This document shows, piece by piece, positions 1-30,155 of a stretch of 30,155 bases of DNA. Position 1 is the first letter of the stretch. The number at the start of each line of letters is the position of its first letter. The stretch is taken from positions 1 through 30,155 of IMG/VR virus record IMGVR_UViG_3300035070_000472; one strand, 5' to 3'. The stretch is from a virus. The translations under genes were made by a program, and so were the position numbers. A model generated the notes under the pieces. That model searched no databases, had not been told where the DNA came from, and saw only the letters and a program-made list of their open reading frames with translations.

Positions 1-197
1 TTCCAAATGTTTAGCTTTTCTTGGTTCTTACATTCCCAGTTAAATTCACTTAGTATTCCTTGAGTTGCCATAATATCTCCTTTAATACTCAAGCCACCTG
101 AATTTGGAGTTCTTCTTATTGAGGTTTCAAATTCTTTACTTAAATACTTTGCTATTTGTAGCTCAAATCTTTTGCCTTTTTTTTGACTGTTTAACAT
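1..197 (-). CDS. PD-(D/E)XK nuclease, Holliday-junction-resolvase-like (3' end outside window)
   Basis: Only the first 65 codons are inside the window; the gene runs off the left edge. The visible protein has the order expected of a small PD-(D/E)XK endonuclease. A helix carries an early Glu (GKRFELQIAKYL, residues 8-19), then comes RRTPNSGG, then an Asp in IKGDI, then a Glu-x-Lys pair in WECKNQ. The family includes Hjc-type resolvases and phage nucleases that trim recombination intermediates, which suits a gene at the end of the replication operon. The start is the ATG at 197-195; it overlaps the preceding 59-residue gene by 35 nt in another frame. The fold assignment is from motifs; the exact substrate is inferred. 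Confidence 0.75.
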   Translation of the reverse strand, partial: MLNSQKKGKRFELQIAKYLSKEFETSIRRTPNSGGLSIKGDIMATQGILSEFNWECKNQEKLNIW

Positions 198-342
198 CTT
201 CTTTTGGTTTTATTGGTTTACCTGTTTGTTCTATAAATGGTTTATCCTGTATCATTTTATTATCACACAATTCTTTAATTGTCATTTTAGGATAGTTTTT
301 TAATAACCATTCTTTATTTACTGTTAGATATAATTCATTCAT
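163..342 (-). CDS. hypothetical protein, 59 aa
   Basis: A short basic protein (MNELYLTVNKEWLLKNYPKM at the N terminus, then a Lys-rich tail). It begins at an ATG that overlaps the end of the 28-residue membrane peptide by 8 nt and ends inside the start of the downstream nuclease gene, so it sits in the same coupled series. The middle (MTIKELCDNKMI) could form a helix-turn-helix, but that is only an impression. No family was recognised. The tight overlaps on both sides are the main evidence that it is translated. Confidence 0.5.
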   Translation of the reverse strand: MNELYLTVNKEWLLKNYPKMTIKELCDNKMIQDKPFIEQTGKPIKPKEDVKQSKKRQKI

Positions 343-421
343 ACATTTCTTTTCCTATTAATATTCCTGTTATTAAAACTGCTATAAATGATATTGTTAT
401 TATAATGAAATATCCTATCAA
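335..421 (-). CDS. possible 28-aa single-pass membrane peptide (TTG start)
   Basis: Translating from a TTG that overlaps the stop of the upstream gene (TTGA) gives a 28-residue peptide that is almost entirely one hydrophobic segment (residues 2-22, IGYFIIITISFIAVLITG), then the charged end GKEMYE. It fills the otherwise empty gap between two genes and overlaps the next start by 8 nt. Phages often carry such peptides, but nothing here shows its role. The non-ATG start and short length keep confidence low. Confidence 0.35.
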   Translation of the reverse strand: MIGYFIIITISFIAVLITGILIGKEMYE

Positions 422-708
422 AATTCTTGTTTTAATTCTGTTTTTAAATCTTCTATTTGATTTTTTAAATACCTAACCTCAGACCTTAGTAATTCATTGT
501 CTAAGTGCTTTCTAGCATTATCTAATTTAGTTTCTCTTACTTGCTTACCTAAATCTTCAAAGTGTTGCATAAAGCTATTTAAAAGAAATAATGTTTCTGT
601 TAGTGTGTTTAGGTTTTCAAGTTGTCCTTTTGTTTTAGCTTTCTCTTTTGCCTTTAATAACAATATATGAAATTTGTTTTTAATCTCTATTACTTTTAAT
701 AAGTCCAT
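418..708 (-). CDS. coiled-coil protein of unknown function, 96 aa
   Basis: The protein is mostly helical and charged. Residues 1-30 are Lys-rich (KNKFHILLLKAKEKAKTKG) and residues 60-96 form a probable coiled coil (LDNELLRSEVRYLKNQIEDL). It begins right after the stop of the DnaB/RecA-like helicase gene. A small coiled-coil partner next to a replicative helicase suggests an accessory or loader role, but the sequence does not prove it. No family recognised. Confidence 0.65.
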   Translation of the reverse strand: MDLLKVIEIKNKFHILLLKAKEKAKTKGQLENLNTLTETLFLLNSFMQHFEDLGKQVRETKLDNARKHLDNELLRSEVRYLKNQIEDLKTELKQEF

Positions 709-1602
709 TTAAAATATATTTTCTTCATCATTTAATAAATCTTCTTCTTTCTTGTTTAGTGGATTAACACCACCAAGAGTAAAACCAAGTCCATTGTTAT
801 AATCAAACCTAAGAGGGTCACCAAGCATTGTAGGAGTGCCACCTGTCTCTTTGTCCTTAATTTTATATACATGAATTTCTGTTAGCATCCATAAGTCAGG
901 ATGAGATATTAACCTATGACAACATAAAAAATTATCTACTCTGTTTGGAAACACTTGACCACCTTCGCAGTCTGCTTTTCTTGGTGCTTGTATATGCCCA
1001 TTAAGTAAATGGTCAACAGGATAAACTCTTCTAGCTGCTTCAGTTTGTGGATGCATACAAACATAGATAGACTTTCCTGTTCTATTACAGAACTCTCTAA
1101 CATCATTACAAAAATGATAATTTCTATCGAATTGCCCTACTCTTCTATCATGATTTAAACCTGTATAAGGGTCAATAACACAAGCATCTACATCTGCATC
1201 TGCAAATATGTTTAATAGTTCTTTATGACTATATAGCTTACTATTGTCAATAAATTTAAAATACTGACTTATCTCTTGATTATAAAATTCTATTTTACTT
1301 TTAATAATATCTTTAAATTTTATGCCTAGCCACATTTGAATAATATCTCTTTTAAGTTGACCTGCTCTATTTTCACCACTCCAAATAATAAACTTCTTAT
1401 TATTAAGTTTAGCTTGACATAGTAAATACCATAATAACCAGTTAGTCTTACCTACATTATCAAGTCCTAGAACCATATTAAACTCTGCTCTTTTAAATAA
1501 AAAATGATTATCTAATTGGCAGCCAATACCTAAACCTTGTTTAATTTTACCATCTTTATAAGCATGAAGATATTTTACTGTTGAATTATCTTTTAATATC
1601 AT
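709..1602 (-). CDS. DnaB/RecA-superfamily ATPase, probable replicative helicase
   Basis: A 297-residue RecA-fold ATPase matching the C-terminal motor domain of DnaB-type helicases. The P-loop is GLDNVGKT (46-53). FIIWSGENRAGQLKRDII (71-88) fits the segment after the first strand of DnaB, where a Glu and an Arg precede a long helix. Walker B is VDACVIDPY with D144 at the end of the strand. SIYVCMHPQTEAAR follows, as in motif H3. The later stretch DCEGGQVFPNRVDNFLCCHR is typical of phage versions. There is no DnaB N-terminal primase-interaction domain, as in many phage helicases. The gene overlaps the upstream replication-initiator-like gene by 4 nt (ATGA), so the two are probably translated together. 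It is expected to unwind phage DNA at the origin or fork. A RadA/KaiC-like ATPase is the alternative. Confidence 0.8.
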   Translation of the reverse strand: MILKDNSTVKYLHAYKDGKIKQGLGIGCQLDNHFLFKRAEFNMVLGLDNVGKTNWLLWYLLCQAKLNNKKFIIWSGENRAGQLKRDIIQMWLGIKFKDIIKSKIEFYNQEISQYFKFIDNSKLYSHKELLNIFADADVDACVIDPYTGLNHDRRVGQFDRNYHFCNDVREFCNRTGKSIYVCMHPQTEAARRVYPVDHLLNGHIQAPRKADCEGGQVFPNRVDNFLCCHRLISHPDLWMLTEIHVYKIKDKETGGTPTMLGDPLRFDYNNGLGFTLGGVNPLNKKEEDLLNDEENIF

Positions 1603-2033
1603 TTCTTAATTAGTTTTTTTATATCATCACTAACTTTCAAAACATTATCATTAGCATAATTATCTTTTCTTATTTTATCTTTTCTTAATGCTTGAGTATT
1701 GGTGTAGCTTTGCTTTAGCTTTGCTGTAGCATTACCACCTTTAGAACCTGCTTCAACTCTTTTAGAATGTGCTATTGTTCTTTCTTTGTATTGTTTATCT
1801 AGCCATTTAATAACTATTTTATTCTTAACACACTTAATTAATTTAGTTTCTAGTAGTACATCATAATTAGTGCCTGTAATAGCTTTTAATTCTTGGTCTG
1901 ATACTTTACAACCTTTAGACCAGTAAAAGCAGCAGACTCTAATAAATGCTCCCTGCACTTCTATTTTTTGAAATGCTATAGTTCCTGTTAACCATTGGTT
2001 AGGAAAAAATTTAAAGTAAGGTAATTCTATCAT
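1599..2033 (-). CDS. replication initiator / replisome-organizer-like protein
   Basis: The 144-residue protein opens with PYFKFFPNQWLTGTIAFQ and EVQGAFIRVCCFYWSKG, the pattern of DUF1376 / Lin1244-type winged-helix domains found in phage replisome organizers. Residues 1-90 are this DNA-binding-like region. A low-complexity basic linker follows (GGNATAKLKQSYTNTQALRK), then a short C-terminal tail that could contact the helicase. The linker is encoded by 11-bp direct repeats (separate entry), as the lambda origin iterons lie inside gene O. The gene overlaps the helicase gene by 4 nt. Family and context support replication initiation; binding to the internal repeats is inferred. Confidence 0.65.
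   Translation of the reverse strand: MIELPYFKFFPNQWLTGTIAFQKIEVQGAFIRVCCFYWSKGCKVSDQELKAITGTNYDVLLETKLIKCVKNKIVIKWLDKQYKERTIAHSKRVEAGSKGGNATAKLKQSYTNTQALRKDKIRKDNYANDNVLKVSDDIKKLIKK
1662..1736. repeat. 11-bp iterons plus AT-rich flank inside the replication gene; candidate origin
   Basis: On the plus strand, CTTAATGCT (1684-1692) is followed by four consecutive 11-mers: TGAGTATTGGT, GTAGCTTTGCT, TTAGCTTTGCT and GTAGCATTACC (1693-1736). They share the core AGCnTTGCT. An A/T-only-rich, TCTTTT-repeat flank lies at 1662-1683. The 11-bp period is not a multiple of three, so it does not come from a repeated peptide; it points to DNA-level selection, one helical turn per unit. Iterons beside an unwinding-prone tract inside the initiator gene are the classic arrangement of lambdoid origins. 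Origin function is inferred. Confidence 0.6.
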
Positions 2034-2043
2034 AGTTTAGTTT

Positions 2044-3060
2044 TTAAAATAATATTTCTTGTTTAGCTTTTTCTGTAAATCTTTTATTAGCTAAAGACAT
2101 ATTAATAATAGCTTGTTTATAATAACTATCTTTTAATTCTATACCTATTGCTTTTCTACCTAATGATACTGGACTGTAAACCTCAGAACCAACACCCATA
2201 AAAGGAGTTAAAACAATTTCATTAGGATTAGAATATAATTCTACTAACCTATCAATTACATCTAGCTGAAGTGGATGTACATGCTTTTCATCATCTTCTT
2301 CTCTACTATCTCTAAATGGTAATATATTATCTATTCTTATGTCATCCCATACAGAAGATGCATATCTTTGCCAGATATAATGACTTAATTTATTTGTTTT
2401 AGGGTCTGTATGGTTAATATATTTTTTGTTTAAATATTGCCAAAGTTCTTTTTCATTTACATTAGATTTATTAGCATTATTCCATGCACTTAAAATGTTT
2501 GGTAAAATTGGAGTAGCACCAAAATATTTAGTAAGTCCTTTTTTATGAGTAACTGGTATTTGATTTTCACCTTTTTTAGTAAATATTAAAACATAGTCAG
2601 GCATAGCAGTAAAACATTTTGTACTATCTTCTACTATAAATTTATGCATTAGACTTTGCACCATTGTTCTCATCCTTACTTTTAATGGTTCTTTCCATAT
2701 AGTTATTCTATTTCTATATTCAAAACCATATTTAGAATGAAGCCTAATTATTTCATTAGGAAAATCCCAAAGCCTACAAGTATTATCAAAAACATCTGTA
2801 CAATGTACTGCAGTAATTCTACCATCTTTTGTAACTCTTGCAATTTCTTTTATTAAAAATTCATATTGATTTAAAAATTGTTCTTTACTTTCACAGTTAC
2901 TAAAATCTCTTTCACTACTAGAGTAATTATATAGACCTGCAAATGGTGGAGAATATATTGATAAATCAATACTTTTATTATCTAATGTTGGTAATACTTC
3001 CATACAGTCACTATTATAAATAGCATAATTTTCTTTAATTATTTGTTCTTTTGTTTTCAT
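2044..3060 (-). CDS. DNA methyltransferase (N6-adenine or N4-cytosine, beta-type motif order)
   Basis: A 338-residue site-specific DNA methyltransferase. The catalytic motif IV is SPPF (37-40) after IYNSDCMEVLPTL. The SAM-binding motif I lies near the C terminus as TPFMGVGSE (285-293), followed by GRKAIGIELKDSYYKQA (301-317). The order IV then I is the beta class. SPPF occurs in both N4-cytosine and N6-adenine enzymes of this type, so the target base cannot be read off. It lies directly downstream of an SNF2 helicase (2 nt gap) and a nuclease gene. It may protect phage DNA from host restriction or mark the phage genome. No cognate restriction subunit is evident, although the adjacent nuclease is a candidate partner. 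Confidence 0.88.
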   Translation of the reverse strand: MKTKEQIIKENYAIYNSDCMEVLPTLDNKSIDLSIYSPPFAGLYNYSSSERDFSNCESKEQFLNQYEFLIKEIARVTKDGRITAVHCTDVFDNTCRLWDFPNEIIRLHSKYGFEYRNRITIWKEPLKVRMRTMVQSLMHKFIVEDSTKCFTAMPDYVLIFTKKGENQIPVTHKKGLTKYFGATPILPNILSAWNNANKSNVNEKELWQYLNKKYINHTDPKTNKLSHYIWQRYASSVWDDIRIDNILPFRDSREEDDEKHVHPLQLDVIDRLVELYSNPNEIVLTPFMGVGSEVYSPVSLGRKAIGIELKDSYYKQAIINMSLANKRFTEKAKQEILF

Positions 3061-3062
3061 AG

Positions 3063-4424
3063 TTATATAAATTTTGGTTTTATTATTTCTTTATTAAATT
3101 CTTTATTTTTAATTATAAATTTTTGATTAACATTTTTAGTTAAGTTTTCATATAATTTAATTGCTTTTTTTGTTTTTGTTTCTAATGACTTTAAGACTCT
3201 TGTTTGACCATCTGAAATAACTAAATCTATTGTAACTTCATTTTTTTGACCAAATCTCCAAAATCTTCTTATAGCTTGATAATATTGTTCATAAGAATAA
3301 GTAGGAAAAAAAACAGAATGATTACAATGCTGCCAATTTAAACCCATTCCAGTTATTTTAGCTTTAGTTATAATTCTTTTTATTTTACCATTTGCAAAAT
3401 CTAAAAGTATTTGTTCTTTTTTATCTATTGACATACTCCCTTTAATTTCTATTGCTTCACTATCTAATTTATTTATTAAACTACTTTCATCATTTAAGTT
3501 AACCCAATATACAGAAGTTTTACCTTTTGCTAATTCTACTGCTTTATTACATCTTTCAGTAATAGTCTGTCTTTGTTCATGTCTAATTTCATTAAAATTT
3601 TTAGCTATAATATTAAACATTTGTATTTGTCCATCTATGTCAATAGTAGAGTTATTTTTAACAATATGTTTAGTTATGTTTAATTTTGGTAAAATATAAC
3701 CATCATTTTTAAAACCTAAGTCTGAAGGCATTTTAATCATTATAGACCATTGGTTAACCCATTTAAAAAAATCTTTTTCTGCATAAGGTTTTAAATACCA
3801 TTTTTCTCCTGCATGTTTAGGGTCAATAGAATTATTATTATTTTTAAAAAACTTACCTAACATATCAATATAACCCATATAACCTAATGCCTCTGAACTT
3901 GTACCTAATTCTATAAAATCATTAGGAGAAGGTGTAGCAGTACTTAAAAATCTATAAGGTAATTTTTTAATAAATAATGTAATTTGATTTTTAATTTTGC
4001 CTTCAAAATTTTTAAGTATAGAACTTTCATCTAAAATAACTCCTTTAAAATCTTTACTATTAAAATAATGCAATCTTTCATAATTACATATTACAATATT
4101 TTTAGTATAATTACCATCTTTGCTATATTCAATATTAGTAATTCCTATTTTTTTTGCCTCTATTATAAATTGAAAAGCAACAGCCAAAGGAGTTAAAATT
4201 AAAACTTTACCCTTAGTATGGTTAACAACATTTTGAGCTATTGCTAATTGTATTAAAGTTTTACCAAGACCAGTATCAGCAAAAATACCTATTCTGCCTT
4301 TTTTAACTGCTTTACTTATTATTTCTTTTTGAAAGTCAAAAGCTATTTTAGGTATGTAATTTGGTTCAAAACCAAAGTCACCTATACTGTGCTTTTTATT
4401 ATTTATAAATTCTTTATAATTCAT
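3063..4424 (-). CDS. SNF2-family DNA translocase/helicase
   Basis: A 453-residue superfamily 2 helicase core. Motif I is ADTGLGKT (49-56), motif II is LDESS (131-135), motif III is STATPSPND (161-169). The second RecA lobe ends with GMGLNWQHCNHSVF and motif VI QAIRRFWRFGQ. The DESS box, the AT-P-PND motif and the R-x-x-RFGQ ending match SNF2/Rad54-like phage translocases. It is sandwiched between a PD-(D/E)XK nuclease gene (3 nt gap) and a methyltransferase gene (2 nt gap). This trio recurs in phages and could serve fork processing, recombination or a modification system. The translocase call is firm; its job is inferred from context. Confidence 0.85.
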   Translation of the reverse strand: MNYKEFINNKKHSIGDFGFEPNYIPKIAFDFQKEIISKAVKKGRIGIFADTGLGKTLIQLAIAQNVVNHTKGKVLILTPLAVAFQFIIEAKKIGITNIEYSKDGNYTKNIVICNYERLHYFNSKDFKGVILDESSILKNFEGKIKNQITLFIKKLPYRFLSTATPSPNDFIELGTSSEALGYMGYIDMLGKFFKNNNNSIDPKHAGEKWYLKPYAEKDFFKWVNQWSIMIKMPSDLGFKNDGYILPKLNITKHIVKNNSTIDIDGQIQMFNIIAKNFNEIRHEQRQTITERCNKAVELAKGKTSVYWVNLNDESSLINKLDSEAIEIKGSMSIDKKEQILLDFANGKIKRIITKAKITGMGLNWQHCNHSVFFPTYSYEQYYQAIRRFWRFGQKNEVTIDLVISDGQTRVLKSLETKTKKAIKLYENLTKNVNQKFIIKNKEFNKEIIKPKFI

Positions 4425-4427
4425 AGT

Positions 4428-4892
4428 TTAGTTTATTAGTTTGTTTAAATTTATTAATTTATATGGTTCTTTGTTGTCAGGCATTAATTTTGTTTCACAA
4501 GTTTTAGATTTATTAATTAAATTATTTAATGATATTTTTAAATACCTATTTCTTTTATGACTATAAATAAAAAAATATACATTGATAAAATAATTCCAGT
4601 ATTTATAACCTTTAACATCACAATCTTTTAGTCTTAAATTATCTTCACTATCAAATGATTTACATTCTATAAAATAAAAATTATTGTTAGAGTTTATGAT
4701 ATAATCAGGTTGTTTTTTAAGTCTATAATCTAAATTAAAATAATCATTTCCTATTTTCATTTCATCTCTTTTTTCTTGACTAAAACCAAAATGAAAAAAA
4801 GATATATTTTTAGATTTTAAATACTCTTCACATTTTTTTTCTGAAATATTTGCAAATTTATTTCTTTCTTTAAAAGGTTTTTTATAGCTCAT
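4428..4892 (-). CDS. PD-(D/E)XK family nuclease (VRR-NUC/resolvase-like)
   Basis: A 154-residue protein with a recognisable nuclease core: an N-terminal helix with Glu (SEKKCEEYL, 17-25), an Asp in KQPDYII (D63) and ECK at 76-78 in FYFIECKSF, followed by a Lys/Tyr-rich helix. This is the D-(x)n-E-x-K layout of PD-(D/E)XK enzymes. Its stop overlaps nothing; it lies 3 nt from the SNF2 gene, and its start overlaps the end of the glycosyltransferase-like gene by 4 nt. Codon use is extremely AT-rich, even for this window. A structure-specific nuclease paired with the helicase is the likeliest role; a restriction endonuclease is an alternative. Confidence 0.65.
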   Translation of the reverse strand: MSYKKPFKERNKFANISEKKCEEYLKSKNISFFHFGFSQEKRDEMKIGNDYFNLDYRLKKQPDYIINSNNNFYFIECKSFDSEDNLRLKDCDVKGYKYWNYFINVYFFIYSHKRNRYLKISLNNLINKSKTCETKLMPDNKEPYKLINLNKLIN

Positions 4893-5716
4893 AGTTCTAT
4901 TAATTTCATGCCATAATTATTAACACCTTTCTTTTTAATATAATCTTTTTTAAATATAAGTTTGTTTTTTTTGAATGGTCTATAATCTACTTGATGATGC
5001 CATCTATTAAATCTCCATACTACTTTAACAATGTCTGGATGTTGTTTTTGTAATGACTCTGCAAACTCTCTTCTATTATTTGTCTTTTCATATAGTTCAT
5101 TAGTATTACCACCTTTCATAGTCATTGTAGTAGCTTTTTCTTGTGTAAATGCATTAAATTGAACAGTACATAAACCAGACTTCATAACTCTAATACTTAA
5201 ATCTGTATCTTCATTAAATCTACCTCTCCAATTAAAAGGAATATCATTTTTAATAAGCAATACTGAATATATTCTAGTGTTAATTACAAAAGGTTTCATC
5301 TTTGTTTTAGCTATTGTAAAAAAATCATAAGCAGGACCGGCAAGAGCTACATTTTCATATCTATCTACAAAATCTTCCATTATCTTGAATATAGTTCCTG
5401 AAGTTACTCTAACTTGATAATTTCTATTTAATCTATTAAAGTATGGAATATTATCATCTAATAACCAATGTCTTTTAAAACCTCTTTCTATCGAGTCTTG
5501 CCAACACCAATTTCTAGCAGGAATACTACCTTCACCTAAATTACTAAAAGGTAATATTTTAATTTTGCTTTCATCAATGTATTTATTGTATTCTTCAAAC
5601 TCTTGAGGCTCTATAACAATATGATAATCAACATTCATTTTTTCAAGTCCTATGCTTGTTTGTCTGCTTTCTGCTCTACCTTTAGAAATTATATATACAG
5701 GATATTTAGGTTTCAT
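4889..5716 (-). CDS. TET-associated glycosyltransferase-like (TAGT/GT-A fold) protein
   Basis: The 275-residue protein begins PVYIISKGRAESRQTSIGLE and continues YHIVIEPQEFEEY and LPFSNLGEGSIPARNWCW. These are hallmarks of the phage proteins described as TET/JBP-associated glycosyltransferases. LLDDNI (85-90) fits the metal/nucleotide-sugar DxD-like site of a GT-A fold, and RFNEDTDLSIR (166-176) supplies the acidic residues expected late in the domain. The family is predicted to act on modified DNA bases. No TET/JBP dioxygenase or thymidylate hydroxymethylase is in this window, so the acceptor is unknown; it may be encoded elsewhere in the phage or be absent. It overlaps the small upstream gene by 11 nt and the nuclease gene by 4 nt. 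Confidence 0.7.
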   Translation of the reverse strand: MKPKYPVYIISKGRAESRQTSIGLEKMNVDYHIVIEPQEFEEYNKYIDESKIKILPFSNLGEGSIPARNWCWQDSIERGFKRHWLLDDNIPYFNRLNRNYQVRVTSGTIFKIMEDFVDRYENVALAGPAYDFFTIAKTKMKPFVINTRIYSVLLIKNDIPFNWRGRFNEDTDLSIRVMKSGLCTVQFNAFTQEKATTMTMKGGNTNELYEKTNNRREFAESLQKQHPDIVKVVWRFNRWHHQVDYRPFKKNKLIFKKDYIKKKGVNNYGMKLIEL

Positions 5717-5966
5717 CTATATAGCTTTTATTTGTTCTTATTCTTTTTTTTAATTCTGGAAACCATAAAGAAGGCAATTTAGCAGATATTTTTTGACCTA
5801 TTAATTCAGCAAACTTTTGTACATCTTTTTCATTTCTAAAATGCACTATAATTTTTCTTTTGCTTGTTAAATCTTCTTGAATAAACTCAGGCATATCTTG
5901 CCAATGTTCTTTCCATTTTTGCATATCATCATAATCATCAAATAGCTTTAAGTTGTTTTTGCTCAT
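5706..5966 (-). CDS. conserved small protein paired with the glycosyltransferase-like gene
   Basis: An 86-residue protein with the segments EHWQDMPEFIQEDL, then KIIVHFRNEKDVQKFAELIG, then SLWFPE. From memory, this pattern (MPEF-QED, then a beta strand, then EDV-FA-LIGQ, ending in a WFP motif) recurs next to TAGT-like genes in phages. It looks like one small alpha/beta domain with no catalytic motif. Its end overlaps the glycosyltransferase-like start by 11 nt, implying coupled translation and possibly a partner subunit. Function unknown. Confidence 0.65.
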   Translation of the reverse strand: MSKNNLKLFDDYDDMQKWKEHWQDMPEFIQEDLTSKRKIIVHFRNEKDVQKFAELIGQKISAKLPSLWFPELKKRIRTNKSYIDET

Positions 5967-6244
5967 TAGTTATATTGTTTTAAATTATCATAATAAAAAT
6001 CTTGTTCTTCTTTTGAAAGTTCTTTAAGATTATATGTTGGTATAGAGCCATACTGCCATTCATTTTGATAATATGACTCTTGCTTTCCTGTTATTTCTAT
6101 TTTATCTACAATGTATTTAAACTTCTTTTTAGAGTAGTTAAAATTGTTATTTAACCAAGTATAACCTAAACCCCAATTCTCTGCTAACTCTGGAAGTGTA
6201 TATCCCATGCTTAGCTGCTCTGTAATAAAATCATTATCTAACAA
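5966..6244 (-). CDS. hypothetical protein with possible N-terminal helix-turn-helix (TTG start)
   Basis: A 92-residue protein. Residues 8-32 (EQLSMGYTLPELAENWGLGY) resemble a helix-turn-helix: helix, turn, then a recognition-like helix. The C-terminal half is Tyr/Glu/Gln-rich and has no recognised motif. No in-frame ATG lies near the N terminus, so TTG at 6244-6242 is the likely start. The stop overlaps the start of the next gene by 1 nt (TAATG). It could be a small DNA-binding regulator of the early operon, but this is inference. Confidence 0.55.
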   Translation of the reverse strand: MLDNDFITEQLSMGYTLPELAENWGLGYTWLNNNFNYSKKKFKYIVDKIEITGKQESYYQNEWQYGSIPTYNLKELSKEEQDFYYDNLKQYN

Positions 6245-6275
6245 TGTACCAACCTTTTTTAATTAAATAATCTGT

Positions 6276-6647
6276 TCAAAATGGTAAATCATCACCATCT
6301 TCTTCAATAGTTTCTTTCTTTGCTGCTCTTTCTTTTTCAGCATCTGTAGGAGCATCTTTAAACTCATTAAATATATTCCATGCTACTAATGAAGTGTAGT
6401 ATTTACCTTTAAATTCATTAGTCTTAACATTGAAACCTACAGTAACTTTAGAACCTACTTTATTCCATTTGTTAAACTTCTCTATTTTATCTTCTCCAAA
6501 TATTTCAAAGTAATAGTAGTTGTTATACTCTGCATCTGTTTGGACTAAGAAGTTTAACTTTTGCCATTCTTTGCCAGTAGCTTTACTAACTCCTTTCTGT
6601 AATTCTAACACTTTTGTTATATTACCTGTAATTTTTAATTCACTCAT
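6276..6647 (-). CDS. single-stranded DNA-binding protein-like (DUF3127 type)
   Basis: A 123-residue protein opening KITGNITKVLELQKGVSKAT and continuing with a WQKLNFLVQT strand. This is the OB-fold pattern of DUF3127, an SSB-like family common in Bacteroidota. The C terminus is acidic and ends EEDGDDLPF, very like the D-D-x-P-F tip by which bacterial SSBs bind partner proteins. The start overlaps the stop of the small upstream gene (ATGA), so both are probably co-translated. It should coat single-stranded DNA during replication and exonuclease-driven recombination; the exonuclease gene lies just upstream. Confidence 0.8.
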   Translation of the reverse strand: MSELKITGNITKVLELQKGVSKATGKEWQKLNFLVQTDAEYNNYYYFEIFGEDKIEKFNKWNKVGSKVTVGFNVKTNEFKGKYYTSLVAWNIFNEFKDAPTDAEKERAAKKETIEEDGDDLPF

Positions 6648-6808
6648 TTTATTTTTTTTTGTTGGTTAATTAATTTCTGTAAAATATTATTTAAAAAATT
6701 TTCAATTGTTTCTGGGTGTGTAGAAAGTTTTGGATTAAATTCTATTATGTCTTTTTTAACTATATCTATTAAATAGTCAAACTCATAGTATTCTAATTTT
6801 TCACTCAT
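6644..6808 (-). CDS. hypothetical protein, 54 aa, coupled to SSB
   Basis: An open frame of 54 codons begins with ATG at 6808-6806 after the A-rich leader AAACAAATAAAAAACAAATA and reads MSEKLEYYEFDYLIDIVKKD... to a Lys-rich end. Its TGA overlaps the ATG of the SSB gene by 4 nt, strong evidence for a real, coupled cistron. The composition is acidic, then basic, mostly helical, with no recognised family. It may modulate SSB, but nothing in the sequence shows this. Confidence 0.6.
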   Translation of the reverse strand: MSEKLEYYEFDYLIDIVKKDIIEFNPKLSTHPETIENFLNNILQKLINQQKKIK

Positions 6809-6837
6809 TTTATTTGTTTTTTATTTGTTTAAAAATA

Positions 6838-6904
6838 TGTGTTAGCTTTCAATTAATAAATAAAATTCACCTCAAGTTATTTACTGCCCTTACTAACTAA
6901 CACA
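6838..6904. repeat. 8-bp perfect inverted repeat flanking a gene-free spacer
   Basis: TGTGTTAG (6838-6845) is mirrored by CTAACACA (6897-6904) across 51 nt; the arms extend to 9 of 10 matches. The spacer lies between the exonuclease stop and the 54-aa gene start. On the minus strand the distal arm is followed by TATTTTT. It could be a long-range hairpin acting as a weak terminator or an RNA-processing site, or a protein-binding site. The spacer 6809-6907 holds no other gene. Confidence 0.4.
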
Positions 6905-6907
6905 ATG

Positions 6908-7627
6908 TTAAAAATTATATATATCTACTAATTTAATACTATTTGAATAGCTTTCTGCTTTACTGCCATTAGCTACCCATTCTTTATAGTCATAAACTAA
7001 ATCATGATATTTTTCTGCTGCTTTGTTTATTATGTCTGTGCTTAATTCATAGACTTGCACATTATAAGGCTCACTCTTTTCAACTGCAATAATATAGTAT
7101 TTAGTTCCTTTAGCAAATGCTTCAAGATACATAGCTGCCTGTAAACAATAATTAGAATTATCATAATACAAGTCTTTTTCAAATTTAAGTCCTGCATCTG
7201 TAGTTGTTTTAATGTCTGCTATAAAGCCATCACCAACCATATCTACAAAACCTTTAAACTTGACATCTTCATAAGTCCAGTCAATTCTTTTTTCTGTTTC
7301 TGTAGTTTTCATTAATAGGTTTCTAAAGACTTCATTACTCTTAGCATTCTCATAGGTCTTATAAGCATGATTATATTCTTTTTGAGTTACTATGTCTTTT
7401 TCTTGATTAACTGCTTTAAACTCATTCCAAGCAGCACCTGCTCTTCTACCATCATAGACTGCATAATCATTGTTAAAGTTTTCAGGTTCTAAAATCATTT
7501 TATGCAATAATGAGCCAAATAACATAGCTGGAGTAGGTTCAAACTCTCTTGCCCAATAGCTTAATAAATGATTAGGACTTTTGCTAAATTGACTTAATGA
7601 TGAATAACTTAAATGTTGTTTTTTCAT
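6908..7627 (-). CDS. RecE/PDDEXK_1-type exonuclease
   Basis: The 239-residue protein begins HLSYSSLSQFSKSPNHLLSY, the usual start of RecE-like and Cas4/AddB-like PD-(D/E)XK nucleases, with GSLLHKM (38-44) carrying the conserved His. The catalytic strands follow: GFVDMV (D129), then IADIKTTTDA (D138, K140), then a helix with Q and AMY. This is the GxxD ... DxK ... QxxxY order of the family. Such phage enzymes resect double-stranded ends to make single strands for annealing. The neighbours, a possible annealing protein upstream and an SSB-like gene downstream, form a typical recombination cassette. It overlaps the small upstream gene by 4 nt. Confidence 0.82.
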   Translation of the reverse strand: MKKQHLSYSSLSQFSKSPNHLLSYWAREFEPTPAMLFGSLLHKMILEPENFNNDYAVYDGRRAGAAWNEFKAVNQEKDIVTQKEYNHAYKTYENAKSNEVFRNLLMKTTETEKRIDWTYEDVKFKGFVDMVGDGFIADIKTTTDAGLKFEKDLYYDNSNYCLQAAMYLEAFAKGTKYYIIAVEKSEPYNVQVYELSTDIINKAAEKYHDLVYDYKEWVANGSKAESYSNSIKLVDIYNF

Positions 7628-7800
7628 AGTTTACTTTTTTTATAATATTCACTAATTGTTTCTAAAATTACTTTATATCTAACAGACTTTTTTAAATGCT
7701 CATGCTTACCTTTTGTAACTTCATTTTCTATTTCATCTAGTCTTTCATCTAATGTAGAAAGAGCATTGTCTAAGAATTTTTTATATACTATATTCTTCAT
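7624..7800 (-). CDS. hypothetical protein, 58 aa
   Basis: I place the start at the ATG at 7800-7798 (MKNIVYKKFLDNALSTLDER), 1 nt after the stop of the preceding gene. A longer frame begins at 7845, but its first 15 residues lie inside that gene. The protein is helical and charged with no recognised family. Its TGA overlaps the exonuclease ATG by 4 nt, so it is likely co-translated with the exonuclease and may be an accessory of the recombination cassette. Confidence 0.6.
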   Translation of the reverse strand: MKNIVYKKFLDNALSTLDERLDEIENEVTKGKHEHLKKSVRYKVILETISEYYKKSKL

Positions 7801-7801
7801 C

Positions 7802-8179
7802 TTATTGCTTTTTAAATGTTTCTGCTTCATCTTCACCAAATACACCTAATTCATAAAAACCACACAATTTTAAAATAATTCTGCTCATGGCTCTCTTTTC
7901 GGCAATCGCTACAGGATAAGAATTTCTGTTATTTTCAGGAGAGCATTCACCATAAGTTTGAATAGTAACATCTCCTTTAGTTCCTATTGCTTTAATTATA
8001 CAAGTTTTTAAGTCTGGATTGTAGTGTTTTAAATCATAGTCTATATTAACACCTGCTTTAGCTTGTATTTTATCTATACCTGTTCTAGTTATGATATTAT
8101 AATGCTTGTGTTTAAATGTATCTTCTTTGCTTAAAGAATACTTTTTATACAATTTGTTTAGTTGTTCATCTTTTTGCAT
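7802..8179 (-). CDS. conserved phage protein, possible single-strand annealing factor
   Basis: A 125-residue protein with the segments KHKHYNIITRTGIDKIQA, then CIIKAIGTKGDVTIQTYGE, then PVAIAEKRAMSRIILKLCGF, ending GVFGEDEAETFKKQ. The AEKRAxxRxxLKLxGFYELGVFGEDEAE block recurs in Bacteroidota phages and resembles the helical part of Sak/Rad52-like annealing proteins. Its position between early small genes and a RecE-like exonuclease is where phages usually put an annealing protein. It is shorter than typical Rad52-like proteins (over 150 residues), so the assignment is tentative and rests mainly on context. Confidence 0.6.
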   Translation of the reverse strand: MQKDEQLNKLYKKYSLSKEDTFKHKHYNIITRTGIDKIQAKAGVNIDYDLKHYNPDLKTCIIKAIGTKGDVTIQTYGECSPENNRNSYPVAIAEKRAMSRIILKLCGFYELGVFGEDEAETFKKQ

Positions 8180-8510
8180 ACTGAATTTTTTTAAATGTTA
8201 AGTTTATTAGTTTATTAGTGCAATTTATAATTTTACTTACTCTTGTAGTGTTAGCTTTAATTAATCTTAATTGCTGCTTAATATGATTTAGTTCTTTTTC
8301 TGCTTTTTCAAAACCATTTAAAACACTTATAAGAGACTCAATTTTTAAAGCATCACATTTCTTTACAAAAATGTTTTTATGCCAATTAACTTGTCTTAAA
8401 ACTTCATATAAGTTACTATTGATTTCTTTTTCAAAGTCATGTTTATGCCATTGGTCTAGTTTATCTCTAAGATATCTATATTGTGCATCTTCTTCAGTTG
8501 TTAAAATCAT
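8166..8510 (-). CDS. hypothetical helical protein, 114 aa
   Basis: A Lys/Asn-rich, largely helical protein (ILTTEEDAQYRYLRDKLDQW at the N terminus; a coiled-coil-like LISVLNGFEKAEKELNHIKQ in the middle). It overlaps the upstream 55-aa gene by 4 nt and the downstream gene by 14 nt, so it is firmly within the early operon. No family or catalytic motif recognised. Confidence 0.6.
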   Translation of the reverse strand: MILTTEEDAQYRYLRDKLDQWHKHDFEKEINSNLYEVLRQVNWHKNIFVKKCDALKIESLISVLNGFEKAEKELNHIKQQLRLIKANTTRVSKIINCTNKLINLTFKKIQYAKR

Positions 8511-8674
8511 AGTTCTACACTCCTTTCTTTTACTTTTTTAGCATTAGACTTATTAAACTTTTCCATTAATTCAACTAATGTAGCTGAATAATTTAAACCA
8601 AGTTTCTCATTGGTTTCTTTGAATTTGTGCATAATATCTTCTTTACCTTTCTGCACATAAAATGTTCTTACCAT
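8507..8674 (-). CDS. small ribbon-helix-helix-like protein, 55 aa
   Basis: An uninterrupted frame from ATG 8674-8672 to TGA 8509-8507. It starts inside the stop of the 65-aa gene (TAATG) and ends inside the start of the 114-aa gene (ATGA), so both junctions are coupled. The order of elements is a short strand (RTFYVQK), a charged helix (KEDIMHKFKETNEKLG) and a second helix (SATLVELMEKFNKS). This matches the size and layout of Arc/CopG-type ribbon-helix-helix regulators, though no signature residue proves it. It could regulate the early promoter upstream. Confidence 0.55.
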   Translation of the reverse strand: MVRTFYVQKGKEDIMHKFKETNEKLGLNYSATLVELMEKFNKSNAKKVKERSVEL

Positions 8675-8871
8675 TACTTTATGTTTTTAATTTGATTAAT
8701 AATAATTTTTTCTTGCTCTTTTCTTTCTTTTAAAGCCATGTCTGCTAGTGCAGGAATGTCATTAAATAAAGTGTCTGCATTAAAGACAATATGTTTATCT
8801 TCAGTTAGTAAATGTACCTCACCATTTTCTGAATAAATAGTATGAGTTTCATGTATGTAAATTGACTCCAT
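8674..8871 (-). CDS. hypothetical protein, 65 aa
   Basis: The protein has a beta-rich first half (SIYIHETHTIYSENGEVHLL) and a charged helical second half (ADMALKERKEQEKIIINQIK). It is the first well-supported gene after the early promoter. The ATG at 8871-8869 follows the A-rich leader ATTTAAAACA. Its stop overlaps the next start by 1 nt. No family recognised. Confidence 0.6.
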   Translation of the reverse strand: MESIYIHETHTIYSENGEVHLLTEDKHIVFNADTLFNDIPALADMALKERKEQEKIIINQIKNIK

Positions 8872-8875
8872 TGTT

Positions 8876-8965
8876 TTAAATGTTAATTAATAAATAAAAT
8901 ATAATTTTGTAACTCAAATAAAAGGCAGTTACAATTGCCAATATGTTAAATATTTCTTTCTTCAT
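8876..8965 (-). CDS. possible 29-aa membrane peptide or leader peptide
   Basis: Translating from ATG 8965-8963 gives a 29-residue peptide with a Lys-Lys-Glu start and one long hydrophobic stretch (IFNILAIVTAFYLSYKIIFY). It is the first open frame after the predicted promoter at 8981-9010, about 10 nt from the expected transcription start, and ends 4 nt before the next gene. It may be a small membrane protein or a translated leader. Evidence is position and hydrophobicity only. Confidence 0.4.
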   Translation of the reverse strand: MKKEIFNILAIVTAFYLSYKIIFYLLINI

Positions 8966-8980
8966 TTGCTTAATTTTATG

Positions 8981-9010
8981 TAAATATATATATTATTTAT
9001 AAATACACAA
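8981..9010 (-). promoter_or_regulatory. host-type promoter for the early/replication operon
   Basis: On the minus strand TTG (9010-9008) is followed by exactly 19 nt and then TATATTTA (8988-8981). This matches the Bacteroidota consensus TTG-N19-TAnnTTTG at all but the last base. It lies in the only long noncoding gap (8966-9043) in front of the replication genes. The expected transcription start is near 8974. Prediction from consensus only. Confidence 0.55.
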
Positions 9011-9011
9011 A

Positions 9012-9047
9012 AAAAAATTAAAAAAATAATTAACAATGAAATGTTAA
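9012..9047 (-). terminator. weak AT-rich terminator after the phosphoesterase gene
   Basis: Read on the minus strand, TTAACA (9047-9042) pairs with TGTTAA (9035-9030) across a six-base loop, followed by TTATTTTTTT and a further T run to about 9012. The stem includes the stop codon of the upstream gene and has only two G-C pairs, so it is weak. Its position just before the early promoter supports a transcription-unit boundary. Confidence 0.35.
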
Positions 9048-10126
9048 AACAAGTGTGTAAGTCTAGCAACTTGTCCGAATTGCTTAGAAAATATGTAGCT
9101 TTCTATAGCTTGATTGTTAGATGAAGTATAACCACTTTTATGATGCCAACTATCAGCAGGAGATGGACTTCTTAAACTCTCTAAAGAAACTCCTACATAA
9201 TCTTTAGCTACTTTATGATGCACATGATGTGTGAACATATATCTATATTTGCAATTGCTCCAGTCTTTAGACTCATCTGCCATTAATAAAGGTAGTAAAT
9301 CCCATTTAGCACCATCACCATGAGTAGAACCTATTAAATTGTTATTCCATTTATAATACTTTCTATGCTGCAAACTAACATCAAAACTAATATTTTTATT
9401 ATTCTTAAAATAAGTAGCTATTACATCAGCTAAACAAAAGCCAGTTAAATAATCATGATTGCTACTATTGTAAATAATATGTAAGTCAGGATAAAAAGCT
9501 AATAATGTTTCTATAATATTAATGTAAAGTCTTTTAGCTATGTGAAAATGCTCATAAAATAAACCATCTACATCTTGAACTGTACCTTTTGTAGTTTTAC
9601 CACCACTAGAAGTGTCTATATGCATTGCATCATTACCTATAATAAGAACTATTTTATTAATGTTAAAACCTCTGCTCTTTTCTAAACAACCTTTAACACC
9701 TTCTAAAGTCCTTTGTACTGCTATTTGCTTGTTATATTCTTGACCTGAAACAAATGATTTACATAGCTTACCAATGTGTATATCAGCAGGAGATATTAAA
9801 AGCAAATGACCATCATTAACTCTAGGTTTTTCTATATACTCAAATTGTGGTGAATATTCTTTTAAGTCTTTTAGTAAATCTTCTTTAAAGTCTTTTAAAT
9901 CTTTTTCTTTAAAGTTTCTATTTTTAAAGTATAAACTAGCAGACTTGTTTTTAATCCAACCACTATGCACATCATTAGGATTAAGACCTTCTTTTTTTGC
10001 CTCTTCTTTTACTCTTCTATAATCTTGTATTATTTGTGCTTCATCAGATGTTAGTCTATATTTTGGATTGCCTTTATTACCTCTGTATCTATTATTGTAA
10101 TTTTTATTTTCTTCACCCTGACTCAT
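9044..10126 (-). CDS. calcineurin-like metallophosphoesterase
   Basis: A 360-residue protein whose second part (residues 105-360) carries the metallophosphoesterase motifs in order: D115-x-H117 in PADIHIGK, N165-D166 in IIGNDAMH, NHD at 223-225, H269 in STHGDG, and H301-x-H303 in FTHHVHHK. All metal ligands appear present, so it should be active on a phosphodiester or phosphomonoester. The N-terminal 100 residues are basic and helical; YRLTSDEAQIIQDYRRVK looks like a nucleic-acid-binding helix pair. The family contains nucleases such as SbcD and nucleotide phosphatases; the substrate here cannot be decided. It sits between the lysis genes and the early promoter and overlaps the spanin gene by 4 nt. 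Confidence 0.8.
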   Translation of the reverse strand: MSQGEENKNYNNRYRGNKGNPKYRLTSDEAQIIQDYRRVKEEAKKEGLNPNDVHSGWIKNKSASLYFKNRNFKEKDLKDFKEDLLKDLKEYSPQFEYIEKPRVNDGHLLLISPADIHIGKLCKSFVSGQEYNKQIAVQRTLEGVKGCLEKSRGFNINKIVLIIGNDAMHIDTSSGGKTTKGTVQDVDGLFYEHFHIAKRLYINIIETLLAFYPDLHIIYNSSNHDYLTGFCLADVIATYFKNNKNISFDVSLQHRKYYKWNNNLIGSTHGDGAKWDLLPLLMADESKDWSNCKYRYMFTHHVHHKVAKDYVGVSLESLRSPSPADSWHHKSGYTSSNNQAIESYIFSKQFGQVARLTHLF

Positions 10127-10542
10127 TTTGTCAATCTTTTATATATTATTAATAAAACAAATAAAGCAAGAGCTATATAAATTAATAGACTATACTTTTC
10201 CCAAAATGATAGTTCTTTATAAACTACCTTTTCAACAGGTACTAATTTTTCATAAAAAATAGTATCTTCTTTGCACTCTATTTGATGCCATATTTCTTGC
10301 CTTAGAGTATCAAAATAATACTTAGCTAATACTTTTTCAGTATTTACTATTATAGTAGTATCAGAGTATTTAAAAGTAGTTATAGTATCATAATTAAAAC
10401 TTTCAATTACAATAGTATCTCTAACTATTAAAGTATCTAATTGTATTAAATTAGGGTGCTTAGTAATTAGTCTATTTAACCTTTTTTGTGGTGTGCAAGA
10501 AACTAATAAAAGTAATAATATGCTACTCTTTAGGAAGTGCAA
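10123..10542 (-). CDS. unimolecular spanin-like lipoprotein with C-terminal membrane anchor
   Basis: The 139-residue protein starts with a lipoprotein signal (FLKSSILLLLLVSC): lipobox L13-V14-S15-C16. A Thr/Ile-rich, beta-prone periplasmic part of about 95 residues follows, and then a C-terminal transmembrane helix at about 118-134 (LIYIALALFVLLIIYKR). An outer-membrane lipid anchor at one end and an inner-membrane helix at the other is the layout of u-spanins (phage T1 gp11 type), which fuse the two membranes in the last step of lysis. It follows amidase and holin-like genes. TTG at 10542-10540 is the only reasonable start. Confidence 0.7.
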   Translation of the reverse strand: MHFLKSSILLLLLVSCTPQKRLNRLITKHPNLIQLDTLIVRDTIVIESFNYDTITTFKYSDTTIIVNTEKVLAKYYFDTLRQEIWHQIECKEDTIFYEKLVPVEKVVYKELSFWEKYSLLIYIALALFVLLIIYKRLTK

Positions 10543-10702
10543 TTAAACTATCTTTAGACCTAAGAAACATTATACCTAAAGCCAACCAACCTGAAAGTTC
10601 AGTAGAGTTAGCTTTTTCAAGAAACATCATAACACCACAGAATATAATAATTAATACTCCTAAAATTGTTGTTATGTAATTTGCAAATAATCTATTTTTC
10701 AT
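10523..10702 (-). CDS. small membrane protein, holin-like
   Basis: I choose the ATG at 10702-10700, giving 59 residues. An upstream in-frame start at 10822 would add a stretch encoded inside the amidase gene. Residues 9-27 form a clear transmembrane helix (YITTILGVLIIIFCGVMMFL); residues 37-48 may form a second, weaker one. It overlaps the amidase gene by 11 nt and the spanin gene by 20 nt. A small membrane protein between endolysin and spanin is most simply a holin or holin partner; the sequence itself is not diagnostic. Confidence 0.6.
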   Translation of the reverse strand: MKNRLFANYITTILGVLIIIFCGVMMFLEKANSTELSGWLALGIMFLRSKDSLIALPKE

Positions 10703-11165
10703 CTTTCTTTTTTTTCTTTTCAAATTTATATCCTTTAGGTTGCATTTTATCATACTCAATACCAGAATTAAAGCATGGACATGATTTATTAGCAAATTCA
10801 AAATGAGAATGAATAGAGGCATTAGGATAAATATGTGTTAATGTTTTAAGTATTTTAAGCAATGCTCTTTTCTGTGCATCTGTTCTAGTGTCTTTAGCTC
10901 TTTTTTTATCACTCAAACCTCCGATATAACAAATACCTATAGAGTTGTCATTTTCACCCTTTGTATGAGCTCCAATTCTATTAACTGGTCTGCCATAGTC
11001 TATAGTTCCATCTAATTGAATTACATAATGATAACCAATATCAGACCAACCTCTACCCTTAATATGCCAGTTTCTAATAGTTGCAGTAGATACAGCTACA
11101 CCTTCTTTAGTAGCAGAGCAATGAATTATAATTTTATCAATGTTTCTCATAATTACTTTTTTCAT
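10692..11165 (-). CDS. N-acetylmuramoyl-L-alanine amidase (endolysin, T7-lysozyme type)
   Basis: A 157-residue Amidase_2/PGRP-fold enzyme. The zinc ligands fit the T7 lysozyme positions closely: H15 in IIIHCSATKEG, H121 in SIHSHFEFA and C129 in KSCPCF. Y46 (IGYHYVI) and K127 fit the catalytic Tyr and Lys. GAHTKGEND and NSIGICYIGG complete the family pattern. It would cleave the amide bond between MurNAc and L-alanine in peptidoglycan. There is no signal peptide, so it should need a holin to reach the cell wall. The C terminus is very Lys-rich (KFEKKKKKDEK). It overlaps the upstream coil/TM gene by 1 nt. Confidence 0.92.
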   Translation of the reverse strand: MKKVIMRNIDKIIIHCSATKEGVAVSTATIRNWHIKGRGWSDIGYHYVIQLDGTIDYGRPVNRIGAHTKGENDNSIGICYIGGLSDKKRAKDTRTDAQKRALLKILKTLTHIYPNASIHSHFEFANKSCPCFNSGIEYDKMQPKGYKFEKKKKKDEK

Positions 11166-11353
11166 TATTTACCTAAAAATATTCCTTCAATAAAAGTACC
11201 AATACCAACAGCAAAAGTGCCTAGAGCAGTCCAAAATTTATTCTCTAAACTTCTTATTCTCTTTTCTTGGTCTTTAGTCTTTTCATCCATAGTGTTTAAT
11301 TTAGTTTGAATTTCTACTTGACCCTGAATTAATTTGTCTATTTTCTCTTCCAT
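11165..11353 (-). CDS. XhlA-like coiled-coil/membrane protein, lysis-associated
   Basis: A 62-residue protein with an N-terminal amphipathic coil (EEKIDKLIQGQVEIQTKLNT) and one C-terminal hydrophobic segment (ALGTFAVGIGTFIEGIFLG). This coil-then-helix layout and size match the haemolysin XhlA family, which works with a holin in PBSX-like phages. The gene is coupled to the amidase gene by a 1-nt overlap (TAATG), supporting a role in membrane permeabilisation. Family assignment is by layout rather than a specific motif. Confidence 0.6.
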   Translation of the reverse strand: MEEKIDKLIQGQVEIQTKLNTMDEKTKDQEKRIRSLENKFWTALGTFAVGIGTFIEGIFLGK

Positions 11354-11359
11354 CTCTAA

Positions 11360-11479
11360 TCATTTACCTTGTCCTCTATAAACTTTTTTATAAGCATTTT
11401 GTGCTTTACTTGCATTCTTAGAATGAATACCTTTTCTTTTCTTTTTTGGTTTTATTAGTATGTTAGTTAAACCTTTCAT
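11360..11479 (-). CDS. small basic conserved phage protein, 39 aa
   Basis: A complete frame from ATG 11479-11477 to TGA at 11362-11360, overlapping the stop of the preceding gene by 1 nt. The peptide is strongly basic, with KPKKKRKGIHSKNASK and a C-terminal YKKVYRGQGK. I have seen this H(S/A)K ... KKxYRGQGK ending in marine Bacteroidota phages near virion and lysis genes. It may bind DNA or be a minor virion component; function unknown. Confidence 0.6.
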   Translation of the reverse strand: MKGLTNILIKPKKKRKGIHSKNASKAQNAYKKVYRGQGK

Positions 11480-11742
11480 TATTCAACTTCAACAGGTTCA
11501 CTCCAAGAACTACTAGCCATCAACTCTAAGCACTCTGAATGAGTTAAAATCTGTGAAGGTATAACCAATCCACTTGCTATAAATGTTGGCTCTGCATTGT
11601 ATTTAATTACAAATAAAGTATCATCTAAACTTCTTCTAATTGTTTGAGATGAACTTTGACCTACTTGACTAAAATCAATGTTTTGTAAATCTGTTGCAAT
11701 ATTACAAATTGCATAAGTTAAATTATTTAATCTTGTTTCCAT
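11479..11742 (-). CDS. hypothetical protein, 87 aa, virion-region
   Basis: An 87-residue protein (METRLNNLTYAICNIATDLQ...; QSSSQTIRRSLDDTLFVIKY in the middle; acidic end). It lies 12 nt after the LamG-like gene and directly upstream of the small basic gene. Composition and place suggest a minor structural or fibre-associated protein. No family recognised. Confidence 0.55.
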   Translation of the reverse strand: METRLNNLTYAICNIATDLQNIDFSQVGQSSSQTIRRSLDDTLFVIKYNAEPTFIASGLVIPSQILTHSECLELMASSSWSEPVEVE

Positions 11743-11754
11743 TTTTATATATTA

Positions 11755-12504
11755 TTAACTCGGCACTTCTTCAACAATATCTGCAGCAATCATATTTGTC
11801 ATTGTAGCATCAGAACCACCACTTCCTAAGTCTGGTATTGTTGGAAATGTTGCACCATCTCCATTTCTCCACCAACTAACAGGATTTAAACTTGTTAAAT
11901 CGGTTGGCACACCACTTCCAATTGAACTTATTTCAGCAGGTGTTAACACTTTGTTAAATACTGCAATCTCATCAATGTTACCCTCGAAGTAAACTGACGG
12001 CCCATAAGTGCCAATATATACAGGGGTGCTTAAATAGGTTACTTGATTAAAACTTGTGTTTTGGTTATCATATACTCCATTAATATACATTATTCCTGTT
12101 GTACTTGATAAATCCCAAGTTAAAGAAAAATGATACCAAGTATCAGCTACTAATGTAGTATTTGAAGTAATAGTTCTCCAATTTGTGTCATAATGATAAA
12201 ACCATAATTTATCATTAGCAACCCAACACATATAACCATTATTGTTATCATTAGAAATAATTGTTTTAGTTCCTGTTAAATCATCTAATTTAAACCAACC
12301 TGAAACTGAATAAGCAGAAGTAGGTTTTAAACTACTATCAGTGCCACAATTAACATAATCGTCTACACCATCAAAGCTAAGTGAATATGTATTAGTGAAT
12401 GAAGGTGTGCAACCTGCATAATCTTTATATACTACACCCCAATCAATAGTGTTAGTACAAACACCTTCACCCCACCAAGAACTGCTATAAATTTCATTTG
12501 CCAT
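11755..12504 (-). CDS. LamG/concanavalin-like lectin domain virion protein
   Basis: A 249-residue protein with a Laminin_G_3-type jelly-roll. YSLSFDGVDDYVNCG (about 41-55) is the classic entry strand. AYSVSGWFKLDD, DTWYHFSLTWDLSS, MYINGVYDNQ and YFEGNIDEIAVFNKVLTPAE then follow in the canonical order, ending with the helix that closes the fold. Such domains bind sugars, so this is a good candidate for an adhesin on head or tail that recognises host surface polysaccharide. It lies after the portal-connector genes and before the lysis genes. The N-terminal WWGEG segment is probably the attachment part. Confidence 0.8.
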   Translation of the reverse strand: MANEIYSSSWWGEGVCTNTIDWGVVYKDYAGCTPSFTNTYSLSFDGVDDYVNCGTDSSLKPTSAYSVSGWFKLDDLTGTKTIISNDNNNGYMCWVANDKLWFYHYDTNWRTITSNTTLVADTWYHFSLTWDLSSTTGIMYINGVYDNQNTSFNQVTYLSTPVYIGTYGPSVYFEGNIDEIAVFNKVLTPAEISSIGSGVPTDLTSLNPVSWWRNGDGATFPTIPDLGSGGSDATMTNMIAADIVEEVPS

Positions 12505-12515
12505 TTTCTATTTTT

Positions 12516-13028
12516 TTAAAGTACCCAACCACCAAAATCTGCTTTATCATCTGGGTACATATCACCATTGCTATTGCTATTATATTCAGGAAACAAACTA
12601 TTATTAAAACAAATATAGTCTATAAACCGTCTAGTATAATGTTGAGCAGTATCTCTGCTTTTTTCTATTAAGCTATCTACTCTATTTTTATCTAATACTG
12701 TGCTATTTTCAGGTTGTGTTGAAAATATACCACTATTTGTAATATTAACACCTGCATAGGGTAGATACTCAACCATAGACCAATAAATTAACATATCTTT
12801 TAAATAGTTATTTACCAAATTATAATAGTTAGGATTTAATAATTCTGTTAAAGTTCCTGCTTCAATTAAACTTTCAATTTTTTCATATAGTTCAGTTCCT
12901 AAATAATTCTGCATGTAAATATCAGAGGCAAGTCGAACATAGGGTAAGAATTTATCTACATCTAAATTACCATTTGCAGAAGTGAATGTCACTAAATCTT
13001 GTCGAGTTATAAAAAGTGCTTTTGCCAT
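12516..13028 (-). CDS. head-tail connector/adaptor-like protein
   Basis: A 170-residue, mostly helical protein starting ALFITRQDLVTFTSANGNLD, with YVRLASDIYMQNYLGTELY and a later LIYWSMVEYLPYAGVNITN. This helical-bundle pattern recurs directly after portal genes in Bacteroidota phages (DUF6712-like) and resembles gp6/gp15-type adaptors. The start overlaps the portal stop by 1 nt. Expected role: a ring under the portal that closes the head and receives the tail. Assignment is from position and general resemblance. Confidence 0.65.
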   Translation of the reverse strand: MAKALFITRQDLVTFTSANGNLDVDKFLPYVRLASDIYMQNYLGTELYEKIESLIEAGTLTELLNPNYYNLVNNYLKDMLIYWSMVEYLPYAGVNITNSGIFSTQPENSTVLDKNRVDSLIEKSRDTAQHYTRRFIDYICFNNSLFPEYNSNSNGDMYPDDKADFGGWVL

Positions 13029-14809
13029 TATCTTACATCTTTAGGTAAATTGTTATTATTAGGACTAAAACCCTTTAAAGGCATATCATTAGGAGCTACA
13101 GGGACTTTCTGCTCATTTACAGGTGCTTTAAAACCTTTACTTCTAGCTTGTCCTGTTGTTATCTCACTTTGCACTCCATCTTTAAGCATATAAGTCTTTC
13201 TAAGCCATTTATGATGACATCTAGCACCACCTTTATACAGCCAGATTGAATAGGTATCTGCTCCCTTTTCACCAAAACCAGCATTTACTGCTTTATCTCC
13301 CATCATAATAATATCTTCTTTTCTATAGATTTTATTTGCACTTGTCATTTTCTTGCAAAACTCTCTAGAATTACCACTTGCTTTGTTAGGTGCATAGCTA
13401 TATCTAACTTTAAAAAGCACATCCTTTTGACTTTCTTGCTTTGAAGTGCCATCTTGCTCACTTTTAGCTTTAGGTCTTGCTACTCCTGTACTTGCTAGAT
13501 TAAGCATTTTATCTAAACTTTCTTCAGTATCATAGTCAACTTCTCTTTCATCTACTATTTCATAGTTTTCTAAATCTTCATCTTCACCTAATGCTATAAG
13601 TTCTTCTGCAATAGTGTTTAATTCTTTGTCATCTATGTTGTTAAAGCATTGTCTTGATGCCTCTAAAAGTTCTACTTCATCTTCTTCTTGCTTTATACCA
13701 GTTTCTTCTTCAATTACTTCATTATCTAAAGAAGTATCAATATCCATAAACTCAAGAGGTTCAATAGTTTTAAAATATAAGTTTAATGAAATATTATTTA
13801 CTGCAAACATTTCATCCAAAGCATCGATAATTAATTCTTGATAAGGTTTTATAACTACATTATTAAATAATAAACTACTATTTTGAATTTCATCTGCATT
13901 ACTAGAGAAACCATTTGCAGAAGATAAGCCGAGCAATAATGGGCTTGTTACTCTGTGAGTTAACATTAGCATTTTCTTACACTCTTCACTTAAATACTCA
14001 TAATGAGCAGGTGCATCATTTAAAGGTATATCATCAATTGTAGTTTTACTTTCTGAATTGTCATTAAAAGCTATTATTACTTTCTCACCATAGCTACCTG
14101 TTAGCTTAGAAAGAACTTGAGATTTAATATTTTCTTGTTTCTCTCTATCTGGCACCCCATTATTAAAGTTGACTACTTTAGTGCCTGAAAAGCCATTAAT
14201 AGTATCATTGATTAAGTAGTCTGCTATCTCTTTTTCTAAGACTGCATAGCTTGTTTGGTAATCTGCAGGACTATAGTAATAATAACCTGAAACATATCTT
14301 CTAACTATAAAGATTTCATTCTTTGAACCACTACCAAAAACAGGAAACTTTTTTAATACTGTTTGTTTAGTTACTTTAGACCAGTCTGCAGAATATAAGT
14401 AGTTTTTAATTTCACCATCTTCACCACATTTCTCTGCTCTTAAAGTTTCTCTAGGAAAATGTGTAATACTAGCAATTTGATTGCCTTTGTAAGTAACTTG
14501 AAAAGCACCTTCTCCTAATAATTTTAAATCTTGACAAACCCTTCTTAAATCTTTAGGTTTTAATAAACTTTTCATTTGAGCATATTGCTCAGGTTTTCTA
14601 CTACTATCTGTAGCATCTAAACCTTTGCCATATATTTGATTAACCACACCATTAATAACTGCATTATTAGTAGTTGAGTCCATATAAGCATCTATTAGAC
14701 ATTGGTAATAATCATTGTTATCTCCAATAGAAACCCATTCTTGATTTTTCTCTTCAGTTATTGTTGGTCTATCATAACCTGAAAGTTGTATTAAATGTAA
14801 ATTATCCAT
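13028..14809 (-). CDS. portal protein with C-terminal extension
   Basis: A 593-residue portal protein. Residues 1-370 show the usual portal features: NAVINGVVNQIYGKGL, LRRVCQDLKLLGEGAFQV, a central SYAVLEKEIADYLINDTING, then LMLTHRVTSPLLLGLSSANG and the clip-to-wing helix LLFNNVVIKPYQELIIDALD. An acidic linker (about 370-440) follows. The last 125 residues form a separate domain with SREFCKKM, ANKIYRKEDI and GGARCHHKWLR, plausibly a fused head-morphogenesis-type module. The portal is the DNA channel at one capsid vertex and seat of the terminase. It overlaps the preceding and following genes by 1 nt each. Its place, late in the virion genes rather than next to the terminase, is unusual. Confidence 0.85.
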   Translation of the reverse strand: MDNLHLIQLSGYDRPTITEEKNQEWVSIGDNNDYYQCLIDAYMDSTTNNAVINGVVNQIYGKGLDATDSSRKPEQYAQMKSLLKPKDLRRVCQDLKLLGEGAFQVTYKGNQIASITHFPRETLRAEKCGEDGEIKNYLYSADWSKVTKQTVLKKFPVFGSGSKNEIFIVRRYVSGYYYYSPADYQTSYAVLEKEIADYLINDTINGFSGTKVVNFNNGVPDREKQENIKSQVLSKLTGSYGEKVIIAFNDNSESKTTIDDIPLNDAPAHYEYLSEECKKMLMLTHRVTSPLLLGLSSANGFSSNADEIQNSSLLFNNVVIKPYQELIIDALDEMFAVNNISLNLYFKTIEPLEFMDIDTSLDNEVIEEETGIKQEEDEVELLEASRQCFNNIDDKELNTIAEELIALGEDEDLENYEIVDEREVDYDTEESLDKMLNLASTGVARPKAKSEQDGTSKQESQKDVLFKVRYSYAPNKASGNSREFCKKMTSANKIYRKEDIIMMGDKAVNAGFGEKGADTYSIWLYKGGARCHHKWLRKTYMLKDGVQSEITTGQARSKGFKAPVNEQKVPVAPNDMPLKGFSPNNNNLPKDVR

Positions 14810-15159
14810 TATGCAAAAATATATTCATTATCTCCTGTTGATTGCTCAATATAGACATTGTTACTTATGTTAAAAGTGCTAACTGTTTGGTCTGTTGCAA
14901 AAATCTTATCTCTATATAATAAAACACCATCTGTAGTGTTTCTAACTTCATAAGTGTAAAAATTAGACTCTTTAAGCACTTGTGCAGTTGTATAAGTGTA
15001 ATAATAGTCAACTTCAGTTAAAGTTGCATTAGAGTCAGTAAAAATGACTTTATTTTGCTCTTCTGATTTAATCACTACTGAATAGGTTTTAGCATTGTCT
15101 ATTTGCTCTCTACTAGTAAAGTTAATAGTTTTATTTCCTAATGTTGTTAATACCTGCAT
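14809..15159 (-). CDS. hypothetical virion-region protein, 116 aa (start corrected)
   Basis: The frame is open up to 15219, but positions 15167-15207 form a strong minus-strand terminator that the longer version would translate. I therefore start at ATG 15159-15157 (MQVLTTLGNKTINFTSREQI), giving 116 residues. The protein is beta-rich (TYSVVIKSEE, DYYYTYTTAQVL, TVSTFNISNNVYIE) and could be a small immunoglobulin-like head or tail component. The stop overlaps the portal start by 1 nt. Its own message must come from readthrough of the terminator or an unseen promoter. Function unknown. Confidence 0.65.
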   Translation of the reverse strand: MQVLTTLGNKTINFTSREQIDNAKTYSVVIKSEEQNKVIFTDSNATLTEVDYYYTYTTAQVLKESNFYTYEVRNTTDGVLLYRDKIFATDQTVSTFNISNNVYIEQSTGDNEYIFA

Positions 15160-15166
15160 CTTTTTT

Positions 15167-15207
15167 AAAAAAAAAAGGGAAGGAAACTTTTTTTGTAACC
15201 TTCCCTT
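15167..15207 (-). terminator. strong Rho-independent terminator after the major tail protein gene
   Basis: On the minus strand the stem AAGGGAAGG / CCTTCCCTT closes around a 15-nt A-rich loop and is followed by a run of T residues (10 consecutive T at 15176-15167, two of them shared with the stem end). The core stem arms are 15205-15199 and 15183-15177 with seven perfect pairs, four of them G-C. It closes the scaffold-capsid-tail-protein unit. Portal and connector genes downstream would need readthrough, a way to set dosage below that of capsid. Confidence 0.85.
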
Positions 15208-15239
15208 AAAACTAAACATTATATATTATATCACACAAA

Positions 15240-15788
15240 CTATGAATTGGTGCCTTGTACTATTGTAACAGTCGCAGAAATCATTCCTGCAAATGGGTCT
15301 GCAGCAGTTGCTCCTGCAATGAAATTAGCAATTTTTAACTCTTGTGCTGTAAAGTTAAGAGTATAACCACTCATATCGCCCATAGCAGCTCCTGTTGCTA
15401 TAGTTCCCCCTGTTACATCTGCTCCATGCTCTAAACCTACTAGCATTGCATTTCCATTATAATCAACAACACAAATATGAGGTCTGCCAAAAGCCATCAA
15501 TTTTATTTCTTTGTTATCTTCTTTACTTAATTTAGGTAAAGATAATGTCAATGCTTGTTCAAAGAATGTAGTCCCATTTTCTCTAGAAGAGGTTATAGTC
15601 TGTTCTAATGAACTAGCTCCTTTAACATCATATTCATAAGCACTAAAAGTTCCAGTTAAATCTGTTATTTCATCATCTGTTTCAGTAACAGTTCCTAAAT
15701 CTCCAAAATCTACAAAGTAAACCTTAGTTATTCCGCCTACCACATCTTTACATGGTACTTTCCGTCCTTTCGTTAAATCACAAGCCAT
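15240..15788 (-). CDS. putative major tail (tube) protein
   Basis: A 182-residue protein starting MACDLTKGRKVPCKDVVGGI and continuing VYFVDFGDLGTV, TTFFEQALTLSLPKLSKEDN and GGTIATGAAMGDMSGYTLNF. This pattern is common in marine Bacteroidota phages, immediately after the major capsid gene. Size, beta-rich composition and high-expression context (between a capsid gene and a strong terminator) support a tube-forming major tail protein. Two N-terminal Cys (C3, C13) are notable. A head decoration protein is the alternative. Confidence 0.6.
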   Translation of the reverse strand: MACDLTKGRKVPCKDVVGGITKVYFVDFGDLGTVTETDDEITDLTGTFSAYEYDVKGASSLEQTITSSRENGTTFFEQALTLSLPKLSKEDNKEIKLMAFGRPHICVVDYNGNAMLVGLEHGADVTGGTIATGAAMGDMSGYTLNFTAQELKIANFIAGATAADPFAGMISATVTIVQGTNS

Positions 15789-15802
15789 TTTTTTTAAGTA
15801 TT

Positions 15803-15825
15803 AAAAGGGAGTTTTTACACTCCCT
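15803..15825 (-). terminator. weak hairpin terminator/attenuator between capsid and tail protein genes
   Basis: On the minus strand AGGGAG (15825-15820) pairs with CTCCCT (15811-15806) across an eight-base loop (TGTAAAAA), then TTT. The stem is GC-rich but the U tract is short, so it probably attenuates or protects the 3' end of the capsid message rather than stopping transcription fully. Confidence 0.5.
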
Positions 15826-15838
15826 AAAGTTATTAATC

Positions 15839-16759
15839 TTATGAGTAAAGAACTATATCAGAACCAATACCATATTGTACTCCTGAAGTATATCTCATAA
15901 TTACTCTACAATTCTGAGAACCATCTAAATCACCCATATCTAAAATCTTAACTTCATTTAAGTCTGATAATAAACCAGTACCGAAGTATAAATTAGATTT
16001 TTGTGCAGCCATTGCTGTATTATCAGCAAGTCCATTAGCTACAAACAATTTAACACCATCAAAAGAAAGTGCTCCATCACCATACCACATGTGAGATTGT
16101 GCATTAACACCTGAATTAGTAGCAGCAAAACCACCTAATGCTCTTACATAAGCTCTTGCAATATTCTGTGAAATGTAAATGTGCATATCTTCTTTAGCAT
16201 ATAAAGCAGAAGGGATAGCATCTACAATTTTTCCAAGTTCTGCAACAACATTAGCAGAGTCAACTGTAGTTCCTACTACATCATTCACATCTGCATCTGC
16301 AGTAGCAAGTGTAACAAAACCATCAAACTCTCCTGCAGTAGCAGTAGTTCCACTCCAAATATTTTGCTCTGTTTTTTCTGCTACTAGTCCTGCTACATGA
16401 GCAATAATAAAATCAGAAAAAGCAGGAGGTAAGTTATCATAAGCAGAATAACCCATTTGAACCGCCTCCCAGTCACTTCTAAAATCTTTTTTACAAAGTT
16501 CAAGATTAACTTGGAATTCTTCAGGTTGTAATATTCTTTCTGTTAATGTTAAAGTTCCTGTTGGAGTAAAATCACAAGTAGCATCTTTAATGATATTAGC
16601 ATCAGTTGCTCCTTTTTTAATTACCTCTTTGTACTTTACATTAGGTTTTACTTCAATTCCACCATTCTCAATAGTAGAACCACTCAACAATGCTGCAGCT
16701 ATGTATTTACCTGCAAACTGACCAGCATACGTTGTAGTTATTGATGTTGTTGTTGCCAT
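15839..16759 (-). CDS. major capsid protein
   Basis: A 306-residue protein with an HK97-like feel. The N-terminal arm is TYAGQFAGKYIAAALLSGST, then the E-loop/P-domain stretch IIKDATCDFTPTGTLTLTER and LQPEEFQVNLELCKKDFRSD. A spine helix region follows (AFSDFIIAHVAGLVAEKTEQ), then the A-domain MHIYISQNIARAYVRALGGF. It ends with beta strands CRVIMRYTSGVQYGIGSDIV. The gene lies between an acidic scaffold-like gene and the tail-tube gene, with higher G+C and more optimal codons than the early genes, as expected for the most abundant virion protein. Its leader is the A-rich AAATAAAAAAAA. Confidence 0.82.
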   Translation of the reverse strand: MATTTSITTTYAGQFAGKYIAAALLSGSTIENGGIEVKPNVKYKEVIKKGATDANIIKDATCDFTPTGTLTLTERILQPEEFQVNLELCKKDFRSDWEAVQMGYSAYDNLPPAFSDFIIAHVAGLVAEKTEQNIWSGTTATAGEFDGFVTLATADADVNDVVGTTVDSANVVAELGKIVDAIPSALYAKEDMHIYISQNIARAYVRALGGFAATNSGVNAQSHMWYGDGALSFDGVKLFVANGLADNTAMAAQKSNLYFGTGLLSDLNEVKILDMGDLDGSQNCRVIMRYTSGVQYGIGSDIVLYS

Positions 16760-16773
16760 TTTTTTTTATTTAA

Positions 16774-17397
16774 TTAATTATTAGCTATTTTACTAAAAAC
16801 TCTATCTCTTATAGTTTCAGTTCTTTTTTGACCAAATAACACTTTGTTAGTTTTCTGAGTTGTTTCAGGATTGTGTTTAATTGGCTCTGCTTTTTCTTCT
16901 TTAGTTTCAGCAGTCAATTCAGTAACTTCTTCTATCTTCTCTTCTTTTGATAGTTCAGTAGTTTCTTCTTTAATTTCTTCTTGAGTTTCTTCAGACATTT
17001 CTTCTTTAGATTTTAACTCTTCAATCATTGATTTAAGTTCTTCAATAGTTGACTTAAATTCATCTGCACTTACAAATTGAACTTCCTCTTTAGTTTCTTC
17101 TTGCATTTCTTCTTCTACTACTTCTTCTTCTACTTCTGCTTTAGCATCCATAATTTCAGAAATAAGTCCTTCTTCTTCTACTTTAAGCATTTTGCCATCT
17201 TCTAAAGCATATTCACCAACAGGTAAAGCTATTTGCTCTTCTTCTGTTTTAATAAATACTGCTTGTCCTGACTCAAAAGACTCTGCTACTAGAATAGTTC
17301 CATTTTCAAGTTTCATTTCAGCAAGTTTTACAGTCTCTTCTGCAAGTTCTACACCTACTATACTCTTGATTTTATTTAATATTTCATTTGCTTTCAT
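16774..17397 (-). CDS. acidic scaffold-like capsid assembly protein
   Basis: The frame extends upstream to 17421, but I start at ATG 17397-17395 (MKANEILNKIKSIVGVELAE), 207 residues, because the longer N terminus is encoded by a conserved promoter-like motif. Residues 1-75 look like a small folded domain; residues 80-185 are extremely Glu-rich with helical repeats (EVEEEVVEEEMQEETKEEV, then ELKSMIEELKSKEEMSEE). The C terminus turns basic (KVLFGQKRTETIRDRVFSK). An acidic coil with a basic tail just upstream of the capsid gene is typical of scaffolding proteins, which line procapsids and are removed by the protease encoded upstream. Confidence 0.65.
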   Translation of the reverse strand: MKANEILNKIKSIVGVELAEETVKLAEMKLENGTILVAESFESGQAVFIKTEEEQIALPVGEYALEDGKMLKVEEEGLISEIMDAKAEVEEEVVEEEMQEETKEEVQFVSADEFKSTIEELKSMIEELKSKEEMSEETQEEIKEETTELSKEEKIEEVTELTAETKEEKAEPIKHNPETTQKTNKVLFGQKRTETIRDRVFSKIANN

Positions 17398-17402
17398 ACT
17401 AC

Positions 17403-17431
17403 TAATGCAAAAAAAAAGCAATTTTGTTATA
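17403..17431 (-). promoter_or_regulatory. two-part promoter-like motif in front of the scaffold-capsid unit
   Basis: On the minus strand TATAACAAAA (17431-17422), 11 nt, TTGCATTA (17410-17403), then 5 nt and the ATG. The same two boxes with the same two spacings stand before the tail chaperone gene at 26402-26430. The 11-nt gap here is TTGC plus seven T. It does not match the host consensus well (TTA-N18-TTTTTTTG), which makes a phage-specific promoter more likely. Confidence 0.5.
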
Positions 17432-17443
17432 TTTAAGGAATTT

Positions 17444-17602
17444 TTATGCTCTAGTTTTACCTATTCCTTGTGCTCCTACACTACCATCACAACATTTACT
17501 GCTATAGCTTTTGCCATCTTTACACAAACAACCTCTTCTACTGCTTTTAGGTGAAGTTCTACTAGGTATATGAGTTTCTTTATCTCTTCTCTTAGTTTTC
17601 AT
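17444..17602 (-). CDS. small Cys-rich conserved phage protein, 52 aa
   Basis: A complete frame from ATG 17602-17600 to TAA 17446-17444. It overlaps the protease stop by 11 nt. The peptide is basic at the start (KTKRRDKETHIP), then carries RGCLCKDGKSYSSKCCDGS with four Cys, and ends GAQGIGKTRA. The pattern C-x-C-K-D-G-x-x-Y-x-x-x-C-C-D-G recurs in marine phages within structural modules. The Cys could bind a metal or form disulfides in the virion. Function unknown, but pattern and coupling make it real. Confidence 0.7.
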   Translation of the reverse strand: MKTKRRDKETHIPSRTSPKSSRRGCLCKDGKSYSSKCCDGSVGAQGIGKTRA

Positions 17603-18185
17603 TCTTTAAGTCTTTTAAAAGTTCTTTAATTTCTTCTAGTTTTGTTTCACTTGTATCTTTACTTGCTTGTATTGTAGCTTTATCTGCAAAATATCCTTCG
17701 ATTGAAAACCCTTTAACTTTTCCTGTCTTTACAAAATCATTCCAAATCTCAGAGTTATTAACTTTCATTGAAATCATCCATGTACCAACAGGCAAATCTA
17801 AATCATAAATAGCAGACTTATCTTTTTCTTTGTTTTCTACTATCCAACTTTCAACAACAGTTAAATCATTTACTGCTAATTTATGTTCTAAAGTTGCATT
17901 GTTTTGATTGCCATTCTTAAAAAATAATTCACTTGCTTTTCTAACTGTATCTGCACTAAAATATACATAAAACTCTTCTTCATTGTTTGTTCTATATATT
18001 GGTTTGTTTGGTATTAATGCTGCTCCCATTAGTATCTGCTTTTCTTCATCTACTTTAGCTAATTTAATTTCTTGAGAATTAAGAGCTATAAAATCACTCT
18101 CTATTGCAGGACTTTCTACAATTGAAACTGCTTCAATTCCTGTTACCTCATTTTCTTCATCTAATAATAATTCTACTATATTCAT
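17592..18185 (-). CDS. prohead serine protease, XkdF-like (Peptidase_S78_2)
   Basis: A 197-residue protein in the XkdF family. GAALIPNKPIYR (54-65) and EFYVYFSADTVRKASELFF (71-89) are the standard first half. H101 in ATLEHKL and S161 in VKGFSIEGYF are the expected catalytic His and Ser, with SWIVENKEKD and LPVGTWMISMKV between them as usual. It would cleave scaffold and capsid N termini during head maturation. The C terminus (KLEEIKELLKDLKNEN) is a coiled coil that may act as scaffold. It lies 11 nt after the tape measure gene. Confidence 0.82.
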   Translation of the reverse strand: MNIVELLLDEENEVTGIEAVSIVESPAIESDFIALNSQEIKLAKVDEEKQILMGAALIPNKPIYRTNNEEEFYVYFSADTVRKASELFFKNGNQNNATLEHKLAVNDLTVVESWIVENKEKDKSAIYDLDLPVGTWMISMKVNNSEIWNDFVKTGKVKGFSIEGYFADKATIQASKDTSETKLEEIKELLKDLKNEN

Positions 18186-18196
18186 TTTTTCTATTT

Positions 18197-20065
18197 TTAA
18201 AAGGTTGCTGTATCTATTATGTTATTGTCTAATGCTTGTGCAGAAGTTACATCACCACTAACTACATAAGTTTTAATTGGTGTACTATTGCTTTGTCCTA
18301 ATGCAGTTGCTACTTGATTAAAGCCAGATTGACCAACTACATTAAAAGCAGGTGCTTGACTTTCTGCTCCTGTGCCTGTTGCTCCTATCCCACTAGAAGA
18401 AGAAGGTGTTGAACCACCTTCAAACTTAGTTTTCTTAATTGTTACAACATTAGCAATACCACCTGCTAAAACTGCTGCTGCATTTACATAGTTTAATGGT
18501 GGTGGTGAACTTGCCAATGCTTTATTAACACCTTTAAAAGTATCTATTACTGCACTTGCTATATTAGCTGCTTTCTGCACTTTAAATGCTTTCTTTTGTT
18601 CTGCTTCACTTTTTCCTGCAAATTGACTTGCTAAGTTAGCTATAATTGATAATGTACTTTGTACTGCATCTATTTTTTGTTGTTGTAATACTTTAGCTGC
18701 ATCTGACTCTTTTTTAACTATTGCTAGTGCTTCATCTGCTGCTTTTTTATCTGCATCAATTTTTAATAATCTATACTTTTCATCTATTGCAGCTATGTCT
18801 AGTTTTTGTTGTTCTTCTAATTGCTTTTCTGCTTCAGCATTACCTACTGCTAATTCAAATGCTTTGTCATATTTAGCTACTAAAGAAATAATTTCTTTTT
18901 CATATGCATTTGCTTGAACTTCACTTAAAAACTTAAATAGTTCATCTTCTTTTTTAATTCTTTCATCTATTAGCTTTTGCTCTTCTGCTGCTTTAGCTTT
19001 AGCATCTGCTGCTATTTGATTGTTAATAGTGTTTAATTCTCTTTGTAATTGTCTGGCTATATTTGCTCTCCTTGCAACTTGCCTATTAACTGCTGCTTGT
19101 GCTTGTGCTGCTTTGTCTAAGTTTTCTTTATTACTTCTGCTAAATTCATTTTCTTGTCTTTGTGCTTCACTTCTTAATTTAAGTGCTGTTGTTTCTCTGT
19201 CTAGTAATTCATCTTCTAATGCTTGTGCTTCAAGTAATGCTGCTTTTCTTTCTTCTGCTGAAAACTCATCTTCTTGTCTTGCTTTTAATCTTAATAATGC
19301 TATTTCACTTTCTGCTTTTGCTTTATCTACTAATAACTTTCTTTCAATTTTATCTGCCTTTGCTCTCATGTCTGCTACTTTAGCAGCTAATCCCATTTCT
19401 TTTACCTGTTCATCTATAAACTCACCTACTGCATCTTTAGCATCACCAAAAGCATCTGTAACACTTTCAACACCCCATAAAACTTGACCTGCTTGGTCTG
19501 TAGCTACTTTAGCTGCTTTTGTAAATTCACCCTCAAAAACTAAAGTAAGTGCATCTGCTATAGCTGGTAGTAAAGTAATTATTCCATTTAGTCTAGTTAA
19601 TAGATTATTTTTAATTAATTCTCCTAACTTTTCTAGTGCCACTTCAGGTTGTTCAAATGCTTCAATAAGTGCCTCACCTAAGTCTGCTAATTTATCTACT
19701 AAATTACCAACTAAAGCACCCATTATTGTTGTTAGCTTATTAAACTTGTCTTGACCTTGCTCACTACTTGCAAATGCAGCAGCAAGAGATGCTAGAACAA
19801 CAACTAAAGCACCAATTCCTGTAGATATAATAGCAAACTTCATAGACTTAAAACCTAAGTTTACTGCTTTGATAGACTTTAAAGCACCTGTAAACCCTGA
19901 AATCATGCCACCAGTTGCTCTGTCTGCTACAGATGTAACTCCATCTAAACTACCTTCTGCTTGTTTGCTTTTCTTAGAAGTGTTGTCTATCTCTTTGTTA
20001 AGGTCTTTAACATTTTTTTGAGCCCCTTTAGTATCTACTTCTAATTTTCTTGATATGGTTTTCAT
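18197..20065 (-). CDS. tail tape measure protein
   Basis: A 622-residue protein. The N terminus (VDTKGAQKNVKDLNKEIDNT) and SVADRATGGMISGFTGALKS are typical tape-measure openings. Hydrophobic segments lie at about 66-100 (KFAIISTGIGALVVVLASLA). A long Ala/Glu/Lys coiled coil spans about 225-460, and a Gly/Ser-rich end follows. It sets siphovirus tail length; at roughly 0.15 nm per residue it would predict a tail near 90 nm. The coiled coil creates long open frames on the opposite strand that are not genes. The start overlaps the stop of the small upstream gene (ATGA). Confidence 0.85.
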   Translation of the reverse strand: MKTISRKLEVDTKGAQKNVKDLNKEIDNTSKKSKQAEGSLDGVTSVADRATGGMISGFTGALKSIKAVNLGFKSMKFAIISTGIGALVVVLASLAAAFASSEQGQDKFNKLTTIMGALVGNLVDKLADLGEALIEAFEQPEVALEKLGELIKNNLLTRLNGIITLLPAIADALTLVFEGEFTKAAKVATDQAGQVLWGVESVTDAFGDAKDAVGEFIDEQVKEMGLAAKVADMRAKADKIERKLLVDKAKAESEIALLRLKARQEDEFSAEERKAALLEAQALEDELLDRETTALKLRSEAQRQENEFSRSNKENLDKAAQAQAAVNRQVARRANIARQLQRELNTINNQIAADAKAKAAEEQKLIDERIKKEDELFKFLSEVQANAYEKEIISLVAKYDKAFELAVGNAEAEKQLEEQQKLDIAAIDEKYRLLKIDADKKAADEALAIVKKESDAAKVLQQQKIDAVQSTLSIIANLASQFAGKSEAEQKKAFKVQKAANIASAVIDTFKGVNKALASSPPPLNYVNAAAVLAGGIANVVTIKKTKFEGGSTPSSSSGIGATGTGAESQAPAFNVVGQSGFNQVATALGQSNSTPIKTYVVSGDVTSAQALDNNIIDTATF

Positions 20066-20214
20066 AATTTTTTAAGTTTATCTTCTAATTTTTTAACATA
20101 AAAACCTTCTTTAACTGTTAGTGCTAATTTGTTAACTCCTAAAGCTATTATGATATTTTTATCATATACTTTAATTTCTTTAATTAGTTCTAATGCCTCT
20201 AATATTGTTTTCAT
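20062..20214 (-). CDS. hypothetical protein, 50 aa
   Basis: I use ATG 20214-20212 (MKTILEALELIKEIKVYDKN), 1 nt after the stop of the fibre-like gene; a start at 20247 would lie inside that gene. The peptide is helical at the ends with a short beta section (IIIALGVNKLALTVKEG) and a Lys-rich C terminus. Its TGA overlaps the tape measure ATG, so translation is coupled. No family recognised. Confidence 0.55.
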   Translation of the reverse strand: MKTILEALELIKEIKVYDKNIIIALGVNKLALTVKEGFYVKKLEDKLKKL

Positions 20215-20215
20215 T

Positions 20216-20869
20216 TTAATAGGTTTTAAATAATACAAAGTTAGCACTATATATCTGGTCTTGTGTTTTTGCCTGTCCCCAAGTAACAGTAATATCTAAA
20301 GTATTGGCTATTGTAGTATCTATAGGTTGTACATCTTGAAAAACAAAACCTTCTAGACTTCCTGTATCTCTATTATAAGCAAAGTTACCATTAGTACATA
20401 TAGAACCTGTAGCAGTTAAACTAGCAATAGTAAAATCTAATTCTAATTCCCAACCTAAAGCAGTTACTGGACTTAAACTTATTGAACCTGTACTTGCTAA
20501 AACTGTTGAACCTGTTTTAATATGTATTTCAATAGTATCTCCATTCTGAGCAGAAATAACTCCACCTATTTTAGCATGATAACTATCACCCCTTAAAAAA
20601 GTATCAGCAGGTACAGTTAAACCACCAACACCTGAACCTATTACACTTGTTTCAGTAGTTGTATTAGTTATAGTTGCACTATTAACTGTTTGAGCATATA
20701 AACCAAACAGAGTAGCATTTCCACTTATAGCAGCAGTTAATTGAGTTAATAAATCTGAATAGCTAATACTTTTAGTTGAATATGTACCTGCTCCTGTATC
20801 TTGTGAAACATCTAACAAATCACCATTTGCTAATGTTGTTATTGGTGTGTATTGTGAAATTTTAGTCAT
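20216..20869 (-). CDS. tail fibre-like / receptor-binding structural protein
   Basis: A 217-residue protein. The N terminus MTKISQYTPITTLANGDLLD is a familiar attachment segment of phage fibre proteins in marine metagenomes. A helix-like LLTQLTAAISGNATLFGLYA follows. The rest (from TITNTTTETSVIG) is a beta-sandwich with VPADTFLRGDSYHAKIGG and a Thr/Ser-rich pattern, as in trimeric fibre heads. It lies between the largest tail protein and the tape measure. Role in host binding is inferred from layout. Confidence 0.6.
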   Translation of the reverse strand: MTKISQYTPITTLANGDLLDVSQDTGAGTYSTKSISYSDLLTQLTAAISGNATLFGLYAQTVNSATITNTTTETSVIGSGVGGLTVPADTFLRGDSYHAKIGGVISAQNGDTIEIHIKTGSTVLASTGSISLSPVTALGWELELDFTIASLTATGSICTNGNFAYNRDTGSLEGFVFQDVQPIDTTIANTLDITVTWGQAKTQDQIYSANFVLFKTY

Positions 20870-20880
20870 AATTTTATTTT

Positions 20881-23397
20881 TTATTCTATTGTTTTATCTG
20901 CTCCTGCTTCAGTTGTTTTATACACCCCTGACTCCATTTCTTTAATATCTTCTTCAGCTCTTGGTGCTTCATTTAATAATTCTAATGTGCTTTTACCTGT
21001 TTGTAAATTAGTAGTTATTTTATTTATAGTAAATAATCTATCTGAAATAATTATAGTATCTGCTAAACTATAAGTTAATAAAAACTTTAAAGGTAGTATA
21101 GCATTGTATTTATATATTCTTGTTTTAGTGTTAAATACTCTTTGAATGTAATTCTGATAATATAATTGAAATAAGCTATTATTGTTACCACCATAATCTG
21201 TTAAAGTGTAACTATTTATTTCACTACCAAAGTTAAGATTATATTCAGGTGCATCTGCATTAATAGGATAAGGTGCAACATTTGAAGTGCCTGTGCTATT
21301 TGCATTATGAGGCATAAAGTAAGAATTAACTGCATTACTAGTTACAGGATTTACTGGCAATGTTCCATCTATTGGTCTAATTGAGTCAACAAAATTCATG
21401 GGACTATTAAAACCTGTTGTTAATGCAGATTGATAAACTGCATAAAATATTAAAGGTTTTCCTATTAGACTTTCATCATTTTCATTTACAAAAAAGCCAT
21501 ATTGAACTTGTGTTTGTGTACCATCATAATTATTTAATCTTTCATATAATAAATGGTCAAAAGGACTTTCAATGTTATAATTGTTTCCTGTACTTGCATC
21601 TGCTACATATTGAAGTTTACCATATTCAAAATTGTTAATCTCAGAAAATGCTTTAGCTAGTTTAGTTTCAGGTTCAGGATAGCTTAAATCTATTGTAGTA
21701 AATGGTAGTGCTTCACTAATTGTATGTTGTTGTTTATTAACATACTTAGTTAAATTATGTTCAGTTGTAGAGTCATTATAAAATTCATCTAAAGTTTTAA
21801 CTATTAGTTTATTATCTCCATCAATATAAGCAGTAAGATTAAATGATTTAAACAACCCTTTTAAAAAGTCTATTACTTTAATATTTGGCACTTCTAAAGT
21901 TGGTAGCACATTTCCAGTTAAAGGAATAACACTACTATTAGTATTAAAATTAGCAGTTCTTAAACCACTTGAAATTGTTGACTCATATACTAAAGAAACA
22001 TTTGCACCAAATAGAAAAGCACTTTCACTAGTTACTCTTATATATAAAAGTCTAGTTTGACCTGTTGTTATAGCATTGTTAAATTGACCATATTTAACTT
22101 CTAAACTTTGTGTGCCTACTGCATTATTTAAAACTGCTTCAACATTATTATTAACTGCATTAACTACTTCTATTGTATAAGCTACACTTGTATAACTTGA
22201 GTCAGGTGTTACTGTTGCTGTATATGTTAATTCTTGTAAAGGTGCTGAAATTCCTAATAAACTTGTAACCCCTGTGCTTTCTGTAAAATCACATTCATTA
22301 GCAGTATTTAAAAAATAAGCACAATCTGCTGAACTTGCATCACAAGTATAAGCAAATGTACTTTTTAAATCTACACTACCTGCTACTGCTAATTTTCCTG
22401 TTTTTCTATGTAACCACATGTACAAAGTAGAAAAAGCTAGAGTATCAAAAAAACCACCTGTTTTAAAACTTAAACTATATTGCTCTTCAATTGCTTTAAT
22501 AATTAAACTTAGCTTAATTGCAGGTTTTAAATCTTCAGGATAAATACCATGTCTATTATAGTTTAAATCAGTTGATGCAGAATTTAAAGATATATTACCA
22601 TTTGTAGTTCTAAATATTTTATAATTCTGTGAACTTGTTAATATATTACTACTTAATACAAGAGTGTTATTATCAAATATTTCTGTAACTAAAGCATAAG
22701 TAGAAGATGTTGTATTTTCTACTATATCATTAACTAAAACAACATTTGTAAAATTATTATTAGTATCTACTAAAGTATTACTTAATACTATTGTAGTTGT
22801 AACACCTGAAACTATTTCATTTTCAAAACCTGTGCTACTATATGTGTATCTTTGTGAATGTGTTATTAATGGATATATAATAGCATCTTCATAAAGTGTA
22901 CTATCAACAGTAAAATTATTTCCAACTTGTAACCCTGAAAGAATATTAGTGCTATTATTTTCATAACTAAAATTATCTAGCCATACTAAATTATTAAGTT
23001 TATCTTCACCAAATAAATTGTTTAAGCTAACAGTATTACCAAAGAAAGTAATTTTATAAACACTAGGTCTATTGTCCTTCATTTTAACCTCTTGAAGTTT
23101 TATCTTGCCCTCTCTAAATGGTTGATAGTTTAATTCTATCTTAGCATCAGATTGTATATTAGCATCAAACCCATCAATATCTGAATTATACCAATGCTTA
23201 AATAGTTTGTTATTTGTAGAACTTGCAGGTACACTAAAGGTTTTACTAAAATCTGTAAACACTTTGTCTATATCTCTAATATCTTGGATAACCTGAGTTA
23301 AAGAAACTATTTCTTCTTTAAACAAATCTACTTTAACATAGTCCTGCTCTACATTATCTCTTTGTTGAGGTTTTATATATAGTATTAATTCTTGCAT
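20881..23397 (-). CDS. large tail-tip/baseplate structural protein, 838 aa
   Basis: The largest protein in the window. It opens YVKVDLFKEEIVSLTQVIQD and VFTDFSKTFSVPASSTNNKL, a signature I know from many marine Bacteroidota phages, then FREGKIKLQEVKMKDNRPS. The middle part is Thr/Ser/Asn-rich beta structure with repeated Ig-like stretches. A later section (VIDFLKGLFKSFNLTAYIDG) resembles the central-hub fold of tail-tip proteins that follow a distal tail protein. It ends in an acidic/Thr-rich repeat-like tail (GVYKTTEAGADKTIE). It lies 1 base from the 355-aa gene. A hub or baseplate role is inferred from size and place. Confidence 0.65.
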   Translation of the reverse strand: MQELILYIKPQQRDNVEQDYVKVDLFKEEIVSLTQVIQDIRDIDKVFTDFSKTFSVPASSTNNKLFKHWYNSDIDGFDANIQSDAKIELNYQPFREGKIKLQEVKMKDNRPSVYKITFFGNTVSLNNLFGEDKLNNLVWLDNFSYENNSTNILSGLQVGNNFTVDSTLYEDAIIYPLITHSQRYTYSSTGFENEIVSGVTTTIVLSNTLVDTNNNFTNVVLVNDIVENTTSSTYALVTEIFDNNTLVLSSNILTSSQNYKIFRTTNGNISLNSASTDLNYNRHGIYPEDLKPAIKLSLIIKAIEEQYSLSFKTGGFFDTLAFSTLYMWLHRKTGKLAVAGSVDLKSTFAYTCDASSADCAYFLNTANECDFTESTGVTSLLGISAPLQELTYTATVTPDSSYTSVAYTIEVVNAVNNNVEAVLNNAVGTQSLEVKYGQFNNAITTGQTRLLYIRVTSESAFLFGANVSLVYESTISSGLRTANFNTNSSVIPLTGNVLPTLEVPNIKVIDFLKGLFKSFNLTAYIDGDNKLIVKTLDEFYNDSTTEHNLTKYVNKQQHTISEALPFTTIDLSYPEPETKLAKAFSEINNFEYGKLQYVADASTGNNYNIESPFDHLLYERLNNYDGTQTQVQYGFFVNENDESLIGKPLIFYAVYQSALTTGFNSPMNFVDSIRPIDGTLPVNPVTSNAVNSYFMPHNANSTGTSNVAPYPINADAPEYNLNFGSEINSYTLTDYGGNNNSLFQLYYQNYIQRVFNTKTRIYKYNAILPLKFLLTYSLADTIIISDRLFTINKITTNLQTGKSTLELLNEAPRAEEDIKEMESGVYKTTEAGADKTIE

Positions 23398-24465
23398 TTA
23401 GTGTACATTATTAATAGTATCAAAAGCATATTTAAAATTTAAAGTGTAGTTTATTAATCTATCATTTAAAGATGTCTTATAAGTTAAATTACTAGATGTT
23501 ACATTTACTGGCAAAGTATCTCCACTTGCTACAATCCATACATATTGACTTAATAGTAACTGCTTAAAACTTTCATTCATGCTTTCACTAACAAAACCAC
23601 TATTTAAAACTAAACTTTCATTTGCTATAATATTATAATCTTTAATTTGATGCTCAGTAAATTGTTTCCCAAAAATATAAGGTAAAGTAGCATCTAAAAT
23701 ATTCCTTTCAAAATTGTCTTTTTTAACATCTAATGTTTCAACAGATTTTTTAAAGAAATACAAGTTTTGTAAAGCACCTAATTTATTTACAAATACTATT
23801 TTACTAACAGGAAATTTACATTCATCTATTAATTCTATTGTTCTTGTTTCTGTACTTGCACCACTATTATAAACTACTTCTACTTCATCTACATTACTTG
23901 CTGTAGTAGTTACATATTGTATTTTTTGATTAGTGTTTCCAGTATCAGTTATTGAATGTGTGCTAACTGTAACACCATTTAATTTAAAATTAACATCTTC
24001 TGCTATTTCTGCATTGACTGGTATTTGTGCAAAATCAGTATCTAACACTTGAACTTTAGCAGCACTTAATAAAATAGGTAATGTATAAGTAGCATTAATA
24101 GAACCACCAACTGAAGCAGGTTCTTGAAAATAATTGTAACCATCAAAAGCTAGAAATGTAGTTGAACTTGTACTACCTACTGCACTAGAAGAAAAAGGTG
24201 TTAAATCTGCAATAACCCAAAGCACCTGACCTGTACTATTTGCACTAAAAGCAATTTCATAATAATCTCTTACTAGCTCATTAATTTCAAATGTTACTTC
24301 TTCTTCACTATTAATAGTATCTTTTTCTATTGTATAAGTTGCAGTAGCAGGTTTGCTGCCTACTAAACCTGTAAAGATATATAACTCTAATTTAACTTTA
24401 ATAGCGTTAGCAAAAGTTGTACTTCTAATGTATCTAGGACTTCTTGTTAATGTTAGTGTGCTCAT
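23398..24465 (-). CDS. tail structural protein, 355 aa
   Basis: A beta-rich protein beginning LTLTRSPRYIRSTTFANAIK, followed by VKLELYIFTGLVGSKPATAT and EVTFEINELVRDYYEIAFSA. The pattern is shared by proteins next to the 838-aa type in marine phages. Cys is limited to one in LIDECKFPVSK. It abuts the 838-aa gene directly and sits 2 nt after the gp10-like gene. By order it may be a distal-tail or tail-tip ring subunit; no specific domain was recognised. Confidence 0.6.
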   Translation of the reverse strand: MSTLTLTRSPRYIRSTTFANAIKVKLELYIFTGLVGSKPATATYTIEKDTINSEEEVTFEINELVRDYYEIAFSANSTGQVLWVIADLTPFSSSAVGSTSSTTFLAFDGYNYFQEPASVGGSINATYTLPILLSAAKVQVLDTDFAQIPVNAEIAEDVNFKLNGVTVSTHSITDTGNTNQKIQYVTTTASNVDEVEVVYNSGASTETRTIELIDECKFPVSKIVFVNKLGALQNLYFFKKSVETLDVKKDNFERNILDATLPYIFGKQFTEHQIKDYNIIANESLVLNSGFVSESMNESFKQLLLSQYVWIVASGDTLPVNVTSSNLTYKTSLNDRLINYTLNFKYAFDTINNVH

Positions 24466-24467
24466 TC

Positions 24468-24944
24468 TTATATTTTTAAATTATCATCCATAAAACCTAG
24501 AACTATATCATCACTATATTTGTCTAGTCCTTTTTCAAATGGTTTTGTAAAAAACATAGTAGCTCTAATTCCTTTGTTATATATACCTCTAGCTAGTAAA
24601 TAGTTTAATGTCTTTCTTTTTAAAAACTTGCCAGACTTATCTCTAGGTGCTATTCCTTTTTTAATACCCCATTTATCAAATGCAGAACTAGGTGGCATTT
24701 TGTCTTTATACTTAAATGGTGAAGATGAACTTTCACTATATGTTGATTTCTTACCCTTAACACCTTCATCTTGATAAGCACCATAATCAAGCATATCAAA
24801 TGTAACACCCTTTTTACTAACCCTATATTTTAAGCTATTATATAAATCTTTATTTACATTTTGCCTACCTTTAGTCAAGTTAGTTCTAGCTTGTTGTATT
24901 ACATATTTAGCATATTTGTCTAATGCTTTTTCAAATTCTCCCAT
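24468..24944 (-). CDS. HK97 gp10-like tail completion/neck protein
   Basis: A 158-residue basic protein. The N-terminal helix is FEKALDKYAKYVIQQARTNL, then LYNSLKYRVSKKGVTFDMLD, YGAYQDEGVKGKK, MPPSSAFDKWGIKKGIAPRD and LLARGIYNKGIRATMFFTKP. The Y-x-x-F/Y-Q-D-x-G-V-x-G and P-x-x-AFDKW-x-x-x-KG segments, plus a G-I-x-x-x-x-FF-x-x-P end, fit gp10-type proteins that join head and tail. It lies beside a probable tail-terminator gene, which supports this. Confidence 0.7.
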   Translation of the reverse strand: MGEFEKALDKYAKYVIQQARTNLTKGRQNVNKDLYNSLKYRVSKKGVTFDMLDYGAYQDEGVKGKKSTYSESSSSPFKYKDKMPPSSAFDKWGIKKGIAPRDKSGKFLKRKTLNYLLARGIYNKGIRATMFFTKPFEKGLDKYSDDIVLGFMDDNLKI

Positions 24945-24945
24945 T

Positions 24946-25401
24946 TTAACAAATTGTCATATCAGTTTTAGTATTAATAGTAAAAGTAACTGCCCATCCT
25001 GCTAGTCTGTTTTCAAATCTTTCTGTGAATGGTTCACATGTAGCATCTCCTTCTATTTCAAACTCTTCTCTATATAGTTCACCTTTTCTTAGCAATTGTA
25101 TTACTCTAGTAGCTAATGCTAACTGAGTATTTAAAATGTCTTGTGTGTTATCATTGCCTAAAAAGAAACTTTCATCTTCTGCATTATTAACATCTACTAA
25201 GTCCATAAAAAATATGGTCATGTTATGTTGAACTAAGTTTGTAGTTATTGTAGCACTATTAACTGTAATGTGTGAAAGTGGAAACATAGACTGCTTTCTT
25301 AAATCAATGTCTGCTATATCTCCAAAAGTTACTGCATTGTTAAATGGTTCTTCACTAACTGCTTTTTTAATCTGGTCTATTACTCTATAAAAACTTCTCA
25401 T
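24946..25401 (-). CDS. putative tail completion/terminator protein
   Basis: A 151-residue protein with a helix at the start (FYRVIDQIKKAVSEEPFNNA), the segment FGDIADIDLRKQSMFPLSHI, a strand MTIFFMDLVDVN, a helix ILNTQLALATRVIQLLR and an end FENRLAGWAVTFTINTK. Helix, beta sheet and a final paired strand resemble gpU/gp17-type tail terminator proteins. It overlaps the preceding gene by 4 nt and sits between tail chaperone and gp10-like genes, the usual place. No conclusive motif. Confidence 0.6.
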   Translation of the reverse strand: MRSFYRVIDQIKKAVSEEPFNNAVTFGDIADIDLRKQSMFPLSHITVNSATITTNLVQHNMTIFFMDLVDVNNAEDESFFLGNDNTQDILNTQLALATRVIQLLRKGELYREEFEIEGDATCEPFTERFENRLAGWAVTFTINTKTDMTIC

Positions 25402-25667
25402 AATTTCTTTATGTATAATGGTGAATGTTCTCCTACATCTTCTTTAATTAGCTTTTCTAAATAATCTATGCTATCATCAAAATTAAATGTATCATCACTT
25501 TTAAGAATAATATCTAAACACTTCCAATAGTCATAAATAGCTTTAGTAGGTACAGTAGCAGTAACTCCTAAAAATGCATCTTCTAGTCCATCAGTTAATA
25601 CTAATGTTTCAGACTCACCAAATAGCTTTCTAGTTAGTAGCTGTTCTATTATTTCATCTCTTTGCAT
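25398..25667 (-). CDS. hypothetical protein, 89 aa, tail module
   Basis: An acidic 89-residue protein (EIIEQLLTRKLFGESETLVL; KAIYDYWKCLDIILKSDDTF; end EHSPLYIKKL). It overlaps the -1 frame chaperone extension by 14 nt and the next gene by 4 nt, so it belongs to the same translated series. Short and helical; it could be a small tail assembly partner. No family recognised. Confidence 0.55.
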   Translation of the reverse strand: MQRDEIIEQLLTRKLFGESETLVLTDGLEDAFLGVTATVPTKAIYDYWKCLDIILKSDDTFNFDDSIDYLEKLIKEDVGEHSPLYIKKL

Positions 25668-25911
25668 TCTTTATTAATTGTTGTTCTACTTGCATTTTGT
25701 CTTTCTCAAATGCTAACATAGTTAAGCAAGTGTGAAGTCTGCTATTTGTTATTTCATCTAGTTTTCTAATATCTCCTTTTGATAGTCCATAAATGGATTG
25801 ATACCAACCCCACTTTTTAGCAAATCCTTCAAGTTTTGTGGAATGTCCACTATGTCCTGAGTTTTCAAATAGTTCATTATATGACTCAATAATTCTGTTT
25901 TTAAATTGCAA
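25654..25911 (-). CDS. tail assembly chaperone T-like extension, reached by -1 frameshift
   Basis: An 85-codon frame lying -1 relative to the preceding 212-aa gene and overlapping it by 154 nt. It has no ATG; the first possible initiator is a TTG inside a run of nine T. The peptide (KKWGWYQSIYGLSKGDIRKL, then TCLTMLAFEKDKMQVEQQLI) matches a conserved pattern, W-GWY-x-I ... GDI ... L-FEKDK-x-x-E, that follows the G-like protein in many phages. As in lambda G/GT it is best explained as the C-terminal part of a fusion: residues 1-162 of the upstream protein plus 85 here, 247 in total. Confidence 0.75.
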   Translation of the reverse strand: MQFKNRIIESYNELFENSGHSGHSTKLEGFAKKWGWYQSIYGLSKGDIRKLDEITNSRLHTCLTMLAFEKDKMQVEQQLIKNAKR

Positions 25912-26396
25912 AAAAAAAGCAAAGAACCCATAACTATATCTAAAGGCATTTCACTTAAATCATACTTATCTGAGCTAACATAATCCTCAATTATATACTT
26001 GCCTTTTCTTTTATAAACTACAGGTCTATAAAGAACACTCATAGCTAAGTCCATCTGCTGCCAGTCTGTTAAATAAGTATCTAAATCTATATACTCACCA
26101 AAAGTCATATCATCTAATTTAGGTATAAATCCAAACTCATCTTCACCTAATTTAAACAATGCTTTAAACTCTGACTTCTCTTTAAACAAGTTGTCTAAGT
26201 GTGTTGTAATTTCTTCAACATCTTTTATTCTCATTTGCATAATCTCTTTTAGATTAGCATTGCAAAATATCTCTATCATTTTCTGTTGATAGAATGTAGT
26301 TAGTTGTTCTTCTTTTTCTACTATCTTAACCCACTTTTGATATTGTGCTAAAGTTATTTCACTTAAAGACTCAGGTATGTTTAATTTAATCTTCAT
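25758..26396 (-). CDS. tail assembly chaperone, G-like (zero frame), 212 aa
   Basis: First gene of the tail block. It starts KIKLNIPESLSEITLAQYQK and continues FKLGEDEFGFIPKLDDMTFG, EYIDLDTYLTDWQQMDLAMS and VLYRPVVYKRKGKYIIEDY, a layout shared by G-like tail chaperones of Bacteroidota phages. The T9 run lies at codons 160-163. Zero-frame translation continues 50 more residues. The main product and a minor fusion should coat the tape measure before tube assembly. Oddly, the gene lies about 6 kb upstream of the tape measure gene rather than next to it. ATG 26396-26394 lies 5 nt after a conserved TTGCATTA box. Confidence 0.75.
   Translation of the reverse strand: MKIKLNIPESLSEITLAQYQKWVKIVEKEEQLTTFYQQKMIEIFCNANLKEIMQMRIKDVEEITTHLDNLFKEKSEFKALFKLGEDEFGFIPKLDDMTFGEYIDLDTYLTDWQQMDLAMSVLYRPVVYKRKGKYIIEDYVSSDKYDLSEMPLDIVMGSLLFFCNLKTELLSHIMNYLKTQDIVDIPQNLKDLLKSGVGINPFMDYQKEILEN
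25910..25918 (-). promoter_or_regulatory. -1 programmed frameshift site (T9 slippery run)
   Basis: On the minus strand the gene reads CTT TTT TTT TGC in frame; T TTT TTT (25917-25911) is a perfect X-XXY-YYZ heptamer. Slipping back one base after codon 162 puts TTG at 25911-25909 into register, entering the T-like frame. Polymerase slippage on the T9 run would have a similar effect. Confidence 0.7.
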
Positions 26397-26401
26397 ATAT
26401 A

Positions 26402-26435
26402 TAATGCAATTTTATTGCTGTTTTGTTATATACAA
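26402..26435 (-). promoter_or_regulatory. promoter for the tail block, with two-part phage motif
   Basis: On the minus strand TATAACAAAA (26430-26421), 11 nt, TTGCATTA (26409-26402), 5 nt, ATG, identical in layout to 17403-17431. It also fits the host consensus: TTG (26435-26433), 18 nt, TAAAATTG (26414-26407), one mismatch to TAnnTTTG. It directly follows a terminator. A start so close to the ATG implies a very short or leaderless message. Confidence 0.55.
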
Positions 26436-26455
26436 ATTTAAAAAACTTTAAGCAC

Positions 26456-26486
26456 AAAAAAAAAGCTACCTGTTAAAGTAGCTCTT
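26456..26486 (-). terminator. Rho-independent terminator after the moron-like gene
   Basis: On the minus strand AAGAGCTAC (26486-26478) pairs with GTAGCTTTT (26469-26461, one G-U) around an eight-base loop (TTTAACAG), followed by T to 26456. The perfect core is AGCTAC/GTAGCT. It separates the 80-aa gene from the tail-block promoter. Confidence 0.8.
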
Positions 26487-26511
26487 AATTTAGTTGTTTT
26501 TAAATTTATTA

Positions 26512-26754
26512 TTAAAATTGTATTAATAGTTTACTTGTTAAGTTTTCTATAAAATCTTTTTCAGTTTCAAAACAATTTGTTAAAACATAAACACCTTTAT
26601 TAGGCTCTAAATCTGTATAATTTTCAAATCTTAAAAAATAACCATACTCATTTGGTTCAGTAGTATAAGTATTAAATAAATTTTGAAATTTTTCTGCTTT
26701 ATTTCCAATAAAACCTAAATCTATCTGAATTGTTTCTTTTATTATTGTTTCCAT
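26512..26754 (-). CDS. moron-like gene: unknown 80-aa protein with its own promoter and terminator
   Basis: I use ATG 26754-26752 (METIIKETIQIDLGFIGNKA). A start at 26775 would add seven residues, but it lies only 3 nt from the predicted -7 box, upstream of the expected transcript start. The leader is AAAAACAAACAAA. The protein is compact and acidic, with beta-rich YGYFLRFENYT and GVYVLTNCFETEK segments and a helical C terminus (DFIENLTSKLLIQF). No family recognised. It is the only gene here flanked by both its own host-type promoter and a terminator, sitting between terminase and tail genes. Such cargo genes often act against host defence or on host fitness; nothing in the sequence specifies which. 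Confidence 0.6.
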   Translation of the reverse strand: METIIKETIQIDLGFIGNKAEKFQNLFNTYTTEPNEYGYFLRFENYTDLEPNKGVYVLTNCFETEKDFIENLTSKLLIQF

Positions 26755-26777
26755 TTTGTTTGTTTTTAAATACATTG

Positions 26778-26807
26778 CTAATATATAAATATATTTATAA
26801 ACTACAA
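26778..26807 (-). promoter_or_regulatory. host-type promoter for the 80-aa moron-like gene
   Basis: On the minus strand TTG (26807-26805), exactly 19 nt, TATATTAG (26785-26778), one mismatch to TAnnTTTG. The spacer contains TTTATAAATA, also present in the early promoter at 8981-9010, which has the same spacing. The expected start is near 26771. By consensus only. Confidence 0.55.
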
Positions 26808-26843
26808 AACAATTAACACTTTTTTTTAATATTTTTTTTTACA

Positions 26844-26933
26844 TCTTATCTTATCTTTTCTTATCTTATCTTAATGCTAAAGCATTGGTTAAGCAGTGCT
26901 ACAGCATTGCTATAGCTTTGCTCTATCTGTTGA
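26844..26933. repeat. noncoding copy of the 11-bp iteron block with TCTTA-repeat flank
   Basis: CTTAATGCT (26870-26878) is followed by AAAGCATTGGT, TAAGCAGTGCT, ACAGCATTGCT and ATAGCTTTGCT (26879-26922), then the weaker CTATCTGTTGA. The order matches 1684-1736, including the first unit ending in ATTGGT. Positions 26844-26869 repeat TCTTA. AATGCT/AGCATT form an inverted repeat. This 219-nt gap (26776-26994) holds no gene; besides these repeats it contains only the promoter at 26778-26807 and AT-rich sequence. It is a candidate second origin or initiator-binding site, or a decayed gene fragment. Confidence 0.6.
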
Positions 26934-26994
26934 GAGCTGTTTTTTAAACTTTTTAGTAAATAAGTGAAAAATTTTTATTTTAGTAAATGCTTGT

Positions 26995-27198
26995 TTATTT
27001 TTTTATTATTCTTACAAATATTCCAAACTCAATTAAGTAAGGTAAACAAAAACCAATGCCATAAATACAATCTTCTTTATTGTAGCTAAATGTAATTATT
27101 ACTAGACTTAGAATATCATAACCTGCATAATTAAACCACCCATAACTTAATAGTGCTTTATCTAAAAAAACTAATACAGGTCTTAATATTATTATCAT
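26995..27198 (-). CDS. small hydrophobic membrane protein, 67 aa
   Basis: The ATG overlaps the terminase stop by 1 nt (TAATG). The 67 residues are mostly hydrophobic: residues 1-13 (IIILRPVLVFL), about 27-38 (YDILSLVIITF) and a third segment FCLPYLIEFGIFVRII, ending in two Lys. Two or three short membrane segments are plausible. It is the last gene before the repeat block. No family recognised; the coupling to terL is the chief evidence. Confidence 0.5.
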   Translation of the reverse strand: MIIILRPVLVFLDKALLSYGWFNYAGYDILSLVIITFSYNKEDCIYGIGFCLPYLIEFGIFVRIIKK

Positions 27199-28403
27199 TA
27201 GTATAAAAAGTATTCTCCACTATTAGGATTTTGTAATTGATAGCTTACTGCATATCTAAGAGCATCAAGACAATGGTTCCAATTGTCACAGGGTGTTTGA
27301 CTCTTCTTTTCTAACCAACAATAATTATTCAATTCTTTAATTAAATCTGTACTATCTTCATCTATTATTAAATCATAGTCTTGTAATAAGCTAATGCCAT
27401 AAGTAATAGAACCTTGTCCTTTTATAGCAGCTACAACTTTATTATCTCTGCTCAATTCATTGATTAGTCTAGGCTCTGCACTATCACCTACTATTAAATT
27501 ATCACCTGCAAACTTTTTATTAAGAATTGCTATTTCACTTGTAGTTAATTTAGTTTGATAAAAGCATTGTTGTACATATATAATCTTATTGTCTTTGTCT
27601 ATGCTTGTTTTAATTAAAGTTGAAGGGTCATTACTAAATCCATAATCTTGACCAAAAACTATTTTACCTACTTGCTTAAATTCTCCTATTTTCCAATTAT
27701 TATAAATAACACCTTCTGCTTTATCTAACCAACTGCCTAAAATAGTATGCTTGTATCTATTAGGTCTCCTGTCTTTCATTTGCTCTATCTGCTTAATATA
27801 GCTTTCTGAAAGGTTTTCTATGTTGTCTAAGTAAGTAGTGTGAATGTAAGTAGTATCTTCTTTAACTGTATTGCTACCATCTTTAACACCTCTAGCTTCA
27901 AACCATCTTTGATAAATAAAGTTTTCTTTTGTTGTTGGATTAAGTATTAATATAACTCTATTGTCTTTGTTCTTTTGTCTAATACTTAAATCTATCTTAT
28001 CAAATATAGTTTCATCTGTTAGCTCTTCTGCTTCATCTAACACCCATGTAGTAACTCCCTGTAATGATTTGAGGTTTGCAGTTTGGTCACCTGAACTTGT
28101 TTTGATACCTCTAAATAAAATCTTACTGCCTGTTTGCTTGTTTATGATTTCATCTTTTGTAATGTGAAAGTCTTGTTCTATGTTTTGAAGTTCTAGCTTT
28201 TCTATAAACTCAGGAATGATAGATATACTTGCTGCTCTTAGTGTGTATCTAGTAAATAGTATCTTATGCCCTGCTTCATAAGTTAGAAGTGTTAGTAGTG
28301 TGTTAATAGCAAATGATTTGCCTGAACCTCTACCACCAGTCACAATGAAGTATCTAGTTGCATTTTCTAAGACTAAGTATTTATTGCTTAGCTTTAATTC
28401 CAC
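27198..28403 (-). CDS. terL: terminase large subunit
   Basis: A 401-residue Terminase_3/PBSX-like packaging motor. The ATPase has Walker A GGRGSGKS (23-30), Walker B VLDEAEE (121-127) and the coupling motif LILNPTT. The C-terminal RNase H-like nuclease shows VFGQDYGFSNDPSTLI (first Asp), IVGDSAEPRLINEL (second Asp) and HCLDALRYAVSY (third Asp). It pumps DNA into the prohead and cuts the concatemer. The start is GTG at 28403-28401, overlapping the small-subunit gene by 23 nt; no ATG is suitably placed. The sequence places it first among the virion genes. Confidence 0.93.
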   Translation of the reverse strand: MELKLSNKYLVLENATRYFIVTGGRGSGKSFAINTLLTLLTYEAGHKILFTRYTLRAASISIIPEFIEKLELQNIEQDFHITKDEIINKQTGSKILFRGIKTSSGDQTANLKSLQGVTTWVLDEAEELTDETIFDKIDLSIRQKNKDNRVILILNPTTKENFIYQRWFEARGVKDGSNTVKEDTTYIHTTYLDNIENLSESYIKQIEQMKDRRPNRYKHTILGSWLDKAEGVIYNNWKIGEFKQVGKIVFGQDYGFSNDPSTLIKTSIDKDNKIIYVQQCFYQTKLTTSEIAILNKKFAGDNLIVGDSAEPRLINELSRDNKVVAAIKGQGSITYGISLLQDYDLIIDEDSTDLIKELNNYCWLEKKSQTPCDNWNHCLDALRYAVSYQLQNPNSGEYFLY

Positions 28404-28716
28404 TAATTAACTTTTTAAAATCTATGCTCTTAGTTTCATTGCTATTAATATCTACTGTATCTTTAGCAGTACCATAGGCAGAGTCCATTAAAGCCTTATA
28501 AGCATTTACATCACCTTTTCTAGCTTTCTGTATTAGTGCTAATGTTATTGCCTCTTCATTAGATAACCATTTAACTACTCCATCTTCTAGCTCTTCTTGA
28601 CTTAAAACCTCTAACCATTTCTTAGCAATAGTGGACCTATTAAGACTACCTCTAGGTCTGCCATTAGGATTGCCTGACTGCCCTTTTTTAAATGGTATTA
28701 AATCTTCTTTAGACAT
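28381..28716 (-). CDS. terS: terminase small subunit-like protein (DUF5681 type)
   Basis: A 111-residue protein starting FKKGQSGNPNGRPRGSLNRS, the basic N-terminal motif of DUF5681 proteins that sit before terL in many phages. Residues 30-75 form the helical core (SNEEAITLALIQKARKGDVN), and the acidic-to-basic C terminus may contact the large subunit. Small subunits recognise the packaging site; the 11-bp direct repeats just upstream are a candidate. It overlaps terL by 23 nt. Confidence 0.8.
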   Translation of the reverse strand: MSKEDLIPFKKGQSGNPNGRPRGSLNRSTIAKKWLEVLSQEELEDGVVKWLSNEEAITLALIQKARKGDVNAYKALMDSAYGTAKDTVDINSNETKSIDFKKLISGIKAKQ

Positions 28717-28718
28717 TT

Positions 28719-28750
28719 GTATTTGTTCTGTATTTGTTCTGTATTTATAT
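28719..28750. repeat. 11-bp tandem repeats upstream of terS; candidate packaging site
   Basis: Two perfect copies of GTATTTGTTCT (28719-28729, 28730-28740) are followed by a partial third, GTATTTATAT. They form the whole gap between the small Cys gene and terS. Terminase small subunits often bind repeats near their own gene, so this could be part of a pac/cos site; it could also be an operator or a simple duplication. Confidence 0.5.
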
Positions 28751-28917
28751 TAACCTGAGCAAGACTCACAATTATTATCATCAATGTTACATTGTCTTAC
28801 AGGTACTGGTTTCTTTTCTAATTCTTCTAGTAGTTTTTCAAACTCTGTTTTTTTTGTTTTACTTAAATATGTTAATAATTTCTTTTCTGGTTTGAGGTTG
28901 TTTCTTTTACTGCTCAT
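28750..28917 (-). CDS. small protein with C-terminal Cys cluster, 55 aa
   Basis: A complete frame from ATG 28917-28915 to TAA 28752-28750, overlapping the preceding gene by 11 nt. The N-terminal 40 residues are charged and helical (SSKRNNLKPEKKLLTYLSKT, EFEKLLEELEKKP). The end VRQCNIDDNNCESCSG carries three Cys spaced like half of a zinc site. No family recognised; overlap and codon pattern support it. Confidence 0.6.
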   Translation of the reverse strand: MSSKRNNLKPEKKLLTYLSKTKKTEFEKLLEELEKKPVPVRQCNIDDNNCESCSG

Positions 28918-29314
28918 AGTTATCAAATAATCTTTTACAATCTGCTATTAATTCTTTTACACAACTAGAACAGCTACTTAGCTTTCTTTTAGTGTGTAAT
29001 ACTCTGTTACTTATTTCTACTAGTTTTACTTGTTCTTCTTGTGTTAATCTATTTTTATGTATTTTATAAAATTCTTTTAAGTAGCTATACTCTTCTTCTT
29101 TTAAGCATTCTGGCTTATTGTAAGGAAACAATTTATTTAATGCTTTTCTTCTTTCATCACACCCACAATCTTCACCTGCTATAAATTTAACTGCTTTATC
29201 TATGCCTGTTGCTTTAGTTACTTTAGCAATAGTATCACCTAAACCTTTAGACTTCTTTTTAGTTGTCTTTTTCTTCTTTATAGTTTTACTTTTTTTGCTA
29301 GTAGTTTCTTGCAT
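28907..29314 (-). CDS. conserved phage protein with CGCDERR motif
   Basis: A 135-residue protein. The Lys-rich N terminus (KSKTIKKKKTTKKKSKGLG) is followed by GDTIAKVTKATGIDKAVKFI and GEDCGCDERRKALNKLFPYN, a motif very common in Bacteroidota phages upstream of the terminase. The C-terminal half is helical with a second Cys pair (LSSCSSCVKELIADC). The Cys may coordinate zinc. It overlaps the sigma gene by 37 nt. Function unknown; the basic tail and Cys suggest nucleic-acid binding. Confidence 0.75.
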   Translation of the reverse strand: MQETTSKKSKTIKKKKTTKKKSKGLGDTIAKVTKATGIDKAVKFIAGEDCGCDERRKALNKLFPYNKPECLKEEEYSYLKEFYKIHKNRLTQEEQVKLVEISNRVLHTKRKLSSCSSCVKELIADCKRLFDNYEQ

Positions 29315-29781
29315 TTGCTTATACTTTTATGAACTATGACATGACTTATTTTAGTAGCTTTACTTAATGCTCTTATAGTGTGAAATTCTTTTCTATACAA
29401 GTTAAATAGTTTTCTATCAAACCAATATATATCTTTAAGCACTTCATCTATTTTATCATCTAAGTTTTCTTCTTCTGTTTCTAAGTCTGCTGGTTCTGTT
29501 TTTAAATCATCTAAACTAAAGTAGTTATTATTAATTTTACTTTCTTTAATAATAATTCTTCTAATAATCTTTTTAATAATACCAAAATGAGGTTTATTAT
29601 TTATTATTAAATTCTCTGCTTCAATTACATTATTAGTTAAATCATCAAAGACTTTAATATACATTTCTTGTACTATATCAATAGCTTTTAATTCAGAATT
29701 TGAGAATAATAACTTGTCTGCTATTAATTCCCATTTCTTCTGATGTTGTGCTAAAATCTGTAATACCTCATTATTTGACAA
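29278..29781 (-). CDS. sigma-70-like RNA polymerase sigma factor (phage-encoded)
   Basis: A 167-residue protein matching a minimal two-domain sigma factor. Region 2 is WELIADKLLFSNSELKAIDI plus VQEMYIKVFDDL (about 17-48), the pattern A-x-D-x-V-Q-E-x-F. An acidic linker follows (DDLKTEPADLETEEENLDDK). Region 4 is FNLYRKEFHTIRALSKATKI plus a recognition helix IVHKSISKCKKLLAKK. It would direct host RNA polymerase to phage late promoters. The start is TTG at 29781-29779; no in-frame ATG is closer. It lies at the head of the late genes and is a candidate reader of the two-part motifs at 26402 and 17403. Confidence 0.75.
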   Translation of the reverse strand: MSNNEVLQILAQHQKKWELIADKLLFSNSELKAIDIVQEMYIKVFDDLTNNVIEAENLIINNKPHFGIIKKIIRRIIIKESKINNNYFSLDDLKTEPADLETEEENLDDKIDEVLKDIYWFDRKLFNLYRKEFHTIRALSKATKISHVIVHKSISKCKKLLAKKVKL

Positions 29782-29806
29782 AATAAATTTTAATGGTTAA
29801 ACAAAA

Positions 29807-30154
29807 TTAATAATTTTTAGTTACATTATTATACTCTAATTTTAAAAAACTTATGTTTGACCTAATTGCATCACATACTCTATATCCTGAGCTAGTTAAT
29901 TTTCTTAATCTATAAACTTCTGGCACTTGTACATTAGCTTCATTAGTTGCTCTAGCTACAGATAGCTTTTCATTGTTTACTTTGTCATAAATTATTTCTT
30001 CATAATCTTGATGGTACTTTGATTTAATACCTTCAATGTAATACAAGTAACTTGTTAAGTTTTTTAGCTGCTCATTTAGCTTTACTCCATCACTAATACT
30101 AGTGTTATTATAATCTTCTATAATATCTGCTATTTTATTTAATACTTCATTCAT
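29807..30154 (-). CDS. hypothetical protein, 115 aa
   Basis: A helical protein starting NEVLNKIADIIEDYNNTSIS and continuing NEKLSVARATNEANVQVPEV, then YRLRKLTSSGYRVCDAIRSN. It is common in type among Bacteroidota phages before the sigma/terminase genes. The ATG is at 30154-30152, one base from the window edge, so an upstream extension cannot be excluded. RATNEANVQVPEVYRLRKL might be a DNA-binding helix pair. No family recognised. Confidence 0.6.
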   Translation of the reverse strand: MNEVLNKIADIIEDYNNTSISDGVKLNEQLKNLTSYLYYIEGIKSKYHQDYEEIIYDKVNNEKLSVARATNEANVQVPEVYRLRKLTSSGYRVCDAIRSNISFLKLEYNNVTKNY

Positions 30155-30155
30155 T

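Follow-up and report, generated by a model that had tools for sequence, protein, structure and literature searches.

Genome organization and position of the spacer element

The window, the whole 30,155-base stretch of viral DNA that was analysed, carries all its long genes on the minus strand. Circular assemblies occur among its relatives of 29–32 kb, several of which have end overlaps of 70–123 nt, and the window is a circular genome of which only about 145 bp, between its ends, are missing. The gene of a PDDEXK/RusA-like nuclease runs off the left end (the end regions concerned are 1–197 and 29807–30155). In the sense of transcription around the circle, the genes of the initiator, a helicase-like ATPase, the PDDEXK/RusA-like nuclease, and a DUF5681 protein are followed by terL, an ORF of 67 aa, the element described here, an ORF of 87 aa, and the structural genes. 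The element lies in a spacer, about 5.4 kb past the initiator gene in the direction of transcription, and has the same orientation as a corresponding site within that gene. Because the map is circular, the two sites are about 5.4 kb apart, and the distance of 25 kb given in the preliminary description is an artefact of the linear record. The genes and signals around the two sites are:

1599–2033, minus strand: initiator-like gene (144 aa), its product predicted to form a winged helix and then a long helix, structurally DUF1376-like, PHROG 29280
709–1602, minus strand: helicase-like ATPase gene, overlapping the stop of the initiator gene, PHROG 18375 (primase/helicase) and 19 (DnaB-like)
27198–28403, minus strand: terL (Terminase_3), upstream of the element
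26995–27198, minus strand: accessory ORF of 67 aa between terL and the element, missing there in most close relatives
26512–26775, minus strand: accessory (moron-like) ORF of 87 aa, downstream of the element; relatives lack it or have another ORF in its place
26778–26807, minus strand: TTG-N19-TATATTAG, a candidate promoter of Bacteroidota type for the 87-aa ORF, from sequence
26461–26486, minus strand: terminator-like hairpin and T run, 3′ of the 87-aa accessory ORF

The phage also has recombination-type genes, which encode an exonuclease VIII-like protein, the RusA-like nuclease, and an SSB. A helicase-loader gene was not recognized in the window, and the 96-aa ORF at 418–708 is without a family match. 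Position 26842, the downstream edge of the element, is a mosaic junction at which close relatives (L003, L004, L005, L013, and L015) diverge into different accessory ORFs or none.

The putative initiator protein

The 144-aa protein has no match in Pfam and no sequence match in the PDB. It matches PHROG 29280 and, weakly, a PHROG named "primosomal protein". Structure prediction gives a winged helix with a long helix after it (mean pLDDT 74). Among viral proteins, its structural neighbours belong to DUF1376 or carry the name replisome organizer, and its structural matches in the PDB are weak, the first being the N-terminal domain of DnaD with an E-value of 0.15. The fold prediction, the structural neighbours, the PHROG matches, and the overlap with the helicase gene indicate that the protein is a putative initiator.

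The spacer and the initiator gene contain the same repeats and AT-rich tract

Both sites follow a common plan in the sense of the gene: 11-bp units of the form AGC-N3-GCT-N-A are followed by AGCATTAAG and then by an AT-rich GATAA tract. The tract is on the same side of the repeats, and at the same spacing from them, in the spacer and in the gene. The parts of the two sites are:

26923–26945, minus strand: left shoulder AAACAGCTCTCAACAGAT, conserved, directly 3′ of the terL stop in most close relatives
26879–26922, minus strand: spacer iteron array of four 11-bp units, AGCAAAGCTAT, AGCAATGCTGT, AGCACTGCTTA, and ACCAATGCTTT
26842–26878, minus strand: spacer AGCATTAAG boundary and AT-rich GATAA repeat tract (GATAAGATAAGAAAAGATAAGATAAGATG), in all spacer copies
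1693–1736, minus strand: in-gene iteron array, GGTAATGCTAC, AGCAAAGCTAA, AGCAAAGCTAC, and ACCAATACTCA
1659–1692, minus strand: in-gene AGCATTAAG and AT-rich tract, encoding ...ALRKDKIRKD...

On the minus strand, positions 26919–26845 align without gaps to positions 1733–1659, and 58 of the 75 nucleotides are identical. The Smith–Waterman score of the spacer site against the in-gene site is 68, and the maximum reached on both strands of 200 first-order Markov genomes of the length of the window is 40. The view of the element as a noncoding twin of the in-gene iterons is thus borne out. Read in the frame of the gene, the spacer copy matches it at 12 of 25 codons and has three stops, each where the gene encodes lysine; this agrees with the earlier reading, and the comparison spans 23–25 codons. 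The window contains the pattern GCATTAARANAARA exactly two times and its reversed control not at all. The core AGC-N3-GCT has six occurrences in the 30 kb, of which five are inside the two arrays; with just one occurrence outside them, nothing in the window approaches a third array.

The most fitting description of the units is that of direct repeats with AGC and GCT ends. The inverted repeats noted in the preliminary description are weak: single-strand folding gives a z-score of −1.4, and the dyad AATGCT-TT-AGCATT is not common to all relatives. The spacer GATAA tract is a candidate DNA unwinding element. A structured RNA was rejected, as there is no Rfam match and the folding z-score is about −1.4. 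A host DnaA origin was also rejected, since the window contains just three scattered DnaA-like boxes, none of which is near either site.

The spacer copy is conserved in related phages

In a first set of loci, selected solely by terL similarity, the element lies 28 nt past the terL stop in most relatives whose terL is 93–95% identical, and is located further down from terL in relatives with an inserted ORF. A second set comprised 50 records selected by similarity of terL or of the initiator. In these records, GCATTAARANAARA matches an in-gene form, GCATTAAGAAAAGA, and a spacer form, GCATTAAGATAAGA. The two forms never lie on opposite strands, and the reversed control of the pattern has no match.

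One same-strand spacer copy is present, in the spacer after terL, in each of the 15 near-complete genomes whose initiator is of type 1 and 47–100% identical in amino acid sequence to that of the window. This result was obtained by looser matching and self-alignment, and the 15 genomes include two near-duplicate pairs, leaving about 13 distinct ones. The spacer copy is 4.2–6.5 kb downstream of the initiator start and is the top same-strand self-match in each of the 15 (an end-overlap duplicate was excluded in G038). Related genomes thus keep the copy that the preliminary description had located in the window.

When viral contigs were scanned for the spacer form, at least 119 matched; in the 80 that were fetched, nearly all copies are noncoding and follow terL or an accessory ORF with a terminator. 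The source phage is of a marine, Bacteroidota-type lineage that is widespread and uncultured. In GTDB genomes, 11 scattered matches to the spacer pattern were found. The element used as a DNA query against an annotated phage collection gave matches at chance level only.

Signs of selection on the DNA of the element

We compared 115 distinct spacer sites collected with a search pattern that did not include the 11-bp units. In units 1 and 2 the AGC and GCT edges are kept and the middle three bases are variable; the conservation of the edges fades in units 3 and 4. Substitutions are therefore distributed non-randomly relative to the 11-bp core. Arrays of the close clade are 26 or 48 nt long, and 12 of 12 are equal modulo 11; the length of the array changes only by whole 11-bp units. 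Within the spacer copy, conservation is highest in the GATAA tract.

These features bear on the possibility that the spacer copy is a pseudogene scrap, the decaying duplicate of a part of the initiator gene. The 12 codons of 25 that still match in the frame of the gene are what such a duplicate might retain. However, in no genome does the homology go beyond the edges of the repeats and the AT tract into the flanking codons, and the copy is conserved across initiators that are only 48% identical. Furthermore, the indels are whole 11-bp units, and the spacer tract is near-pure GATAA, purer than the in-gene tract, which carries A where the pure form would give stops. Together with the kept AGC and GCT edges and the change of frame described below, these observations rule out a pseudogene scrap, to which we assign a negligible probability. 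The preference of the preliminary description for a DNA element kept without coding is supported: the copy is conserved in related genomes and its substitutions follow the 11-bp core, the two points on which that description said the idea could fail, and its length changes by whole units.

The element is coupled to the type of initiator

The spacer copy is absent from all four genomes with a type-2 initiator (G012, G013, G014, and G021), the terL of which is 80–81% identical to that of the window. The terL distance of these genomes equals that of several phages with the spacer copy. In G043, terL is only 30% identical, yet the spacer copy is present after it. From the absence in the four type-2 phages and the presence in G043, it follows that the element goes with the initiator, not with terL. 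The copy was also not found in G016, for which no initiator relative was found, or in G048, which has a remote initiator.

Type-2 initiator genes carry GCATTAAGATAAG in the next reading frame, so that it encodes SIKIRKDK and not ALRKDK. Since GCATTAAGATAAG is read in two frames in the two initiator subtypes, it is the DNA that is kept and not the peptide. Origin-like DNA in a different frame was seen in the initiator genes of L243, L255, L292, L301, G012, and G021.

Proposed function of the spacer element

The element is probably a second site for the phage initiator, resembling oriR of phage SPP1, and would serve as a second origin or as a fork-stalling switch. The sequences establish the anatomy of the two sites, their conservation, the variation by units, the coupling to the type of initiator, and the constraint on the DNA across reading frames; from these we infer initiator binding, melting, and origin or fork-block activity. 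The 11-bp AGCNNNGCTNA direct repeats of both sites would be the binding units of the 144-aa winged-helix protein. At the in-gene, oriL-like site, the adjoining GATAA tract would melt and the product of the adjacent helicase gene would be loaded, which by analogy with SPP1 may be the start of theta replication. The spacer, oriR-like site could be a second origin; alternatively, initiator bound there could stall replication forks and so lead to a recombination-dependent concatemer phase. The exonuclease VIII-like, RusA-like, and SSB genes are compatible with a concatemer phase driven by recombination. In two clades the middle 3–4 bases differ between the units of the gene and those of the spacer (for example, AGCAGGGCT versus AGCCACCCT), and identical recognition of both sites by the protein is therefore an assumption.

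The GC/AT skew at fourfold sites of 13 genomes has no clean origin signal at the spacer site, and it is not decisive for origin mapping because it is confounded by gene modules. Over the stretch from about 1 to 10 kb past the initiator gene, the fourfold-site AT skew of these 13 genomes is positive, and across most of the remaining sequence it is close to zero or negative; replication or gene class could be the cause.

The main rival to the second-origin reading is an initiator-dependent operator or titration site, which would regulate the downstream accessory or late genes or soak up the initiator and would not be an origin. The binding units would be the same as those in the gene, and a transcriptional role is possible because promoter motifs are located 48–65 nt downstream of some spacer copies. 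The Bacteroidota promoter motif TAnnTTTG is enriched there, being present within 180 nt downstream of 45 of 109 copies against a background of 16%, the full −33/−7 promoter form is present for 14 of 109 against a background of 2%, and some copies are flanked by terminator-like hairpins. A pure operator or titration site needs no GATAA tract, yet this tract is more conserved than the rest of the spacer copy and has the side and spacing relative to the repeats that it has in the gene. We consider this explanation unlikely. A broader scheme, in which one initiator couples replication to the late programme, the oriR-like element stalls or restarts forks and gates late promoters, and the sister subtype gave up the second site, is rather improbable.

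Proximity to terL, which all copies adjoin, is what would be expected of a packaging (pac) signal recognized by the small terminase. Such a role is highly improbable, as the copy follows the initiator and not terL (G043, with a terL 30% identical, has it, and G012–G014, G016, and G021, at 79–81%, lack it), and the repeats also occur inside the initiator gene. The element might also be a recombination junction, a short conserved block of homology through which the accessory cassettes that lie between terL and the genes after it are shuffled. Close relatives diverge exactly at its downstream edge, and inserted ORFs occur upstream as well as downstream of it. Nevertheless, a sharp edge may result from strong selection on the block, and this reading would leave unexplained why the initiator gene has a counterpart, why the element goes with the type of initiator, and why the array varies by whole units, which makes a recombination junction very unlikely. 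Among the three functions offered in the preliminary description, a second origin thus fits best, and a recombination site has indirect backing from the mosaic junction at the downstream edge.

Comparison with known replication origins

In Bacillus phage SPP1, oriL is inside gene 38 and oriR is intergenic; both consist of direct repeats and an AT-rich DNA unwinding element, and both are bound by the replisome organizer gp38 (G38P) (PMC6316719). The segment with oriR contains three morons bracketed by transcription signals, and in the current model gp38 at oriR stalls forks (PMC6316719, PMC3485210). The phage studied here similarly has one array in the initiator gene and one in noncoding DNA of the late region, near moron genes and transcription signals, and both its sites combine direct repeats with an AT-rich tract, as in SPP1. 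In SPP1 the initiator gene is in an operon with the helicase gene, and here it overlaps the helicase-like gene; phage recombination genes are present. The phage studied here differs in its putative initiator, a DUF1376-like protein of 144 aa, in its repeat, the 11-mer AGCNNNGCTNA, in the distance between the sites, which is about 4–6.5 kb and not 12–13 kb, and in the position of the second site after terL; a counterpart of the helicase loader gp39 was not recognized. That many related phages keep the second copy suggests a layout of two origins, or of an origin and a fork block, resembling that of SPP1.

In the lambda O-type origin, iterons are located inside the initiator gene O with an AT-rich region beside them. 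The in-gene iterons and adjoining AT-rich tract described here are similar, whereas the iteron length and the initiator family differ. The lambda-type layout is not known to include a second noncoding copy. The lytic origin of phage P1 is inside repL, and synonymous changes showed that its AT-rich tract is essential (PMC9948254); the noncoding repL copy in that study was built by the authors and is not natural (PMC9948254). Here, as in P1, the origin DNA would be within the gene of its own initiator, and the initiator is a different one.

Two-origin phages are known mainly from SPP1, and the purpose of the second site there, as a late origin or a fork barrier, is still a model. The SPP1-type architecture appears here in a large group of uncultured phages, with a repeat that looks unrelated and an initiator that is DUF1376-like. 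Natural variants have two or four units, and the spacer site is present or absent by initiator subtype; the role of the second initiator site is therefore testable by comparison. For Bacteroidota-type phages, the analysis also names concrete candidates for the origin, the initiator, and the unit that it binds. In the open-access literature, we found no report of origin repeats in the initiators of DUF1376-type or Bacteroidota phages.

A motif search found no spacer twin in the cultured phages Cellulophaga phi10:1, Flavobacterium morran9-1, and Leeuwenhoekiella Arctus_1, in which in-gene repeats are present; two sites are therefore not obligatory in the wider initiator family. Short repeats beside an AT-rich tract are located in the initiator genes of the Cellulophaga, Flavobacterium, and Leeuwenhoekiella phages (L354, 10599–11459; L355, 14539–15222; L356, 8400–9092), and these are candidate in-gene origins that have so far been unannotated.
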